Positions 1-64,000 of a stretch of 64,000 nt of DNA are shown piece by piece. The DNA comes from Myxococcus stipitatus. GTDB lineage: Bacteria > Myxococcota > Myxococcia > Myxococcales > Myxococcaceae. The notes under the pieces were generated by a model. It ran no database searches and was not told the origin of the DNA. It saw nothing but the letters and a program-made list of their open reading frames with translations. Each line of letters opens with the position of its first letter. Positions within the stretch are counted from its first letter, which is position 1. The stretch covers positions 1,116,001-1,180,000 of the forward strand of contig NZ_JAKCFI010000001.1 of NCBI RefSeq assembly GCF_021412625.1. Reading direction: 5' to 3'. The translations under genes were made by a program, and so were the position numbers.

Positions 1-96
1 CACCTCCGCCAGGGGCTGGCGGATGGCGGTGTCGCGCGCGAGCGCGGGCGTGGGAAGCATCAGGGCCAGCAGGGCGATTGTCAGCGTCTTCTTCAT
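1..96 (-). CDS. Secreted protein, N-terminal fragment (cut by window edge)
   Basis: Only the first 32 codons lie in the window. They encode a typical Sec signal peptide: a Lys-Lys N-terminus, a Leu/Ala-rich core and an ALA cleavage site near residues 18-20. A purine-rich GGGGGAA precedes the ATG. The gene starts 10 bp after the apeR stop on the same strand, so it is probably the next gene of the pigment operon. The product is exported, but the visible part gives no family. Confidence 0.6.
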   Translation of the reverse strand, partial: MKKTLTIALLALMLPTPALARDTAIRQPLAEV

Positions 97-106
97 CGGT
101 TCCCCC

Positions 107-1345
107 TCAAGTCCAGCGGCGGAAGATCAACGAGGTGTTGATGCCGCCGAACGCGAAGTTGTTGCTCATGACGACGTCGGTCTGGAGGCTTCGACCTTCC
201 CCCATGACATAGTCCAGCGGCGGGCAGCGTGGATCCACTTCGCCCGGCTCCAGGTGCAGCGTGGGCGCGAACCACCCCGAGCGCATCATCTCCAGGCTCA
301 TCCACGCCTCCAGCGCGCCGCAGGCGCCCAGCGTGTGGCCCATGTAGCTCTTGAGCGACGACAGGGGCATCCGCTCGCCGAAGACGGCGTGGGTGGCCGT
401 GGTCTCCGCCACGTCGCCCTGGTCCGTCGCGGTGCCGTGCGCGTTGACGTAGCCGACCTCGGAGGGGGGGATGCCCGCGTCCTCCAGCGCCAGCCGCATC
501 GCCTGCGCCATCGTCTCCGCGTGGGGCTGGGTGATGTGGCGTCCGTCGCTGTTCGTCCCGTAGCCGATGACCTCGGCGATGATGCGCGCTCCGCGCGCCC
601 GGGCGTGCTCCAGCTCCTCGAGCACCAGCGTGCACCCGCCCTCGCCGAGCACCAGCCCGTCCCGCTTCGCGTGGAAGGGGCGGGGCGTCAGCTCCGGGGT
701 GGCGTTGTTCTGGGTGCTCGTGGCGAACAGGGTGTCGAACACCGCCGCGCCCGTGGCGTCCAGCTCCTCCGAACCGCCCGCCAGCATCGCCACCTGGCGG
801 CCCATGCGGATGGTCTCGTAGGCATAGCCGATGCCCTGGCTCCCGGACGTGCATGCGCTGGACGTGGTGATGATCCGCCCCGTCAGGCCGAAGAAGACGC
901 CGATGTTCACCGCCGCCGTGTGCGACATCATCCGCACGTAGCTGGTCGCGCTGATGCCCTCGGTGGTCTTGTCCGTCACCATCCGCCCGAAGTCCCCCAT
1001 GTTCGCCGCGGAGCCCGCGGACGACCCATAGGACACGCCCATCTTCCCGCCGCGCACCAGCGCGTCTCCCAGCAGCCCCGCGTCCTGGAGCGCCAGCTCG
1101 CTGGCCCGGACCGCCAGGAGCGCCACCCGCCCCATGCCCCGCATCGTCTTGCGCGAGTACGTCTGGGGCGGCAGCTCGAACGGGGCCGCCGGCGCGCCCA
1201 CCTGGGTGTGCAGGCCCTCGTACTGCTTCCACTCCTCCATGACGCGCACGGCGTTGCGGCGCGAGCGCAGCCTGGCTTCCACCGCCGCCCAGTCGTGCCC
1301 CAGGGGGCTGAGCGCCCCGACACCCGTGACCACCACCCGTTTCAT
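107..1345 (-). CDS. apeR: Beta-ketoacyl-ACP synthase of the aryl polyene cluster (ApeR-type)
   Basis: This is a 412-residue ketosynthase that would condense malonyl units onto an ACP-bound aryl starter or chain in the cytoplasm. The thiolase-fold Cys-His-His triad is complete: Cys165 in SSACTSG, His303 in NAHGTATD and His337 in MGHTLGA, with Lys332 also conserved. The ATG at 1345 overlaps the upstream reductase stop by four bases (ATGA), which fixes the start. It is one of two full ketosynthases in the operon; by position after the ketoreductase it matches ApeR. Which elongation step it performs cannot be read from sequence. Confidence 0.9.
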   Translation of the reverse strand: MKRVVVTGVGALSPLGHDWAAVEARLRSRRNAVRVMEEWKQYEGLHTQVGAPAAPFELPPQTYSRKTMRGMGRVALLAVRASELALQDAGLLGDALVRGGKMGVSYGSSAGSAANMGDFGRMVTDKTTEGISATSYVRMMSHTAAVNIGVFFGLTGRIITTSSACTSGSQGIGYAYETIRMGRQVAMLAGGSEELDATGAAVFDTLFATSTQNNATPELTPRPFHAKRDGLVLGEGGCTLVLEELEHARARGARIIAEVIGYGTNSDGRHITQPHAETMAQAMRLALEDAGIPPSEVGYVNAHGTATDQGDVAETTATHAVFGERMPLSSLKSYMGHTLGACGALEAWMSLEMMRSGWFAPTLHLEPGEVDPRCPPLDYVMGEGRSLQTDVVMSNNFAFGGINTSLIFRRWT

Positions 1346-2073
1346 CCGAGCATTCCCCCGTTCACCGAGATGACCTGCCGTGTGATGTAGGCCGCGTCCT
1401 CGCTCATCAGGAAGCTGACCACGGCGGCCACCTCCTCGGGGCGACCCATCCGCTTCGCCGGAATCAACTTCAGCGCCTCCTCCACGACGTGCGGCTCCAC
1501 CATCTCCGTGTCGATGAGGCCGGGGGCCACGCAGTTGACGGTGATGTTCCGGCTGGCCAGCTCCACGGCCAACGCCTTCGTCGCGCCGATGATGCCCGCC
1601 TTCGCGGCGCTGTAGTTCACCTGTCCGCGGTTGCCCATCTGCCCGGAGACGGAGGAGAGGGTGACGATGCGCCCGGGCTTGCGCCGCCGGACCAGCGGCA
1701 TCGAGAGCGGGTTGAGCACGTTGTAGAAGGCATCCAGGTTGGTGTGGATGACCGCGTCCCAGTCCTCGGGCGGCATGGCCGGGAACGCGTTGTCGCGCGC
1801 GATGCCCGCGTTGCACACCACGCCGTAGTAGCAGCCGTGCGCCGCGATGTCCGCGAGCAGCGCCTGCTCCGTCCGCGCGCGATCCGCCACGTCGAACTGG
1901 AGCACCCGCGCGGCGCGGCCCTGCTCGCGCACCCCCGCGGCCACCGCCTCGGCCTGCTCCACCTGTCCCCGGCAGTGCACCACCACGTCGAACCCGTCGC
2001 GGGCCAGCCGCAGCGCGATGGCCTTGCCGATTCCCCGGCTGGAGCCCGTCACCAGCACCGTCTTGTCACTCAT
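1342..2073 (-). CDS. apeQ: 3-oxoacyl-ACP reductase (ApeQ/FabG-type)
   Basis: This 243-residue short-chain dehydrogenase should reduce the beta-keto group after each condensation, using NADPH. The Rossmann motif TGSSRGIG is at residues 9-16, CNAG at about 87-90, and the catalytic set is Ser141, Tyr154 and Lys158 (YSAAK). The length equals normal FabG. It overlaps the next gene (apeR) by four bases and starts 8 bp inside the end of the preceding dehydratase gene, so translation is probably coupled. Confidence 0.92.
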   Translation of the reverse strand: MSDKTVLVTGSSRGIGKAIALRLARDGFDVVVHCRGQVEQAEAVAAGVREQGRAARVLQFDVADRARTEQALLADIAAHGCYYGVVCNAGIARDNAFPAMPPEDWDAVIHTNLDAFYNVLNPLSMPLVRRRKPGRIVTLSSVSGQMGNRGQVNYSAAKAGIIGATKALAVELASRNITVNCVAPGLIDTEMVEPHVVEEALKLIPAKRMGRPEEVAAVVSFLMSEDAAYITRQVISVNGGMLG

Positions 2074-2530
2074 CCGCGTCCCCCTTCCTCAACACCTCGG
2101 CGCCCGGTGGCTGGAACACCGTCAGCGCCGCCGTGGCCACCGTCTCGCCAGCGATGGCGATGGCGCAGTCGAACTGGCTCATGCCTTCTTCCGTCCAGTA
2201 CTGGCGCTGGACGTCGATGCGCAGCCGCTCCCCGGCGCGGAACGTCGGTCGGCTGCACTCGAAGCGCCGCGTGCCCAGCAGGAAGCCCACCTTCAGCGGC
2301 TCGCCGCGCAGCCGGAACCGCCACCCGGCCCAGGCGCCGATCGCCTGCGCCATGAACTCGATGCCCACCCATCCGCCGACGCCGCCGTTCTCGAAGAACA
2401 GGCAGTCCTCCCGGATGGTGACCTCGGCCACCAGCCCCTCGTCGTCTCCCTCCACCGCCCGGTCGATGAGGAGCATCCGGTCGGCGTGGGGCAACAGCTC
2501 GGTGATGTCGAACGCGATGGCCGTGCGCAT
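2066..2530 (-). CDS. apeP: Hot-dog 3-hydroxyacyl-ACP dehydratase (ApeP-type)
   Basis: This is a 154-residue single hot-dog domain. It carries the FabZ-like catalytic pair His15 (LLPHADRML) and Glu58 (GIEFMAQAIGAW), so it should dehydrate the 3-hydroxyacyl-ACP to give the polyene double bond. The operon also holds a second dehydratase domain fused to the ligase; in characterised ape systems ApeI and ApeP are the two dehydratases. The ATG at 2530 shares a base with the stop codon of the ketosynthase before it. Confidence 0.85.
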   Translation of the reverse strand: MRTAIAFDITELLPHADRMLLIDRAVEGDDEGLVAEVTIREDCLFFENGGVGGWVGIEFMAQAIGAWAGWRFRLRGEPLKVGFLLGTRRFECSRPTFRAGERLRIDVQRQYWTEEGMSQFDCAIAIAGETVATAALTVFQPPGAEVLRKGDADE

Positions 2531-3711
2531 CAATCCCTTCCCAGCACCAGGGTGGCATTGCTGCCGCCAAAGGCAAACGAGTTGCTCAGCGCGTAGCGGG
2601 GCGCGTGCCCCAGGGCGTGCCCGGGCTTCACCAGCGACAGCGCGGGCAGGGCGGGGTCGGGTTCTCCATCCCACCAGTGGGGAGGGAGCCTGCCGGTGGG
2701 GTTGTCCACCAGGGTGAGCCAGCAGAAGGCCGCCTCGAGCGCCCCCGCCGCCCCGAGCGTGTGCCCCGTCAGCGGCTTCGTCGAGCTGCACGGGACGTCG
2801 CCGCCCAGCAGCTGCTGCACCGCGAGGCTCTCCATCGCGTCGTTGTGGGGCGTCGCGGTGCCGTGCAGGTTCACGTACTCCACGTCGGTGGGGGCGAGCC
2901 CCGCCCGACCCAGGGCCTCGCGCATGGAGGCCAGCGCGCCCCGGCCCTGGGGGTCTGGCGCGGAGAGGTGGTGCGCGTCGGAGGACTCGCCCCAGCCCGC
3001 GAGCCGCACCGGCCCTGGCTCCCGCGTCATCAGGAAGAGGGCGGCCCCCTCGCCGATGTTGATGCCCCGGCGGTTCACGCTCATGGGGTTGCACCGCGCC
3101 TCGCTCACCGAGTCGAGCGCGGAGAAGCCCGCCACCGTGAAGCGGCACAGCGCGTCCGCTCCGCCGGTGATGACCGCGTCCGCGATGCCCGCGCGCAGCA
3201 GCCGCGCCGCGCTGGCCAGGGCCTTCGCGCTGGAGGAGCAGGCGGTGGAGATGACGTGCGCGGGACCGCCCACGCCCAGCAGCCGGGCCAGGGCCACCGC
3301 GGGTGAGCCCAGCTCCTGCTGCTGGAGGTGGAAGGTGTCGGGCAGCCTCCCCGTGGCGCGGTGCTCGGCGATGGCGACCTCGCTCTCACCGATGCCGGAG
3401 GTGCTCGTCCCCAGGACGATGGCCACGCGCTCCGGTCCGAACCTCCCGAGCGCCGCCTCCACGTCCGGGCGCAGCTCCTCCAGCGCGGTGAGCAGCAGCG
3501 CGTTGTTCCGGCTGCGCTGGGGCACGGGCAGCCCCCGCGTGCTGGCGAGCGGCGCGGTGACCTGGCCGACGTGGAGCGTCCGCGCCGCGAAGTCGGGGCT
3601 GGGCGCCACCCCCGCGAGCTGCTCCCCGAGGAGGGCGGCGCGCACGGTGTGCTGTCCGGCCCCCAGGGCGCAGACGACGCCGAGCTGTTGGAGGAAGACG
3701 GGGGCGGGCAT
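2530..3711 (-). CDS. apeO: Beta-ketoacyl-ACP synthase (ApeO-type)
   Basis: This is a 393-residue ketosynthase with an intact active site: Cys158 in STACSSS, His283 in NLHGTATP, Lys312 and His317 in TGHTLGA. In ape systems ApeO is the elongating ketosynthase that pairs with the chain-length-factor-like ApeC, which is encoded at the start of this operon. It lies between the lipoprotein gene and the dehydratase, the expected position. Assignment to ApeO rather than another ketosynthase rests mainly on gene order. Confidence 0.9.
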   Translation of the reverse strand: MPAPVFLQQLGVVCALGAGQHTVRAALLGEQLAGVAPSPDFAARTLHVGQVTAPLASTRGLPVPQRSRNNALLLTALEELRPDVEAALGRFGPERVAIVLGTSTSGIGESEVAIAEHRATGRLPDTFHLQQQELGSPAVALARLLGVGGPAHVISTACSSSAKALASAARLLRAGIADAVITGGADALCRFTVAGFSALDSVSEARCNPMSVNRRGINIGEGAALFLMTREPGPVRLAGWGESSDAHHLSAPDPQGRGALASMREALGRAGLAPTDVEYVNLHGTATPHNDAMESLAVQQLLGGDVPCSSTKPLTGHTLGAAGALEAAFCWLTLVDNPTGRLPPHWWDGEPDPALPALSLVKPGHALGHAPRYALSNSFAFGGSNATLVLGRD

Positions 3712-3714
3712 GCG

Positions 3715-4281
3715 CTAGTCCTCGGCGGGACGTGAGTCGATGGTCAGCCGGTAGTGCTCCGCGGCGTTCACCAGCTCCGCTCGTCCCCGCCAGCGGGGTT
3801 CGCCATCATACCGCACCGTCACCCAGGCCTTGCCCGCGTGGGACAGCGCCCGATGCCCGGGGCCGTCCTCCAGCGTCCACCCGGGCGGGAGGGCCGCACG
3901 GAGCGTCTCGGCCGGCCAGTAGACGAGCTGCACGTCCCGGAGCACCTGTCGCGACTGGAACTGCTCGGGCAGGCGCGGGTCCCGCTCCTCCTCGAGGGCG
4001 GAGCCGTTCCACACCAGGGAGAACACCCGCTGCCCGAGCGCGAAGCCCGCCAGCCGCAGCGCCGCCGGGTCGATCTCCAGCAGGGCCTCCACCGTGCGCG
4101 GCCCGTCCGGGTCCGCCTCGTGCGCGAACGCCAGCTGCTGCGCCAGGCTCACCGAGCCCCCGAAGGTCGCTGGCTCCAGCGCAAGCGGGGGCAGGGTGGC
4201 CGCGGGCGACAAGGGCCGGGGCCGGGGCGTGAGGCAGGCGGACAGCCCGAGCAGGGCCAGGACGGGAATCAGGCGGAGCAT
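3715..4281 (-). CDS. apeN: DUF3261-like lipoprotein of the pigment cluster (ApeN-type)
   Basis: This is a 188-residue protein with a lipoprotein signal peptide and lipobox LSAC, with the lipidated Cys at residue 16, followed by a Pro-rich linker. It should be anchored in a membrane, probably the outer one, and help carry or place the lipid-linked pigment. It starts 13 bp inside the end of the halogenase gene and ends 3 bp before apeO, so it belongs to the same operon. Family members are known from ape clusters, but their biochemical role is not established. Confidence 0.75.
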   Translation of the reverse strand: MLRLIPVLALLGLSACLTPRPRPLSPAATLPPLALEPATFGGSVSLAQQLAFAHEADPDGPRTVEALLEIDPAALRLAGFALGQRVFSLVWNGSALEEERDPRLPEQFQSRQVLRDVQLVYWPAETLRAALPPGWTLEDGPGHRALSHAGKAWVTVRYDGEPRWRGRAELVNAAEHYRLTIDSRPAED

Positions 4282-5498
4282 AGCTTCTCGAGCACGGCCA
4301 GCCGGCGCTTGCTGTCCGCCACGTAGGGGTTGTTCGTATCCCACGCGTAGCCGGCGAGGATGGAGGAGATCATCGCGCGCACCTCGGGCGAGGGCGACGG
4401 ATGGAAGATGACCTTCTGGAAGCCGCCCTCGTACCAGGACTCGACGAAGGTGCGGAACGTGTCCACGCCCGACTTGAGCGGCACCGCGTATTCCCGCTCC
4501 CAGTCCACGGACTGGCCGGACAGCTCGCGCGACAGGCACTCGGCGGCGAGGCTCGCGGAGCGCACGGCGATGGTGACGCCCGAGGAGAACACCGGGTCGA
4601 GGAACTCACCGGCGTTGCCCAGCAGCGCGAAGCCCCGGCCCCACAGCGACTTCACGTTGGCCGCGTAGCCGGTGATGGCGCGCGCGGGCGTGTCCCAGAC
4701 GGCGTCCTTCAACAGCCTGGAGAGGGTCGGGTCCTCCCCGACGATGGCGCGAAGCCGCTCGGTCTCCGTTCCCTTGTGCTGCTCGAGGAACTCGCGCCTG
4801 GCCACCACGCCCAGCGAGCAGCGGCCGTTGGAGAAGGGGATGGTCCAGTACCAGACGTGCACGTGCTCGGGGTGCACGGTGACGCGAATCTTGTTCCGGT
4901 CGAACGTGCCGAGCGGAATCCGGTCCTCCACGTGCGTGAAGAGCGCGCCGCGGACGGGGAAGGCGGACGGGGTCTCCAGGTCCAGCAGCCGGGGCAGCAC
5001 GCGACCGAAGCCGCTGGCGTCCAGGAGGAAGCGCGCCTCCACGCGGTACGTCTCTCCCTCCGGGGAGCGCGCCGTCACCGAGGGGCGCTCGCCCGTCACG
5101 TCGACGGACTCCACGACGTGGCGGAAGCGCAGCGTGGCGCCCATGCGCTCGGCGGCGCGGGCCAGCACGTGGTCGAAGTGGCCGCGCTGCACCTGGTACG
5201 TGGTGCCCCAGCCCGGGGTGAACTTCTCCCGGAAGTCGAAGTCGGTGTACGTGTCGCCCCGCGCGAAGGCCGCGCCGTTCTTGAACTGGAAGCCCGCCTC
5301 CACGACGTCGCGGAGCATCCCGGCCTCCTCGATGTACTGCATGCTCTGGGGCAGCAGGCTCTCCCCGATGGAGAAGCGCGGGAACTGCTCGCGCTCCAGG
5401 ATGAGCACCTCGCGTCCCTGCTTGCGCAGCAGGCCCGCGGCCACCGAGCCCGAGGGGCCCGCTCCGATGATGAGCACTTCCGTCTTCTCTGTTCTCAC
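4269..5498 (-). CDS. Flavin-dependent halogenase-like enzyme
   Basis: This is a 409-residue FAD enzyme. The dinucleotide motif GAGPSG is at residues 13-18, a GESLLP motif at about 45-50, and Lys73 in FKNGAAF lies where flavin halogenases have the catalytic Lys after the GES motif. WYWTIP at 216-221 matches the WxWxIP signature of this family. The start is the GTG at 5498, which overlaps the exporter stop (GTGA). It is inserted between the ApeM-like and ApeN-like genes. Halogenases occur in xanthomonadin and some flexirubin clusters, so halogenation of the aryl head group is the likely role. A non-halogenating relative cannot be excluded. Confidence 0.78.
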   Translation of the reverse strand: MRTEKTEVLIIGAGPSGSVAAGLLRKQGREVLILEREQFPRFSIGESLLPQSMQYIEEAGMLRDVVEAGFQFKNGAAFARGDTYTDFDFREKFTPGWGTTYQVQRGHFDHVLARAAERMGATLRFRHVVESVDVTGERPSVTARSPEGETYRVEARFLLDASGFGRVLPRLLDLETPSAFPVRGALFTHVEDRIPLGTFDRNKIRVTVHPEHVHVWYWTIPFSNGRCSLGVVARREFLEQHKGTETERLRAIVGEDPTLSRLLKDAVWDTPARAITGYAANVKSLWGRGFALLGNAGEFLDPVFSSGVTIAVRSASLAAECLSRELSGQSVDWEREYAVPLKSGVDTFRTFVESWYEGGFQKVIFHPSPSPEVRAMISSILAGYAWDTNNPYVADSKRRLAVLEKLCSA

Positions 5499-7792
5499 GA
5501 CGCGTCCTTGCCCGGAGGCAGTCTGAAGAAGGGGGTGATGAACCAGATGCTCACCTCCCCGAGCAACATGGTGAGGCCGAAGGACCGCAGCGCGGGCGTG
5601 GCCGACAGGCCCAGCAGTCCGAAGGAGAGGAGCGTGCTGACGCCGGCCAGCGCCACCGCGAGCCACGCGGAGCCATCGCCCGGATGCTCCAGGAGGAAGA
5701 TGCCGTAGTCGACGCCCATTCCCAGCAGCAGCACCAGCCCCAGCACGCTGAAGAGTTGCAGCGGTTCGCCCGTCCAGCCGAAGAAGGCCAGGGTGACGAG
5801 CGTGCCCAGCACGGAGGGAATCCACGCCCGCCACGCCTCGCGGCGGAAGCGGATGACCAGCGTCACCAGCACCGCGACGTAGCCCACGGCGATGAGTCCA
5901 CCCATGATGCGCCGGTAGCGCTCCAGCAGGCGGGAGATCTCCGCCGTCTTGTCCACCCAGCGCACGCCCTCCAGCCCCTGCCCGACCTCCGCGAGGCGCG
6001 GGAGCACCGACGGGTCGTTCAGCCCCCGCAACATGACGACGCTGTAGCTCCGGGCGCCGAGCAGCCCCAGCCACTGCTGCCGGATGGCGAGCGCCGCCGG
6101 ACCATCGAAGAAGGGCCCCGGCCGCAGGTCGTCCCGGGAGAACCGGGCGCGCTCGGGGGCCTCGCCCGTGGCGGCGGCGACGGCGGCCACGGCCTGCTCC
6201 TCCGCGCGCGCGCTGAGGACGGCGTCCTCGCGCTGCTGCGCGGTGGTGGGCAGCCAGTCGGACACGGCGCGGTAGCCCGCGATGACCCGGGCCTGGACGA
6301 GCGCGTCCAGGCGCTGCTTGAGCGACACCTCGCGAGAGAGGACCTCCTCCGCGTCCGCGCCGCCGACGAGGAAGAACTGGGCGGGGCTGGGCAGTCCGAG
6401 CAGCCGCCCCAGCTCCCGCTGGTCCGCGATGAGGTTCGCGGGCGCGCCCTGGAGCTGGCGCAGGTCGTCGCGCGTCTCCAGCCGCCACAGCCCCCCGCCC
6501 AGCGCCACGGCGAAGGCCGCGCCGGCCAGTCCCCAACGCCACGTGGGCGCGGCGCGGGGCCAGCGCGGCAGCGTCCGGGCGAAGCGCGCGGCGAACGACG
6601 TCACCGGCAGCGCGCTCGTGTCGAGGGAGGGGAACCAGCACACCACCGTGAGGAACGCGCCGAGCAGCCCCGCGGCGGAGAACAGCGCCATCTGTCGCAA
6701 GCCGGGGAAGGGCGCCACGCCCAGGGCCAGGTACGCCACCACGCTGGTGAGCAGCGCGAGCGCCATGCCGGGCAGCAGCGAGCGCATCACCGCCCCGCGT
6801 TCGTCCGGGGACCGGCCCTGCCGGGCCGCGAAGTAGTGGAAGCCGTAATCCTCCGCCACGCCGACCAGGCTGGAGCCGAACACCAGCGTGAGCAGGTGCA
6901 CGCGCTCGAAGAAGAGCGCCGTGACGCTCAAGGCCACCGCGCAGCCGATGGCCAGCGACACGCCCACCAGGAGGATGGGGCGCAGCGAGCGGAAGGTGAG
7001 CCACACCAGCACCAGCACCGCGACGAGCGAGCCCAGGCCGATGGTGGACATCTCCTCGCTGGCCTGCGCGGCGGCGGCCTCCGCGTACAGGGGCACGCCC
7101 GCGGCCACCAGCCGCCCCTCGGGCACCTCCGCCGTGACTGCCGCGCGCGCCCGCTCCACCCGCGCGGTGATGCGCGCGTCGGCGCCGAGCGCGAACGCGG
7201 ACACCTGGCTGCGCCACGTCAGCAGCACCCACTCGCGTCCCTCGCCCGACAGCCACAGTCGCCCATCCCGAGGCCTCGCGGCGCTCTCCGCGGCGCGGGC
7301 CGCCCACCAATCCGGCCACAGGCCGAGCGGATCCTCTCCCCAGGCGGTGAGCCGGGGCCCGGCCGGCTGGTACAGCTTCATCAGCGCGGTGCCGCCCAGC
7401 TCGTCGGGCGTGGCGCGCGACAGCCACTCGCGCTGGGCGGGGGTCAGCAGCCGGTCGCGGTAGGGGCGGTAGAACTCCACCGCCGCCTCCAGCGCGGACG
7501 CATCCGTGGCGGTGGGGGCCAGCAGCGAGGAGTCCGCCGCCAGCTCCCGCGTGGCCACGTCCGCCGCGCGCTGGGCGGACGCCCAGTCCGGCGCCCCCAC
7601 GAGCATCACCAGCTCGCGGCCCGCGCCGTCCGCGAGCCTCCGGGTGGCGGCGTCGACTTCAGGGGCCTGCTCGTCCTCGGGCAGCAGCGCCAGCACGTCG
7701 GTGTCCAGGCGCGCCGAGCGCCAGAACAGGACCTGGTGGATGCCCACGGCGAGGACGACCAGCGTCCAGAGGATGGCCCATCTATTTCGCAA
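5495..7792 (-). CDS. apeM: MMPL/RND-family exporter (ApeM-type)
   Basis: This 765-residue inner-membrane protein has one N-terminal membrane segment, a large periplasmic loop (about 30-240), a block of five to six membrane segments (about 245-390), a second periplasmic loop and a C-terminal membrane block (about 620-755). This duplicated layout is typical of MMPL transporters. It should move the aryl polyene lipid out of the inner membrane together with the LolA-like protein encoded just upstream. Its start overlaps that gene by 11 bp. The substrate is inferred from context only. Confidence 0.85.
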   Translation of the reverse strand: MRNRWAILWTLVVLAVGIHQVLFWRSARLDTDVLALLPEDEQAPEVDAATRRLADGAGRELVMLVGAPDWASAQRAADVATRELAADSSLLAPTATDASALEAAVEFYRPYRDRLLTPAQREWLSRATPDELGGTALMKLYQPAGPRLTAWGEDPLGLWPDWWAARAAESAARPRDGRLWLSGEGREWVLLTWRSQVSAFALGADARITARVERARAAVTAEVPEGRLVAAGVPLYAEAAAAQASEEMSTIGLGSLVAVLVLVWLTFRSLRPILLVGVSLAIGCAVALSVTALFFERVHLLTLVFGSSLVGVAEDYGFHYFAARQGRSPDERGAVMRSLLPGMALALLTSVVAYLALGVAPFPGLRQMALFSAAGLLGAFLTVVCWFPSLDTSALPVTSFAARFARTLPRWPRAAPTWRWGLAGAAFAVALGGGLWRLETRDDLRQLQGAPANLIADQRELGRLLGLPSPAQFFLVGGADAEEVLSREVSLKQRLDALVQARVIAGYRAVSDWLPTTAQQREDAVLSARAEEQAVAAVAAATGEAPERARFSRDDLRPGPFFDGPAALAIRQQWLGLLGARSYSVVMLRGLNDPSVLPRLAEVGQGLEGVRWVDKTAEISRLLERYRRIMGGLIAVGYVAVLVTLVIRFRREAWRAWIPSVLGTLVTLAFFGWTGEPLQLFSVLGLVLLLGMGVDYGIFLLEHPGDGSAWLAVALAGVSTLLSFGLLGLSATPALRSFGLTMLLGEVSIWFITPFFRLPPGKDAS

Positions 7793-8387
7793 GGCGCCTG
7801 GCTTCCGCGTCGCTGAGGGGCGGGGCCTGCCTCAGGTGGTCGAACTGGATGAGGCTCGAGTCCCCGCGCGTCTCCTCGAGGTGGACCCGCCGCACGTAGC
7901 GGTCCCCCTCCAGCCGGATGCTCCGGAACACGCGCGCGAGCCCCGCGTCCGTCGGGGTGAGCGTCAGCTTCCAACCCGCCGTGCCCACCAGCTCGCCCTG
8001 GACCTCGAAGCGCGAGGACAGCGTGGCCACGTCGCCGGCCAAGAGCGCGAACAGCAGCTCGTTGACGGCCGCCAGCGCGGGCTCCTTCACGGTGTCCAGG
8101 TGATAGGCGGCGCTGGTGCCCTGGGCCGCGCTCAGCGACGTGCGCGTCAGCGTCAGCGTGGACGCGAAGGGCGCGCGCGTGTCCCACAAGACACCCTTGT
8201 CCCGCGACAGGACGAAGTCGCCCCGGGAGACGAGCGGCTTCTTGAAGCCCGCCACCGTCTTCCTCTGCTCGAACTCGCCCCGCAGCAGCGCCGCGTTCTC
8301 CAGGCGGGCGCGCACGCCCGTCACCAGCTCGCTGGCCTGGGCGGACAGCCCCGCCAGCATCCCCACGAGCAAGAGCCAGCGCTTCAT
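7782..8387 (-). CDS. apeL: LolA-like outer-membrane lipid/lipoprotein carrier (ApeL-type)
   Basis: This 201-residue protein begins with a clear signal peptide (MKRWLLL..., cleavage near residue 20) and continues as a LolA/LppX-like beta-rich domain. It would act in the periplasm and shuttle a lipid-linked product between the MMPL exporter and the outer membrane. It overlaps the thioesterase gene by four bases (ATGA) and the exporter gene by 11 bases. LolA-like proteins of this type are a regular part of ape clusters and differ from the housekeeping LolA. Confidence 0.82.
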   Translation of the reverse strand: MKRWLLLVGMLAGLSAQASELVTGVRARLENAALLRGEFEQRKTVAGFKKPLVSRGDFVLSRDKGVLWDTRAPFASTLTLTRTSLSAAQGTSAAYHLDTVKEPALAAVNELLFALLAGDVATLSSRFEVQGELVGTAGWKLTLTPTDAGLARVFRSIRLEGDRYVRRVHLEETRGDSSLIQFDHLRQAPPLSDAEARRLAK

Positions 8388-8803
8388 TCGGGCCTCACTC
8401 CCAGCCGCTCCCAGAGCACCGGCGGGCTGACGAACTGCAGCTCGCGCGTGGCCAGCGACACGGCGACCTGGATGGTGTGGGCCTGGTTCACCTTGCGGCC
8501 CGTGACGGCGTCCCGGATGAGGTAGTCGATGCGCAGGCGGTTCTCCCACTCGGTGATTTCCGCGCGGACGCGCAGCCGCTGGGCGTAGACGGCGGGCTGG
8601 ACGTACTTCAGCCGCAGGTCCACCACGGGCCACGCGTAGCCGGACGCGCGCATCTGGGGGTAGTCGTAGTCGAACCTCGCCAAGAGGGCGCAGCGGGCCA
8701 GCTCCAGGTACTTCACGTAGTGGCCATGCCAGACGACCTCCATCGGGTCGAGGTCGTGGAAGGCCGGGGTCAGCTCGATTTCGTGGCTGAGGTCAGGCTT
8801 CAT
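8384..8803 (-). CDS. apeK: 4-hydroxybenzoyl-CoA-type thioesterase (ApeK-type)
   Basis: This 139-residue hot-dog thioesterase has the N-terminal family motif with Asp17 and Asp19 (FHDLDP) followed by VVWHGHYVKYLE, like YbgC and other 4HBT proteins. It would hydrolyse an acyl- or aroyl-thioester, either as an editing enzyme or to release product. It overlaps both neighbours: the ammonia-lyase end by 11 bases and the LolA-like start by four bases. Confidence 0.82.
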   Translation of the reverse strand: MKPDLSHEIELTPAFHDLDPMEVVWHGHYVKYLELARCALLARFDYDYPQMRASGYAWPVVDLRLKYVQPAVYAQRLRVRAEITEWENRLRIDYLIRDAVTGRKVNQAHTIQVAVSLATRELQFVSPPVLWERLGVRPE

Positions 8804-10349
8804 AGAGCGTCCACTCGCGTTCCCGGATGGCGCCCAGCAGCGCCTGCAGCTCCCTGTCCAGGGCCCGGTCCTCCTCCACCAGTGGGATGCGGCGCTCCAG
8901 GTCGTGGCGCATCGACGCGAGCGCGGGCGACAGATTCAATCCGCCCGCCACGCGCTCGCGCAGGGCCAGCCCCTGCCGCGCCGCGATGAGCATGGCCGCC
9001 ACCACCTGTTCGGACAGCTCCAGCACGCGCAGGCAGTCGCGCGCGGCGATGGTGCCCATGCTCACCTTGTCCTGGTTGTGGCACTCGGTGGAGCGGGAGA
9101 AGACGGAGGCGGGCATGGTCTGCTTGAGCGCCTCGGCCGTCCAGGCGGAGACGCTGATCTGCAGCGCCTTGAGGCCGTGGTTGATGGCCGCGCGCGGGCC
9201 CGTGGACGCGGAGAGGTTGGCGGGCAGGCCGTGGTTGTAGCGGGCGTCGACGAGCAGGGCCAGCTGCCGGTCCAGCAGGTCCGCCACGTTGGCCACCGCG
9301 GTCTTCAGCCCGTCCATGGCGAACGCGATGTGGCCCCCGTAGAAGTGCCCGCCGTGGAGCACCTGCTCGCCGTCCGGGTCGATGAGCGGGTTGTCGTTGG
9401 CGCTGTTCAGCTCGTTCTCGATGAGCGAGCGGAAGAAGGGCAGGGCATCCTCGAGCACGCCCAGCACGTGCGGGGCGCAGCGCAGCGAGTACCGGTCCTG
9501 GAGGCGCTGCTCGTTGCGGCGGGGGCGGTCGGCGGCCAGGTCCCGCCTCAACCGCGCGGCCACCCGCTGCTGGCCCACGTGGGGCTTGAGCGCGAACAGG
9601 GCCTCGTCGAAGTGGTGCGCGTTGCCGTCGCTGGCCACGACGTTGAAGGCCGTCAGCCGCGTGCCCAGCCGGCACAGGTAGTCCGCGCGCGCCCAGGCCA
9701 GGCACGCCAGGGCGGTCATCACCGCCGTGCCGTTCATGATGGCCAGCCCCTCCTTGGGGCGCAGCCGCAGCGGGGCGAGGCCGTGGCGGGCGAGCACCTC
9801 CGCCGCGCTCCGTCGTTCGCCGCGATGCCAGACCTCGCGCTCGCCGCAGAGCACCGCCGCCACGTACGACAGCGGGGTGAGGTCGCCGCTGGCGCCCACC
9901 GAGCCCTCGGCGGGGATGAGCGGGAGGATGTCGTGCCGCAGCAGCCGCTCCAGCTGGGTGAGCAGGTCCAGCCCCACGCCGGACACCCCCTGGGCGAGCG
10001 AGGCCAGCCGCGTTGCCAGCACCGCGCGCGTCTCCTCGGGCGTGAGGAACCGCCCCGCGCCGATGCCGTGGTACGCGTAGAGGTGGTGCGGCAGCTCCGG
10101 GATGAGCTCCGGCGGCACGGCCACCGTCACGGAGTCCCCGTAGCCCGTCGTCACGCCGTAGATGTGGCCCTCCTCGGCGAGCAGCCGGTCCAGGAAGGCC
10201 GCGCCCCGGGAGATTCGCTGGCGGAAGTCGGGGGACGTGCCCAGCTCGGCGACGCGCTCCTGGCGCGACAACGCGACGACGTCCTCGAGGCTCAGCCGGC
10301 TTCCATCGAAGCGGACCGGGCGCTCACTGTTGAGTCCTGGCGGAGACAT
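8793..10349 (-). CDS. MIO-type aromatic amino acid ammonia-lyase (HAL/TAL family)
   Basis: This 518-residue enzyme has the Ala-Ser-Gly triad at 153-155 (VGASGDL), which cyclises to the MIO prosthetic group, the catalytic-loop Tyr64 (YGVTTGYG) and a conserved NSANDNPL block. It would remove ammonia from His, Tyr or Phe to give an acrylate. The substrate-selecting loop reads AYHGIG around residues 92-97. As I recall the families, histidine lyases have Ser-His here and typical tyrosine lyases His-Leu, so the substrate is open. In flexirubin clusters a tyrosine ammonia-lyase supplies 4-coumarate as starter, and the neighbouring ligase fits that role here. The start overlaps the acyltransferase gene by 26 bp. 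Confidence 0.85.
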   Translation of the reverse strand: MSPPGLNSERPVRFDGSRLSLEDVVALSRQERVAELGTSPDFRQRISRGAAFLDRLLAEEGHIYGVTTGYGDSVTVAVPPELIPELPHHLYAYHGIGAGRFLTPEETRAVLATRLASLAQGVSGVGLDLLTQLERLLRHDILPLIPAEGSVGASGDLTPLSYVAAVLCGEREVWHRGERRSAAEVLARHGLAPLRLRPKEGLAIMNGTAVMTALACLAWARADYLCRLGTRLTAFNVVASDGNAHHFDEALFALKPHVGQQRVAARLRRDLAADRPRRNEQRLQDRYSLRCAPHVLGVLEDALPFFRSLIENELNSANDNPLIDPDGEQVLHGGHFYGGHIAFAMDGLKTAVANVADLLDRQLALLVDARYNHGLPANLSASTGPRAAINHGLKALQISVSAWTAEALKQTMPASVFSRSTECHNQDKVSMGTIAARDCLRVLELSEQVVAAMLIAARQGLALRERVAGGLNLSPALASMRHDLERRIPLVEEDRALDRELQALLGAIREREWTLYEA

Positions 10350-11268
10350 TCGCCTGATTCCAGAAAGGGAAGAAGTTGAACCAGTCGAGCGGCGAGCGCT
10401 TCAAGAGCGCGGTGAGCCGCTCGGCGTAGTGACGGGCGTATCCCGTCAGGGCCTCGACGCGCTTGCTCCGGGGGAGCTCGACGCGCTCGGCGAGACACTC
10501 GAAATGGATGGTGTAGCCGGAGCCCTCGTGGATGCACCCCAGCAGGAACAGCGGACACTTGAAGAGCGAGGCGAGCACGTACGGGCCCACCGGGAAGGGC
10601 GCGGCGTGGCCCAGGAAGTCCACGCTCACCGTCTGGCTGGCGTGCACCGGCACCCGGTCCCCGGCGATGACCACGAACTCGCCCGCCGCCACGCGCTCCT
10701 GGAGCATCACCGCCGTGCCGGGCCCCATGTCGGTCACCTCCAGCAGCTGGAAGTCGCTGTCCGGGTTGAGGCGCTTGAGCAGCCGGTTGAACTGTTCGGC
10801 GTGGCGCGTGTGCACCAGGATGTGGAGCTTCACCTCGCCGCGCTTCTCCGCCATGGCGCGGCACAGCTCCAGGCACCCCATGTGCGCGGTGACGATGATG
10901 CCGCCCTGGCCGCGCTTGACCGCCTCGTAGAACTGCTCGCGGCCCTCGGTGCGCACGTTCTCGAAGCGGTAGCGCCCGCTGACCGCCAGCAGCTTGTCCA
11001 GCATCGTCTCCGCGAAGGCGGCCACGTGCCGCAGGCTGTCGCGCGGCCCGGGCGCGTGCCCCAGGGCCCCCGTGGAGGACTCCAGGCGCGACAGGTACTG
11101 GAGCGACGCTTCGCGCACCACCGGCCGGGCCAGCCAGTGCACCAGGACCACGGGGAACAGGCAGACGCGGAACGGCCAGCGGCCCAGGAGCCGGTGAATC
11201 CAGTACAGGAGCCAGATACCGAGCACGAAGGTGCTCTCGCCCACCTCCGCCCAGTGCCGCGCCCTCAT
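10324..11268 (-). CDS. LpxL/HtrB-like lipid acyltransferase
   Basis: This 314-residue enzyme has an N-terminal hydrophobic anchor and the acyltransferase motif HX4E at His129-Glu134 (AHMGCLE), as in Kdo-dependent lauroyl transferases. In E. coli-type ape operons ApeJ joins a glycosyltransferase and an acyltransferase; here the two activities are in separate overlapping genes. The likely role is to attach the polyene chain to a glycosylated lipid carrier. The ATG overlaps the glycosyltransferase stop by four bases. Confidence 0.82.
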   Translation of the reverse strand: MRARHWAEVGESTFVLGIWLLYWIHRLLGRWPFRVCLFPVVLVHWLARPVVREASLQYLSRLESSTGALGHAPGPRDSLRHVAAFAETMLDKLLAVSGRYRFENVRTEGREQFYEAVKRGQGGIIVTAHMGCLELCRAMAEKRGEVKLHILVHTRHAEQFNRLLKRLNPDSDFQLLEVTDMGPGTAVMLQERVAAGEFVVIAGDRVPVHASQTVSVDFLGHAAPFPVGPYVLASLFKCPLFLLGCIHEGSGYTIHFECLAERVELPRSKRVEALTGYARHYAERLTALLKRSPLDWFNFFPFWNQANVSARTQQ

Positions 11269-12002
11269 CGCCGCACCTTGTTCCACAAGAGCAGCGGCAG
11301 CCTCGCGAGCATCCCGAAGAACAGCCGCGCGTGCATGCCGGAGATGCGCACGTTGTCCCAGAGCACGTCGAAGTGGGAGATGCCGTCGGTGGGGTAGCGC
11401 ACGCGCGTGGGCTGGTTGTGGATGACCATGCCGCGCCAGAACAGGCGCACCAGCACCTCCACGTCGAAGTCCATCCGCTTGCCGATCCGCACCGCGTCGA
11501 TGAGCGCGACGGTGGGGGCCAGCGGGTAGACGCGGAAGCCGCACATCGAGTCGCGGATGGCGAACGACAGCGTGTTGATCCACACCCAGACGTGGGTGGC
11601 GTAGCGGCCGTAGAGCCGGCCCTTGGGGACGGACGCGTCGTAGACGGGGGTGCCGCAGATGAGCGTATCCGGGGCGCCGGACGCCAGCGCCAGGAAGCGG
11701 GGGATGTCGCCCGTGTCGTGCTGGCCGTCGGCGTCGATCTGGAGCGCGTGGCTGTAACCCGCGGCCTTCGCGGCGCGCAGCCCCGCCATCATCGCGCCGC
11801 CCTTGCCTTCGTTCCGGGGCAGCCGCACCAGGCGGATACCGTCCGTGTCGGCGGCGGCCAGGGAGTCCAGCACGCGCGCGCAGCCCGGCTCGCTGCCGTC
11901 GTCCACCAGCACGCACGGCAGCCCGTGGGCGCGCACCGCCGCCACCACCGCGCCCACGGCCTCGCCGTGGTTGTAGACCGGGATGACCGCGCAGGCCTTC
12001 AT
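11265..12002 (-). CDS. apeJ: Family 2 glycosyltransferase (ApeJ N-domain-like)
   Basis: This 245-residue cytoplasmic or membrane-associated GT-A enzyme has CAVIPVYNHG at the N-terminus, VLVDDGS at about 31-37 and the metal-binding DADGQHD at about 93-99. It resembles dolichyl-phosphate-mannose-synthase-type enzymes and lacks C-terminal membrane helices. It probably builds the sugar part of the lipid that receives the polyene. It overlaps its neighbours by four bases on both sides. Confidence 0.8.
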   Translation of the reverse strand: MKACAVIPVYNHGEAVGAVVAAVRAHGLPCVLVDDGSEPGCARVLDSLAAADTDGIRLVRLPRNEGKGGAMMAGLRAAKAAGYSHALQIDADGQHDTGDIPRFLALASGAPDTLICGTPVYDASVPKGRLYGRYATHVWVWINTLSFAIRDSMCGFRVYPLAPTVALIDAVRIGKRMDFDVEVLVRLFWRGMVIHNQPTRVRYPTDGISHFDVLWDNVRISGMHARLFFGMLARLPLLLWNKVRR

Positions 12003-13696
12003 CGGGGAACCCCGCAGAACAGGATGCGACCGCTGGCGTGGGTGCCCGCGGTGGAGGTGAGCTTGAAGTGGAGGCTGCCCTTGGCCTCGGCCCAGGTGAG
12101 CTCCATCGTCAGGTGCGTGCCCGGCGTGATGAGCTGCTGGAACTTCACCGCCTCCATGCGCAGGAAGTCGGGCGGCAGCGGGAAGTATTCGCGCCCCAGC
12201 TGGATGGCCCACTCCAGCTGCGCCACGCCCGGGAGGATGGGCATGCTGGGGAAGTGTCCCCGGAAGTAGGGCGAGTCCGCCTTCGCCTCCAGCTCCAGCA
12301 CGACGCGCTCCGCGGAGCGCTCCCGCTCGCGCAGGGGCGGCCGGCGGGCGTCGAAGAGGGCGGTCAGGGCCGCCTCGGGAGTCTTCCCCTGGCTGTTGAC
12401 GGGCATCGCCTCCAGATACCGGAACCGGCGCGGCAGGGCACCTGGCTCGAACCGCCGGGCCAGCTGTTCGCGCAGTGCCTGGTTCAGGGCGCGCTTGCCC
12501 CCTTCCGCATGCACCCGCCAGCCGCTCTCGGACGGGAGCGCCACCACCGCGAGTATCAGCCGGTGTCCCTCCGTCAGTGGCACCACCCGCGCCTCGCGCA
12601 CGAGCCCGCTCTCGACGAGCGCCCGCTCCATGGCCGTGAGCGACACCCGCTTCTCCTCCAGCTTGAGGAGCCGGTCGCCGCGACCCAGCAGCTCGAAGCC
12701 GTCCGCCACCAGCCGGACCCGGTCCGCGGTCTGGAAGGTCGCCTCGCCGGGCGGGTGGAGGTGGGGGGAGCGGACCGTCAGCGTGTCGTCCTCTCCGACG
12801 CTGGCAAGGACGCCGGGCATCACCGTCCAGGGGCTCGCGTCGTCGTCCGTGCGCTGCCGCCAGGCGATGCCGCCCGTCTCCGAGCTGCCATAGACCTCCA
12901 CGGGCGCCTGTCCGAGCAGCGCGCGGCAGGCGTGCAGCGCGTCGGTGGGGAGCGGGCCCCCGGAGGAGAACACGGCGCGCAGGTGGCGCGCGGCGCGCGC
13001 CCAGTCCAGCGTCGCCGGCAGGCGCTTGAGGTGGGCGGGACTGGCGACGAGCGCGGCCGGTCCCTCCTCCAGCGCGGCGACGATGTCCTCCGGATAGGGC
13101 AGGCTCCTGGCCAGGAAGGGCCGCCCGGCGGTGAGCGGCCAGAGCACCCGGAACAGCAGCCCGTAGATGTGCTGGTGGGACACGGTGGCCAGCACCCGCG
13201 CGCCGTCGCCCAGCCGCGCCTCGAACAGGTGGTGGAGCGTGGACACCTCGCGCGTGAGCTGTCCCAGCCGCTTGGGGATGGCCGTGGGCTCCCCGCTGGA
13301 GCCGGACGTGTAGACGACCAGCGCCTCCGCGTCCGGGGACAGCGGGCTCCAGCGCGCCTGGGCGCCGTCCACGGGCGCGAGGGCCCCGGGCAGCTGACCC
13401 GCGAAACCATCCACCTCCGAGCGCAGCCGCTCCAGCGTCGCCGGCTGTGCGTCCGACGGCAGATAGACGCACCGCCCCGCGTGCCAGGCGCCCAGCAGCG
13501 CGGCGGCGAAGTCGAACGTGTCGTCGAGGAAGAGCGCCCAGCGCGTCCCCGGCTGACGCGCGAAGGACTCGCGCCAGCCCGCGGCCCGGGTCGCGAAGGT
13601 GGCGAAGTCCAGGCGCTCGCCATCGCGCGACGCCACCACGGCCTCCCCCGGACGTCCCTGGCTGAGGAGGTGTTCGATGTCGAGGCGCTCAGCCAT
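11999..13696 (-). CDS. apeH: Aryl-acid AMP-ligase fused to hot-dog dehydratase (ApeH-ApeI type)
   Basis: This 565-residue protein has two domains. Residues 1 to about 450 form an ANL adenylating enzyme with YTSGSSGEP (A3), YGSSETGG (A5), GRGDRLLK (A8) and NSQGKTPE (A10, with the catalytic Lys). Residues from about 455 form a FabA/FabZ-like hot-dog dehydratase with FRGHFPSMPILPGV. The ligase should activate the aryl starter and load it onto an ACP; the fused domain should dehydrate chain intermediates. In E. coli-type clusters these are, as I recall, separate ApeH and ApeI proteins. The reading frame is continuous, so the fusion is real. Confidence 0.88.
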   Translation of the reverse strand: MAERLDIEHLLSQGRPGEAVVASRDGERLDFATFATRAAGWRESFARQPGTRWALFLDDTFDFAAALLGAWHAGRCVYLPSDAQPATLERLRSEVDGFAGQLPGALAPVDGAQARWSPLSPDAEALVVYTSGSSGEPTAIPKRLGQLTREVSTLHHLFEARLGDGARVLATVSHQHIYGLLFRVLWPLTAGRPFLARSLPYPEDIVAALEEGPAALVASPAHLKRLPATLDWARAARHLRAVFSSGGPLPTDALHACRALLGQAPVEVYGSSETGGIAWRQRTDDDASPWTVMPGVLASVGEDDTLTVRSPHLHPPGEATFQTADRVRLVADGFELLGRGDRLLKLEEKRVSLTAMERALVESGLVREARVVPLTEGHRLILAVVALPSESGWRVHAEGGKRALNQALREQLARRFEPGALPRRFRYLEAMPVNSQGKTPEAALTALFDARRPPLRERERSAERVVLELEAKADSPYFRGHFPSMPILPGVAQLEWAIQLGREYFPLPPDFLRMEAVKFQQLITPGTHLTMELTWAEAKGSLHFKLTSTAGTHASGRILFCGVPR

Positions 13697-14240
13697 GCGC
13701 GTGGCGGGCGCGCACGCGACGGCGCACCAGCCACTCCCCGGCGAAGAGCAGGCCCATCAGCCCGTAGGCGACGAGCCCGTTGTAGAGGGCCCACGTGGCG
13801 TCGCTGGCCCACAGCGCGGTGCCCAGCGCGAGGCCGCCATTGAGCACGAAGAACCCGCACCACACCTGCGTCACCCGGCGCGTGTAGGCCACGCCCGACG
13901 GCGGCAGCTCCGGCTCCCGCAGCCGCGCCAGCCGCTCGATGAGGCTGGGCGGAAAGGCGAGGCTGGTGGCGAAGACGGTGAGCAGCACCGCGTTCACCAA
14001 CACGGGGTAGAGCTTCAGCGGCAGGGCGTGGTTGCCCAGCATGCTCGAGGCCGCGAGCAGCAGGGCGCCCGCCGCGGTGGCGAGCCACACCTTCTCCTTC
14101 GTGGCCACCGCGCGCACCACGGCCATCGCGGCCAGGGGCAGGGCCATCCAGCGGGGCTCGAACCGCCCCAGACCGGAGTAGACCAGCAGCGGGTAGGCCA
14201 GACTCAGCAGGCCCAGCAGCGCCGGACGCAGGTGCTTCAC
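13689..14240 (-). CDS. apeG: Polytopic membrane protein (ApeG-type, COG4648-like)
   Basis: This 183-residue protein has about five hydrophobic segments (roughly residues 5-22, 30-48, 50-68, 75-98 and 125-170) and no catalytic motif that I recognise. Proteins of this size and topology sit between the carrier proteins and the ligase in ape clusters. Its role is unknown; anchoring the biosynthetic complex to the membrane is possible. It overlaps the ACP gene by four bases and the ligase gene by eight. Confidence 0.65.
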   Translation of the reverse strand: MKHLRPALLGLLSLAYPLLVYSGLGRFEPRWMALPLAAMAVVRAVATKEKVWLATAAGALLLAASSMLGNHALPLKLYPVLVNAVLLTVFATSLAFPPSLIERLARLREPELPPSGVAYTRRVTQVWCGFFVLNGGLALGTALWASDATWALYNGLVAYGLMGLLFAGEWLVRRRVRARHAHG

Positions 14241-14494
14241 GCCGCCACGGACTCGTCGAGCAGGCCGTGCAGCGCGTCCACCACGTCCTGGATGGTGCGC
14301 ACCGACTTGAAGACCTCCGGCGGCAGGCGCTTGCCCGTGACGGGCTTGAGCTTCACCAGCAGGTCGACGGCGTCGATGCTGTCGATGTCCAGGTCGTCGC
14401 GCAGCCGGGCCTCGGGGGTGATGCGCCCCGGCTCGATGTCGAACGTCTCCTGCAACAGCTGGCTCAGGTTCTCGAAGAGCTGATTCTTGGTCAT
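14237..14494 (-). CDS. apeF: Acyl carrier protein (ApeF-type)
   Basis: This 85-residue carrier protein has the phosphopantetheine attachment motif DIDSID with Ser39. It is one of two adjacent ACPs, as in characterised ape systems. It is separated from the other ACP gene by 33 bp and overlaps the membrane protein gene by four bases. Which ACP holds the starter and which the growing chain cannot be told from sequence. Confidence 0.88.
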   Translation of the reverse strand: MTKNQLFENLSQLLQETFDIEPGRITPEARLRDDLDIDSIDAVDLLVKLKPVTGKRLPPEVFKSVRTIQDVVDALHGLLDESVAA

Positions 14495-14527
14495 GGTCGT
14501 TCCCCCCTCCCGGGTGGGTGGTCGTGC

Positions 14528-14788
14528 TCAGGCCTTGCGGTGGGCGCTCACGAAGTCCGCGAGCGCGCGCACGCTGGCGAAGTGGCGGCGGTTCTCCTGG
14601 GAGTCGCTCTTCATCGCGACCCCGTAGGTCTTCTGGAGCGCCAGGCCCAGCTCCAGCGCGTCGATGGAATCCAGTCCCAGTCCCTCCACGAACAGCGGAG
14701 CGGCCGGGTCGATGTCGTCCGGCGTGATGTCCTCGAGGTTCAATGTCTCGATGACCAGCTTCTTGATTTCCTGCTCAAGCGCCTGCAT
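14528..14788 (-). CDS. apeE: Acyl carrier protein (ApeE-type)
   Basis: This 86-residue carrier protein has the motif GLDSIDALEL with Ser41 as the phosphopantetheine site. ApeE is the main chain-bearing ACP in the Xenorhabdus system; assignment here follows gene order. Its start lies 14 bp inside the acyltransferase gene, so expression is coupled to it. Confidence 0.88.
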   Translation of the reverse strand: MQALEQEIKKLVIETLNLEDITPDDIDPAAPLFVEGLGLDSIDALELGLALQKTYGVAMKSDSQENRRHFASVRALADFVSAHRKA

Positions 14789-15554
14789 GGCCTTGGGTCT
14801 CCTGGGAGAAATAATCGTGCAGTCGCGCCGTGAGGTTTCGGGCCGCCAGGGCTTCGCCGCCGGCGCCTTCCACCAGCGCCGTCACGTCGAGGTCGTCGCG
14901 AACGACGATGGTGAAGTTCATGCGCGAGGGAGGCACGCGCCACCAGGGCGTCCCCTTGGTGAGCCCCAGCGGCTCGCAGCGGATGGTGACGGGGGTGATG
15001 TTGCAGGGTCCCCGCACGGCGATGTTGGCGGCCCCGCGCTGCAGCTTCATGGGGCCGTGGACCGGGGTGCGCGTGCCCTCCGGGAAGATGATGAGGTTGT
15101 TGCCCGCCTTCACGGACGCGATGCAGTCCTGGACGAGCCCCGGGCCTGAGTCGTTGCACAGGTAGCCGGTCGCCTCGATGGGGCCGCGCGTGAAGGGGTT
15201 GGTGGCCAGGCTGGCCTTCACCACGCAGTCCGCGTTGGGCACCAGGGAGATGAGGAACACCACGTCGATGAGCGTGGGGTGGTTGGCGAGGATGAGCAGG
15301 CCAGGGCGGGAGAGCTTCTCCACCCCCTCGATGCGGTAGCGCAGCACGCCCAGCACCCGCATCCATTCGATGAAGAAGCGGAACGAGTGGTGCACCGCCA
15401 GGCGCGCCAGGCGCGTGCGGCGCGCGCGCTCCCGCACGAACAGGGACAGCAGCGGGAAGAAGAGCAGCCGCAGCCCAAGGCCCCCCAGGCCGAAGGTGGC
15501 GAAGGAGATGCCGGTGGCCACCACCCGCCACGCGCGATCCAAGGGCTCAAACAT
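14775..15554 (-). CDS. apeD: 1-acylglycerol-3-phosphate-type acyltransferase (ApeD-type)
   Basis: This 259-residue PlsC-family enzyme has an N-terminal hydrophobic stretch (about 10-40), the HX4D motif at His92-Asp97 (NHPTLID) and FPEGTRT in the middle of the protein. It should transfer an acyl or polyene chain to a lipid at the inner membrane face. The ATG at 15554 lies inside the apeC-like gene by 8 bp. It is one of two acyltransferases in the operon, the other being LpxL-like. Confidence 0.82.
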   Translation of the reverse strand: MFEPLDRAWRVVATGISFATFGLGGLGLRLLFFPLLSLFVRERARRTRLARLAVHHSFRFFIEWMRVLGVLRYRIEGVEKLSRPGLLILANHPTLIDVVFLISLVPNADCVVKASLATNPFTRGPIEATGYLCNDSGPGLVQDCIASVKAGNNLIIFPEGTRTPVHGPMKLQRGAANIAVRGPCNITPVTIRCEPLGLTKGTPWWRVPPSRMNFTIVVRDDLDVTALVEGAGGEALAARNLTARLHDYFSQETQGHAGA

Positions 15555-16308
15555 CGCGTCGCCACCGCCAGACTCGGGGGCCGACGGAGTGGTCGAAGCG
15601 CGCCGCGTCGCCCACGAGGAAGCGCAGCACCGCGAGGTCGTCCTCCAGCGGCGCTCCCGCCTCCGCGTCCCCTTCCGCCCCGTGGCAGGTGAGGGTGATG
15701 CCGGGCGCGTCCCCCGCGTCCCGCACGCGGCAGGCCCACGCGTGGGGCACCATGGGGTGCTCGGTGAAGGGCTCGAAGGGCGGGGGCAGGGGCTCGTCGT
15801 AGACGACCACCTGGACCTCCGGCGCGCCGTCCGCGAGCAGGCCACAGGCCTCCACGAAGGCCGCCTCCACCGTCTCCGCGCCCGCCGCCACCGCGCTGTA
15901 CGCCGTGGTGTCCCCCCGGGCGATGGAGAACAGCGCCCCCATCGCGTTGTGCACCGACACGCTGAACGACGTGGGCGACAGCGGCTCGCCGCGCGCGAGT
16001 GTCTCCAGGAGTTCCACGGATCGACCGATTTCTCCGTAGCGGGACGCGAACACCCCCGGACAGGGGGGCAGGTCCCGCTGGCAGGTATACGCGGCCTGCA
16101 GGGCGATCCGGCCGAGTCGGTCCACGCGCCGGCGCATCATCGCCGGCAGCTCCGTCAGGGGCGGGGTGCCCTCGGACGGCAGCGGATGGGGTTGGGTCAG
16201 CCAGGACGTCCAGGCGTCATGCCCGACGAGTCCAGGTGCCCACGCGGCCCAGTGGTGGACGGAAAAGACCATTGGATGGTGGGAGGAAGGGGACGCTGCC
16301 GGTCGCAT
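15547..16308 (-). CDS. apeC: Ketosynthase-like chain-length factor (ApeC-type)
   Basis: This 253-residue protein resembles the N-terminal half of a ketosynthase (PF13723-type). The nucleophile region reads SVSVHNAMGALFSI and has no active-site Cys, as expected for a chain-length factor. In ape systems ApeC pairs with ApeO. It is the first gene of the operon visible here. The start is uncertain: the ATG at 16308 has little room for a Shine-Dalgarno site, and an internal ATG at 16272 (12 codons later) would fit a possible -10 box at 16322-16327. Confidence 0.78.
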   Translation of the reverse strand: MRPAASPSSHHPMVFSVHHWAAWAPGLVGHDAWTSWLTQPHPLPSEGTPPLTELPAMMRRRVDRLGRIALQAAYTCQRDLPPCPGVFASRYGEIGRSVELLETLARGEPLSPTSFSVSVHNAMGALFSIARGDTTAYSAVAAGAETVEAAFVEACGLLADGAPEVQVVVYDEPLPPPFEPFTEHPMVPHAWACRVRDAGDAPGITLTCHGAEGDAEAGAPLEDDLAVLRFLVGDAARFDHSVGPRVWRWRRDV

Positions 16309-16643
16309 CCTCTACCAAAGCATCATAAACGAGACAATTGCCTACCCGGCGAGGCCCCGAGAGGGCCGATGTAGAACGGCGACGCCCATTATTCCTTGAC
16401 GTGCGGGGATTGACCCACCGGCCGGTGGAGCTGCCCCCATCCCGCCCGCATGGAGGGCGAGCGGGCATCCTGGCGGGGCGGTCGTGGAGCGCGGGGCGCG
16501 CTACCCGTCAGAGGGCCTGGACCGGCGTCCGTGGGAATCGGCCCGGCGACCGCCGGTCGATGGGGGGCTCCTCGCTTGTGTCGCCCCCGGTGACCTCCCA
16601 CCTCTAGGGCGTAGTGCTTCCGAAACCACCCAGGAGGTTCGTG
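16309..16643. other. Intergenic region between the pigment operon and the copper-protein gene
   Basis: This 335-bp stretch separates divergent genes, so it should hold promoters for both. On the minus strand TATGAT at 16322-16327 is a plausible -10 element, but no good -35 is visible. On the plus strand I see no convincing promoter and no clear CueR or CsoR operator. Short open frames here lack coding bias for a known family. No RNA gene was recognised. Confidence 0.4.
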
Positions 16644-17042
16644 ATGGCGCAGATGGAATCGCAGCGGTTCTCGCTCCAGCCCTTCGTCCCGGCGATGGGG
16701 GATCAGCTCACCGAGGAGATGCGGGCCTGCATCTCCCAATGCATGTCCTGTTCGGCCATCTGCACCCAGGCGATGACGTACTGCCTGCGCAAGGGGGGCC
16801 GGTTCGCGGGCATGGAGCTCATCCGCATGCTGGAGGACTGCTCACGCATGTGCGCGACGAGCGCGGGCTTCCTGCTGCGCGGCTCGCCCCTGCACGTGCG
16901 CACCTGCGGCGTCTGCGCGGAGGTCTGCGAGCGGTGCGCCGTCGAGTGCGAGCGCATGGGGGATGACCCGGCGATGAAGGCCTGCGCCGACGCGTGTCGG
17001 CGCTGCGCCGAGTCCTGCCGGAGGATGAGCGCGAGCGCCTGA
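16644..17042 (+). CDS. Four-helix-bundle Cys-rich copper-binding protein (Csp/DUF326-like)
   Basis: This 132-residue protein has 16 Cys residues spaced at helix-turn distances (CxxxC, CxxC and similar), separated by short polar helices. That is the layout of the Csp/DUF326 copper-storage proteins, whose bundle core binds many Cu(I) ions. No signal peptide is present, so it should be cytosolic (Csp3-like). AGGAGG at 16632-16637, six bases before the ATG at 16644, fixes the start; an upstream in-frame ATG lacks such a site. No copper regulator or pump is adjacent. Confidence 0.8.
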   Translation: MAQMESQRFSLQPFVPAMGDQLTEEMRACISQCMSCSAICTQAMTYCLRKGGRFAGMELIRMLEDCSRMCATSAGFLLRGSPLHVRTCGVCAEVCERCAVECERMGDDPAMKACADACRRCAESCRRMSASA

Positions 17043-17062
17043 GTCGCGCCCCCGCGCGCCCG

Positions 17063-17638
17063 TCACTTGGAGGCGGGCGCGCTCCAATCCCAGCCCACCA
17101 CGGCCCACTCGTCGGTGGCGTCGCGGTAGGTGTGCAGCACCTGGAACCCCACCCTCGCGTGGGCGCGCATCGAGCGCAGGTTGCGGGTGGCGATCTCCGT
17201 GACGAGCAGCGCGTAGCGCTCGCGGTACAGCTCACGGTGCACCGCGTAGAGCTGGTCGAACAGCCCCTGCCCGCGGTGCGCCTTGCCCACGCACACCTGC
17301 CCCATGACGTAGAAGGGGACGTCCTTCATGGGGCGGCCCTGGTACTCGAGCCGGTCCAGCAGGTCGAACATGGGCACGAGCACGGGCATCAGGTCCCGGC
17401 ACTCGCGCGGCATCGTCAGGGCGTAGGCCACCACCTGGCCTCCGTGGCGCGCGACGACGCTGGGCCCCAGCGCGTGCATGCGCTCCAGCGCGGCCAGGTC
17501 GTGCTCCACCGTGACGAAGCCCTGGGCGCGCATCTCGTCCGCGGACAGGGCCTGCTTCAGGTTCTCCCGCTGCAGGGAGAGGATCTGCTCGAGGTCCGCG
17601 CGGTCGCGCGCGGCCCCCACTTCGTACGCAGGGCTCAT
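17063..17638 (-). CDS. GNAT-family N-acetyltransferase
   Basis: This 191-residue protein ends in a GNAT core: VMGQVCVGKAHRGQGLFDQLY at about residues 111-131 contains the acetyl-CoA pyrophosphate loop (RGQGL), followed by the MRAHARVGFQVL motif typical of the C-terminal strand. It would acetylate an amine on a small molecule or protein; the substrate is unknown. It stands alone, convergent with the copper-protein gene with 20 bp between stops. Confidence 0.8.
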   Translation of the reverse strand: MSPAYEVGAARDRADLEQILSLQRENLKQALSADEMRAQGFVTVEHDLAALERMHALGPSVVARHGGQVVAYALTMPRECRDLMPVLVPMFDLLDRLEYQGRPMKDVPFYVMGQVCVGKAHRGQGLFDQLYAVHRELYRERYALLVTEIATRNLRSMRAHARVGFQVLHTYRDATDEWAVVGWDWSAPASK

Positions 17639-17723
17639 GGCCCCGAGGATAGAGCGGACGGGCGGCCCGCGCCCTGGATTCGGACGCGGCCTGGCTGGCG
17701 GGCGCCCGCATGCGTCGGTGGGC

Positions 17724-20618
17724 TCATTGGGCCGTGGCGATGGTGCGCGCCGCCAGCCAGCGCTCGATTTGATCCAGCCTGCTGGCGTTGGCCTTGGGGA
17801 ACCTCCGGAAGTGCTCCCGCGCGGTCAGCACCAGCTGCTGCGCGCGCGCCGCGGAGGCGGGGTCCGCCTCCAGGGCCCGGGCGAGGTGGAAGCGGGTCTC
17901 CGCGAGGTCCCCGTCGTCGGCGCCCACGGGCTGCCGTTCGTAGATGACCAGGGCGCGCTCCAGGGCGGGCCGCGCCCGCTTGGGCTCGTTCATGGCGAGG
18001 AGCGTCTCCGCCTGGGCCATCAAGTCGAAGGCGACCTGGGCGTGGTCGGGGCCCATGGCCTTCTCCCGCGTGGCCAGGGCGCGCTCGTGCAGCGCGAGCG
18101 CCTCCGGGAAGCGGCCCAGCCGGGCGAGCGCGCGCGCCATGCCCGTCATCGACGAGGCGACCTTGGGGGATTCGGCGCCCAGGGCCTTCTCGCGGATGCG
18201 GGCCGCGAGCGAGTAGCTCTCGAGGGACTCGCGAGCGCGGCCGACCTCCAGGAGGAACCCCGCCAGGTTGTGCCGGGTGCTGGCGGTGGAGATGTGCTCG
18301 GGGCCCATGTTGTGGGCGTAGATGTCCAGGGCCTCGCCCGCGTGCTTCAGGGCGGCCTCGAACTCCCCCAGCCGCACCTCGTGGACGGCGATGTTGTCCA
18401 GCACGGCGGCCAGGTTCGGATGCTCCGGCCCCAGGCTCTTGCGGAACACGGCCTGGGCCTCCCGCAGGTACGACACGCCGTCCTCCGGGCGACCGACGCT
18501 GCCATAGGCCTGGCCCACGCTCAGCAGGGCCGTGCCCAGGTCCGGGTCGTCGGCGGAGTAGAGCTTGCGCGTCATCTCCAGGGCGACGAGGCTCTGGGCG
18601 AGCGCCTCGTGGGGGCGCCTTCGCGTGCGGTACAGGGTGACGAGGTTGCGGGCCAGCATCGCCTCCAGCCGGGCATCGCCGCCCAGGCGCTTGAGGGCCG
18701 CCGCCGCGTAGCGGGCCGCCTCCTCGTCGGGGTCCACCTCCTTGCCCACGAAGCCCAGCGCGCGGACCATCATCGCCCAGCTCTGGGCCGCCTGACGGTC
18801 GTGCCGGCTGGCCTCCGCCGCCTGGATGGAGGCGTGCAGCGTCTTGATGGCTTCGGCGTGCTTGTAGTTGTGCTGCTGGGCCCACGCGAGCAGGTACAGG
18901 GCCTCGGATTCGTCGGGGCCGTAGCCCACCTCGTGGGCCTGGCGGGCCACCTGGGTGGCCAGTTCGAGAGCCGGCGCCACCTTCCCGCTGTTGATGAGCG
19001 CCTTCACCCGGGCGCGCTCCAGGCTCAAGGCATCCAGCTTCCGCCGCGTCGCCTCGTCCGCCGCCGGCGGCTCCGGGGCGGCGAGGGCGGAGAGGTTCGC
19101 GCAGGGGGCCAGGCTCTCCAGGCCGCGCGTCGCGCGCACCGCGTTCTCGATGACCTGGCCGTCGGCTCCCGCCAGCGTGTCCACCAGGGCGCGCAGGTCC
19201 TTGAGGCGCTGGTCCAGGCAGATGACGCGTCGTTCGAACAGCCGCTCCGTCTGCTGCCCCTGGACGCGGGCGGCGACGCAGGCCTGATGGCTCTCGTCCA
19301 CCCAGGCGGAGGAATAGGCATCCAGCGTGCGCTCCACCTCGCTCCAGGTGCCCCGGGCGTAGGGCAGGGGACTGGCGGCGAAGAGGGCGCGCACCGCCTC
19401 CTTCCGGGCCGGGTCCCAGACTCCGGCGAGGGATTGCGCGGTGCCCGCGCACGGGTCTCCGGAGGTCGAGCTCTGGAGGGCCGCGCCCCCGAGGATGAGG
19501 ATCAGGGCCGCGCTCGCCGCGAGCGCCACGCGGCGCGGGCGCCTGCCGGCCCTCTCGCTGAGGCGCGTGAGCAGCGCGTCCATGGAGGCGTGGCGCTCGT
19601 CGGGGTTCTCCGCGAGCCCCTGGAGGAGGGCCTTGTGGATCCACGCGGGGACGTCGGAGTCCTTGGGCGGGCGCGTCGCGGCGGCGTCGCTCGCGGGGGC
19701 CGTGGCGTCCGCGCCGGTGAAGGGGCGCCGGCCGTAGAGGGCCTCGTAGAGCGCGACGCAGTAGCTGTACTGGTCGCTGCGGGCGTCGGAGGGCACGCCC
19801 CGCTTCTGCTCGGGGGCCATGTACGCGGGGGTGCCCAGCAGGATGTCGGAGCGCGTGAGCCACTCGCTGCGCAGCGACGTCGTGGCGGGGGATTCCGTGT
19901 CGGGCTCGGGCGCGTCGTCGATGCCCTGGACGATGCGCGCCAGCCCGAAGTCGGTGATGCGCACGCGCCCGTCGCGGCCCACCAGGGCGTTGTCGGGCTT
20001 GAAGTCCCGGTGGACGAGCCCCTGGGCGTGCGCCGCCGCCAGCCCGCGGCCCGCCTGGAGGTAGAGCCCCAGCGTCTCGCGCCAGTCGCGTCGCCCGCGC
20101 CGCTTGCGGATGTGCGAGCGCAGCGTGGTGCCGTCCACCAGCTCCATGGCGAGGAACACGTGCTCGCCGAAGCGCCCCACGTCGTGGATGGTGATGACGT
20201 TGGGGTGGATGACGCGGGCGGTGGCCTGGGCCTCGCGCAGGAGGCGGGCCTGGGCCTGTTCCTGGCGCGCGGGCTTCAACGTGTCGACGCGGATGAGCTT
20301 GAGCGCGACGCGCCGGTCCAGCTCCGGGTCATACGCGGCATGCACGACGCCCATGCCGCCCGAGCCGATGCGCTCGAGCACCATGTATCGCCCCAGCACC
20401 GTGCCGCGCTCCAGCCAGGGCGTGTGGGCCCCCACCGTGGATGGAGGGAGCGCGGCGGATTTGTCCACTTGCCCCGCGGGCCTCGGCGCGGCCGCCTCGG
20501 CCACGAGGCTCCGACAGACCTCGCACGCCTCCAGGTGCTGCTTCAGCGACGAGGCCGCCTCCGGCTCCACCTCACCTCGTGCGAATGCGAAGAGCTGTCG
20601 AGCGTCGAAGCAGTCCAT
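17724..20618 (-). CDS. Ser/Thr protein kinase with N-terminal zinc-finger-like motif and C-terminal TPR repeats
   Basis: This 964-residue protein has, in order, a HxxxCxxC motif (His28, Cys32, Cys35) like zinc-binding anti-sigma factors; a Hanks kinase domain (about 75-340) with GSGGMG, Lys107, HRDFKPDN, DFG and APE; one membrane segment (about 370-390); and a long TPR region to the C-terminus. All catalytic residues are present, so it should be active, with the TPR part outside the inner membrane or binding partners. The ATG at 20618 begins just before the zinc motif. A GTG at 20720 with GGAGG five bases upstream would add 34 residues and is a real alternative. Confidence 0.85.
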   Translation of the reverse strand: MDCFDARQLFAFARGEVEPEAASSLKQHLEACEVCRSLVAEAAAPRPAGQVDKSAALPPSTVGAHTPWLERGTVLGRYMVLERIGSGGMGVVHAAYDPELDRRVALKLIRVDTLKPARQEQAQARLLREAQATARVIHPNVITIHDVGRFGEHVFLAMELVDGTTLRSHIRKRRGRRDWRETLGLYLQAGRGLAAAHAQGLVHRDFKPDNALVGRDGRVRITDFGLARIVQGIDDAPEPDTESPATTSLRSEWLTRSDILLGTPAYMAPEQKRGVPSDARSDQYSYCVALYEALYGRRPFTGADATAPASDAAATRPPKDSDVPAWIHKALLQGLAENPDERHASMDALLTRLSERAGRRPRRVALAASAALILILGGAALQSSTSGDPCAGTAQSLAGVWDPARKEAVRALFAASPLPYARGTWSEVERTLDAYSSAWVDESHQACVAARVQGQQTERLFERRVICLDQRLKDLRALVDTLAGADGQVIENAVRATRGLESLAPCANLSALAAPEPPAADEATRRKLDALSLERARVKALINSGKVAPALELATQVARQAHEVGYGPDESEALYLLAWAQQHNYKHAEAIKTLHASIQAAEASRHDRQAAQSWAMMVRALGFVGKEVDPDEEAARYAAAALKRLGGDARLEAMLARNLVTLYRTRRRPHEALAQSLVALEMTRKLYSADDPDLGTALLSVGQAYGSVGRPEDGVSYLREAQAVFRKSLGPEHPNLAAVLDNIAVHEVRLGEFEAALKHAGEALDIYAHNMGPEHISTASTRHNLAGFLLEVGRARESLESYSLAARIREKALGAESPKVASSMTGMARALARLGRFPEALALHERALATREKAMGPDHAQVAFDLMAQAETLLAMNEPKRARPALERALVIYERQPVGADDGDLAETRFHLARALEADPASAARAQQLVLTAREHFRRFPKANASRLDQIERWLAARTIATAQ

Positions 20619-20828
20619 GTCGCGCCGGACGATAGCCGACGAGGCCGGGCCTGACGACGAGTGGCCTTCACGGCGGCGGACATCTCCTTCGCGCGTACGC
20701 GGGGGAGGCGGCGCGTCCACACGGTCCTCCGTCCCCGGGACCCGCCTCTTGCTCGACGCGGGCGCTGGACGCCTTCATCCCGGCGCGAACGAACGTGCGC
20801 TCACGTGGCGGGAGGCGCGGGTACTGCT

Positions 20829-20846
20829 TCCCACGTGAATGTGGGA
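20829..20846. promoter_or_regulatory. Perfect dyad upstream of the membrane-protein gene
   Basis: TCCCAC and GTGGGA form a perfect inverted repeat with a six-base spacer, 24 bp before the ATG at 20871. It could be an operator or a hairpin in the leader. No adjacent regulator is encoded. Confidence 0.35.
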
Positions 20847-20870
20847 TTGCCGGTGATAGAAGGAGGCCGC

Positions 20871-22103
20871 ATGCGTGTGCCCCCCATCCTCCAGCGGCCG
20901 ACGGCGCGACTGCTCCTGCTCGTCACGCTCTCCTTCCTCTGCTGGTCGGGGTGGGTGGTCACCGTCCGCTACAAGCCCCTCTTCGGTGGGTTGAGCGGTG
21001 GCTTCTCCGACCATGCGTCGCACATGAGCGCCGCGCGGCTCTTCACCCACTGCGGCACCTGCATCTGGCGCAAGCCGGTCCACCAGCTCCTGCGCGCGCA
21101 CTCGCTCGCGGAGGTCCAGGACCTGCATGTCGAGGAGTTCCAGCGTCTGTCGCGCATCCCGGGGGACATCGGCATCTATCCGATGCCGGGGGGGCCGGAC
21201 GACAAGCCGCTGACGATGAGCTGGTACAACCTGCCGCGCCCCTATCCTCCCGGGGTGCTGTTGCTCGTGGCGCCCGTGGCGCTGCTGTATCAGTTCACGC
21301 CGCTGTCGTTCCAGGCGTCGAACCTGCTGCTCATCCTGTCGTTCCTGCTGTTCACCCACGTGGGCTTCTACGTGGTCCTCCGGTGGCCGCCGTGGGGCGA
21401 GGGGCGGTGGGTCTCCGTGCTGGGGCCGCTGGGCGCCTTCCTCCTCTACTTCGAGCTCATCCACTGGACGCTGGATGGCCTGTACGACGGGGCGATGCTG
21501 GCGCCGCTGGCGCTGTGCGGATGGTTCCTGCGCCGGAAGAAGGGGCTCGCGGCGCTCGTCTGCTATTGCATCGCCGCCTTCATCCACTTCCGCGCCTTCT
21601 TCTTCGCGCCGCTTCCGCTGTACGCCGTCTATCTGCTCCTGAAGGACTGGAAGCAGCAGCCCTGGGACAGTCGCCAGGGCGCCGCGCTGGCCGCGTGCAT
21701 CCTGCTGGGCTCCGCGAGCCTCTACACCTTCTGGCTGACGATGCCCTGGCTCACGTCGTTCCCGCTCACCAACCCGCTGCGGCTCGAGCGCAACCACGAG
21801 TCCACCCACTGGGTGTTCCTCGTCACCCTGGTGGGCGCCGTGCTCCTCTATTCGCGAGCGTGGTTCGACGTGGTGCTGATGGGGTGGATGGCGTGGATGT
21901 GCACGCGCATCTACCAGACGCAGGGGTGGCACGCGCTGGCGCTGATGATGTGGATGGCGCTGCCGCCGTGGACGCGGCGGGAGGACCGCCAGCCCTTCGT
22001 GCGCGACGCGCGCATCCTTTTCGTCTGGGGGATGACGGTGCTCGTCTACCGGGAGGTCATCCTGCCCGGGAAGTGGATCCTCTACCTGTCCTCGTCGATG
22101 TGA
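20871..22103 (+). CDS. Polytopic membrane protein of unknown function
   Basis: This 410-residue protein has about nine to ten hydrophobic segments. A soluble loop of roughly 100 residues follows the first segment and carries a C-x-x-C-like HCGTCIW motif, then FHPDD-like polar stretches are absent and the rest is membrane. The layout recalls GT-C glycosyltransferases or mannosyltransferases, but I see no DxD-type catalytic pair in the first loop and do not assign a function. AGGAGG at 20861-20866, four bases from the ATG, fixes the start. Confidence 0.7.
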   Translation: MRVPPILQRPTARLLLLVTLSFLCWSGWVVTVRYKPLFGGLSGGFSDHASHMSAARLFTHCGTCIWRKPVHQLLRAHSLAEVQDLHVEEFQRLSRIPGDIGIYPMPGGPDDKPLTMSWYNLPRPYPPGVLLLVAPVALLYQFTPLSFQASNLLLILSFLLFTHVGFYVVLRWPPWGEGRWVSVLGPLGAFLLYFELIHWTLDGLYDGAMLAPLALCGWFLRRKKGLAALVCYCIAAFIHFRAFFFAPLPLYAVYLLLKDWKQQPWDSRQGAALAACILLGSASLYTFWLTMPWLTSFPLTNPLRLERNHESTHWVFLVTLVGAVLLYSRAWFDVVLMGWMAWMCTRIYQTQGWHALALMMWMALPPWTRREDRQPFVRDARILFVWGMTVLVYREVILPGKWILYLSSSM

Positions 22104-22124
22104 CGACGGCGGACAGGTCCCCGT

Positions 22125-22907
22125 TCAGCCGCGTCCGAGCGCCAGCCGGATGGCCTGCTCCACGGGGGCGCCGGGCTCCGTCGCGCGGTCGATGTGGAAC
22201 TCGCCGTTGGACAGCAGCGGCGGCTGGGCCATGAAGCGCGGCGTCCGTCCCCGGTGCGGCTGGGCCGCGTGCGCGAGGAACGGGTGGCAGAGATAGACGG
22301 TCCCCGCGGCGCCCGTGGCCAGGGCCTCGGGGGCGCCCTCCGTCTGGGTCAGCCGGTTCGCCAGCTCCATGAACGACAGCCCCTGCTCGCCATGGGGCTC
22401 GAGGATCCTCGCGACGTCCCGGTGGGAGCCGACGCGGATCCGCGTGGGCGCGTCGTGCTCGCCCACGTCGGAGAAGAGGAACAGCATGAGCAGCGCGCGG
22501 CCTCGGGACGCGACGTTGAGGCGCCAGTCGAAGAACGACGCGGCGTCGGGCGGCCCGAAGCTGGCGTCGACGTGCCAGCCGTCGTCACCCGGCGGCTGCT
22601 CACTGGGAAAGCGGACGGGGAAGGTGCCCATGCTGCCGCACCTGAGCCAGCGCCCCGGGCCCACCAGTGCGTCGAAGGCCTCATGGAGGCGGGGGGTGTT
22701 GGCCGCCCGACGCATCGTCTCCGTGGCGTAGTTGCCCAGCCTCACCACCGGCTGGGTCCAGGTGGTGGGGTCGTCCGGAGACAGCCCGGTCTCCTTCCAG
22801 AGGAAGGCCCGGGCTTCGTCCGCCAGGTCTCTCGGGAAGGCGTCGTCCAGGCGGATGAAGCCGTCCTGGATGAACCGCTGGAGGTCGGCTTCGCTCAGCA
22901 CGGGCAT
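22125..22907 (-). CDS. Phytanoyl-CoA dioxygenase (PhyH)-family protein
   Basis: This 260-residue protein has a plausible Fe(II)/2-oxoglutarate site: WHVDASF supplies the His-x-Asp pair near the middle and HPFLAHAAQPHRG supplies the distal His plus the Arg for 2-oxoglutarate. It should hydroxylate a small molecule; the substrate is unknown. It lies 24 bp downstream of the VOC gene on the same strand, so they may be cotranscribed from the promoter at 23377-23404. Confidence 0.78.
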   Translation of the reverse strand: MPVLSEADLQRFIQDGFIRLDDAFPRDLADEARAFLWKETGLSPDDPTTWTQPVVRLGNYATETMRRAANTPRLHEAFDALVGPGRWLRCGSMGTFPVRFPSEQPPGDDGWHVDASFGPPDAASFFDWRLNVASRGRALLMLFLFSDVGEHDAPTRIRVGSHRDVARILEPHGEQGLSFMELANRLTQTEGAPEALATGAAGTVYLCHPFLAHAAQPHRGRTPRFMAQPPLLSNGEFHIDRATEPGAPVEQAIRLALGRG

Positions 22908-22931
22908 GGAGGGCTCTCCGGGCGAGGGGCG

Positions 22932-23315
22932 TCAGAGTTGGTGCATCTGGATGAGGTTGCCACAGGTGTCTTCGAACGTCGCCACCGTGACGGGCCCCAT
23001 CTGGGTCGGCTTCTGACGAAAGACGACCCCGCGGGCTGACATCCGCTCGTACTCCGCCTGGATGTCCGAGGACGCGAACGACGTGGCGGGAATCCCGTCC
23101 GCGAAGATGGCCTTCTGGTAGGCCGTGGCCGCCGGATGTCCGTTGGGCTCCAGCAGCAGCTGGGTGCCGTTGGGGTCGTCGGGAGAGACGACCGTCAGCC
23201 AGCGCGCGCCGCCCGCCGGCATGTCCACCTTCAGCACGAAGCCGAGCATCTCCGTGTAGAACTTCAGCGCCTTGGCCTGGTCGTCGACGAAGACACTGCT
23301 CAACGTGATTCGCAT
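22932..23315 (-). CDS. VOC (glyoxalase/bleomycin-resistance) superfamily protein
   Basis: This is a 127-residue single VOC protein with the paired beta-alpha-beta-beta-beta modules (FVDDQAKALKFYTEMLGF at the start of module one, ATFEDTCGNLIQMHQL at the end). Such proteins often bind a metal and act on small molecules or bind drugs. Its promoter region carries two operator-like dyads with CAACC/GGTTG half-sites, so it is probably repressed by a dedicated regulator encoded elsewhere. The PhyH-like gene follows closely. Confidence 0.85.
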   Translation of the reverse strand: MRITLSSVFVDDQAKALKFYTEMLGFVLKVDMPAGGARWLTVVSPDDPNGTQLLLEPNGHPAATAYQKAIFADGIPATSFASSDIQAEYERMSARGVVFRQKPTQMGPVTVATFEDTCGNLIQMHQL

Positions 23316-23339
23316 CGCCCGCTCCCGCGTGGAGTCGCC

Positions 23340-23356
23340 GTCCGGTCCATCCGGAC
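23340..23356 (-). promoter_or_regulatory. Leader hairpin of the VOC gene
   Basis: GTCCGG and CCGGAC are perfect six-base arms around a five-base loop, between the predicted transcription start and the VOC start codon. It may form a stem in the mRNA leader. Confidence 0.35.
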
Positions 23357-23360
23357 GACC

Positions 23361-23415
23361 CTCAACCGTTTCGTTGAGGATAGTGCGGGATGGGGGATAG
23401 TCAACCAACTGGTTG
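23361..23415 (-). promoter_or_regulatory. Promoter with two operator-like dyads for the VOC gene
   Basis: On the minus strand TTGACT (23399-23404) and TATCCT (23377-23382) are spaced by 16 bp. A dyad CAACCA-AC-TGGTTG (23402-23415) overlaps the -35 box, and a second, CTCAAC-N6-GTTGAG (23361-23378), overlaps the downstream edge of the -10 box. The half-site resembles operators described for ArsR/SdpR-type repressors of VOC and SRPBCC genes. The arrangement suggests repression; the regulator is not in this window. Confidence 0.6.
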
Positions 23416-23424
23416 TGAGTGTGC

Positions 23425-24309
23425 TCAGGTCTCCGCGTCGCGGGCGCGGGCGCGGACCTGGGCCGCGAACAGCTCCGCGGCGGGGGGGCGAGGGGCGCCC
23501 TTGCGCCAGAGGAGGGCGGCCAGCTCCGTGCGCGGCGCGGGCGACAGGCGCTTGACCACCACGCGCTCGGCGTCGGCGAGGTGGGGCTCGGGGAGGAGGG
23601 TGACGGCCAGGCCCGCGCGGACGATGGCGAGCACCGTGCCGACCGCGTTCGACTCCAGGGCGACGCGGGGGCGCAGCCGTATCGCCGCGAAGTACGCGTC
23701 CACGCGGGTGCGCACGCGCAGGCCGGCGGAGAGCAGCGCGAAGGGTTCGTTGGTGAGCTGCCGGGCCCCCACGGACTCCGCGCCCGCCAGGGCGTGGCCG
23801 CGCGCGACCACCAGCGCGAGCCGGCTGTCGAAGACGGGCTCGGTGTCCAGGTCCGGCGAGCGGGCGGGGGCATAGCCGAGCCCCACGTCGAGCCGCCCGT
23901 CCGCCAGGCGCCGCTCCACCCGGCGCACCACGGCCTCCTCGGCGCTCAGCTCGAGGCCGGGGTGTCGCCGCAGCACCGCGGCCAGCGCGGGCACGACGAC
24001 TCCGCGCATGCTGGGGGGGTAGCCCACGCGCAGCGCGCCCGTGGCCAGGCCCCGCAGCGCGCCCACGGCCATGCGCCCCGCGTCCACGTCCTCGAGCGCG
24101 CGCGAGGCGTAGGTGCGGAACAGCTCCCCAGCCTGTGTCAGGCGCACCCCGGCGCGTGCCCGCTCGAACAGGGGTGTGCCGAGCTCCTCCTCCAGCTGCC
24201 GTATCTGCTGCGACAGCGTGGGCTGGGAGACGTGGACGCGCCGCGCCGCGCGGCCGAAGTGCAGCGCTTCCGCCACGGCGGTGAAGTAGCGCAAGTGTCT
24301 GAGCTCCAT
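23425..24309 (-). CDS. LysR-family transcriptional regulator
   Basis: This 294-residue protein has the N-terminal helix-turn-helix of LysR regulators (LRYFTAVAEALHFGRAARR, SQPTLSQQIRQLEEELG) and a periplasmic-binding-like effector domain from about residue 90. It is divergent from the acetolactate-synthase-like/aldehyde dehydrogenase operon across 102 bp holding a perfect palindrome, so it very probably controls that operon and itself. The effector is unknown. Confidence 0.92.
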   Translation of the reverse strand: MELRHLRYFTAVAEALHFGRAARRVHVSQPTLSQQIRQLEEELGTPLFERARAGVRLTQAGELFRTYASRALEDVDAGRMAVGALRGLATGALRVGYPPSMRGVVVPALAAVLRRHPGLELSAEEAVVRRVERRLADGRLDVGLGYAPARSPDLDTEPVFDSRLALVVARGHALAGAESVGARQLTNEPFALLSAGLRVRTRVDAYFAAIRLRPRVALESNAVGTVLAIVRAGLAVTLLPEPHLADAERVVVKRLSPAPRTELAALLWRKGAPRPPAAELFAAQVRARARDAET

Positions 24310-24333
24310 GGCGCCATCATAGATGGCGCCTAT
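24310..24333. promoter_or_regulatory. LysR operator: perfect 21-bp palindrome plus ATAG-N7-CTAT
   Basis: GGCGCCATC and GATGGCGCC (24310-24318, 24322-24330) are perfect nine-base arms around ATA. An overlapping ATAG-N7-CTAT (24319-24333) matches the T-N11-A format of LysR boxes. The palindrome directly abuts the LysR start codon at 24307-24309, which suggests autorepression as well as control of the divergent operon. Confidence 0.65.
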
Positions 24334-24411
24334 CGATGCCATGGAAACAAACGAATGTACGAATCGCCCCCCGTCCGTAGGAATTGCCCACGGAAGCGGA
24401 GGAGGACGGCG

Positions 24412-26058
24412 ATGAAGGCATCGGACCTGTTCGTGAAGGCGCTGGAGGCGGAGGGCGTGCGATACGTCTACGGCCTGCCGGGAGAGGAGAACCTGGACCT
24501 GCTGGAGTCCATGCGGGCCGCGGGCATGCGGCTGGTGGTCACCCGCCACGAGCAGGCCGCGGGCTTCATGGCGGCGACGCAGGGGCGGCTGACGGGGCGC
24601 GCGGGCGTCGTGCTCGCGACGCTGGGGCCCGGGGCCACCAACCTCGTCACGCCCGCGGCGTACGCCCAGCTGGGCGGGATGCCCATGGTGATGGTGACCG
24701 GACAGAAGCCCATCCGGGCGAGCAAGCAGGGCCATTTCCAGATCGTCGACGTGGTGGGGATGATGCGCCCGCTCACCAAGCTGACGCGCACGCTGGTGTC
24801 CGCGGAGCACGTGCCGTCCGCGGTGCGCGAGGCGTTCCGCCGCGCGGAGGAGGAGCGTCCCGGGGCCACGCACCTGGAGCTGCCGGAGGACGTCGCCAGG
24901 GAGACGTCGGAGGCGGCGCTGCTGCCCGCCAGCGCGTGGCGCAGGCCCGTGGCGGACGAGGGCTCCATCGCGCTCGCGGTGGAGACCATCGCCTCCGCGC
25001 GCCGCCCCCTGTTGATGATTGGCGCGGGGGCCAACCGCAAGCTCACGTCGGAGATGCTGCGCGTCTTCGTGGACCGGGTGGGCATCCCCTTCTTCAGCAC
25101 GCAGATGGGCAAGGGCGTGGTGGACGAGTCGCATCCCTTGTGGATGGGCACCGCCGCGCTGTCGGACGGGGACTTCGTCCACCGCGCCATCGAGGCGTCC
25201 GACTGCATCATCAACGTGGGGCACGACGTCATCGAGAAGCCGCCGTTCGTCATGCGCGACAGCCAGCGGGCGGTGGTGCACCTGAACTTCTCGTCGGCGG
25301 AGGTGGACCCCGTCTACTTCCCCAAGGTGGAGGTGACGGGGGACATCGCCAACGCGGTGTGGCGCATCGCGGAGGGGTTGGGCTCGCGCTCGCACTGGGA
25401 CTTCGCGCCCTTCGAGAAGGCGCGCGCCGGGCTCGAGGCGCAGCTGGCGAAGGGGGCTGGGGATGACCGCTTCCCCATCTACCCGGCGCGGCTGGTGGCG
25501 GAGGTGCGGCGCGCGCTGCCCGACGACGGCATCGTGTGCCTGGACAACGGCATGTACAAGCTGTGGTTCGCCCGCTACTACCGCACGCGGCGCCCCAACA
25601 CGCTGCTGCTCGACAACGCGCTGGCGACGATGGGGGCGGGCCTGCCCTCCGCCATCGCCGCGAAGCTGGTGTACCCGCGGCGCAAGGTGGTGGCCGTCTG
25701 CGGAGACGGCGGCTTCATGATGAACTCCCAGGAGCTGGAGACGGCGGTGCGCCTGGGCATCGACCTGACCGTCGTGGTGGTGCGCGACGACGGCTACGGG
25801 ATGATTCGCTGGAAGCAGGCGGAGATGGGGCTGCCGGACCACGGCATGGCCCTGGGCAACCCGGACTTCGTCCGCTACGCGGAGGCGTACGGCGCGCGCG
25901 GCCACCGGCCGACGAGCGCCTCGGAGTTCGGCGCCATCCTGGCGCGCAGCCTGGAGGCCGGTGGCGTGCACGTCATCGACCTGCCCATCGACTACTCGGA
26001 CAACACCCGCGCGCTCGGCGCCGGAGAGAGGGAAGGAGCGCGGAGTCATGCTGGCTGA
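24412..26058 (+). CDS. Acetolactate-synthase-like thiamine-diphosphate enzyme
   Basis: This 548-residue protein has the three-domain ThDP layout: a PYR domain with the activating Glu in RHEQAAGF (about residue 46), a central domain, and a PP domain with GDGGFMMN near 430. The segment GQKPIRASKQGHFQIVD matches acetolactate synthases of the catabolic (AlsS-like) kind. The second half of the metal motif reads VRDDGYGM where AlsS has a WND-type sequence. It should condense or decarboxylate 2-oxoacids. GGAGGAC seven bases before the ATG fixes the start. It overlaps the aldehyde dehydrogenase gene by 11 bp, so the two form an operon; the physiological substrate is unknown. Confidence 0.85.
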   Translation: MKASDLFVKALEAEGVRYVYGLPGEENLDLLESMRAAGMRLVVTRHEQAAGFMAATQGRLTGRAGVVLATLGPGATNLVTPAAYAQLGGMPMVMVTGQKPIRASKQGHFQIVDVVGMMRPLTKLTRTLVSAEHVPSAVREAFRRAEEERPGATHLELPEDVARETSEAALLPASAWRRPVADEGSIALAVETIASARRPLLMIGAGANRKLTSEMLRVFVDRVGIPFFSTQMGKGVVDESHPLWMGTAALSDGDFVHRAIEASDCIINVGHDVIEKPPFVMRDSQRAVVHLNFSSAEVDPVYFPKVEVTGDIANAVWRIAEGLGSRSHWDFAPFEKARAGLEAQLAKGAGDDRFPIYPARLVAEVRRALPDDGIVCLDNGMYKLWFARYYRTRRPNTLLLDNALATMGAGLPSAIAAKLVYPRRKVVAVCGDGGFMMNSQELETAVRLGIDLTVVVVRDDGYGMIRWKQAEMGLPDHGMALGNPDFVRYAEAYGARGHRPTSASEFGAILARSLEAGGVHVIDLPIDYSDNTRALGAGEREGARSHAG

Positions 26059-27496
26059 GAGCTACCCGTACTACCTGGCCAACGAGCCCCGGCGGCCCAA
26101 CACGGACCTGCCCGTCACCGACAAGTACACCGGAGAGGTCGTCACGCGCGTGGCGCTCGCGGACGCCGCCGCGGTGGAGGAGGCCATCGCCGCCGCGGTG
26201 CGCGCCACGGGCCCCATGCGCCGGATGCCGCCGCACGCGCGGCGGGCCGTCCTGGAGCACTGCGTGAGGCGCTTCCGCGAGCGCGCGGAGGAGCTGGCGC
26301 TGGCGCTGTGCATCGAGGCGGGCAAGCCGCTGCGCGACGCCCGCGCGGAGGTGGTGCGCCTCATCGAGACCTTCCAGGCCGCGGCGGACGAGGCGGTGCG
26401 AGGAGGGGGAGAGGTCCTCACGCTGGAGGTGTCCGCCCGCGCGGAGGGCTACCGGGGCTTCACCCAGCGCGTCCCGGTGGGGCCCGTCTCGCTCATCACC
26501 CCGTTCAACTTCCCGCTCAACCTGGTGGCGCACAAGGTGGCGCCGGCCATCGCCGCGGGCTGCCCGTTCGTGCTCAAGCCGTCCGACCGCACGCCGGTGA
26601 GCGCCATGCTGCTGGCGGAGGTGCTCGCGCAGACGGCCCTCCCGAAGGGCGCGTTCTCCGTCCTGCCCACGCGGCTGGAGGACGTGGGGCCCTTCATCGA
26701 GGATGAGCGCTTCAAGCTGCTGTCCTTCACCGGCTCGGAGAAGGTGGGCTGGGCACTCAAGGCGCGCGCGGGACGCAAGAAGGTGGTGCTGGAGCTGGGC
26801 GGCAACGCGGCGTGCGTGGTGGACCGCGAGCCCGGTGAGTCCCTGGACGTCATCGCGGACCGGGTGGCTCAGGGCGCCTTCTTCCAGTCCGGCCAGAGCT
26901 GCATCTCCGTGCAGCGCGTGCTCATCCACGCCTCGCACTACGAGGCGCTGCGCGAGAAGCTCGTCGCCCGGGCCAGGGCCTTGCGCGCGGGGAATCCCCG
27001 CGACGAGGCCACCACGCTCGGGCCGATGATCGACGAGCCGGCCGCGAAGCGGTTGCAGGGGTGGATCGACAGCGCGGTGGCGCGGGGCGCGCGCGTGCTC
27101 GTGGGAGGGCGCCGCGAGGGCGCGCTGCTGGAGGCGACGGTGGTGGAGGGCGTGCCACCCGACGAGCCGCTCAGCGCGGAGGAGGCATTCGGCCCGGTCG
27201 TCGTGCTCCAGCCCTTCGAGACCTTCGACGAGGCGCTGCGCATGGTGAACGACGGGCGCTACGGCCTCCAGGCGGGCCTCTTCACCCGTGACCTGGCGCG
27301 GGCGATGCAGGCCTGGGACGAGCTGGAGGTGGGGGGCGTCGTCGTCGGGGACGTGCCGAGCTTCCGCGTCGACACCATGCCCTACGGCGGTGTGAAGGGT
27401 TCGGGGCTGGGCCGCGAGGGCGTCAAGTACGCCATCGAGGACATGACCGAGCCGAGGCTGCTCGTCCTGCGCCGCGCGTCGTCACCGGACGCGTGA
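26048..27496 (+). CDS. NAD(P)-dependent aldehyde dehydrogenase
   Basis: This 482-residue enzyme has the family's cofactor and catalytic motifs: TPFNFPLNLV, FTGSEKVGW, the general-base Glu in LELGGNAA and the nucleophile Cys in QSGQSCISVQR. It resembles lactaldehyde/succinate-semialdehyde-type dehydrogenases. Its ATG lies inside the end of the ThDP enzyme gene, so the aldehyde oxidised is probably the product of, or linked to, that enzyme. The LysR protein encoded divergently should control both. Confidence 0.9.
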   Translation: MLAESYPYYLANEPRRPNTDLPVTDKYTGEVVTRVALADAAAVEEAIAAAVRATGPMRRMPPHARRAVLEHCVRRFRERAEELALALCIEAGKPLRDARAEVVRLIETFQAAADEAVRGGGEVLTLEVSARAEGYRGFTQRVPVGPVSLITPFNFPLNLVAHKVAPAIAAGCPFVLKPSDRTPVSAMLLAEVLAQTALPKGAFSVLPTRLEDVGPFIEDERFKLLSFTGSEKVGWALKARAGRKKVVLELGGNAACVVDREPGESLDVIADRVAQGAFFQSGQSCISVQRVLIHASHYEALREKLVARARALRAGNPRDEATTLGPMIDEPAAKRLQGWIDSAVARGARVLVGGRREGALLEATVVEGVPPDEPLSAEEAFGPVVVLQPFETFDEALRMVNDGRYGLQAGLFTRDLARAMQAWDELEVGGVVVGDVPSFRVDTMPYGGVKGSGLGREGVKYAIEDMTEPRLLVLRRASSPDA

Positions 27497-27687
27497 GCCT
27501 CACTCGGGGGCGGTGGTGCTCGCGCCGAGCCGCGAGTCCACCGCCTTCCCCGAGCCCACGTCTCGAGCCTGGCGAGCGTCCAGCGAGTGCCCCGCCGTGA
27601 CGCTCCGAACCCGGGCTGCCGCACGAGGGCCCACGAGGCCCGTGCCCCTCGGAAGTCCTGGACCCTCGTCGCCATTATTGCTAATAG

Positions 27688-27701
27688 GTTTGAACTCAAA
27701 C
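27688..27701. promoter_or_regulatory. Dyad in an AT-rich patch upstream of the MscS gene
   Basis: GTTTGA-AC-TCAAAC is a perfect inverted repeat inside an unusually AT-rich 40-bp patch in a 292-bp intergenic region. This patch is the likely promoter area for the channel gene 90 bp downstream. The regulator is unknown. Confidence 0.4.
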
Positions 27702-27788
27702 TTTAGCTGCTTGGTGGGGTGTCGACGAGAAGGAGCGGTGCCTGGAGCGTCCTCGCTCGCGCGTCCCACCAGGGGGAGAGCCCGAGAG

Positions 27789-29006
27789 ATGGTTGCTTCG
27801 ATTTCCCCGGCCGCGTGGGTGTCGGTCCTGATGGCGCAGACGCCGGGGGAGGGGGTGTCGCCGCCTCCGGCTCCGCCGTGGTGGACCTCGTGGGGGTTGG
27901 ACCTCTGGCAGTGGGTGGGGTTGGCCGGGGTGGTGGTGGGCGCGTGGTTGGTGGGGCGGGGGCTGGAGTGGTTCGTGCTTCGGCTGGTGGTCCGCGCGAC
28001 GGCGCTGACGAAGTCGGGGTGGGACGACCAGCTGGCGCAGTCCGCGCGGGGGCCCTCGCGCTACCTGCTGTTCGCGGTGCTGGTGGCGGCGGGGACGCTT
28101 GTGCTGAAGCTGCCCGCCGTGGCGAAGCACGGGGTGGATGTCGCGGCGCGCTCGGTGGGCATCGCCGCGATGGCGTGGTTCGTCCTGCGCTTCGTGAAGC
28201 TGGCCTCGCGCTTCGTCGAGCAGACGGTGGCGCGCGAGGAGAGCGGGGGCAACGTGGGGCGCGCGCGCGGGCTGCGCACGCAGCTGGCCGTCCTGCGCCG
28301 CGTGGTGGAGGTGGCGGTGGTCCTCGTCTCCGGGTCGATCCTGCTGCTCCAGTTCGAGGCGGTGCGCAACGTGGGCGTGTCGCTGCTGGCCTCCGCGGGC
28401 ATCGCCGGTCTCTTCATCGGCCTGGCGGCGCAGAAGTCCATCTCCACGCTGCTGGCGGGCATCCAGCTGTCCATCACCCAGCCCATCCGCATCGGCGACA
28501 CCGTCATCGTGGAGAACGAGTGGGGCTGGGTGGAGGAGATCACCCTCACCTACGTGGTGGTGAAGGTGTGGGACCTGCGCCGGCTGGTGATTCCCATGGG
28601 CCACTTCCTGGAGAAGCCCTTCCAGAACTGGAGCAAGGTGTCGCCGGAGATCCTCGGCACGGCGGAGTTCTACGTGGACTTCCGCACCGACGTGCCCGCG
28701 ACGCGCGCGGAGCTCAAGCGCATCCTCGACGAGGAGTCGAACGGGTTGTGGGACGGCAAGGTCCACGCCCTCCAGGTGACGGACCTGTCCGAGCGCACCA
28801 TGAAGCTGCGCGCCCTGGTGAGCGCGGCGGACTCCGGCAAGGCCTTCGAGCTGCGCTGCGTGGTCCGCGAGAAGCTCATGGCCTGGTTGAAGCAGCAGCC
28901 CCACGGCCTGCCCATGCTGCGCACCGAGGCGAGCCTCGCGGAGACCGACGCCGCCGACGCGCCACGGGCGGCACCCCACCGGCTGGCCACCGTGCCCGTG
29001 GAGTGA
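27789..29006 (+). CDS. MscS-family mechanosensitive channel
   Basis: This 405-residue protein has an N-terminal membrane helix (about 35-55), further helices near 95-115, 125-145 and 170-195, then the MscS pore helix and beta domain: GIAGLFIGLAAQKSISTLLAG followed by QPIRIGDTVIVENEWGWVEEITL. It should gate under membrane tension and also may pass small solutes. It is longer at the N-terminus than E. coli MscS and lacks its C-terminal barrel motif. It appears to be transcribed alone. Confidence 0.9.
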   Translation: MVASISPAAWVSVLMAQTPGEGVSPPPAPPWWTSWGLDLWQWVGLAGVVVGAWLVGRGLEWFVLRLVVRATALTKSGWDDQLAQSARGPSRYLLFAVLVAAGTLVLKLPAVAKHGVDVAARSVGIAAMAWFVLRFVKLASRFVEQTVAREESGGNVGRARGLRTQLAVLRRVVEVAVVLVSGSILLLQFEAVRNVGVSLLASAGIAGLFIGLAAQKSISTLLAGIQLSITQPIRIGDTVIVENEWGWVEEITLTYVVVKVWDLRRLVIPMGHFLEKPFQNWSKVSPEILGTAEFYVDFRTDVPATRAELKRILDEESNGLWDGKVHALQVTDLSERTMKLRALVSAADSGKAFELRCVVREKLMAWLKQQPHGLPMLRTEASLAETDAADAPRAAPHRLATVPVE

Positions 29007-29268
29007 ACGTCGGCGTCCGCCGCGCGCGCCCGCGAACACATGGCCCCCGGGAGCCGACCTGGACTGTCCGGGAGTGGACACTCCAGGCCACGACCCCAGG
29101 GCTGGGTGAGTTGTCGGAATTCGCCGATTAAACGGAAAGTGCGGGCCGCCTCGACGAGGTGTGCGGGTGACTGCGCGCTTCGTGGGGGCCCCCGAGGAGG
29201 CCGTGGAAGCCGCGGCCGCCCGGGAGATCCGCGGCGCACCACCACACTCTTCCGTAGGAGCGATGCCC

Positions 29269-30474
29269 ATGAAGCGGCTGATTCCGTTTGCCCTGTTGCT
29301 GCTGAGTCCCACGCCGGTCCTCGCTGGCGCGAATGACACGGAACTCTGGATCACCCTCGGTTCGGACGCGGTGAAGCCGGTGACGGAGGCCTTCGCTCGC
29401 GAGGGCTGGGCGGCGCCGACGCCCTACCTGACGAAGGACGACGTCACGCTGCTGCCCGTGTTCGAGTCGCAGCTCGAGCGCATCGCGCAGGTGATGCACG
29501 ACAAGTTCAACCGCTGCGCGGGCTTCGTGACCTACGACTCGTATCAGGAGGCGATGGCGTCGCTGACGCCCTCCGCGCAGGCCGACGTGTGGCCGCCGAC
29601 GGTCCCCAGCTACACGCTCGACAGCGCGGCGACGGTGAACAAGCTCATCGCGGTGCTGGCGGAGTCCAACATCCGCGGCACCATCAACTCCATGTCGGCG
29701 TACACCACGCGCTACTACACGTCGACCACGGGCGTGAGCTCCGCCAACTGGCTGCGGACCCACTGGGCGAGCCTGGCCGCGGGCCGCTCCGACATCACCA
29801 CGGAGCTGTTCAACCATGCCAGCTGGGCGCAGCCCTCCGTCATCCTCACCATCCAGGGCACCACGTTGCCCAATCAGGTGGTGGTGGTGGGCGGGCACCT
29901 GGACTCCATCTCGTCCGGCAGCACCGCGCCGGGAGCGGATGACAACGCCTCCGGTATCGCCACCTTCACGGAGGTCATCCGCGCGGCCGTGGCGGTGGGC
30001 TACCGGCCGGCGCGCACGGTGAAGTTCATCGGCTACGCGGCGGAGGAGGTCGGGCTGCGCGGCTCGAAGGAGATCGCCGCCTACTTCAAGAACAACGGCA
30101 TCGACGTGGTGGGCGTGCTCCAACTGGACATGACCAACTACACGCCCACCAACGCGACGGCCAAGGTGGGCGTCATCACCGACTACACCAACGCGAACCA
30201 GAACACGTTCCTGCGCAACCTCATCAGCACGTACGTGGGCGTCACCCAGGCGAACAGCACGTGCGGCTATGCGTGCTCGGACCACGCCTCCTGGTCCAAC
30301 GCCGGCTTCGCGGCCTCCATCCCGCACGAGGCCATCGTCAGCCAGGGCAACCCCTACATCCACACGGTGAACGACACCATCGCCCGCTCCGGCAGCACCG
30401 CGAACCACGCGCTGCACTTCGCGAAGATCGCCGCCGCGTACGTCGCCGAGCTGGGTGAGGGCTCCGCGCCGTAG
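29269..30474 (+). CDS. Secreted M28-family zinc aminopeptidase
   Basis: This 401-residue protein begins with a signal peptide (MKRLIPFALLLL..., cleavage after LAGA). The catalytic domain resembles the Vibrio leucine aminopeptidase: metal ligands in GGHLDS, GADDNASG, AAEEVGLRG (with the base Glu), LQLDMTNY and the late HTVNDT, and a CGYAC disulfide loop. It should remove N-terminal hydrophobic residues from extracellular peptides, which fits a predatory lifestyle. The ATG at 29269 is preferred over 29263 because AGGAG at 29256-29260 sits eight bases upstream of it. Confidence 0.9.
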   Translation: MKRLIPFALLLLSPTPVLAGANDTELWITLGSDAVKPVTEAFAREGWAAPTPYLTKDDVTLLPVFESQLERIAQVMHDKFNRCAGFVTYDSYQEAMASLTPSAQADVWPPTVPSYTLDSAATVNKLIAVLAESNIRGTINSMSAYTTRYYTSTTGVSSANWLRTHWASLAAGRSDITTELFNHASWAQPSVILTIQGTTLPNQVVVVGGHLDSISSGSTAPGADDNASGIATFTEVIRAAVAVGYRPARTVKFIGYAAEEVGLRGSKEIAAYFKNNGIDVVGVLQLDMTNYTPTNATAKVGVITDYTNANQNTFLRNLISTYVGVTQANSTCGYACSDHASWSNAGFAASIPHEAIVSQGNPYIHTVNDTIARSGSTANHALHFAKIAAAYVAELGEGSAP

Positions 30475-30688
30475 TCGTCGACCGGGCCGCCTCGTCCCAG
30501 GGCTGGTGGGGCGGGGCGGCGCCTGGGCGTCCCGCCTCGTCCCATTCCGACGCGGACGCGTTCCGCGCGAACGCGGGGCGGGCGGCGCGCTTCCCCCCGA
30601 GCCCCGTGTCACGTGCTCGGGTGGCCCTCCGGCCGTTGGTACATGCCTTGCTCTTGGGCGCCGCGGGCGTCATGGAGGCCCAGCTCGC

Positions 30689-31519
30689 ATGTACTATCCA
30701 TCCCCGCCCTCGGCCGTCCAGTGTGGCGCGTACGGCTGCATGTACCCGGCGCCGGTGCATCCCTCGGCCCAGTGTGCCTTCTGCGCGTACTACTACTGCA
30801 CGGCACACGGTCCGAAGCCGTGTCGGTACTGCCACGTCTACGTCTGCCAGGGCTGCTGGTCCCATTCGCGCCCATGCTGTGCCTGGGCGGGGAGCACCCT
30901 GGTCTCCTCCAGCACCCCTTCATCCCATCCGTTCTCCGGGGCCTTCTCCTCCGGCTCCACGTCGTCCACTGGCTATGCCAGCGCGATGGGCGTCTCCACC
31001 GACGACATCGAGAATGCCATCAAGGGGAAGGACCGCTGGCCCACCTTCGTTGACTACAACGAGGGAGACGCCTTCGACTTCTGGCAGAGCAAGGCGTTCC
31101 CGGGGCTGAACGTGAAGCTCCTGATTGTCGCCGAGGGGGCCCTCTTCGAGGCGCACGTGAAATGGGACAAGCGCGTGTGGTACCGCGACGACCCCTACGC
31201 CATGAGCCTGAAGGTCGCGCTCAAGGGGTCGAAGAGGGACATGTGCCACGAGTCGCGTCCCAACATCATGAGCGATTCACATCGCTATCTCTGGGGGACG
31301 CTCCTCGCGCGCGCTCGCAAGGTGCTCGCCAACCATCATGCGGCGAGGCTCATGACGGAGTTCGGGCTGGCGAACGTCGTGACCGCCGACCTCGTCCGCA
31401 CGCTCGTGGGAACCGGCAGGATGAGCGACCTGGCCGCCCTGTACCTCTGCTCCACGCTGCCGTTGTCGGTGTGGGAGCAGGAGGCCTGGTCCCTGATGCT
31501 CGACGTGATGACGAAGTGA
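30689..31519 (+). CDS. Protein with N-terminal Cys/His-rich zinc-binding-like module, unknown function
   Basis: This 276-residue protein starts with a dense cluster of Cys and His in residues 12-64 (C12, C17, C29, C32, C37, H40, C45, C48, H49, C53, C56, H59, C63, C64), with CxxC pairs as in B-box or RING-like zinc modules. A Ser/Thr-rich linker (about 67-95) follows, then a mixed alpha/beta domain of about 175 residues that I do not recognise. No signal peptide is present. GGAGG at 30674-30678 precedes the ATG. It lies upstream of the vWA-PP2C-kinase genes on the same strand, 119 bp away, and may be their partner. Confidence 0.65.
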   Translation: MYYPSPPSAVQCGAYGCMYPAPVHPSAQCAFCAYYYCTAHGPKPCRYCHVYVCQGCWSHSRPCCAWAGSTLVSSSTPSSHPFSGAFSSGSTSSTGYASAMGVSTDDIENAIKGKDRWPTFVDYNEGDAFDFWQSKAFPGLNVKLLIVAEGALFEAHVKWDKRVWYRDDPYAMSLKVALKGSKRDMCHESRPNIMSDSHRYLWGTLLARARKVLANHHAARLMTEFGLANVVTADLVRTLVGTGRMSDLAALYLCSTLPLSVWEQEAWSLMLDVMTK

Positions 31520-31638
31520 CGCCACTCGCGGGGAGGCCCACGCGGTGGGGCCGCGGGTGACGGGCCAGGACCTGGGCGCCCTCATGGCCTGCTAGATTCC
31601 CCTTTCGCGCCGGCGGCGGTGGCATTGTCAGGGGTCTC

Positions 31639-32478
31639 ATGGCTTACACGGCGGAAATCAGTCGCAACCATCCGGCGAGCATCCTGCTCCTCGTCGACCA
31701 GTCGGGCTCGATGGACGAGCCCTTCGGTGGGGTGGCGGGGAATCGCAAGAAGTCGGAGGGGGTGGCGGACGTCACCAACCGGCTGCTCCAGAACCTCGTG
31801 GTGCGCTGCGCGCGCGAGGACGGCATCCGGGACTACTTCCACGTGGGCGTGCTCGGCTACGGCGAGCAGGTGGGCCCGGCCTTCTCGGGCGCCCTCGCGG
31901 GCAGGGGGCTGGTGCCCATCAGCGAGATTGGCCATGCCCCGGCGCGACTGGAGGAGCGGGTCCGCGAGCGGGAGGACGGGATGGGCGGGCTGGTCAAGGA
32001 GAAGGTCCGCTTCCCCATCTGGTTCGAGCCCGTGGCGAATGGACCCACGCCGATGTGCGGCGCGCTCCAGCAGGCGATGGAGCAGGTCGGTGGTTGGTTG
32101 CGCGCGCACCCGGAGGGCTTTCCACCCCTGGTGGTGAACATCTCCGACGGTCAGCCCACGGATGGAGACCCCACGCCCATCGCCTCCGCGCTCCGACGAC
32201 TGCGCAGCTCGGATGGCGAGGTGCTCCTCCTCAACGTGCACCTCTCGTCGAATCCCGCCGCTCCCATCCAGTTCCCGGAGTCGGAGGCGGGCCTGCCGGA
32301 CGAGCACGCGCGGCTCCTCTTCCGCCTCTCCAGCCCGCTGACGCCCGGCATGCATGCCGCGGCGAGGGAGGAGGGGCACTCCGTGCGCGATGGCGCGCGC
32401 GGCTTCGTCTTCAACGCGGACGTCGTGTCGCTCATCAAGTTCCTGAACATCGGAACGCGCCCCAGCAACCTCCGCTAG
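31639..32478 (+). CDS. vWA-domain protein (TerY-like)
   Basis: This 279-residue protein is almost entirely one von Willebrand A domain with a complete metal-ion-dependent adhesion site: DxSxS at Asp20-Ser22-Ser24 (VDQSGSMD), Thr in NGPTPMCG and Asp in ISDGQPTDGD. No signal or membrane segment is seen, so it acts in the cytoplasm. It resembles TerY of the TerY-phosphorylation triads. The PP2C gene starts 10 bp after its stop and the kinase-like gene follows, so the three should work together: vWA as scaffold or phosphoprotein target. Confidence 0.85.
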   Translation: MAYTAEISRNHPASILLLVDQSGSMDEPFGGVAGNRKKSEGVADVTNRLLQNLVVRCAREDGIRDYFHVGVLGYGEQVGPAFSGALAGRGLVPISEIGHAPARLEERVREREDGMGGLVKEKVRFPIWFEPVANGPTPMCGALQQAMEQVGGWLRAHPEGFPPLVVNISDGQPTDGDPTPIASALRRLRSSDGEVLLLNVHLSSNPAAPIQFPESEAGLPDEHARLLFRLSSPLTPGMHAAAREEGHSVRDGARGFVFNADVVSLIKFLNIGTRPSNLR

Positions 32479-32488
32479 AGCCCCTCCC

Positions 32489-33223
32489 GTGCGAATCGAC
32501 TCCGACGTGCTCTGGCTCCCGAAGGCGGGCAACGCGCCCTCCGAGAACGAGGACGCGCATGCGCTGTCCCTGGGTCGCTCCTCGGGCGATGCGCCGTTCC
32601 ATGCCGCCGTGGCCGACGGCGCGACGGAGAGCCTCTTCTCCGGCGCGTGGGCCCGGGCGCTCGCGGAGGCGTATGTCCAGGGCGGACTCCACGGCGCGGA
32701 CGACCTGCTCGCGGTCCTTCCCGCGCTGCAAAGGGACTGGCACGCGGCCGTCGAGGCGCGAGAGCTGCCCTGGTATGCGCGCGAGAAGGCCCACCAGGGC
32801 GCGTTCGCGGCGGTGCTCGGCGTGAGCATCTCGGGCCGCGACTGGACCGCGCTGGCGGTGGGGGACTCGTGTCTCTTCCACGTCCGGGAGGACGCGCTGC
32901 TGCGGGCCTTCCCCCTGGAGACCGCGGAGGCGCTGGGGACGAATCCCTACCTGGTCTCCACGCACGTCGCGCGCAACGTGGGGCTGGCGTCGCGCGTGTC
33001 GGTCGTGGCGGGAGTGCTCCACCCCGGGGACCTTCTCCTTCTGATGACGGACGCGCTCGCGGGCTGGTTCCTCACGGAGCACGAGGCGGGACGGGCGCCC
33101 TGGCGGCAGCTCCCGCGTCCCGGAGAGTCGGCGCGTCACGAGGACTTCATCCGGACGCTGCGGGACGCGGGGCGTCTTCGCAATGACGACGTCACGCTGC
33201 TGCGGTTGACGGCGGGGGCGTGA
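32489..33223 (+). CDS. PP2C-family protein phosphatase
   Basis: This 244-residue phosphatase has all the metal-binding aspartates of PP2C: NEDA near residue 19, VADGATES near 36, AVGDS near 128 and RNDDVTLL at the C-terminus. It should dephosphorylate Ser/Thr residues and oppose the kinase-like protein encoded four bases downstream. The start is a GTG; no strong ribosome-binding site is visible, which fits coupling to the vWA gene. Confidence 0.85.
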   Translation: MRIDSDVLWLPKAGNAPSENEDAHALSLGRSSGDAPFHAAVADGATESLFSGAWARALAEAYVQGGLHGADDLLAVLPALQRDWHAAVEARELPWYAREKAHQGAFAAVLGVSISGRDWTALAVGDSCLFHVREDALLRAFPLETAEALGTNPYLVSTHVARNVGLASRVSVVAGVLHPGDLLLLMTDALAGWFLTEHEAGRAPWRQLPRPGESARHEDFIRTLRDAGRLRNDDVTLLRLTAGA

Positions 33224-33227
33224 CGGC

Positions 33228-35105
33228 ATGTCGATTCCCTCGGACAGCGAGTACCAGCTGGCCCTCCAGAATCCCCAGCGGGCCTTCGTGGACGAGGAGC
33301 TGAGGGCGGGCATCGTGGAGGTGGGCACCGGAGGGCTGGCGGGCCTGCCCCGGCCTCGCGCGGGTGCGTTCGCCACCACGTACAATGTCCAGTGCGGCCG
33401 GCGGGCCTTCGCGGTGCGGTGCTTCACGCGGCCCATCCCGCTGGACCTGGAGTCGCGCTACCTGGAGATCGAGCGGCACCTGGCCCTGCATTGGCTGCCG
33501 CAGATGGTGGGGGCGGCCTTCCTCCCGAAGGGCATCCTCGTGCGAGGGCGCTGGTGGCCCGTCGTGAAGATGGACTGGGCCCAGGGCGAATCCCTGGAGC
33601 GTTACGTCGCCGCGAACCTCGAGCATCCCGGCGCGCTCTTCGTCCTCGCCGTCGAGTGGCTCGAGCTGCTGGCGTCGCTGCGCGAGGCGGGCATCGCGCA
33701 TGGCGATCTCCATCACGGCAACGTGCTCGTGACGCCCGAGGGCCTCAAGCTGGTCGACTACGACGGGATGTTCGTGCCGGCGCTCGAGGGCTTCGGGAGC
33801 CACGAGCAGGGGCATGCCAGCTATCAGCATCCCCGCCGCGCGCCCGGCGCCTTCCACGCACGGCTCGACCACTTCCCCGCCTGGAGCGTGTGGCTCTCCC
33901 TGGTCGCGCTCGCGCACGACCCGTCGCTCTGGAGCCGCTTCCACGGCGGCGATGATTGCCTGTTGTTCCGCCGGAAGGACTACGAGGCGCCGGAGCGCTC
34001 CGCCGTGCTCCAGGCGCTGCTGGACTCGCCGCACCCGCGCGTGCGCGCCGCCGCGGCGTCGTTCCGGTCGATGCTCGCGCTCCCCGCCGGGCAGGTCCCC
34101 GCGCTGGAGGTCGCGGCGCTCTCGGCGCTGGCCATGGAGCCGGGGGCGCCCTCCGCGTCCACGGAGCCTGGCGTCCTGGACGCCGCAGGGGTGATGGCCC
34201 GTTTCATCGCGCCGCCTCGTCAGGTGCCGCTGGCGTTCGCTCCGGAGCACTCGACCGACCAGCAGATGGCCAGCGGCTTCATCGCCACCGCCGCCCTGGG
34301 CCTCATCCCGAGCATGGCTGTCTCCGCGGGATGGCTGCTGGGCGTCGGAGTCTTCGGAGGGCTGGGGCTGTGGTGCGCCCGCGAGGCCTGGCAGCGCGAT
34401 GGCGCGGTCCGTCAGGGGATGGAATGGCGCGGGCGCCAGGAGGAGGCCCGGCGATTCCTGGACACCACACAGGCGGAGCTCGCGAGCCGTGAGAGCGCCT
34501 TCCGTCTGCGGGAGACGGCGTGGCGGGACGCGAACGCCCAGCACCTGGCGGCCCAGGAGGCGCTGCACGCCAGGATGTCGGCTGCCCGTGCGCAAGGGGC
34601 CGCCCCGGACCGGATGGAGCTCGACCTGCTGGAGGGCCGGCGCGCGCAGCTCGACCGGGAGGAGCACAACGCCGTCAAGGACCTGGAGGCCGCGGCGCGG
34701 GCCTGGCGAGAGGACCGCGTGCTCCAGGCCACGCTGAGCGAAGAGGCGAGGTGGGCGTGGGAGCGGCGACACACGGAGGCGCTCCGGCGGCTGGCCGAGC
34801 AGTTCGACGAGCGGAGACTGGCACTGGAGACCTCCCTGGAACAGGAGATGGAGCAGGCCAAGTATAGGGGCACGGTGTCGTCGGGGTTCCGGAGCGCGAT
34901 GCAGGAGTCCCGACGATTGTCCGTCGCCTTCCGCGCGCGCGACGTCGGAGCGGGCGTTGCCTGGTGGGAGCTGCGGCGCGCGCGGCTGCTCGCCAGACGG
35001 GCGCTGCTGGAGTCGGAGTGGGCGCTGGAACGCCATGGCCGCGTGGGCTTCTCGGCGTTCCTCCTCCATCTCCTGCGCGTCCCCCAGGAGAGCGACGGAC
35101 GCTGA
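33228..35105 (+). CDS. Membrane-anchored protein kinase-like protein with coiled coil (triad kinase)
   Basis: This 625-residue protein starts with a kinase-like domain (about 40-260). The catalytic loop HGDLHHGN (Asp160, Asn165) and the DFG-like DYDG (Asp177) are present. The beta-3 strand reads FAVRCF, with Arg64 where kinases normally have the ATP-binding Lys. A variable region, two adjacent hydrophobic segments (about 345-382) and a long Glu/Arg/Ala-rich coiled coil (about 395-540) follow. It belongs, by context and motifs, with the kinases of vWA-PP2C-kinase triads. Whether it is catalytically active with Arg is uncertain. Confidence 0.75.
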   Translation: MSIPSDSEYQLALQNPQRAFVDEELRAGIVEVGTGGLAGLPRPRAGAFATTYNVQCGRRAFAVRCFTRPIPLDLESRYLEIERHLALHWLPQMVGAAFLPKGILVRGRWWPVVKMDWAQGESLERYVAANLEHPGALFVLAVEWLELLASLREAGIAHGDLHHGNVLVTPEGLKLVDYDGMFVPALEGFGSHEQGHASYQHPRRAPGAFHARLDHFPAWSVWLSLVALAHDPSLWSRFHGGDDCLLFRRKDYEAPERSAVLQALLDSPHPRVRAAAASFRSMLALPAGQVPALEVAALSALAMEPGAPSASTEPGVLDAAGVMARFIAPPRQVPLAFAPEHSTDQQMASGFIATAALGLIPSMAVSAGWLLGVGVFGGLGLWCAREAWQRDGAVRQGMEWRGRQEEARRFLDTTQAELASRESAFRLRETAWRDANAQHLAAQEALHARMSAARAQGAAPDRMELDLLEGRRAQLDREEHNAVKDLEAAARAWREDRVLQATLSEEARWAWERRHTEALRRLAEQFDERRLALETSLEQEMEQAKYRGTVSSGFRSAMQESRRLSVAFRARDVGAGVAWWELRRARLLARRALLESEWALERHGRVGFSAFLLHLLRVPQESDGR

Positions 35106-35162
35106 GAGAAGTGCGCGCGGTCCGCCCGGGGCGGCGGTAGGCTCGCCCGCGCGGGGTGGACC

Positions 35163-36146
35163 ATGGCGATGACGTGGCAGTCCTCTCAGTGGGCAGTGGC
35201 GCGGTCGATGCTGTTGTCGTGCCTCCTCGTGGTGGGCTCCGCGCTGGCGGGCCCATCGGCGTCCGCGCGGACGCCGCCCCGGGAGACGCTCCAGTCGGTG
35301 GTGGACGCGCTGGTGGCGGAGGCCGCCCGGCTGACGCCGGGAACGGACGTGGCCATCGCGGTGCGCGACCTGCGGACGGGCGAGTACGCGGGGGCCTCCG
35401 ACACGGTGCCCCATGTCTCCGCCAGCTCCGCGAAGGTGTTCTGGGTCGCCGCCGCCCTGAAGCAGGCGGACGCGGCGAAGGTGGCGCCCCTGGCCGAGAA
35501 GGTCTTCCGCACGTCCGACAACGAGGCCTCCGGCGAGGTCATCGACCTGGTGGGCGGGCCGGACGCCATCAACGTCTACCTGCGCTCGCTGGACGTGAAG
35601 AACACCGCCCTCACGAAGTGGAACTATGGCAAGCCCCGCCGCGCCACCAACTCCCCCCAGGCCATGGGGAACGACAACTACCTCTGCGCCGCGGACGCGG
35701 TGTCCTTCCTCCACCGCCTGGACCAGGGGGCGCTGTTGAAGCCCATGCCCACGTCGCGGCTGCTCGCGTGGATGGAGCTGACGCCTCGCCAGGGGTGTGG
35801 TGGGTGGCTCGGGACGCTGCTCCCGCCGAAGGCCCGCGCCACGCTGCGGCACAAGGCGGGGTGGCTGCCGCCGGGGTGTTGCTCGGACGACACGCGCTAC
35901 AACATCCTCAACGACGTGGGGCTCGTCCGGCTCCCGGATGGGGGACGCTATGCCGTGGCCATCCTGGCGGCGCGCGGGCCGGACTGGCCGCGACAGGCGT
36001 TCTTCGTCGAGCGCGCGTCCTGCGTGCTGTACCGCGCGCTCTCCGGGGAGGCGTCGCTCGACTGCGGGGAGGCGCTCGCGAAGCAGGGCGGCCCCACGCC
36101 GGTGCGCGTGGAGGACGGTGGCACGCCGCCGGACTACGATTGCTGA
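35163..36146 (+). CDS. Secreted class A beta-lactamase-fold serine hydrolase
   Basis: This 327-residue protein has a long signal peptide (cleavage near 30-36) and the class A triad of motifs: SxxK at Ser88-Lys91 (SSAK), SDN at 118-120 and KAG in [10 protein letters not shown]. It should be a periplasmic acyl-serine enzyme, either a beta-lactamase or a peptidase/esterase. Several extra Cys residues (CGG, CCSDD, CVLY, CGE, final Cys) are unusual for classical beta-lactamases and may form disulfides. It follows the kinase gene by 57 bp and may share its transcript. Confidence 0.78.
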
Positions 36147-36207
36147 GCCCCGCGAGGCGGGGCCAGGGCAGGCCCCCGTCGAGCGACCGGAACCCGGGAG
36201 GATGGTC

Positions 36208-37515
<1,308 letters not shown>

Positions 37516-37534
37516 TCGCGAGGAGGCCGACGCC

Positions 37535-37963
37535 GTGCCCGAGGTGGAGACACCGGAGCGCTATCCGTACTTCCTGCCCATCACCACCCGGTGGATGGAC
37601 AACGACGTGTACGGCCACATCAACAACGTCACCTACTACAGCTACTTCGACACGGTGGCGAACCACTACCTCATCCACGAGGGCGGCCTGGACATCCACG
37701 CCAGCCCCGTCATCGGGCTGGTGGTGGAGTCGAAGTGCAACTACCGCGCGCCGCTGGCCTATCCGGATCGGCTGCGCGCGGGGCTGCGCGTGGACGTCCT
37801 GGGCACGCGCTCGGTGACGTACGGCATCGGCATCTTCAAGGAGGGCGCGACGGAGGCCGCCGCGCACGGCCACTTCGTGCATGTCTTCGTGGACCGGGCC
37901 TCCCGCAAGTCCACGCCGATTCCCGACCCGCTGCGCGCCGCGCTCTCCCGGCTCGTGAGGTGA
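37535..37963 (+). CDS. 4HBT hot-dog acyl-CoA thioesterase
   Basis: This 142-residue protein has the hot-dog thioesterase motif RWMDNDVYGHINNVTYYSYF at about residues 19-38, including the Asp and the GHxNN element. It should hydrolyse acyl-CoA. The start is a GTG at 37535, eight bases after AGGAGG (37521-37526). It is cotranscribed with the transhydrogenase-like gene 19 bp upstream; the acyl group is unknown. Confidence 0.85.
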   Translation: MPEVETPERYPYFLPITTRWMDNDVYGHINNVTYYSYFDTVANHYLIHEGGLDIHASPVIGLVVESKCNYRAPLAYPDRLRAGLRVDVLGTRSVTYGIGIFKEGATEAAAHGHFVHVFVDRASRKSTPIPDPLRAALSRLVR

Positions 37964-37969
37964 GCGCGG

Positions 37970-37999
37970 GGATGCGCGGACCCCGGGGCCCGCGCATCC
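37970..37999. terminator. Strong hairpin between convergent genes
   Basis: GGATGCGCGG and CCGCGCATCC form a perfect 10-bp stem around a 10-base loop. It fills the 43-bp gap between the thioesterase and amidase stop codons, so it can serve both strands. There is no T-run. Confidence 0.65.
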
Positions 38000-38006
38000 G
38001 TCTCCG

Positions 38007-39452
38007 TCACGACTCGTGCGCCGCGTGGATGGGCGGTCGGCGCACGGACCAGGGGCGCGCCTGCTCGAGCTGTCCCGCCAGTCGGAACAGGGTGGCCTCG
38101 TCCGCGTAGCGCCCCACGAACTGGACGCCGATGGGCAGCCCCTCCTCGTTCCAGTGGAGGGGGACGTTCATCGCCGGCTGGCCCGTGACGTTGTAGAGCA
38201 CCGTGAAGGGGTTGAGCGTGAAGACGTGGCGGTACCACTCGGCGGCCGTCCGGGGGGCGTTGGCGTCGAGCACCCCCAGCTTGGGCGGAGGGATGGCCGT
38301 CGTCGGCGACAGCAGCACGTCGTAGTCCTGGAAGAAGGCGCCCACCGCGCGCGAAACCGTGTTGAAGGTGGCGGAGGCAAGCTGGAGGTCCGACGCCTTC
38401 AGCCCCCGGCCGTATTGGACCGCGGCCCAGGTGCTCGCCTCCAGCGTCTCCGGCCCCGCCTGCCGGCCCGTCTGGGCGCCGAGCGCCCCCGCCCACAGCG
38501 CCATGAACGAGGACCAGACGGACGTCAACGCGTCGAGCATCGCGGCGTCATCGTAGACGGGCGCGGCCTCGATGAGGTCGTGGCCGAGCGAGGCGCACAG
38601 CCGCGCCGCGTCCTCCAGCGCCGTCAGACAGTCCTTGTCGACCGGCGCGCCAGAGCCCGGCGCGCGGCACAGCGCGATGCGCAGCCGCCTGGGCTCCCGG
38701 AGCACCTCCTCCACGTAGGGGCGCTCGGGCGGCGGCGCGTAGTAGGGGTCGCCCACCGCGGGACCCTGCGACGCGTCGAGCATGGCCGCGCTGTCCCTCA
38801 CGGAGCGCGACAGCACGTGCTCCACGGCGATGCCCTGGATGGCCTCGCCCATGTCGGGCCCCACCGAGACGCGCCCCCGCGTCGGCTTCAGGCCGAACAA
38901 GGCGCAGTGCGCGGCGGGGATGCGGATGGAACCTCCGCCGTCGTTGCCATGGGCCATGGGAACGATGCCCGCGGCCACCGCGGCCGCGGTGCCTCCGCTG
39001 GAGCCGCCCGTGCTGCGGCTGGGGTCCCAGGGGTTGAGCGTGGGGCCGTGGAGCACCGGCTCCGTGCTGGTGTTGTTGCCGAACTCGGGCGTGTTCGTCC
39101 GGCCCAGCGTGACGAGCCCCGCGCGCCGGTAATGGGCCATCAGCGTCGTGTCGTGCGGGAACACCAGCCCCTGGGCCAGTCGGCTGCCCAGGTCCGTGGG
39201 GACGTTCGCCGCGTGCAGGGCCAGGTCCTTGATGAGGAAGGGCACCCCCTTGAAGGGGCCCTCCACCAGGCCCGCTTGGAGTGTCTGGCGCGCGTCGGCC
39301 TCGCGCACCTCGATGACCGCGTTGAGCTTCGGATTGACCCGGGCCACCGCTTCCAGCGCGGTGTCCAACAGCTCCGCGGGCGACACCTCGCCCCGACGAA
39401 CCAGCTCGGACAACCCCAGCGCGTCGTACCGCGTGTACTCGTCAAGATGCAT
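38007..39452 (-). CDS. Amidase-signature enzyme
   Basis: This 481-residue hydrolase has the full Ser-cisSer-Lys triad of the amidase family: Lys75 in FLIKDL, Ser151 in TGGSSGG and Ser175 in GGGSIRIPA. It should hydrolyse a carboxamide, amide or ester bond in the cytoplasm. It resembles stand-alone amidases rather than GatA, since no gatB or gatC is near. It is convergent with the thioesterase gene and probably monocistronic. Confidence 0.9.
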   Translation of the reverse strand: MHLDEYTRYDALGLSELVRRGEVSPAELLDTALEAVARVNPKLNAVIEVREADARQTLQAGLVEGPFKGVPFLIKDLALHAANVPTDLGSRLAQGLVFPHDTTLMAHYRRAGLVTLGRTNTPEFGNNTSTEPVLHGPTLNPWDPSRSTGGSSGGTAAAVAAGIVPMAHGNDGGGSIRIPAAHCALFGLKPTRGRVSVGPDMGEAIQGIAVEHVLSRSVRDSAAMLDASQGPAVGDPYYAPPPERPYVEEVLREPRRLRIALCRAPGSGAPVDKDCLTALEDAARLCASLGHDLIEAAPVYDDAAMLDALTSVWSSFMALWAGALGAQTGRQAGPETLEASTWAAVQYGRGLKASDLQLASATFNTVSRAVGAFFQDYDVLLSPTTAIPPPKLGVLDANAPRTAAEWYRHVFTLNPFTVLYNVTGQPAMNVPLHWNEEGLPIGVQFVGRYADEATLFRLAGQLEQARPWSVRRPPIHAAHES

Positions 39453-39672
39453 GGCAACCCCCGTCGAGCGTGGGCCACGACCTCGCGGCCCTTTGGCGTG
39501 CGGGCGAGGATACCCGCCCCCGAGGTCGGAGATGTACCCGGGGGCGCGTCACCGCCCGGTCACGACAGATGGGTGTGTCGCAATCGCCTCGCTCGCCGCG
39601 ACCCACGCGGTCGCCATCGTCCACGCAGCGCGTCGTGGGGCAGGTCGTGCCACCACCACCCGGCGGGGAGGC

Positions 39673-39699
39673 TTGCAAACAAATGTAGCTTGGTTGCAA
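39673..39699. promoter_or_regulatory. Paired TTGCAA palindromes
   Basis: Two copies of TTGCAA, whose starts are 21 bp apart (two helical turns), lie in an AT-rich patch between the transporter stop and the amidase start. This could be an operator for the amidase gene. No other clear promoter signal was seen in the 256-bp gap. Confidence 0.3.
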
Positions 39700-39708
39700 T
39701 CCGTGGCG

Positions 39709-41910
39709 TCAGCCGGTGGCGCGAGGCGGACCGTCGAGCTGGGCGCCGACGAGGGCGGCATAGACACCGCCCCGCGCCAGCAGGGCCTCGTGACGTCCAA
39801 TCTCCACCACCCGTCCCTCGTCCATGACCAGGATGACGTCCGCGTCGCGGATGGTGCTCAGCCGGTGCGCGATGACGACGCGGGTGCAGCTCAGCGCCGC
39901 GAGGGCGCGCTGGACCTGGCTCTCCGTGGTGGCGTCGAGGGCGCTGGTCGCTTCGTCCAGCAGGAGGATGGCGGGCCGGCGCACCAGGGCCCTGGCGAGC
40001 GCGAGGCGCTGGCGCTGGCCGCCGGACATGGACAGCCCCCGGTCCGTCAGGGGCGTGTCGTAGCGCAAGGGCATGGCCTGGATGTCGTCGTGCAGGTGCG
40101 CCAGCCGCGCGGCCTCCTCGACGCGGGCCATGTCCAGCTCAGGGTCGCTCAGGGTGATGTTGTCGCGCAGCGAGGCGTTGAAGAAGGAGGCGTCCTGGAG
40201 CACCACCCCGAGCTGGCCGCGCACCGAGTGCAGGTCCAGCTCGCCCAGGTCGGTGCCGTCGTAGAGGACCTTGCCGGAGGTGGGCAGGTACAGCCCGAGC
40301 AGCAGGTGGGCGAGCGTGCTCTTCCCCGCGCCCGAGCGCCCGACGATGGCCACCAGCTGCCCCGGCTCCACGCGGACCGACACGTCCTTCACCACGAGGG
40401 CGGAGTTGGGGTTGTAGCGGAAGCTGACGCCCTCCAGGCGGATGCCGCCTCGCAGCGTCAGGGCCTTCCCCTCGCGCGACTTCTCCCGCTCCGGAGGGGT
40501 GTCGAGCACGTCGTTGATGCGCTCCAGGTAGGTGCCCAGGAACTGGAGCTGGCCGCCGGTGCCGAGCAGGTTGGAGAGCGGCACCAGCAGCGCGATGGCG
40601 AGCGCGTTGAGGCTCAGCATCGCCCCCAGCGTCATCGCCCCTTCGAGCACGCGCCAGGCGCCCACGCACAGCAGCACCAGGGGCGCCACGCGGCGCAGGG
40701 TGTTCGTCACCGCGTCCAGCCAGGCCGACAGCCGGCCCCGCTCCAACTCCACGTTGAGCAGGTCGACGTAGAGGTGCGAATAGCTGCGCGCCATCCGCGA
40801 CTCCACGCCGAACGCCTTGAGCGTCTGCATCCCCGACAGCAGGGCCATGAGGTAGCCCTGGCTGCGGGCGCCCAGGTCCAACGCGCGCGACAGCTGGCTG
40901 CGCTGTCTCGCGCGAGGCACAACGAAGACGAGGAGCTGGAGCAGCCCCAGGCCCACCACGAGCGCTCCCATGGAGGCGTCCGTGGCCAGCAGCAGCGCCA
41001 GGTAGACGAGCACCAGCACCCCGTCCAGCGCGCTGGAGAGCAGGGCGGTGGAGAGCAGGTCCCGGATGGCCTGCTGCGAGCTCAGCCGCCCGAGCAGGTC
41101 CCCGGCGGGGCGATGCTGGAAGAAGGGATAGGCCAGCTGGACGAGGTGGTCGAGGAGCCCTTCGTTCATCCGCGCGTCCATCCGCGTGCGCAGCTCCACC
41201 AGGAGCTGGCCCCGGACCAGGGAGGTGAACAGCTCGAAGAGCACCACGCCCGCGAGCGCCACGGACAGCACGCCCATCAGCGTGTAGTCGTGACGGGGCA
41301 CCACCCGGTCCACCACCACGCCCGTCAGCAGCGGCACGGCCAGGGTGAGCAGCTGGAGGATGCCGGAGAGGACGATGATGCGGGCCAGCCCGGGGAGCTG
41401 CTGGAGGAGCAGGGGAACGACATAGCGGTAGGCGCCACGGCTCACCCGGCCGCGCTCGAAGGTGGGGGCCGGCTCCAGCCGGAGGGCCACGCCGGTGAAG
41501 CACTGGCTGAACTGCTCCATCGTCACGCGACGGCGCCCTTGGTCCGGGTCGACCACGTCCACCCAGCCGTCGCCCAGCCGCTCGAACACCACCCAGTGCA
41601 TGAAGCGCCAGTGGAGGAGGGTCGCGGGTGGGAGGTGGGGCAGGCGGTCCAGGTCCACGGACACCGCGCGCCCGAGCAGCCCGAGCTTGCGCGCGGCGGC
41701 CAGGAGCAACTTCGCGTTGGCGCCATCCCGCCCCGGGCCGGTCAACTCCCGCACCGACTCCAGCGTCACCTCCCGGCCATGGTAGCCGAGCACCATGGCG
41801 AGGCAGGCCGCGCCACAGTCCGTCACGGTCATCTGCCGGACCTCCGGCACGCGCCGACGCCACCAGCGCCAGGACGCGGTCGGAGCCGATCCTTGCGAGC
41901 GCGCGCTCAC
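39709..41910 (-). CDS. Lanthipeptide ABC transporter with C39 peptidase domain (LanT)
   Basis: This 733-residue exporter has three parts: a C39 peptidase (about 22-150) with Gln26, Cys32 (TDCGAACL), His105 and Asp121 all present; six membrane helices (about 165-430); and an ABC ATPase with GRSGAGKST, LSMSGGQ and ILLLDEAT. It should cut precursors after the double glycine and export the mature peptide. The start is a GTG at 41910 that overlaps the stop of the short HlyD-like gene (GTGA). The length is normal for the family. Confidence 0.9.
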   Translation of the reverse strand: MSARSQGSAPTASWRWWRRRVPEVRQMTVTDCGAACLAMVLGYHGREVTLESVRELTGPGRDGANAKLLLAAARKLGLLGRAVSVDLDRLPHLPPATLLHWRFMHWVVFERLGDGWVDVVDPDQGRRRVTMEQFSQCFTGVALRLEPAPTFERGRVSRGAYRYVVPLLLQQLPGLARIIVLSGILQLLTLAVPLLTGVVVDRVVPRHDYTLMGVLSVALAGVVLFELFTSLVRGQLLVELRTRMDARMNEGLLDHLVQLAYPFFQHRPAGDLLGRLSSQQAIRDLLSTALLSSALDGVLVLVYLALLLATDASMGALVVGLGLLQLLVFVVPRARQRSQLSRALDLGARSQGYLMALLSGMQTLKAFGVESRMARSYSHLYVDLLNVELERGRLSAWLDAVTNTLRRVAPLVLLCVGAWRVLEGAMTLGAMLSLNALAIALLVPLSNLLGTGGQLQFLGTYLERINDVLDTPPEREKSREGKALTLRGGIRLEGVSFRYNPNSALVVKDVSVRVEPGQLVAIVGRSGAGKSTLAHLLLGLYLPTSGKVLYDGTDLGELDLHSVRGQLGVVLQDASFFNASLRDNITLSDPELDMARVEEAARLAHLHDDIQAMPLRYDTPLTDRGLSMSGGQRQRLALARALVRRPAILLLDEATSALDATTESQVQRALAALSCTRVVIAHRLSTIRDADVILVMDEGRVVEIGRHEALLARGGVYAALVGAQLDGPPRATG

Positions 41911-42122
41911 GGGGCCTGGAACCTTCCCGCGGACAGCAGGCCCGTCAGGTACAGGGCGCCCACCGCGAGGGCGATGGCGAAGGCGGTCATGAGCACGCCG
42001 CTCCACCGGGTCCAGGTGGGCGCGATGCGCAACAGCTCGCCCTTCTCCTGGACGACGCGTTGGGAGTGCTCGAGGGCTTCCTTGCGGAAGATGGAGGGCG
42101 GGGGCTCCGGAGGGCCGCTCAT
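41907..42122 (-). CDS. Short HlyD-like membrane anchor protein
   Basis: This 71-residue protein resembles only the first part of HlyD-family adaptor proteins: a cytoplasmic IFRKEALEHSQ segment at residues 11-21 and one membrane helix (about 42-64), followed after a few residues by a stop. The usual periplasmic coiled-coil and barrel domains (about 300 residues) are missing and not found nearby. The stop overlaps the transporter start (GTGA), so the short form is integrated in the operon rather than an obvious frameshift. It may anchor or regulate the transporter. Confidence 0.65.
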   Translation of the reverse strand: MSGPPEPPPSIFRKEALEHSQRVVQEKGELLRIAPTWTRWSGVLMTAFAIALAVGALYLTGLLSAGRFQAP

Positions 42123-42167
42123 GGTGGGGACGGTCGGGAGGAACGCATCGCGTGGAGGCCAGGGGGA

Positions 42168-42196
42168 GATGCCGACCCGTCACGAGGGTCGGCATC
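42168..42196 (-). terminator. Perfect 11-bp hairpin between precursor 1 and transporter genes
   Basis: GATGCCGACCC and GGGTCGGCATC pair without mismatch around a seven-base loop. It lies in the 117-bp gap after the precursor genes and has no T-run. It may act as an attenuator or protect the 3' end of precursor mRNA. Confidence 0.65.
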
Positions 42197-42204
42197 CCCG
42201 GTCG

Positions 42205-42231
42205 AGCCCGAGCCGTCGCCGCGCTCGGGCT
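42205..42231 (-). terminator. Perfect 9-bp hairpin directly after precursor 1
   Basis: AGCCCGAGC and GCTCGGGCT pair around a nine-base loop, beginning nine bases after the precursor 1 stop. Together with the next hairpin it forms a tandem structure typical of attenuation between precursor and downstream genes in lantibiotic operons. Confidence 0.65.
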
Positions 42232-42239
42232 TCACGACC

Positions 42240-42455
42240 TCAGAGGCACACCTTCGGCGGACAGGGCGTGCAGATCACGGTGGTCTGCCCCGGCTGGCAA
42301 CAGCCGCCGGTGATGCTCTCCAGGACGTCGTCGTCCAGCTCCAACTCGGAGGCGGGGTTGGCCGGCAGCGCGGCGCGCTCCTCGGCGGTGAGGCTCTCGT
42401 AGTACGCGGGGTCGCTCCATGCGCGGCGGATGTGGTCCTTCTTCGACTGGCTCAT
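42240..42455 (-). CDS. Class II lanthipeptide precursor 1 (LanA1)
   Basis: This 71-residue peptide has an acidic, mersacidin/lichenicidin-type leader (residues 1-51) with LTAEERAALPANP and a double glycine at 50-51, and a 20-residue core with three Thr and five Cys. The core ends in ICTPCPPKVCL; Thr7, Thr8 and Thr12 with Cys11, Cys14 and Cys19 of the core are shared in position with precursor 2. Cys1 and Cys2 have no upstream Ser or Thr and may form a disulfide. GAGGAA precedes the ATG at 42455. It should be modified by the LanM encoded upstream and cut by the C39 transporter. Confidence 0.85.
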   Translation of the reverse strand: MSQSKKDHIRRAWSDPAYYESLTAEERAALPANPASELELDDDVLESITGGCCQPGQTTVICTPCPPKVCL

Positions 42456-42499
42456 ATGGATTCCTCGTTGGAGTGAATGAGAGGCGTGAAGAGGTGGGA

Positions 42500-42715
42500 C
42501 TAGACGCAGTGGTACGGCGGGCACGGCGTGCAGATGGCGGAGCTCTCGGCGGAGGGGCTGTTGCCGCCGCCGATGCTCTCCAGCATGTCGGCGCCCAACT
42601 CGACCTCGTGCGCCGGGCTGGGTGGCAGCGCGGCGCGCTCCTCGGCCGTGAGGCCGGCGAAGTACGCGGGGTCACGCCACGCGCGGAGGATGTGGTCCTT
42701 CTTCGATTGGCTCAT
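42500..42715 (-). CDS. Class II lanthipeptide precursor 2 (LanA2)
   Basis: This 71-residue peptide has a leader nearly identical to precursor 1 (same MSQSKKDHI start and LTAEERAALP block) ending in three glycines at 49-51. The 20-residue core NSPSAESSAICTPCPPYHCV has Ser2, Ser4, Ser7, Ser8 and Thr12 with Cys11, Cys14 and Cys19. AGGAG five bases before the ATG at 42715 fixes the start. It lies 44 bp upstream of precursor 1 and 85 bp after lanM. The two peptides may be a two-component pair or duplicated variants. Confidence 0.85.
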   Translation of the reverse strand: MSQSKKDHILRAWRDPAYFAGLTAEERAALPPSPAHEVELGADMLESIGGGNSPSAESSAICTPCPPYHCV

Positions 42716-42753
42716 CAATGCTCCTGGGTTGTCGAGACGGGCTGGGAGACGCG

Positions 42754-42787
42754 TTCCCCGTGATGGCCAGCCCTCCATCGCGGGGAA
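42754..42787 (-). terminator. Hairpin between lanM and the precursor genes
   Basis: Thirteen-base arms (TTCCCCGTGATGG and CCATCGCGGGGAA) pair with one mismatch around an eight-base loop. It sits between the lanM stop and precursor 2. No T-run follows, so it may be an attenuator or an mRNA processing site. Confidence 0.55.
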
Positions 42788-42800
42788 GGACGGGCCGTGC

Positions 42801-45800
42801 TCAGCGCCTGCCGCGTGGCGGCGGTGGCGCGACGGCCAGCAAGGACGGAAGCGAATCCGGGAGCGCGAGCCGGGCGAGCTGGTAGGCCATGCCCGCCAGC
42901 CCCACCATCAGCCCCGGGGTCTCCGCGTTGCCTTGCAGGCCGTGCAACGGCCCATGCTCCTGGAGCCCCCTCAGGATTCCTCCCGCCACCCTCCGCGCGC
43001 GCTGCTCCAGCGAGGCGTCGCCCAGCGCGCGCGCCGCCTCCAGCAGGAAGTCCACGTTGCCCAGGTCGCCATGGCAGAGGCTGTGGTTGCGTCCGAAGCC
43101 GCGCGCCAGCGTCGAGTCGATGGCCACGGCAATCTCGTCGCGCACCCGCGCGTCGTCCAACAGCGGCAGTCCCCTCACGCGCGCGAGCCCGACGCCCGGC
43201 GCGCCGGTGCACCAGGCCCACATGAAGTGCTCCCCATCGCCTCCCAGCTCGACCGGGCGCGCGCGCAGGTCCGGCCAGTTCCGTTCGCGAGCCGAGTACA
43301 GCGCCCGCTCGTACTCCAGGGCGCGCAGGGCCAGCTCGCGGGGGCGCGGGTCTCCCACCGCCGCCGCCAGCTGGAGCAACGCCAGCGCGGTGCCCGCCAC
43401 GCCGTGCGCGAAGCCCACCAGGTACTGGTTCCCCGCAGCTTCGGAGAGCCAGGCCACGCCCTGCTCCCGTGGGTGGGCGGTGGCCGCGAGCCGGTCGCCG
43501 CAGGCTTGCATCAGCTGTCGCAGCGAGGCGGAGGGGCGATGCGCCTCGAGCCCCAGGAACGCGAGCAGGCAGCCCGCGGAGCCCGCGCCGACGTCCAGGA
43601 CGGTGTCCTCCGCCACGAGGGGGGCGAGCCGCGCCGTGTAGGCCACCGCCTGGTCGAGCAGCGCGTCGTCACCCCAGAGCACGCCCAGGTGCGTGAGCGC
43701 GTAGAGGATTCCTCCCCAGCCGTTGAGGATGCCGAGCCCCCGCGTCCCGCGAGGGTTCTCCTCGCACACGTTCACCAGGGCCACGACGGCGCGACGCGCG
43801 ACGCGTGTGAAGGCCGCGTCACCCGTGGCCTCGCCCAGATAGCCCAGCGACAGGGCGATGCCCGCGAGCCCCTGGAAGACGTCCGTGCCCGGCTGGGCGA
43901 GCTGCCAGCCTCCCTCGCCCGCGAACAGCGAGAGCCACCGCGCCTCGTCGCGGCCCTCGAACGCGAGCGTCAGCAAGCGCCGGCCCACGCCCCGGGCCGC
44001 CTCGAGGAGGGCCTCCCGGCTCGCGGGGAGGGAGGTCTCCTGGAAGGCGTAGCTGGGGCGGTCCGCCACCGTCGAGCCGAGCCAGAGCACGTCGAGGGAG
44101 CGCTCCAGCACCCAGCGCTGGCGCGCGTGGTCGTCCTCGCTCAGCCCCTCCACGCGTCGCCTGACGCGCTCCAGGCCCGACTCCGCGAAGAAGCCGGGCA
44201 GCCGCTCTCCCTGACAGGACTCCAGGTCGCGCGAGCCGGGCCGCGCGCTGAAGTAGGGGATGTCCGCCCGCTCCAGGGCTCGCTGCTCCAGCGGGACGAG
44301 CAGCTCCAGGTCGGGCACCGTCACCACGCTCCGCCAGAGCTGGTCGAGGAAGCGCTGGCGCTCCGCCGCGTCGGCGAGCACATGGGGATGGAAGCTCTCG
44401 AAGTAGAGGGTCCCGTAGACGGCCGTGTTGCGGAACAACACGCGCATGGGCACGTCCGCGAAGGCGGCCAGGGGGCCCTCTGGCGCGAGCAGCTGGGCGC
44501 GGTGGGCGCGCAAGAGCGCGTACATGCGGGAGAAGCCCTCGGCGAGCGCGTCGCGGTGCTCCAGCACGGCGACGTCCGCGCCCTGGAGGGTCGGCAGGTT
44601 CTGCGTCCGCGCCATCTCCACGGGCTGGCGCTCGTAGCGCATCTGGTCCGTGCCCCGCCCGGCGGACACGAGGAAGGCCTGGGACGTCTTCTGTCCGGGA
44701 CGCGCCCCCAGGCCGCTCAAGTCGATGCCACCTCCCTCGCGGGTGCTCCAGAACCGCTGGGGCAGCAGTCCGCTGCGAAGCACCGAAAGGAACGCCACGC
44801 CCTGGTCATGCTCCGCGGCCCGCGGCCTGCGCGTGCCCGACAGCGGATGGAAGAGCGTCTCCAGGTCCACGAGGAAGGGGTGCTCGCCCGCGGCGATGAT
44901 GTTCTCGCAGTGGCAGTCCGTGGCGTCGAGCACGTGCAGGAGCGCCACGTACGCGCCCTGCCGCGCGTAGAAGCGGCGCACCTCTTCCGACGTGGCGCAC
45001 GGCGCGGCGTCCACATGCTCCATCCAGCCGTAGTCGCCCCGGTCCCAGACGCGCACCGTCGCGAGCGAGGGGGTGGCGCCGCGCGCGTTCACCCACGTCA
45101 ACAAGCGCTGGAAGACCGACTCGGGCCCCAGGGAGCGGGGCTTGTAGACGAGCCGCGCGCCGGACGCGAAGCGCAGCACGCACACGCCACGCCCTCCCCG
45201 GTGTGGGTCGGAGAGCCCGCCTCGCGCCTCCACCAGCAGCCCCGGGTCCCCATCGCCATGGATGCGCTCGCGCAGCCCGGCGGCGTCCTCGGCCAGCCGC
45301 CGCATCAGCTCCAGCGACGCGTCCTCCCATTGCGCGACGCGCTCCACCGCCGAGCGGGCCAGGACGGGATAGCGCTCCAGGATGTCGAGCGCGACGGCGC
45401 GCTGGCGCAGCGAGTGTTCGAAGGTCTCGAAGCGGGCCTCGGGCGTCCCTCCCGCGAGGGGGCCGTCCAACTGCGCGGCGTGCAGCTCCACCACGAGCGC
45501 GCGACCGAGCACCGGGGCCAGCCGCAGGGGGAGGTGGCCGAGCAGCAGCGTCGCCGCCTCCGGCGTGAATGGCGCCTCGGGGAATCGCGCCTTCAGCGCC
45601 GTCAGCCCCGCGCGCAACCGCGCATGGGCCCGCCGCACCAGCGGCTCCACCAGCGACAGGAAGGGCACGCGCGGCGTACCCGGTTCAGGGGGCGGCCAGT
45701 CGACGGGCTCCGCCACGGGCCGCGCATACGCCTCCTCCACCTCCGTCGCCCAGGCCGGGGTGGGAGCCTCGACGCCCGCGGGCGGGTCGCCCAGCAGCCC

Positions 45801-46055
45801 GAGCAGCCCGGCCTCGTCGAGCCCCAGCTCTTTCAGCCGCCGCGCCCACCAGTCGCCATGTCCGAAGGGCTCCTGTCGACGCCACGTCTCGAGCCGCCGC
45901 CTCGCTCCCGCGTCCACGGGGCCGGGCGCCGGAGGCCCCTCCAGCGTCGCGAGCCGCTCGCGCAAGGTCGCGGCCTTCCACCAGGAGCGCCGATGGGGCG
46001 CGACGCACCCCGCCGCCGACGCTGTTGCCACGGCCTGTGTCGACGCTGAGACCAT
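42801..46055 (-). CDS. Class II lanthipeptide synthetase LanM
   Basis: This 1084-residue bifunctional enzyme has an N-terminal dehydratase (DUF4135; LVYKPRSLGPE near 300, DATDCHCENIIAAGEHPFLVDLETLF near 390) and a C-terminal LanC-like cyclase with the zinc site WCTGAPGVGLAR and CHGDLGN (Cys, Cys-His). It should dehydrate Ser/Thr in the two precursor cores and join them to Cys as lanthionine or methyllanthionine. The ATG at 46055 with GAGAGG four bases upstream is preferred over 46067. It is the first gene of the lan operon; a TTGACA box lies 90 bp upstream. Confidence 0.92.
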   Translation of the reverse strand: MVSASTQAVATASAAGCVAPHRRSWWKAATLRERLATLEGPPAPGPVDAGARRRLETWRRQEPFGHGDWWARRLKELGLDEAGLLGLLGDPPAGVEAPTPAWATEVEEAYARPVAEPVDWPPPEPGTPRVPFLSLVEPLVRRAHARLRAGLTALKARFPEAPFTPEAATLLLGHLPLRLAPVLGRALVVELHAAQLDGPLAGGTPEARFETFEHSLRQRAVALDILERYPVLARSAVERVAQWEDASLELMRRLAEDAAGLRERIHGDGDPGLLVEARGGLSDPHRGGRGVCVLRFASGARLVYKPRSLGPESVFQRLLTWVNARGATPSLATVRVWDRGDYGWMEHVDAAPCATSEEVRRFYARQGAYVALLHVLDATDCHCENIIAAGEHPFLVDLETLFHPLSGTRRPRAAEHDQGVAFLSVLRSGLLPQRFWSTREGGGIDLSGLGARPGQKTSQAFLVSAGRGTDQMRYERQPVEMARTQNLPTLQGADVAVLEHRDALAEGFSRMYALLRAHRAQLLAPEGPLAAFADVPMRVLFRNTAVYGTLYFESFHPHVLADAAERQRFLDQLWRSVVTVPDLELLVPLEQRALERADIPYFSARPGSRDLESCQGERLPGFFAESGLERVRRRVEGLSEDDHARQRWVLERSLDVLWLGSTVADRPSYAFQETSLPASREALLEAARGVGRRLLTLAFEGRDEARWLSLFAGEGGWQLAQPGTDVFQGLAGIALSLGYLGEATGDAAFTRVARRAVVALVNVCEENPRGTRGLGILNGWGGILYALTHLGVLWGDDALLDQAVAYTARLAPLVAEDTVLDVGAGSAGCLLAFLGLEAHRPSASLRQLMQACGDRLAATAHPREQGVAWLSEAAGNQYLVGFAHGVAGTALALLQLAAAVGDPRPRELALRALEYERALYSARERNWPDLRARPVELGGDGEHFMWAWCTGAPGVGLARVRGLPLLDDARVRDEIAVAIDSTLARGFGRNHSLCHGDLGNVDFLLEAARALGDASLEQRARRVAGGILRGLQEHGPLHGLQGNAETPGLMVGLAGMAYQLARLALPDSLPSLLAVAPPPPRGRR

Positions 46056-46121
46056 GTTGCCTCTCATTCCAGACAGCCGGGTGAGGGGTTGCGATGGTGT
46101 GGCGAGGCTTTGGTGGATGAT

Positions 46122-46150
46122 TGGTATTTCAAATGATGATTTGATGTCAA
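46122..46150 (-). promoter_or_regulatory. Candidate lanM promoter with operator dyad in the spacer
   Basis: On the minus strand a consensus -35 TTGACA (46145-46150) is followed by a perfect dyad, TCAAAT-N4-ATTTGA (46129-46144), and then a weak -10 (ATACCA at 46122-46127, 17-bp spacing). The patch is strikingly AT-rich against the surroundings and lies between divergent lanM and the GMC oxidoreductase. A dyad inside the spacer suggests repressor or MerR-type control. No regulator gene is adjacent. Confidence 0.55.
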
Positions 46151-46186
46151 TCCGTTGCCCTCGGGTCGCTCGGGGAATGGAGGAAC

Positions 46187-47794
46187 ATGTCGGTGCGGGA
46201 AGGTGTGGGTGAGCTGTATGACGTGCTCATCATTGGCAGCGGCGCGGGCGGTGGACCGCTGGCCCTCTCACTCTCGAGCGCGGGGCTGCGGGTGCTCGTG
46301 CTCGAGAAGGGCCGCGAGTACGCGCGCGAGGCGTATGCGCATGGCCCTGGTGGGCTGGAGCCCCAGGCGTTGATCCCCCGCGTCGAGGAGGACCCCCACA
46401 CCGTCGTCACCCGGAAGACTGTCAATCCATTGCGCAATGCATTGGGCTGGACCGCGTCATGTGTTGGCGGCGCGACGGTCCATATGGGTGGATATTTCTA
46501 TCGTTTTCATCCTGATGACATGCGGATGCGGAGCCGGTTCGGTGTGTATGAAGAGTTGGAGGACTGGCCCTATGACTACGACGCGTTGGAGCCCTGGTAT
46601 GGGTTGGCGGAGCGCGAGGTCGGGGTGTCTGGACTGGCGGGGGTGAACCCTTTCGAGGGGCCCCGCTCCACGCCGTATCCGATGCCGCCGTTGGAGGCGC
46701 ATCCGCTGGCGGAGGCGTTGGACGTGGCGTGCCGGCGCAGGGGGCTGCATCCGTTCCCCACGCCGCGCGCCATCAACTCACGGCCCTACCTGGGGCGCCC
46801 CGCGTGCGCCTACTGCGCGCGGTGTTCCGGCCTGGGCTGTCCGGTGGGCGCGCGTGGGAGCAGCCAGGAGGCGTTGCTGCCGCGGGCGATGGCCACCGGG
46901 CGATGCGAGCTGCGCGCGCTGGCGCAGGCGCGCGAGGTGACGCTCGGGGCGGATGGGCGGGTCTCCGGCTGTGTCTACCTCGACGACAGGGGGCGGGAGC
47001 ACCGGGTCCTCGCGAGGGTGGTGTGCGTGTGCTGCTCCGCGGTGGAGTCCGCGCGCCTGCTGCTGTTGTCTCGCTCGCCGCGCTTCCCCGACGGCCTGGC
47101 CAACGGCAGCGGCCGGGTGGGGCGGCACCTCCAGTTCCATGGCGTCACCATGGCGCGGGCGCGGCTGCCGTTGGACCGGGGGCCGGGGGCGACGATGGTG
47201 GATCCGCATCCCTTCATCGGCCGCTCGGTGATGGACCACTACTTCCTCCCCGACGGGGTCTCGGAGCTGGCCAAGGGGGGCATCCTGCGCTTCGGCCGGA
47301 TGGCGCCGGTCCCGGAGACGCTCGAAGGGGCGTCGTCCGCCGCGACGGGGGAGCTGTTCTGCGAGGTGTTCCACGACTTCATCCCCAACGCGCGGACGTC
47401 CATGGTGTTGGACCCGGAGGTGAAGGACCGCTGGGGCCTGCCGGTGGCGCGCATCCACCTGGACCGACCCCGGCACCATGTCCGCGCGGGCGCGTGGTTG
47501 CAGGCGCGCGTCTTCGAGCTGTTCGGTGACCTGGGCGCGGAGTCGATGGAGTCGCTCGTCGTCGGGGGGACGTCCTCGTACCTGGTCCACGGCACGTGCC
47601 GCGCGGGGAGCGACCCGGCGACGTCGGTGCTCGACGCCCATTGTCAGGCCCACGAGGTGGACAACCTCTTCGTGGTGGACGGCTCGTTCATGCCGACCTC
47701 CGGGGGCGCGGCGCCCACGTTGACCATCCTCGCCAACGCCTTCCGCACCGCCGACCACATCGCCCGGCGTTTCCGGGCGGGCGACTTCGGCTGA
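46187..47794 (+). CDS. GMC-family FAD oxidoreductase
   Basis: This 535-residue flavoenzyme has the FAD motif IGSGAGGGP at residues 16-24, a GMC N-domain with CVGGATVHMGGYFYR, a Cys-rich CAYCARCSGLGCPVGARG insert near 205-222, and a C-terminal LVHGTCRAGSDP...VVDGSFMPTSGG region. It resembles the large subunit of gluconate 2-dehydrogenase-like enzymes, but no small or cytochrome subunit is nearby. It is divergent from lanM across 131 bp with a shared control region, so it may be a tailoring or self-linked enzyme of the lanthipeptide locus. A role unrelated to the peptide is also possible. Confidence 0.82.
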   Translation: MSVREGVGELYDVLIIGSGAGGGPLALSLSSAGLRVLVLEKGREYAREAYAHGPGGLEPQALIPRVEEDPHTVVTRKTVNPLRNALGWTASCVGGATVHMGGYFYRFHPDDMRMRSRFGVYEELEDWPYDYDALEPWYGLAEREVGVSGLAGVNPFEGPRSTPYPMPPLEAHPLAEALDVACRRRGLHPFPTPRAINSRPYLGRPACAYCARCSGLGCPVGARGSSQEALLPRAMATGRCELRALAQAREVTLGADGRVSGCVYLDDRGREHRVLARVVCVCCSAVESARLLLLSRSPRFPDGLANGSGRVGRHLQFHGVTMARARLPLDRGPGATMVDPHPFIGRSVMDHYFLPDGVSELAKGGILRFGRMAPVPETLEGASSAATGELFCEVFHDFIPNARTSMVLDPEVKDRWGLPVARIHLDRPRHHVRAGAWLQARVFELFGDLGAESMESLVVGGTSSYLVHGTCRAGSDPATSVLDAHCQAHEVDNLFVVDGSFMPTSGGAAPTLTILANAFRTADHIARRFRAGDFG

Positions 47795-47978
47795 GCGCGC
47801 GGCGCGCCCTCCCATCCGAGGGGCGGGCGGTGTGTGAGCCGCCGGACCCTGGCCCACCCGACAGGCCCGGAGTCGGTGTCCGATGGCGCCCGGCGTGAGG
47901 GCCCGGCTGGCCGGGTGGACGGCGGGCGCGCATCGGCGTTGCGCGACGCATCCGGGGAGCGTAGGGAGCTGTCAACCC

Positions 47979-50933
47979 ATGTCCGCGACCGTTCAACTGC
48001 TCGAAGCCGTACGGAAGGCTGCACGTCCTGGAATCTGGTCCAACGGAGTGAACCTCGCCCGTGCCGGCGCGGTGGCGCTCCAGTCGAAGAGCGGGGACGA
48101 ACTCGAGCTGCGCGTCCGGTCGGCGGGGCGCCCGGTCCCCTTCACGGTCGCCCTGTATCCGGCCGACGAGGCCTGGGAGTGCGACTGCCCCAGCCGGGTG
48201 GACCCGTGCGAGCACGTCGTCGCGGCGGCCATCTCGCTCCAGCAGGCCGAGCGTCAGGACGCGCCGATGGAGACGGCGGCCAACCGCTGGTCCCGGCTGG
48301 TCTACCACTTCACCCGGACCTCGGATGGGCTGACGCTGCGCAGGACGCTGGTCCACGCGGATGGCAAGGAGGAGGCCCTGGACGGCAGCCTCGCGTCGGT
48401 GCTCGCCAGGCCCGCGCAGGCCGCGACGCTCCAGGTGGAGCAGGCGGACATCCTCGCCGACCGCATCCTGGAACAGCGCCGCACCCGGGGCACGCTCTCC
48501 CCGGAGACGCTGGACGCGGTGCTCAAGGTGCTGGTGTCCGCGCGCAACGTCCTGCTGGAGGGGCGCCCGGTCGCCATCCCCGAGGAGGTCGTCGTCCCGC
48601 GCGCCGTGGTCGAGGAGCGCGGCGGCCAGTTCGTGGTGACGGTGACGAAGGACCCGCGCGTCTCGGAGGTGGTGAGCCCCGGGGTGGCGAGGGTGGGGGA
48701 CGCGCTGGCGCGCCTGGGCGAGACGGGCATGTCGGGGCCCTGGCTCCAGAACCTGCCCATCGTCCGGACGTACTCCGGAGAGAACCTGGGCGAGCTGACG
48801 TCGAAGGTGTTGCCGGAGCTGGCGCGGCGCATGCCCGTCGACGTGCGCACCCGCCGCGTGCCGCCGGTGGACCGCGACCTCAAGCCGCGCATCCTCCTGG
48901 AGCTGCACCAGCTCGACGCGGGCCTGTCCGTGCTGCCCACGCTCGTCTATGGCGCGCCGCCGACGGTGCGCATCGACAACGGGCGCATGGTGTACCTGAA
49001 GGGCGCCGTGCCCCTGCGCGACGAGGCGTTGGAGCAGCGGCTGGTCCACCAGCTGCGCGACGAGCTCAACCTCGTGCCCGGTCGCCGGGTGACGGTGGCG
49101 GGCCCGGAGATGGTGCGCTGGGCGGACAAGCTGCGCCGCTGGGGCGGGGACCTGGCGGGAGATGGCGCGTCGGTGGTGAGCCCCGACATGCGGCTCGTGC
49201 CCCGCCTCACGGTGGAGGGGGGGAGCACCGCCGCGGGCATCCCCGACGTGCGCTTCACGCTGGAGTTCCAGGTGGAGGGCGGCAAGGGCGGTGAGGCGCG
49301 CTCCGTCGACGCGGCGGCCGTCATCCGCGCGTGGACGGAGGGGCTGGGGCTGGTGCCGCTGGTGGGCGGAGGTTGGGCGCCGCTGCCCCGCGCGTGGCTG
49401 GAGAAGCACGGCGCGCGCGTGGCGGACCTGCTCGCCGCGCGCCAGGCGGATGGCCACGTGTCCAACCACGCGCTGCCCCAGCTGTCCGCGCTGTGCGAGA
49501 CGCTGGAGCAGCCGCCGCCCCCGGGGCTGGACCGGCTGGCGCCGCTGGTCGAGGGCTTCGAGAAGCTGCCGGAGCCGGTGCTGCCGGAGGACCTCACCGC
49601 GTCGCTGCGCCACTATCAGCGGCAGGGTGTCAGCTGGCTGAGGTTCCTCCAGAGCGCGGGGCTGGGCGGAATCCTCGCGGACGACATGGGCCTGGGAAAG
49701 ACGCTCCAGACGCTGTGCGTGCTGGGGGCGCGCTCGCTCGTCGTCTGCCCCACGAGCGTGCTGCCCAACTGGGCCGCGGAGCTCAAGCGGTTCCGTCCGT
49801 CGCTGCGCGTGAGCGTCTACCACGGCCCCGGTCGCGCGCTGGACGAGACCGCGGACGTGACGCTCACCACCTACGCCATCCTCCGCCTGGACGCGGCGGC
49901 GCTGGGCGCGCGCGACTGGAGCGCGGTGGTGCTGGACGAGGCGCAGGCCATCAAGAACCCGGAGAGCCAGGTGGCTCGCGCCGCGTTCTCGCTCAAGTCC
50001 GGCTTCCGGCTGGCGCTCAGCGGCACGCCGCTGGAGAACCGGCTGGAGGAGCTGTGGAGCCTGATGCACTTCACCAACCCGGGCCTGCTCGGGGGCCGGC
50101 GGCAGTTCGAGGAGAAGGTGGCCCGGCCCATCTCCGAGGGCAACACGGCCACGGCGGCCGAGCTGCGCAAGCGCATCCGTCCCTTCGTGCTGCGCCGCCT
50201 CAAGCGCGACGTGGCGCCGGAGCTGCCGCCGCGCATCGAGTCGGTGATGCACGTGACGTTGGATGAGCGCGAGCGCTCCATCTACGACGCGGTGATGGCG
50301 GCGACGCGCGCGGAGGTCGTCGCGCTGCTCAACGACGGCGGCAGCGTGCTCAAGGCGCTGGAGGCGCTGCTGCGGCTGCGGCAGGCGGCGTGCCACCCGG
50401 CGCTCGTCCCGGGGCAGCAGGCCACCTCGTCGTCGAAGGTGGAGACGCTGGTGGAGGCGCTGGGCACCGCGGTGTCGGAGGGGCACAAGGCGCTGGTGTT
50501 CTCGCAGTGGACGTCGCTGCTGGACCTCATCGAGCCGGCGCTGAAGCAGGCGGGCATCGCCTTCGACCGGTTGGACGGCACCACGTCGAACCGGGGCGAG
50601 GTCACCGCGCGCTTCCAGGCGGAGGACGGGCCGCCGGTGCTGCTCATGTCGCTGAAGGCCGGTGGCACGGGCCTCAACCTCACCGCGGCGGACCACGTGT
50701 TCCTCGTGGACCCGTGGTGGAACCCGGCCGTGGAGGCGCAGGCCGCCGACCGCGCGCATCGCATCGGCCAGGAGCGGCCGGTGAACGTGTATCGCCTGGT
50801 GTCCCAGGGCACGGTGGAGGAGCGCATCCTGGGGCTCCAGGACAAGAAGCGCGCGCTCGTCGAGGCGGCGCTGAGCGAGGCGGCGGGGGCGGCCGCCATC
50901 ACCCGTGAGGACCTGCTGGAGCTGTTCGCGTGA
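47979..50933 (+). CDS. SNF2-family helicase with SWIM zinc finger
   Basis: This 984-residue protein has an N-terminal SWIM finger with CxCx6CxH (Cys68, Cys70, Cys77, His79), a middle region of about 400 residues, and a SNF2 ATPase in the C-terminal half with [32 protein letters not shown] and a final [10 protein letters not shown]. It should be an ATP-dependent DNA translocase acting in repair, transcription or DNA-protein remodelling. GGGAG precedes the ATG. The DUF885 gene overlaps its stop by four bases. Confidence 0.92.
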
Positions 50934-52744
50934 GCCTTCTGAGAATCACCGTGGGGTTCGTCCTGATGTTGTCCCTGGAGTCCGAGGCCAAGAAGATGGA
51001 TGCGACGACGGCGCTGCACGCGCTCATCTCCGAGGAGTGGCAGTACCAGCTCGAGCACAGCCCCACGTACGCGTCGGTGCAGGGCGACCGGCGCTGGAAC
51101 GGGCGCTGGGACGACTTGAGCCTGGAGGCCATCGAGGCGGACCACCGCCACTCGCTCCAGGTGCTGGAGCGGCTGAAGAAGGTCGACCGCGCCCGGCTGT
51201 CCGCGGACGACCAGCTCAACCTGGACCTGTTCCGGCGCGACTACGAGACGTGGGTGGAGGAGCACCAGTTCAAGTGGTACCTGCTGCCCACCAACCAGGT
51301 GGGCGGCATCCCGGAGGGAATCAAGCAGCCGCCGGGCGTGCAGACGGCCTACCAGCTCGCGGACAACCTGCGCTTCGAGACGGTGAAGGACTACGAGGAC
51401 TGGCTGGTGCGCCTGGGCGGGTTCGGGACCTACGTCGACCAGGTGGTGGCGCTGATGCGCGAGGGCCTGCGCGAGAAGCGCGTCCATCCCCAGGTCATCC
51501 TCCAGCGCATCCCCGGGCAGGTGGAGCGTCAGCTGGTGGAGGACCCGACGAAGAGCGGCTTCTTCAGCCCCTTCCTGCGCTTCCCCGCGAGCATCCCCCT
51601 GGCGGAGCAGCAGCGCCTGTCCGCCCTGGCGCGCGACGCCATCCAGAAGGGCGTGGTGCCCGCGCTGCGGCGCTTCCACCAGTTCGTGACGGCCGAGTAC
51701 ATCCCCGGCGCGTCCCAGCAGGTGGGCATCTGGCAGCTGCCGGAGGGCGAGAAGATGTACGCGTTCTTCGCCCGCAGGTTCACGACGACGGACCTGACGC
51801 CGGACGAAATCCACGCGCTGGGCCTGTCCGAGGTGAAGCGCATCCGCGCGGAGATGGAGGCCATCATGAAGCGCACGGGCTTCCAGGGGACGCTGCCGGA
51901 GTTCTTCCACTACCTGCGCACGGACCCCCGCTTCTATCACCGCACCGGCGAGGACCTGCTGCTGCATTACCGGGCGCTGGCCAAGCGCATCGACCCCACG
52001 CTGGTGCGGCTGTTCAAGACGCACCCGCGCCAGCCCTACGCCGTGGAGCCGACGCCGGACGAGATGGCGCCGGACGTGACGACGGGCTTCTACTACCCGG
52101 CGGCGGCGGACGGCTCGCGTCCCGGGACGTACCTGGTGAACCTGTACCGCCCGGAGACGCGCCCGCGCTGGGAGATGGTGCCCCTGACGCTGCACGAGGC
52201 GGTGCCCGGCCACCACTTCCAGACGTCGCTGGCCACCGAGCAGACGGGGCTGCCCGACTTCCGTCGCTTCGGCTACTACGTCGCGTACGGCGAGGGCTGG
52301 GCGCTCTACTGCGAGACGCTGGGCGACGAGCTGGGGCTGTACGCGGACCCGTACGACAAGTTCGGTCAGCTCTCCTACGACATGTGGCGCGCGGTGCGGC
52401 TCGTCGTCGACACGGGCATGCACGCCAAGCGGTGGACGCGGCAGCAGGCGCTCGACTACTTCATGGAGAACGCGCCCCGCCAGCAGCTCGACATCACCAA
52501 CGAGGTGGACCGCTACATCGCGTGGCCGGGGCAGGCGCTCGCGTACAAGGTCGGCCAGCTCAAGATTCGCGAGCTGCGCACGCGCGCCGAGCGCGCCCTG
52601 GGCGGGCGCTTCGACGTCCGCGAGTTCCACGACGTGGTGCTGCTGGGGGGCTCGTTGCCGCTGGACGTGCTGGAGCGCAAGGTCGACGCCTGGATTGCAG
52701 GCCAGAAGGCCGCGCCCCGGACGACCTCCGCCACCGGGAAGTAG
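50930..52744 (+). CDS. DUF885-family metallopeptidase-like protein
   Basis: This 604-residue protein starts at a GTG that overlaps the helicase stop (GTGA). The N-terminus ([16 protein letters not shown]) is a weak signal peptide or anchor. The rest is an alpha-helical DUF885 domain with the zinc-like motif [13 protein letters not shown] and a downstream [10 protein letters not shown] that would supply the third ligand and base. DUF885 proteins resemble carboxypeptidase Taq-type folds and are often exported. The coupling to a DNA helicase gene is odd functionally. Confidence 0.82.
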
Positions 52745-52745
52745 T

Positions 52746-52768
52746 CCCGCGCCGATTGCCGGAGCGGG
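52746..52768. terminator. Hairpin filling the gap between convergent genes
   Basis: CCCGC-g-CCG and CGG-a-GCGGG pair around a five-base loop, with one mismatch. It exactly fills the 24-bp space between the DUF885 and pyruvyl-transferase-like stop codons. There is no T-run. Confidence 0.55.
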
Positions 52769-54451
52769 CTACCCCCGCCGCCGGCCCACCGCGGCGCGCA
52801 TCAACTGCTTGAGCGCGCCGTGGGCCCGGGGGCCTCCCGCCCGCATCAGCCGTTCGTTGAGGTCATCCACCAGCCGGTGCCGGAGGGGGGGCTCGTCGGT
52901 GGCGATCAAGGTCATCCGCGCCACCTGCCGCTCCGCCTCCTGCGCCTCGTAGTGTCGGACCCGCGCGGTGAGGTGGGCGCAGTGCTCGCGCAGGGCCGCG
53001 AGCTCCGCGCGCCCGGCTTCCCACTCCTCGAGTCGTGACTCCAGCTCGCGCAGGCGCGCATCCTGGGCCTCGCAGAGCGAGGCCAGCGTCTGGTGTCTCT
53101 GGCGCAGGTCCTCGGTGGCCCGGGCCTCCTCCTCGCGCAGCCGCTGGGCCTCCCGCAGCTCCTCGCGCGTGTCCTCCAACCAGCGCGTGGCGCGAGCCAC
53201 CCAGCTCACGGTGGGCACCGGCCCACGCAGGCAGTCCTCCAGCAGCTCCAACCAGTCGCGCCGCAGCGCCCGCTGGCTGGCGACGTAGTGGTCGCCGCGG
53301 GTCCGCGCGCGCTCGCGGTCCTCGTCGAGGAACTCCTGGAGCGAGTGCTCCGGCTCCTCGAGGCCCGCCTTCTTCTGCCGGTAGTACGCGTTGAAGGCGA
53401 ACAGGTGCGTGGGCACGCCCGCGACCTTGCCCAGCAGCGTGACATGGTAGGACGACGCGACGAGCAGCTCGCAGCGGCGGATCTGCTCGACGGCCTGGGA
53501 CAGCCGCCCCTGGAGCATCAGGCCCACCAGGTCGATGACGCCCGCGCGGGGGAACAGCTCCGGGAAGGCCGTCCTGCGCATGGCGGCGACGCTGTCCTCC
53601 ACGGCGGGGCGCTCGTCGATGTACGCGTTGAGGACGATGGGGACGGCGGCGTCACCCCAATGCGCGCGCAGCGTCTGGAGCTGCTCGTTCATCCGCGCGA
53701 GGGGCTCGGCCTCGGTCGCGGGTTCCTCCTTGGCCCGGGCGTACACGTAGCCGGAGATGTTCATGTGCAACGCGAAGTGTCCGGGGACGGCAACGCGCGG
53801 CCCACGGCTCGCGTCCTCCGCCACGGCCCGCTCCATCTCCTCCAGCGCATCGTCTCCGGACAGCCGGGCGTCCAGCCCGCGGGACTTCAGCGCCGCGACG
53901 GACTCCGCGTCCCGGCAGCCGATGAGCACCGGGTGCCATTGCTGGGCATGGGCCGCGAACGCGTCAGCGAACTCCGGACCGACCTGGAGCCCGGACAGGA
54001 CGTAGTGGCCGGGCAACCACGTGCGCAGCGTCGCCTCGACGAGGCCGAGCATGTGCTGCCCCCAGAAGCGGTTGAAGTACCCGCCCCCATAGACGTGCAT
54101 CCGCGCCGCGCCGCGCAGCTGCTGGGGCACCACGGGCTCCAAGCCCAGCGCCAGCGCCTTGCCCAGGGACTCCGGGCCCGGCTCCGACGTGTAGACGACG
54201 AAGTCCTCCGTCCCCAGCACGCGCGGCAGCTGCTCGAGGTAGTTCACGTCGGGGACCCTGCTCAGCTCGTGCAGCGGCACGACGACGGCGTTCTCCGGAC
54301 GCGAGTGGTGCCACCGCACCACGCTCTGGAGCATCAGCATGTCCCCGAAGTTCCAGTACCCGTTGAATCCTCCAGCCAGGAGGACCTTCGTCGAGTCGGG
54401 GCCGTAGAGCTTCTTCAAGGTCGAGGGGGGCGAGAAGAAGGAGAAGCGCAT
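52769..54451 (-). CDS. Polysaccharide pyruvyl transferase-like protein with C-terminal coiled coil
   Basis: This 560-residue protein has a pyruvyl-transferase (WcaK/CsaB-like) domain in residues 20 to about 370, with [15 protein letters not shown] at the start, [12 protein letters not shown], and [21 protein letters not shown] near 325-345. A Glu/Arg-rich coiled coil of roughly 100 residues (about 425-520) and a short basic tail follow. It may modify cell-surface polysaccharide or act in a complex through the coiled coil. AAGGAGG directly abuts the ATG with no spacer, and an in-frame TAA lies just upstream, so this start is forced. Confidence 0.8.
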
Positions 54452-54613
54452 CCTCCTTCCTTAATCATGAGCGACGCGAATGAGTCACCCACAACCCTCG
54501 TCACCGAGGGAAACAGTGAACCAGGACACCAAGCGGTGTGTCGCATGTCTCCCTGGGGAGGGTGCGCGCCGCGCACCTTCCGGCACATCACTCCCCACGC
54601 CCCTCGACGGTTT

Positions 54614-55885
54614 TCAGGGGCCCTTGCGAGGCGCGCCGCGCGGGCGGGCCTGTTTCTTCATCACCTTCACCAGGTGCTCCCGGGACAGCCCGTGGACGCG
54701 GACGCCGTCGGCGCCCGTCATGGTGTCCGAGGCGAGCATGGCGTTGAGGATGGCCTCCTGGGTGGCCTGCACGGTGGCCTCGAAGAGGGGGTTGAGTCTG
54801 TCATTGGAGAGCACGGACACGCTGGCGAGCGGCGCGCCCGCGGGGGGGCTGACGTGCTGGGTGGAGAAGGCCAGGAAGATGTCGCCCGAGAAGTTCTCGC
54901 CCAGGCCTCCCATCTTGGAGATGCCCAGCGGCACGCGGCGGGCGATGCGGCCCAGCTGGTGGGGGAGCAGGGGGGCGTCCGTCGCGACGACGACGATGAT
55001 GGAGCCCGCGCCCTCGAACGGGTTGGGGCGCGTGGCGTCCTGGGTGGCGCCGCAGGCCGGCAGGTGCTGGAGCATGGTGCTGGAGGGCTTGTCCGGCCCG
55101 ACATGGCAGGGCTTCGGGTCGGGCAGCTGCTCGCCCACGGGGACCCCCTCGACGGTGAAGAGGCGCCGCGAGCCGTAGTTGCACTGCACCAGCACGCCGA
55201 GCGTGTAGCCCCCGGCCGCCTCGGGCAGCTTGCGTGACGCGGTGCCGATGCCCCCCTTGAAGCCGTGACACACCATGCCCGTGCCTCCGCCGACGGAGCC
55301 CTCGGGGACCGCGCCACCGCGCGCGCCCTCCAGCGCCTGGAGCGCGTGCTGGGGTTGGACATGGAAGCCGTAGATGTCGTTCAGCATGCCGTCCCAGGTC
55401 TCCGCGACCACGGGCAGCCCCAGGTCCCAGGCGAGCCCCCGCGGCATGGCCCAGCGGATGACGGCCTCGCGGACCGCGCCGATGTCGTTGGTGTTGGTGA
55501 GCATCACCGGCCCGTTGAGCTCGCCGGACTCGGTGAGCCAGTGCGTGCCCGTCATCTCGCCGTTGCCGTTGAGCGCGAAGGTCGCCGCGAAGACGGGCTC
55601 GGCCACCGCGTCCCGCCCCCTGGGGAGCACGGCGGTGACGCCCGTGCGCACCGGCCCCTTGCCCACCTGGAGACGGCCCTCGCCGGAGATGAGCGTGGTG
55701 TGGCCCACCTCCACGCCGGGCACGTCGGTGATGGCGCCGAGCGGGCCGGACTGCCCGCCGAAGGTGATGCCGAGGTCCCTGGCGCGAGGCCGCGCGGGCG
55801 AGGACTGGGCTTTGGCCGTCGAGGAGAGGACCAGCGGCGTCACCAGGACCGCCACGAGAGGAAGCCAGGAGGGAGTGGGGCGCAT
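54614..55885 (-). CDS. P1-family peptidase (DmpA/BapA type), secreted
   Basis: This 423-residue protein has a signal peptide (cleavage after AKAQ, about residue 27) and the P1/DmpA fold: ITDVPGVEVGHTT, TGVTAVLPRG, ELNGPVMLTNTNDIG, VGGGTGMVCHGFKGG and the self-cleaving Ser in GAGSIIVVVATDAPLLPHQL. It should be an N-terminal nucleophile aminopeptidase that processes itself at that Ser and removes N-terminal or beta-amino residues. It appears to be transcribed alone. Confidence 0.9.
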   Translation of the reverse strand: MRPTPSWLPLVAVLVTPLVLSSTAKAQSSPARPRARDLGITFGGQSGPLGAITDVPGVEVGHTTLISGEGRLQVGKGPVRTGVTAVLPRGRDAVAEPVFAATFALNGNGEMTGTHWLTESGELNGPVMLTNTNDIGAVREAVIRWAMPRGLAWDLGLPVVAETWDGMLNDIYGFHVQPQHALQALEGARGGAVPEGSVGGGTGMVCHGFKGGIGTASRKLPEAAGGYTLGVLVQCNYGSRRLFTVEGVPVGEQLPDPKPCHVGPDKPSSTMLQHLPACGATQDATRPNPFEGAGSIIVVVATDAPLLPHQLGRIARRVPLGISKMGGLGENFSGDIFLAFSTQHVSPPAGAPLASVSVLSNDRLNPLFEATVQATQEAILNAMLASDTMTGADGVRVHGLSREHLVKVMKKQARPRGAPRKGP

Positions 55886-55985
55886 CCTGACTTCCTACTC
55901 CGGCTCGCCCCGCCTGGGTGACGACCCGATGGAGGGCGCGAGCGCCCCGAGGCCGGTGGGGCCCGGAGCGCTCATGCGCGGCGCG

Positions 55986-58835
55986 TCAGAAGTCCGTGCC
56001 GTCCGCGCGCTTCCCGGGGGACTTCCTCGTTCCCGAGGGGAGGTTGGTGTGCGGCGTGAAGGTGCCGTTGGGGTCCCCATCCGGGGAGCGGTTGGCGGAC
56101 ACGTCGTCCACGGTGGAGGTGTAGTTGTACTCGTCCACGAGCGCCGCCGCTGCGTTGCGCAGCCGGACGGAGTCCGCGTTGTTGCCCAGGCCGAGCGCTC
56201 CGCTGGACGCCGCCGCCGCGTTCGTGAGGCCCGTGGGGATGCCCGCGGCGCCGCCGAAGATGACGAAGGCCTTGCCGGCGGCGAGCTTGAAGCCGGAGGG
56301 GAAGACGTGGCGGGCGTTGCCCGTCGTCGAGTCCCACAACGTCCAGCCGGAGAGGTCCACGGCGGTGGGGCCGGTGTTGACGAGCTCCACGAACTCGTAG
56401 GCGACGTTGTTCGTGCCGTTGATCGCGGGCTCGTCGGCCAGGACTTCGTTGATGAACACGCGGCTGGTGGCCTGGGTGATGGTGATGGCGGTGTCGCTCT
56501 CGTCCAGCCGCGACGGCGTGTCCACGTCGATGACGCGCACGCGCACGGCGGAGGACTGGACGTCGGGCAGCGTCCAGGCGTAGCGGCCCTGGACCGCGGG
56601 CACGGAGGCGGCCAGCACGTCCCAGTTCGTGCCCCCGTTGGTGGAGGCCTCGATACGCACGGTGGTCACGCCCCAGGCGTGCCACTCGATGGGGAGCACG
56701 GTGCCCGCGGCGAAGGTGCCCCCGTTGGGGGACTTGAGGCGCAGGAACGGGCTCGTCGCGGAGGACAGCGCGTAGTCGCTGACGACGGGGCGGTGGTCGC
56801 TCGTGGTGTCCAGGAAGTCGGGCACCCAGTCATCCGCGTGGATGACCTGCGCGGTGTCGGGGACGTAGTGCGCCGCGACCTCGTTGGTGACGAGCGTGTG
56901 GTCGACCACGTTCTCGAAGCCGATGGAGGTGGCCTCGTCCGCCAGTGACAGCTCCCGGGTGATGAAGGTGTAGCTCGCGGGGGCGGAGACGAAGTTCTGG
57001 TACGGCGTGGCCAGCGGCACGCCGCTCGTCGGGTCGAGGGTGATGGACTCGTCGACGTCGTCGTTCCAGTCGCCCAGGATGATGACGTGCTGGGTCGGCA
57101 GGTTGTCGGTCAGGTACGCCTCGAGCGCGGCGCTCGCGCGCTCACGGGCCAGACGGGGACCGGTGGGGTCCGCGCTCTCCGCGCGCATGTGGACGACGAT
57201 GACGACGAGCGGCGTCTCGACGCCCTGGATCTCCGTGGTGAAGTCGACGCGGAGCGGCGGGCGGTTGCTGAAGTCACTCAGGTTGCCGATGCGCAGCAGC
57301 TGCGCGCTCTGGAAGGTGAGGGTGCTGTCATGGAGCACGCCGGGCTTCTGCGAACTGGCGCCGTAGGGCGTGACGCCGCCCGTCACGTAGTTGGCGTCAT
57401 CCGCCAGGAAGCCGTTGAAGCCCGGCAGCTGGGCCTTGAGCGCGTTGAAGTCCGCGACATCCACCATCTCCACCATGCCCCACAGGTTCGCCCCCACGTC
57501 GAGCATGACGTCGCGCGCGTTGGCCACCTGGAGGGCGTCCGCCGGCGCGCGTTCGTTGTCACCGAAGTAGGTGAGGTTCCACTGGCCGACCCTCAAGCGA
57601 GGCGACGCGGAGGGCTCGGCGGCAAGCCACAAGGGGAGGGGACGCGACGCCGCGCGGCCATTCGCGTCACGAGCCGTGACGGTGAACCGGAAGGTGCCCT
57701 GCGCCGTGGGCGTGCCGGAGAGGACGCCGTCCGAGGACAACGACAGGCCCGAGGGCAGCGTGCCCGAGGCGATGCTCCAGCTCAGCGGCTCGACCCCGCC
57801 CGAGGCGGTGAGCGTGGCCTGATACGGCTGGCCCCGCGTCCCGTTCGAGAGCGATGGAGTGGTGACGGTGAAGGCGGAGAGGACCGTGGCCGTGACGGCG
57901 CGCGAGCCCGTCTTTCCGTGTGCGTCCGTCGCCGTGACCGTGAAGTCGAAGTCGCCCGCCTGGGTCAGCGTGCCGGAGAGGACGCCCTGCTGGGACAGCG
58001 ACACGCCGGGGGGCAACGTGCCCGAGGACGAGAAGGCGAGGGGCGGCTTGCCTCCTGTCGCCTGGAACGTCACGGACATCGTCTCACCGACCCCTCGGGC
58101 GGGGACGGTGGCCTCGGCCACGGTGGGGAGCGAGTAGATCGCGAGGGACAGCTCGGTGGTCGCGGCGTTGCTTGTCGCGTCCTGGACCCGGAGCGTGAAG
58201 GTCGCGGTACCCGGAGCGGTGGGAGCGCCGGACAACACGCCGTTGGTGGAGAGGTCGAGCCCCTGCGGCAGCGTCCCGGAGGCCACCGTCCAGGAGTACG
58301 GGGCGACTCCGCCCGTCGCGGTCAGCGTGACGGAGTACGCCTCTGCGACGTAGGCGTCCTCCAGTGTGCTGGTGATGATTCCGAGGACGGGACCGGCGTC
58401 GGCCTCGCTGCCCGCGTCGCTCGGGAGCCCGGCATCGGACCCGGTGCCAGCGTCGGACGGGAGCCCGGCATCTGACTCGCTGCCCGCGTCATCGTGGCCC
58501 GCGTCGGATGGGAGTCCGGCATCGGAATCGGAGCCCGCGTCATCGTGGCCCGCGTCGCTCGGAAGCCCGCCATCGGACTCGGAGCCCGCGTCATTCGGAA
58601 GCCCGCCATCGGCCTCGGTGCCCGCGTCATCCGCGCCCGGGTCGGGGGTCTGTCCGCCGTCGTTCCCGCTCCCCGCGTCGCCGGTGGAGGTCCCGGAGTC
58701 ACGGGTGGGGTCCGTGCCCGAGTCGCTCTGTATGCCACTGTCCGCGGGGCCGGGGTTGATGGGGTCTGGGTCGGAGGAGCAGGCGGCGAGCAGGAGGAAG
58801 ACGAGCAGCGGCGCGAGGGCGCGAGACGGCGACAT
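55986..58835 (-). CDS. Secreted lipoprotein with Ig-like repeats, endonuclease/exonuclease/phosphatase domain and lamin-tail domain
   Basis: This 949-residue lipoprotein has a lipobox ending at Cys19 (LLLAAC), an Asp/Ser/Gly-rich spacer to about residue 150, three Ig-like putative-cadherin repeats (about 150-400), an EEP nuclease-like domain (about 405-690) with WNLTYFG, LGDWNDD and SDHRPVVSDY, another Ig-like domain and a C-terminal lamin-tail domain (about 800-949) with ELVNTGPTAVDLSGWTLWD. It should be outside the cell on the outer membrane and cleave nucleic acid or a phosphodiester. The ATG at 58835 directly precedes the signal peptide. Confidence 0.88.
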   Translation of the reverse strand: MSPSRALAPLLVFLLLAACSSDPDPINPGPADSGIQSDSGTDPTRDSGTSTGDAGSGNDGGQTPDPGADDAGTEADGGLPNDAGSESDGGLPSDAGHDDAGSDSDAGLPSDAGHDDAGSESDAGLPSDAGTGSDAGLPSDAGSEADAGPVLGIITSTLEDAYVAEAYSVTLTATGGVAPYSWTVASGTLPQGLDLSTNGVLSGAPTAPGTATFTLRVQDATSNAATTELSLAIYSLPTVAEATVPARGVGETMSVTFQATGGKPPLAFSSSGTLPPGVSLSQQGVLSGTLTQAGDFDFTVTATDAHGKTGSRAVTATVLSAFTVTTPSLSNGTRGQPYQATLTASGGVEPLSWSIASGTLPSGLSLSSDGVLSGTPTAQGTFRFTVTARDANGRAASRPLPLWLAAEPSASPRLRVGQWNLTYFGDNERAPADALQVANARDVMLDVGANLWGMVEMVDVADFNALKAQLPGFNGFLADDANYVTGGVTPYGASSQKPGVLHDSTLTFQSAQLLRIGNLSDFSNRPPLRVDFTTEIQGVETPLVVIVVHMRAESADPTGPRLARERASAALEAYLTDNLPTQHVIILGDWNDDVDESITLDPTSGVPLATPYQNFVSAPASYTFITRELSLADEATSIGFENVVDHTLVTNEVAAHYVPDTAQVIHADDWVPDFLDTTSDHRPVVSDYALSSATSPFLRLKSPNGGTFAAGTVLPIEWHAWGVTTVRIEASTNGGTNWDVLAASVPAVQGRYAWTLPDVQSSAVRVRVIDVDTPSRLDESDTAITITQATSRVFINEVLADEPAINGTNNVAYEFVELVNTGPTAVDLSGWTLWDSTTGNARHVFPSGFKLAAGKAFVIFGGAAGIPTGLTNAAAASSGALGLGNNADSVRLRNAAAALVDEYNYTSTVDDVSANRSPDGDPNGTFTPHTNLPSGTRKSPGKRADGTDF
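58392..58631 (-). repeat. In-gene tandem repeats coding the Asp/Ser/Gly spacer of the lipoprotein
   Basis: Residues 69-148 of the lipoprotein consist of imperfect units of about 16-17 residues around GSESDAGLPSDAGHDDA. At DNA level the units share nearly identical 20-30 bp blocks (GCCCGCGTC..., GGGAGTCCGGCATC...). The spacer is acidic and flexible. Such tracts are prone to length change. Confidence 0.8.
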
Positions 58836-59028
58836 GATGGCGTGACTCCGGTCGGGGATCGAAGCGCGCGGGGGGACCCCGAGCCTACAGCAGACGGGTG
58901 TCATCGACGCGGCCGAGTGGCCGGCGGGGAGCGTCAGGTCGTCGCCGGGGCTGGCGTCTGCGGCTCGAATCGTGCCCTGGGAGCACGGCTCGGGGGCTGG
59001 CTCCTCGGCTCCCTTCCGAAGGCGAGCC

Positions 59029-59970
59029 ATGCCAAAGCAAGTGACGACCCATATCGACGTGCCCTGCTTCGTTGACTACTCGGAGACATTGGCGGGGCGG
59101 AGACTGATGTCACAAGGAGTAGGGCCCGACCTGGACCTGTGGCTGCTGGCGTCGGACGGTTCCCGGTCCTACGAGGTCCTGCGATTTTCCAGCGCCGGAG
59201 CGCCTCCGCAACGCCTCCGGCTCCCTCCCGAGCGGCGCGACTTCCAGTACATCCAGCCCCTGCCCCGCGGTGAGTTGTTGCTGGTGGAGTCCCGCTGTGC
59301 GACCGGCACCGAGCCCGCGCGCAACGCCGTCATCTACTCCCCGGAGGGACACCTGCTGCGCGAGTTCACGCTCGGAGACGGCATCCAGGACGTGCAGACG
59401 ACGTCGGATGGGCGCTTGTGGGTCAGCTACTTCGACGAAGGCGTCATCGGGAACTGTGGCTGGGGAACGGGGGACCCGCTGCGCGAGCCCATCGGGCGGA
59501 GCGGACTGGTGCTCTTCGATTCACGGGGACAGCTGCTCAGTGAATACGACGCGCGAGCGGTGGGGACGGACGTCATCATCGACTGCTACGCCCTCAACGT
59601 CGCGGCGGACGAGGAGACGTGGATCTACTTCTACACGGACTTCCCGCTCGTCCGCCTGCGAGGCGGCGGTCGCCCCGAGGTCTGGAACACGCGCGTCGCG
59701 GGCGCGAGCGCGCTCGCCGTCAGTCCCACGCACGTGCTGTTCGGTGGCTCCTACGAGGCGCGCTCCCGCTTCGAGCTGTTCACCCTCCACTCGGCGGGGC
59801 GGCCCCGGATGATGCCGGTGGGCTCCTTCCTCTTCGAGGACCCGGAGGGGATGCCCTGGCAGCCCACCTGGATGTGCGGCCGGGGGCCGTGGCTCTATGG
59901 CGGCGAGGGGACGCGCGTCTTCCGCATCGAGCTCGACAGTCTCGTCGCGTCCCTGAGGAAGTGGCACTGA
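59029..59970 (+). CDS. Uncharacterised beta-rich protein, probably a beta-propeller
   Basis: This 313-residue protein has no signal peptide. It shows repeated short strands with Asp-Gly-Arg-Leu-Trp-type turns (DLDLWLLASDGS, TSDGRLWVSYFDEG, GRSGLVLFDSRGQLL, GGRPEVWNT), which suggests a six- or seven-bladed propeller. No catalytic motif is recognised. It could be a binding protein or immunity-type protein; nothing nearby helps. Confidence 0.65.
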   Translation: MPKQVTTHIDVPCFVDYSETLAGRRLMSQGVGPDLDLWLLASDGSRSYEVLRFSSAGAPPQRLRLPPERRDFQYIQPLPRGELLLVESRCATGTEPARNAVIYSPEGHLLREFTLGDGIQDVQTTSDGRLWVSYFDEGVIGNCGWGTGDPLREPIGRSGLVLFDSRGQLLSEYDARAVGTDVIIDCYALNVAADEETWIYFYTDFPLVRLRGGGRPEVWNTRVAGASALAVSPTHVLFGGSYEARSRFELFTLHSAGRPRMMPVGSFLFEDPEGMPWQPTWMCGRGPWLYGGEGTRVFRIELDSLVASLRKWH

Positions 59971-60022
59971 GCCGGCCGTCGCGCGGAGCCTCGCGTCCGC
60001 CCGACGACGAGGCTCCCCACGG

Positions 60023-60343
60023 TCAGCCCAGCAACTCCAGGGGCATGGACAGGCCCGCGTCGAAGGCGGGCTCCTGCCGCAATTGCTCCAGGACCGCCCG
60101 GGTGCAGTGCAGCGTCACGAGCGGGAACTGTCCGGGTTCGCTGATCCACCGCACGCCGTTCATCAGCTGGTGCTCGCGCAGGAACTCGAGCACCCGCTCG
60201 CGGAACTGGCGGCTCTCCTCGCCGGCCCGCGCATGGGCCACCCGTCGGTCCATGACGACCGAGGATTCGAGCGCACGCCCGGCTCCTCGGCGTACGGGGG
60301 ACCGGGGCTTCTCCCGGGGCATGACGATGGCTTCGATCCACAT
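60023..60343 (-). CDS. Small hypothetical protein
   Basis: This 106-residue frame is supported by AGGAGG eight bases upstream of the ATG and by biased codon use. It has a basic N-terminal half and a C-terminal stretch with FRERVLEFLREHQLMNGVRW and LVTLHCTRAVLEQL, which looks alpha/beta. No family is recognised and the neighbours are unrelated. Confidence 0.5.
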   Translation of the reverse strand: MWIEAIVMPREKPRSPVRRGAGRALESSVVMDRRVAHARAGEESRQFRERVLEFLREHQLMNGVRWISEPGQFPLVTLHCTRAVLEQLRQEPAFDAGLSMPLELLG

Positions 60344-60648
60344 CGCGGCGCCCTCCTGCGAAACGCATCCAGTCCAACTTGAAGATTATCGGACAAGGAG
60401 CGCTCCGTGTTGTGCTTCCCGCCCGTCGTACGGAAGGGTGGGGCCCGGAGACCCCAATCGCACGGGTTGAATCCGGGGGCGCGGCGCCCACCTCGGGGTG
60501 AGGGCCTTCACTCGGGAGCCTGCCCTGCCGAGTGCTCCACGGCGCGGCATGCGGGCGACTGGTGGATGCTGGACGCTTGGTCGCGGGAGGGGGGCGCGGA
60601 GGCGCGGGATGACTGCCTCCGGGCGCCTTCATTCCTACCTTGGCGGAG
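60344..60648. other. Intergenic region between divergent small ORF and transporter gene
   Basis: This 305-bp stretch contains an AT-richer patch near 60380-60390 (minus strand TTGTCC and GATAAT, but not correctly spaced as one promoter) that may hold the promoter of the small gene. No clear promoter for the transporter gene, no RNA gene and no repeat were seen. Confidence 0.35.
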
Positions 60649-61860
60649 ATGAAGGATACCCGTCGGCAGTTCCCGGTCTACGTGCCCGCGCGCACGGTCT
60701 GGGCCGTGGGGTTGCAGGTCCTGCTGCTGGCCGTGGTGTGGCTGGTGGTCCGGCAGCTCTATCCCATCCTGACGTTGCTCGCGGTGGTGCTGCTCTTGTC
60801 GCTCGCGCTGGACCTCTTGGTGCGGCGCCTGGAGCGCTGGGGCCTGCGACGCGGGTTGGGCGTGGCCGTGGTGGCGCTCCTGCTGCTCGGGTTGATGGCG
60901 TTGCTGGTGGGCACGCTGGTCCCCATGCTCATCAAGCAGCTCGAGGCGCTGGTGCAGGCGACGCCCGGGTTCATCGACCGGCTCTCCCAGTCGCGCTGGT
61001 TCCAGGAGCTGGGGGCCCGCTACGACGTCTCGTTGCGCGCGGAGGAGCTGTTGCGCGTCGAACCCTCGACCCTGGCGGGGCGGGCCATCGACGTCCTGTC
61101 GTCCACGCTGGGGTTGATCGCCGCGGGCATCACGGTGGTGGCGCTCACCGTGTTCAGCCTCGTGTTCGGCAAGGACCTCTACGAGAGCATCCTCCAGTGG
61201 GTCCCGCCCCGCCGTCAGCAACGGGTGCGTCACCTGCTGGGCCGCATGCGCGAGGCGGTGGGCAACTACCTGGCGGGGACGCTGCTGCTGATGACGATGG
61301 GGGGCACGGTGGCCGCCATCGTCGCGCTGGCCCAGGGCGTTCCGTTCTTCCTCCCGCTCGGGCTCGCGGTGATGATGCTCGGGGTCATCCCCTACATCGG
61401 AAGCGTGGTGAGCGCGCTCCTGGTGAGCTTCACCACGCTGGCCACCGTGGGGCTGCGCTCCGCCGTCGTCGCGCTCGTCATCTTCATGGCGTACCAGCAG
61501 CTCGAGTCCAACGTGCTCGGCCCCATGGTGCAGCGGCGGGCCATCAAGATGAACCCGCTGCTCATCTCCATCGTGGTGCTGTCCGGTGGAGCGCTGGCGG
61601 GGCTCTTGGGCGCGGTCATCGCCGTGCCCCTGGCCGCCGCGGCGCAGGTGCTCGTCCACGAGGTGCTGCGCGAGCGGCAGGAGCGCTGGACCAAGGCCCA
61701 CCAGCGCGAGCACGCCCGCAAGCAGGTGGGGCGGGGCGCGGTGGAGGAGGGCCTGTTGTTCGCCGGGCCCCTGGAGGGCGCCCCCAGCGACGAGGCGGGG
61801 CCGGCGAGGCGGGGCCACGGGGACGATGACGAGACGCCCCCGGCGCCGCGGCCACACTGA
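60649..61860 (+). CDS. AI-2E/PerM-family membrane transporter
   Basis: This 403-residue protein has the PerM/TqsA layout of about seven to eight membrane helices: two near 22-60, one at 65-90, then after a periplasmic stretch a long block from 150 to 345, including GVIPYIGSVVSALLVSF and a final GALAGLLGAVIAVPLAA. Family members export small molecules or act as antiporters. The C-terminal 60 residues are charged and cytoplasmic. GGCGGAG precedes the ATG at 60649. Confidence 0.87.
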   Translation: MKDTRRQFPVYVPARTVWAVGLQVLLLAVVWLVVRQLYPILTLLAVVLLLSLALDLLVRRLERWGLRRGLGVAVVALLLLGLMALLVGTLVPMLIKQLEALVQATPGFIDRLSQSRWFQELGARYDVSLRAEELLRVEPSTLAGRAIDVLSSTLGLIAAGITVVALTVFSLVFGKDLYESILQWVPPRRQQRVRHLLGRMREAVGNYLAGTLLLMTMGGTVAAIVALAQGVPFFLPLGLAVMMLGVIPYIGSVVSALLVSFTTLATVGLRSAVVALVIFMAYQQLESNVLGPMVQRRAIKMNPLLISIVVLSGGALAGLLGAVIAVPLAAAAQVLVHEVLRERQERWTKAHQREHARKQVGRGAVEEGLLFAGPLEGAPSDEAGPARRGHGDDDETPPAPRPH

Positions 61861-61868
61861 AGACGGAC

Positions 61869-61899
61869 AGGGCCCCCGGCCGCGTCGACCGGGAGCCCT
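61869..61899. terminator. Hairpin between convergent transporter and secreted-protein genes
   Basis: AGGGCCCCCGG and CCGGGAGCCCT pair with one mismatch around a nine-base loop, eight bases after the transporter stop. There is no T-run. Confidence 0.55.
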
Positions 61900-61978
61900 G
61901 GGACTCACGTCACTTCGAATGCCGGCCGGCGCGCGCCCCCCCGGCCCTGGATGGCGGCCGGGCGGGCGCGGCGCGGTG

Positions 61979-64000
61979 CTAGCGGCCCGCGGGGGCCGAG
62001 CGGCCCTGCGAGGTGGTCTGCTTGGACTCCACGGAGGCCACCGCCGCGCCGACCGTGAAGACGAGGTCGTCGCGGTCGTTGTAGCTGCCCGCGGTGCAGG
62101 AGCTGGCCGAGCCGCCGTAGCGGAACTGCGGGCGGATGGCGTGAGCGCCCGCGGTGGCGCCGAGCGTGAACGTGTGCGTGAACGTCCGCGCCGCGCTGCC
62201 GCTGGTGCAGGGCTGGTCGGTGGTCAGCGCCGTCCACGTCGGGGAGGCGGCGTTGGTCGTGTAGTAGAGGTCGAAGTAGTCGGTCGAACCCCAGCACCAC
62301 ACGGTGACCTCGACCGTCACCTGCTTGCCGACGGCGAACGGGCCGTTGTCCACCGTCTTGATGACCACCCGGTCGATGCTCTCGTCGGAGTGGAACGTGC
62401 CGGAGGTGCCGTCCGCGCACGAGTCGTTGATGGTGTTCGGCTGGTTCTGCTCGATGCCGCCCGACATCGTGCCGCGGCCGTTGACCAGCGTGGTGCCGGT
62501 GTCGCAGCCGCAGACGTTGCCGCACGTGGGCGCCTGGCGCGCGGTGTCGAACGTGGCCACCGTCGGCGTGCAGATGTTGGTGGTGGTGAAGCTGCGGGTG
62601 GCGCTGTTGGCGCTGGTGCCGCAGGAGTCAGCGGCCCGGGCGCGCCAGTAGTACGTGGTGGTGTTGCTCAGGGCGGGCGTCACCGTCCAGGTGCTGGCCG
62701 TCAGGCCGGAGATGGTGCGGACGATGTTGGTGAACGAGGCGTCCGTGGCGACGTCGACCTGGTAGCTGGCCGCGCTCGTCACGTCGGCCCAGTCGAGCAC
62801 GGCGCCGAGCGCCACGCCCGTGGCGCCATCCGCCGGGGTCGTGAGGGTGGGCGCCGCCAGCGTGATGCAGCCGCGCGTGGTGAAGGAGGAGGTCGCGGAC
62901 CAGGCTCCCACGCCACCGCACGAGTTGTTCGCCCGCGCGCGCCAGTAGTACGTCGTGTTCACGGCCAGCGCCGGGGACACCGTCCACGTGCTGCCGACCA
63001 GCGACGAGGCGGAGGCGGCGATGGTGGCGAAGGTGGGGCTGGTGGAGACCTGCACCTCGTACGTGGAGGCGCCGGTCACGTCCGCCCAGTCGAGCACCGT
63101 GGCCAGCTCCTGGCCGGTGGCGCCATTGGTGGGCGTGGTCAGCGTGGTGGAGCCGGGCGGCGTGCACGCGGGCGTGACGCACGAGCAGGCGCTGGCCGGG
63201 CTGTAGCAGGCGTTCGAGGACGCGGCGACGATGGAGTAGCAGTACGGACGACCGTTGGCGACCTCCTGGTCGGTGTAGCTGTTCCCCGCGACGGTGGCGA
63301 CCTTCACCTTGCCGAAGTTGCAGCCGGCGAAGCCCTCCGTCTTCATCACCCAGTACTCGCTGGCGCCCGCCACGGTGTTCCAGTTGAGGGTGATCTGGCT
63401 GTCACCCGCGGTGGCGGTGTGGCTGGGGGCGGTGCTCGGACCGGCGGCACAGCCGGTGGTCGCGGGCGACGGCGTGGAACATGCGATGTTGTGGCGGTTG
63501 AACGCGTCGAAGATGGCCTGCATGTGCGGCGTGCCATCCGCGAGGTTGCCGTTGTCGTCGTCCGCGGCCAGCCACTGCATGTAGCCGTTGGTGGTGCCGC
63601 AGCCGTCGGACGTGCCACCCGTGCAGTTGCAGGCGTGCCACGCGCCGACGTTGCCGCTGCCCTGGTAGAACAGCTTGTTGCCGACGATGAACGAGGTGTT
63701 GTCGTCGTAGCCGTGGCGGGCGGGCAGGTCACGCTTGACCAGGTCCCAGGCGGCCTGACGCGCGGGGGACGCGGCGCAGTGCACCTGGCGGCTGCACGGA
63801 CCGGTGCCGCTGGAGCAACGGCCGCAGACGAAGTTCTGCGGGGTGGCGGGCGGGTTGATGTTGCCGGCGCCGTCGTCGCTGGCCTCCCAGTCCGCGTCGC
63901 GCACGCCGGAGCAGCGCAGGTTGCACCACTTGGGGCTGCCCGTCTGCGTCTCGTTCTGGTTCATGCTCAGGCCGTCCGGCGTCGGGCCGCAGCCGCGGTC
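61979..64000 (-). CDS. Large secreted Cys-rich protein with fibronectin-III-like repeats, 3' part (5' end outside window)
   Basis: The open frame runs through the right edge, so the visible 673 codons are the C-terminal part. The first 170 visible residues are Cys-rich with NGYMQWLAADDDNGNLADGTPH, a segment that resembles the end of secreted metallopeptidase domains (M36/M6-like), but the zinc motif would lie outside the window. A Fn3-like domain with AGASEYWVMKTEGF, two strongly similar Fn3-like repeats (each with TTPxxGATG, VLDWADVT, TYYWRARA) and a C-terminal beta domain with GTMSGGIEQNQPNT follow. It should act outside the cell. Confidence 0.75.
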   Translation of the reverse strand, partial: DRGCGPTPDGLSMNQNETQTGSPKWCNLRCSGVRDADWEASDDGAGNINPPATPQNFVCGRCSSGTGPCSRQVHCAASPARQAAWDLVKRDLPARHGYDDNTSFIVGNKLFYQGSGNVGAWHACNCTGGTSDGCGTTNGYMQWLAADDDNGNLADGTPHMQAIFDAFNRHNIACSTPSPATTGCAAGPSTAPSHTATAGDSQITLNWNTVAGASEYWVMKTEGFAGCNFGKVKVATVAGNSYTDQEVANGRPYCYSIVAASSNACYSPASACSCVTPACTPPGSTTLTTPTNGATGQELATVLDWADVTGASTYEVQVSTSPTFATIAASASSLVGSTWTVSPALAVNTTYYWRARANNSCGGVGAWSATSSFTTRGCITLAAPTLTTPADGATGVALGAVLDWADVTSAASYQVDVATDASFTNIVRTISGLTASTWTVTPALSNTTTYYWRARAADSCGTSANSATRSFTTTNICTPTVATFDTARQAPTCGNVCGCDTGTTLVNGRGTMSGGIEQNQPNTINDSCADGTSGTFHSDESIDRVVIKTVDNGPFAVGKQVTVEVTVWCWGSTDYFDLYYTTNAASPTWTALTTDQPCTSGSAARTFTHTFTLGATAGAHAIRPQFRYGGSASSCTAGSYNDRDDLVFTVGAAVASVESKQTTSQGRSAPAGR

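Follow-up and report, generated by a model that had tools for sequence, protein, structure and literature searches.

Conserved order and gene content of a lanthipeptide operon

The 64,000-nucleotide stretch of Myxococcus stipitatus DNA that was analyzed (hereafter the window, from a genome of 10.1 Mb, G000) contains five adjacent genes on its minus strand, which raise the question of whether they form a working lanthipeptide operon and, if so, what kind of peptide it makes and how this peptide leaves the cell. An initial annotation had read them as a class II lanthipeptide operon consisting of a LanM, two precursors, a short HlyD-like anchor and a C39 transporter. This five-gene set was confirmed in the proposed place and order (lanM, lanA1, lanA2, the HlyD stub gene and lanT; Table 1), and both the class and the presence of two precursors were borne out by family scores and domain content. 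A chance set of ORFs was ruled out, since the identical gene set recurs at one chromosomal place in 11 Myxococcus genomes in total. With respect to this operon, the closest named relative is Myxococcus qinghaiensis.

The same gene set and order are found in a cluster predicted in M. xanthus DK1622, which comprises a LanT (MXAN_2853), a small unknown protein (MXAN_2854), two precursors (MXAN_2855 and MXAN_2856) and a LanM (MXAN_2857; PMC3951391). MXAN_2854 lies at the position of the stub, orthology being assigned here from gene order. Hence, the initial annotation had the class right, while the kind of operon was already known from DK1622. As judged from its sequence, the M. stipitatus operon is a sound and well-conserved class II lanthipeptide operon of the cluster type predicted in 2014, of which it is a variant by virtue of its HlyD stub and its fixed core, CTPCPPxxC. 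What is new beyond that prediction is the shared core motif, the stub as the outcome of one HlyD loss, the fixed site and the paralogous precursors; the main texts of the two reports (PMC3951391 and PMC3509222) mention neither the shared core motif, nor the HlyD origin of the small protein, nor the empty chromosomal sites described below.

Table 1. Features of the lanthipeptide operon and its surroundings (window coordinates).
Feature	Position	Strand	Basis
lanM: class II lanthipeptide synthetase (dehydratase + LanC-like cyclase)	42801..46055	-	TIGR03897, DUF4135, LANC_like
lanA1: precursor, 71 aa, core NSPSAESSAICTPCPPYHCV after double Gly	42500..42715	-	TIGR03898 E=2.3e-14, precursor alignment
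lanA2: precursor, 71 aa, core CCQPGQTTVICTPCPPKVCL after double Gly	42240..42455	-	TIGR03898 E=1.3e-18, precursor alignment
RNA hairpin, 14-bp stem, between lanA2 and stub gene	42165..42199	-	RNA fold
HlyD stub, 71 aa: cytosolic N-terminal helix and one transmembrane helix, without periplasmic adaptor domain	41907..42122	-	
lanT: C39 peptidase-ABC exporter	39709..41910	-	Peptidase_C39, ABC_membrane, ABC_tran
Putative lanM promoter, TTGACA-N17-ATACCA	46122..46150	-	Similar layout in related Myxococcus operons
GMC oxidoreductase gene, divergent, adjoining lanM	46187-47794	+	

LanM matches TIGR03897 with 917.5 bits (E=7.7e-276; cut-off 304) and combines a DUF4135 with a LANC_like domain, as in a single bifunctional dehydratase/cyclase. 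Its best solved relative is LicM2 (6st5; E=5e-114). In the alignment, the residues that we take to form the CylM active site (D252, H254, K274, D347, H349, D364, R506 and T512) are identical in LanM, and the zinc-ligand motifs WCTGAPG and CHG are present. All LanM positions compared with CylM and LicM2 were thus identical and the LanT motifs look intact, in agreement with the claim that the catalytic residues of this operon are preserved. The ATG at 46055, which has a GAGAGG ribosome site, is a likelier lanM start than the in-frame ATG at 46067.

An invariant core motif shared by both precursors

Both precursors pass the TIGR03898 cut-off of 23.5 (53.1 and 66.7 bits), and they are the only two proteins of their genome to do so. 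The leader, the double-Gly site, the LanM and the C39 LanT are features in common with the mersacidin/lichenicidin type 2 lantibiotics (TIGR03898). Mersacidin-type peptides are lipid II binders, and cores of this type carry TxTxEC/CTLTxEC, whereas the cores encoded here read [S/T]xxCTPCPPxxC. The mersacidin CTLTxEC or TxTxEC motif is absent from both cores, as the initial annotation had stated for CTLTxEC, and also from all 19 aligned relatives. Conversely, the 19 related cores that were aligned, from three genera, all carry an unvarying [S/T]xxCTPCPPxxC, the residue three before the first motif Cys being Ser, and Thr in LanA2. The additional claim that the cores match none known stood only in part: no bacterial CTPCPP core is printed in the open-access papers searched, and we know of no CTPCPP peptide with a known mass spectrum or activity, but a cluster of the same layout had been predicted in DK1622, and the core is not unique, its motif being common to 19 or more related precursors without change.

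Precursor matches were obtained from 37 of the 145 genomes searched in the order. When the CTPCPPxxC pattern was searched in 195 genomes of the phylum, further matches outside the operon had no TIGR03898-like leader in the fetched loci. Pairs of a LanM and a precursor with a CTPCPP core occur in two other genera (L044, L046 and L047), with no relative of the operon's LanT or stub inside the 16 kb fetched. A second LanM system, with related leaders and a different core (..CPATPTPNELTCLYTNCGRIACCR), is present in Myxococcus genomes (L048 and L049).

The core motif was also compared with the A/B rings of nisin (SxxxCTPGC), which present Ser, Cys, Thr, Pro and Cys in the same order; in contrast to nisin, [S/T]xxCTPC has one residue fewer per putative ring and belongs to a class II precursor. 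The full SxxxCTPGC motif, which the core here does not contain, has been reported only in class I (PMC7268733). By sequence, the core motif resembles the nisin A/B-ring motif shortened by one residue.

Among characterized peptides, LanII-2B of Archangium violaceum is likewise a class II lanthipeptide from a myxobacterium; it has four Ser/Thr and three Cys, is weakly active on Gram-negatives and, when produced in E. coli, carries two dehydrations, one Lan, one MeLan and one free Cys (PMC9576775). Two cores of a related genus (g3, probably Archangium), GITGEPTSAYCTPCPPKYCY and KAALEPSTGCTDGVPTCGIVPFCDLEVA, fit these residue counts. With two candidate cores fitting, we did not accept LanII-2B as a proven CTPCPP member. 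The biosynthesis of another myxobacterial lanthipeptide, myxococin, is said to need a LanC and an M61 protease as well, neither of which is encoded in the operon described here. Myxococin is a product of Myxococcus fulvus made with a LanM (JACS 2023, cited in PMC11251773).

Taking into account that the two precursor genes are adjacent and that LicM2 is the nearest PDB relative of LanM, LanA1 and LanA2 could be regarded as the synergistic alpha/beta pair of a two-component lantibiotic, as in lichenicidin or haloduracin. However, the alpha and beta cores of such a pair are normally unlike each other and come with two LanMs, whereas the M. stipitatus genome has one LanM only and the C-terminal motif is common to both cores. 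In addition, related Myxococcus operons hold one, two or three precursors, one of them with a decayed extra core. We consider a two-component system highly improbable and rejected it on the basis of the single LanM, the shared core motif and the variable precursor number. LanA1 and LanA2 rather appear to be copy-number-variable paralogues of one peptide type made by one LanM.

The decayed core (L042) lies in the gap between the last precursor and the stub gene and reads ..CTPCLPSVRM, a sign of precursor turnover.

A fixed but variably occupied chromosomal site

The operon is present in 11 of 27 Myxococcus genomes and absent from 16. The ten genomes other than that of the window hold LanM, one to three precursors, the stub and LanT in one order, including G119, which was counted although its operon is split over two contigs. 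Wherever its flanks were readable, the operon has an amidase gene on one side and a gene for an SNF2-type helicase on the other. No operon trace was found in the amidase-helicase intervals read in 15 of the 16 operon-lacking genomes. The nearest sister (G096, L188) has an empty site, namely an interval of ~0.7 kb with neither operon nor GMC gene, and a helicase that is 96% identical. In other Myxococcus genomes up to about 14 kb of different DNA occupies the interval, marking the site as a variable spot. It is possible that the patchy distribution arose through repeated loss, or through transfer by recombination in the flanks.

The divergent GMC oxidoreductase gene is intact in the window and in two relatives (L035/L053 and L036), and it is a short N-terminal remnant in three others (L037, L038 and L040), so it is probably not needed. 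As it is absent or an N-terminal remnant outside the window and these two relatives, a role as tailoring enzyme is unlikely.

Expression signals

Upstream of lanM, Myxococcus operons have a TTGACA or near match followed by 17 bases and a weak -10, and it is this weak -10 that caused a simple consensus scan to miss the putative promoter in the window. Between lanA2 and the stub gene, the region 42123-42239 folds with -63.5 kcal/mol (z=-3.55), and a stem, often of different sequence, is found at the same place in 9 of 9 other operons examined. The stems fell out of register in a MAFFT alignment of the hairpins, and Rfam gave no match. Lacking a T-run, the hairpin is not a classical terminator; it is likely an attenuator or an mRNA stabiliser. 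As a rule, hairpins of this sort shift the mRNA balance towards the precursor and away from the transporter.

In M. xanthus, two lantibiotic genes are reduced in sgmT and digR mutants, and MXAN2857 is listed among the DigR-activated promoters; the operator search of that study was weak in that it tolerated four mismatches (PMC3509222). Upstream of lanM in the window no DigR operator was recognised, the best site departing from it at 6 of 12 letters, no closer a match than is obtained elsewhere.

A conserved HlyD stub next to the LanT exporter

LanT matches PCAT1 (4ry2) over its full length (E=9e-109), and thus corresponds to the C39-ABC transporter of Type I / PCAT tripartite export systems. 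The HlyD-family periplasmic adaptor of these systems is missing: only the N-terminal helix and the anchor remain, and the stub ends right behind its membrane helix, whereas the proteins of sister systems have ~310 residues or more. An AlphaFold model of the stub consists of two helices at low confidence (pLDDT 69).

A search with the stub profile gave about 80 matches in the order, among them eleven stubs, all inside this operon type; the remaining matches all fall in frames of 252-641 aa. In 19 of 19 full-length LanT loci examined, HlyD is encoded upstream of LanT and extends ~270-320 residues from the match to the stop. In a tree of 30 LanTs, those associated with a stub form one clade (100/100) with full-length HlyD systems around it, so that one loss of the periplasmic adaptor explains the data. 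A local frameshift in hlyD can be ruled out: the truncation is common to all operons of the clade, and its single origin is supported at 100/100. The "short HlyD-like anchor" of the initial annotation was therefore a correct description of a conserved truncation with one evolutionary origin.

To describe selection on the operon we used pN/pS, the values of which are rough, many sequence pairs being divergent. The medians were 0.22 for LanT, the most constrained gene of the operon, 0.39 for the leader, 0.40 for LanM and 0.50 for the stub, which splits into a cytosolic part (0.32) and a membrane part (0.69). The whole core has a median of 1.12, against 0.51 for its stretch from the motif onwards. 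This pattern suggests conservation of the enzymes, the leader and the C-terminal motif, and free variation in the N-terminal half of the core.

The stub could be a mere remnant of a broken export system, in which case the peptide would be made and its secretion would stop at the periplasm. This would fit the lack of the periplasmic adaptor in every operon of the stub clade and the result of the profile search, which found no second HlyD of the stub's type in the M. stipitatus genome. On the other hand, the stub is retained in 11 of 11 operon-bearing Myxococcus genomes with invariant residues (FRKEAL.H.QRVVQ..G.LLRI...W.RW), its cytosolic part is constrained, its stop codon in most operons shares bases with the lanT start (GTGA in the window, ATGA elsewhere), and no gene of the operon is under stronger constraint than lanT. 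Broken export is thus improbable, and the stub presumably still docks on LanT. It is conceivable, if rather doubtful, that the stub represents a new small accessory subunit, whose cytosolic helix and anchor are enough for a C39 exporter to deliver a lanthipeptide bearing a contracted nisin-like motif, no dedicated trans-periplasmic adaptor being involved.

Proposed biosynthesis and role of the peptides

The operon is very probably functional, with ring-bridged peptides made by LanM, exported by LanT and the stub, and acting outside the producer. Support comes from the family scores, the preserved catalytic residues, the conservation in 11 genomes, the invariant motif, the pN/pS values, the promoter-like element and the hairpin, as well as from the DigR-linked counterpart of M. 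xanthus and the rings formed on LanII-2B in E. coli (PMC3509222; PMC9576775). The initial reading of a "compact operon, probably functional" is likewise backed by the conserved order, purifying selection, the promoter-like element and the DigR link of the M. xanthus counterpart. Counting against it are the lack of an immunity gene (LanFEG or LanI) in the operon, the 16 Myxococcus genomes without the operon, the missing adaptor, which leaves passage across the outer membrane unaccounted for, and the lack of a recognisable DigR operator upstream of lanM in the window.

From these data we infer a route for ring formation, leader cleavage, export and activity. LanM would bind the mersacidin-type leaders and dehydrate Ser/Thr of the core, including the invariant Ser/Thr three residues before the first motif Cys (-3) and the Thr right behind this Cys (+1), and would then close thioether rings with Cys of CTPCPPxxC. 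Most likely at least two rings would form, one from Ser/Thr(-3) to a motif Cys and one from Thr(+1) to a motif Cys. The C39 domain of LanT would cut the leader after GG/GA, and LanT would export the 20-residue products across the inner membrane with the help of the stub, which would have kept the cytosolic helix and the membrane anchor and lost the tube-forming periplasmic adaptor. Outside the producing cell, the products would most likely serve as antimicrobials of weak or specialised action, or as peptides associated with the matrix.

It should be noted that the same biosynthesis could yield a signal or matrix peptide, secreted as part of the motility/fruiting programme, instead of an antimicrobial, given that the M. 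xanthus operon is listed among the promoters activated by SgmT/DigR, a system that governs the composition of the extracellular matrix (PMC3509222), that no immunity gene accompanies the operon, and that none of the known target-binding motifs occurs in exact form in the core. We regard this role as possible, although on the less likely side, as the patchy distribution (11 of 27 genomes), the variable copy number and the fast-drifting N-terminal half of the core look like the marks of competition.

As a functional class II lanthipeptide operon, the locus would represent a conserved and testable myxobacterial peptide family, with one invariant motif and natural variants in at least 11 genomes, that can be studied with the help of a sister strain whose site is empty and of a tractable counterpart in M. 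xanthus DK1622. The motif, whose resemblance to nisin is one of sequence only, raises the question of whether a scaled-down nisin lipid II cage lies within the reach of class II enzymes, and the stub may show, as an experiment done by nature, which portion of HlyD is indispensable to a peptidase-containing exporter.

Follow-up and report, generated by a model that had tools for sequence, protein, structure and literature searches.

A probable class II lanthipeptide locus of Myxococcus stipitatus with two likely constant ring donors in its precursor cores

Introduction

Two short open reading frames, LanA1 and LanA2, lie beside a LanM gene in the window analysed here, a stretch of 64,000 nucleotides from Myxococcus stipitatus. 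The original prediction, made from the letters alone, took them for lanthipeptide precursors whose cores share a three-ring scaffold built on Ser/Thr at positions 7, 8 and 12 and Cys at positions 11, 14 and 19. The question raised by this locus is which of these positions belong to a scaffold common to the peptide family, and which are particular to the two cores in the window.

Clusters of this kind have already been reported. The lantibiotic cluster MXAN_2853-2857 of M. xanthus DK 1622 was published in 2014 and, in the accessible sections of that paper, consists like the window cluster of LanT, a hypothetical short ORF (MXAN_2854), two precursors and LanM (PMC3951391); in our literature search MXAN_2853 matched this paper only. 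The DK 1622 cluster is equated with the window type by gene order and by strain AM003, not by DK 1622 sequences. M. xanthus AM003 has two CTPCPP precursors, as in the window; AM003 includes a Gly-Ala type, which the window pair lacks. A Myxococcus fulvus cluster is class III rather than class II (PMC9576775). The searchable literature, outside which most subscription papers lie, yielded no class II lanthipeptide product of Myxococcus that has been characterised, and the string CTPCPP retrieved from it a single paper, on lamprey tooth proteins. The refined scaffold described below is the sole addition to this record.

Results

The window contains a probable class II lanthipeptide cluster

Both precursors carry leaders that match TIGR03898, the mersacidin/lichenicidin leader family, above its curated cut-off of 23.5 bits (precursor 1, E=1.3e-18, 66.7 bits; precursor 2, E=2.3e-14, 53.1 bits), which bears out their predicted identity as lanthipeptide precursors. 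As is expected of class II precursors, a Gly-Gly site is combined with an exporter containing a C39 peptidase, and a LanM with dehydratase and cyclase domains adjoins them (Table 1). This LanM scores 917.5 bits against TIGR03897 (E=7.7e-276; cut-off 304), contains PF13575 and PF05147, and keeps the DxHxEN, WC and CHG motifs when aligned to LicM2 (6st5). A scan of the whole 10.1-Mb genome recovered a single LanM above cut-off, and the sole C39 match at E<=1e-5 was the cluster's own exporter. Since the leader matches, the LanM and C39 exporter domains and these single genome-wide matches all concur, the lanthipeptide class can be regarded as fixed; leader, enzyme and exporter agree that the locus is very probably a class II lanthipeptide cluster.

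Table 1. Features of the predicted lanthipeptide locus, in window coordinates
Feature	Position	Strand	Remarks
LanM, class II lanthipeptide synthetase	42801..46067	-	~1088 aa; DUF4135 dehydratase and LANC-like cyclase; start inferred
LanA2 (precursor 2), 71 aa	42500..42715	-	stop included; leader ends ...LESIGGG; core NSPSAESSAICTPCPPYHCV at 42503-42562
LanA1 (precursor 1), 71 aa	42240..42455	-	stop included; leader ends ...LESITGG; core CCQPGQTTVICTPCPPKVCL at 42243-42302
Membrane-anchor ORF, 71 aa	41907..42122	-	HlyD-type adaptor likeness, N-terminus only
LanT, C39 peptidase-containing ABC exporter (PCAT)	39709..~41911	-	PF03412, PF00664, PF00005; GTG start inferred
Amidase, syntenic downstream neighbour	38007..39452	-	PF01425

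The order LanM, precursors, 71-aa ORF, LanT, amidase is the usual one in Myxococcus. The amidase is the neighbour of LanT in the window and at 8 of the 10 other Myxococcus loci; of the two exceptions, one (L045) is interrupted by a contig end. The 71-aa ORF, whose stop is overlapped by the inferred start of LanT, directly precedes LanT in all ten readable Myxococcus loci (the window and nine others; the eleventh is again L045). Its likeness to HlyD-type adaptors is confined to their N-terminal membrane anchor, with no periplasmic part, and in relatives it has matches at the N-termini of full-length HlyD ORFs that lie near C39 exporters; it may serve as a mini adaptor for the exporter. No immunity gene was recognised among the scanned neighbouring ORFs, so an antibacterial action of the products is a guess.

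The two cores are homologous

Both cores, CCQPGQTTVICTPCPPKVCL and NSPSAESSAICTPCPPYHCV, had been predicted correctly to the letter, with 20 residues after the Gly-Gly site. Their Ser/Thr residues at 7, 8 and 12 and Cys residues at 11, 14 and 19 are confirmed: core 1 reads T7, T8, C11, T12, C14 and C19 with additional C1 and C2, and core 2 reads S7, S8, C11, T12, C14 and C19 with additional S2 and S4, as proposed. These six shared positions, compared as Ser/Thr or Cys classes, were reached in 27 of 200,000 paired shuffles. The whole precursors are, however, paralogues with 65% identity, so the agreement of the cores reflects descent and not convergence, and the shuffle test is moot because the cores are homologous. 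Comparing precursor 1 with its counterpart in a relative (G065) gave, from too few codons for a decision, dN 0.198 and dS 0.485 for the core and dN 0.120 and dS 0.309 for the leader; the leader row for G004 and G007 was left out of this analysis, as their leaders are unaligned and of unequal length.

Relatives of the precursors

We searched 96 genomes of the family with the leader and obtained matches in 37 of them at E<=0.01, many with different cores. Twenty stretches were fetched, 13 around the closest matches and seven around a second locus, the latter representing part of its matches. A scan by leader only recovered 22 precursors from the 13 closest stretches, all 22 ending in CTPCPPxxCx, and seven precursors with other ends from the second-locus stretches. 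We also ran a profile over 195 genomes of the phylum, scoring up to 30 candidates per genome, and this added one genome (G111) from a family other than that of the window, with the core end GSALCSPCPPASCF. Including the window and G111, the collection holds 25 precursors from 15 genomes, with 19 distinct cores. The genomes are 11 of the 27 of the genus, three of other genera (G034, G004 and G007) and G111, and the cluster-bearing contigs include those of Myxococcus qinghaiensis, M. xanthus AM003, Myxococcus sp. CA023 and M. vastator.

Column counts were made with a DNA pattern in which C11, T/S12, P13, C14, P15, P16 and C19 are fixed and columns 1-10, 17, 18 and 20 are free; support for the fixed columns is therefore taken from the leader-only scan (22 of 22), which is free of that restriction. 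The final 20 residues were taken as the core. Past the double glycine, some precursors have 19 or 21 residues, so that in the 21-residue cores the first residue (Cys in one case) is uncounted, and in G034 one leader glycine is counted. All core counts refer to sequences, not to independent events.

A LanM tree was midpoint-rooted for drawing, and its G111 branch is long. In it, LanMs that belong to CTPCPP clusters of other genera lie outside the Myxococcus clade, and the second-locus LanMs group in a clade of their own next to the main one. Most of the precursor tree is unresolved, with 5 of its 21 inner branches starred. In G034, G004 and G007 a LanT homologue was not matched within the 16-kb stretch, and 5 to 7 C39 matches lie elsewhere in those genomes. 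G111 has no Gly-Gly before the core, whose start is accordingly not fixed by a leader site, and no C39 match in its genome, which is 92% complete; the match of a nearby exporter starts at LanT residue 189, past most of the peptidase domain.

A constant C-terminal module and a proposed mobile third donor

The alignment of the family separates a constant part, S/T8-x-x-C11-[T/S]12-P-C14-P-P-x-x-C19, from varying positions (1-7, 9, 10, 17, 18 and 20); the pattern of the last ten core residues is kept across myxobacteria. At position 8, 18 of the 19 distinct cores have Ser and one has Thr; position 12 is Thr in all 22 precursors of the leader-only scan and Ser in G111. Position 7 is Gly in seven cores, as in DSCEQFGSYYCTPCPPYVCM, Ser in six, Thr in four and Cys in two. 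As it is Ser/Thr in only 10 of 19 cores, position 7 lies outside any fixed scaffold. Thus the proposed common scaffold stands for positions 8, 11, 12, 14 and 19 and fails for position 7. Judged from the aligned cores, the constant module consists of donors 8 and 12 and the three C-terminal Cys, and the third donor changes its place.

No core has fewer than three Ser/Thr or fewer than three Cys, so three rings are possible in every member. Ser/Thr at position 2 is present in 9 of 9 cores that lack Ser/Thr at 7, against 1 of 10 cores that have it, an exchange that rests on few independent lineages. G111 apart, the Gly7 type makes up a single clade in the tree, and two related genomes supply the Cys7 type. 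In 14 of the 19 last-20 cores there are more Cys than Ser/Thr, and in these, therefore, thioethers alone cannot engage every Cys.

We put the probability that the window encodes class II lanthipeptides built on this module of two constant donors at about 80%, a figure that covers neither ring pairing nor activity.

Discussion

Alternative readings of the scaffold

The closest competitor to a two-donor module is the predicted scaffold itself, in which the rings would use exactly Ser/Thr 7, 8 and 12 and Cys 11, 14 and 19. Both window cores allow it, as do all cores with a Ser/Thr at position 7, three-Cys cores from other genera such as PTSAYCTPCPPKYCY among them. The seven cores with Gly and two with Cys at position 7, in all of which position 8 stays Ser/Thr, argue against it, so that it can hold for the window pair, not for the family; we regard it as possible but doubtful.

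A second reading places a ring between positions 2 and 7 that may run in either direction, from Cys2 to Dha/Dhb7 in precursors of the PGQSS type and from Dha2 to Cys7 in those of the PEQCS type. The two types hold the same place after LanM, Cys2 accompanies Ser/Thr7 in 7 of 7 cores, and Cys7 accompanies Ser2 in 2 of 2. The exchange, however, is a single one in one lineage (G060 and G067), where Ser2/Cys7 stands against Cys2/Ser7 in the positional counterpart. In the window, core 2 combines Ser2 with Ser7 and has no N-terminal Cys, most Gly7 types carry Ser/Thr2-Cys3, and such a ring would leave just two donors for C11, C14 and C19. For these reasons we consider a 2-7 ring rather unlikely.

According to a third reading, the window peptides are an obligate two-component (alpha/beta) lantibiotic. 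Two precursors share one LanM and one LanT, the M. xanthus cluster too is described with two precursors in the part of the paper available (PMC3951391), and seven of the eight multi-precursor clusters combine a Gly-Gly type with a Gly-Ala type precursor, a pairing that suggests division of labour. The window is the exception, since its two closely similar precursors are both of the Gly-Gly type. Moreover, seven of the 15 clusters have a single precursor (six have two and two have three), so the peptides are not always encoded together, and an obligate synergy of two peptides is unlikely to be the general case; the idea of synergy between the two peptides is weakened to that extent. The mersacidin-like CTx(S/T)xEC motif is absent from every core, and the comparable two-precursor tla cluster was judged by its authors to encode congeners more likely than a pair (PMC13060208). 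We consider an obligate pair improbable, and the two window peptides are likelier to be congeners.

That the pattern stems from recent duplication alone, without structural constraint, accords with the window precursors being paralogues but is scarcely credible, as both other genera and G111, with a LanM of only 39% identity, keep the C-terminal module while other positions vary.

Proposed biosynthesis and rings

With the two-donor module as the preferred reading, biosynthesis may be envisaged as follows. The single LanM would dehydrate Ser/Thr of the core and add Cys thiols, and the cluster's C39 exporter would cleave after Gly-Gly and secrete products of about 20 residues. The constant donors 8 and 12 would each be joined by a thioether to one of C11, C14 and C19, and the remaining Cys would pair with the mobile donor, which may be residue 7 in some members and residue 2 in others, or alternatively form a disulfide where N-terminal Cys exist. 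A disulfide between the vicinal C1 and C2 of core 1, suggested in the original prediction, now appears a weak guess, as Cys occupies both positions in only 2 of the 19 last-20 cores. The assignment of methyllanthionine to one core and lanthionine to the other at positions 7 and 8, likewise part of that prediction, would be a conditional one.

Ring pairing is not readable from sequence. Thermolanthin, as far as it is described in the portion of PMC13060208 available, comes from a cluster (tla) that has, like the window, two precursors, one LanM, one PCAT and a double Gly, and it shares with the window cores a Dhx-Dhx-Xxx-Xxx-Cys segment and a C-terminal Thr-Pro-Cys...Cys, its own rings overlapping. 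Its host is Thermoactinomyces and its core differs in length and sequence. In its SSLATPCKRC segment, the reported pairings are Ser2-Cys7 and Thr5-Cys10, rather than that of Thr with the Cys two residues on (PMC13060208); a further precedent for ring pairing is PMC11343131. The doubt raised earlier over a very small Thr12-Pro13-Cys14 ring was thus well founded. By analogy we would favour the pairing 7-11, 8-14 and 12-19 for the window cores, a weakly held preference; the constancy of position 8 would equally fit an 8-11 ring, and a 7-11 ring is not universal, because Gly7 members offer C11 no donor at 7.

The window leaders resemble those of the mersacidin/lichenicidin family, and the core motif is unlike theirs. 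In mersacidin-type lantibiotics the lipid II-binding motif is CTx(S/T)xEC. It occurs in 0 of 19 distinct cores, which on this count sets them apart from lipid II-binding lantibiotics of the mersacidin type. Most probably, the products are secreted and serve a predatory bacterium as antibacterials or signals. A bolder reading, which we hold to be unlikely, is that they form a distinct myxobacterial CTPCPPxxC family whose ring plan is so far undescribed, with a C-terminal pair of overlapping thioethers from 8 and 12 and with an N-terminal 2-7 bridge that evolution has reversed, joining Cys2 to dehydro-7 in one lineage and dehydro-2 to Cys7 in another, both forms being the work of orthologous LanMs. 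If true, the reversed bridge would provide a direct handle on how LanM picks ring direction.

The aligned family amounts to a natural mutational series, which singles out 8 and 12 as against 7 as the first residues to mutate, offers Gly7, Cys7, Ser7 and Thr7 as natural variants for comparison, and marks the N-terminus as the changeable part.

Two observations concern neighbouring material. The second LanM locus of Myxococcus (L046-L052) has a related leader and cores ending like CLYTNCGRIACCR or CLFTPCGTSHCCA, and one of its copies, L047, looks degenerate. The Myxococcus cluster also occurs on a public contig labelled Comamonas sp. KCTC 72670, a title that looks wrong.
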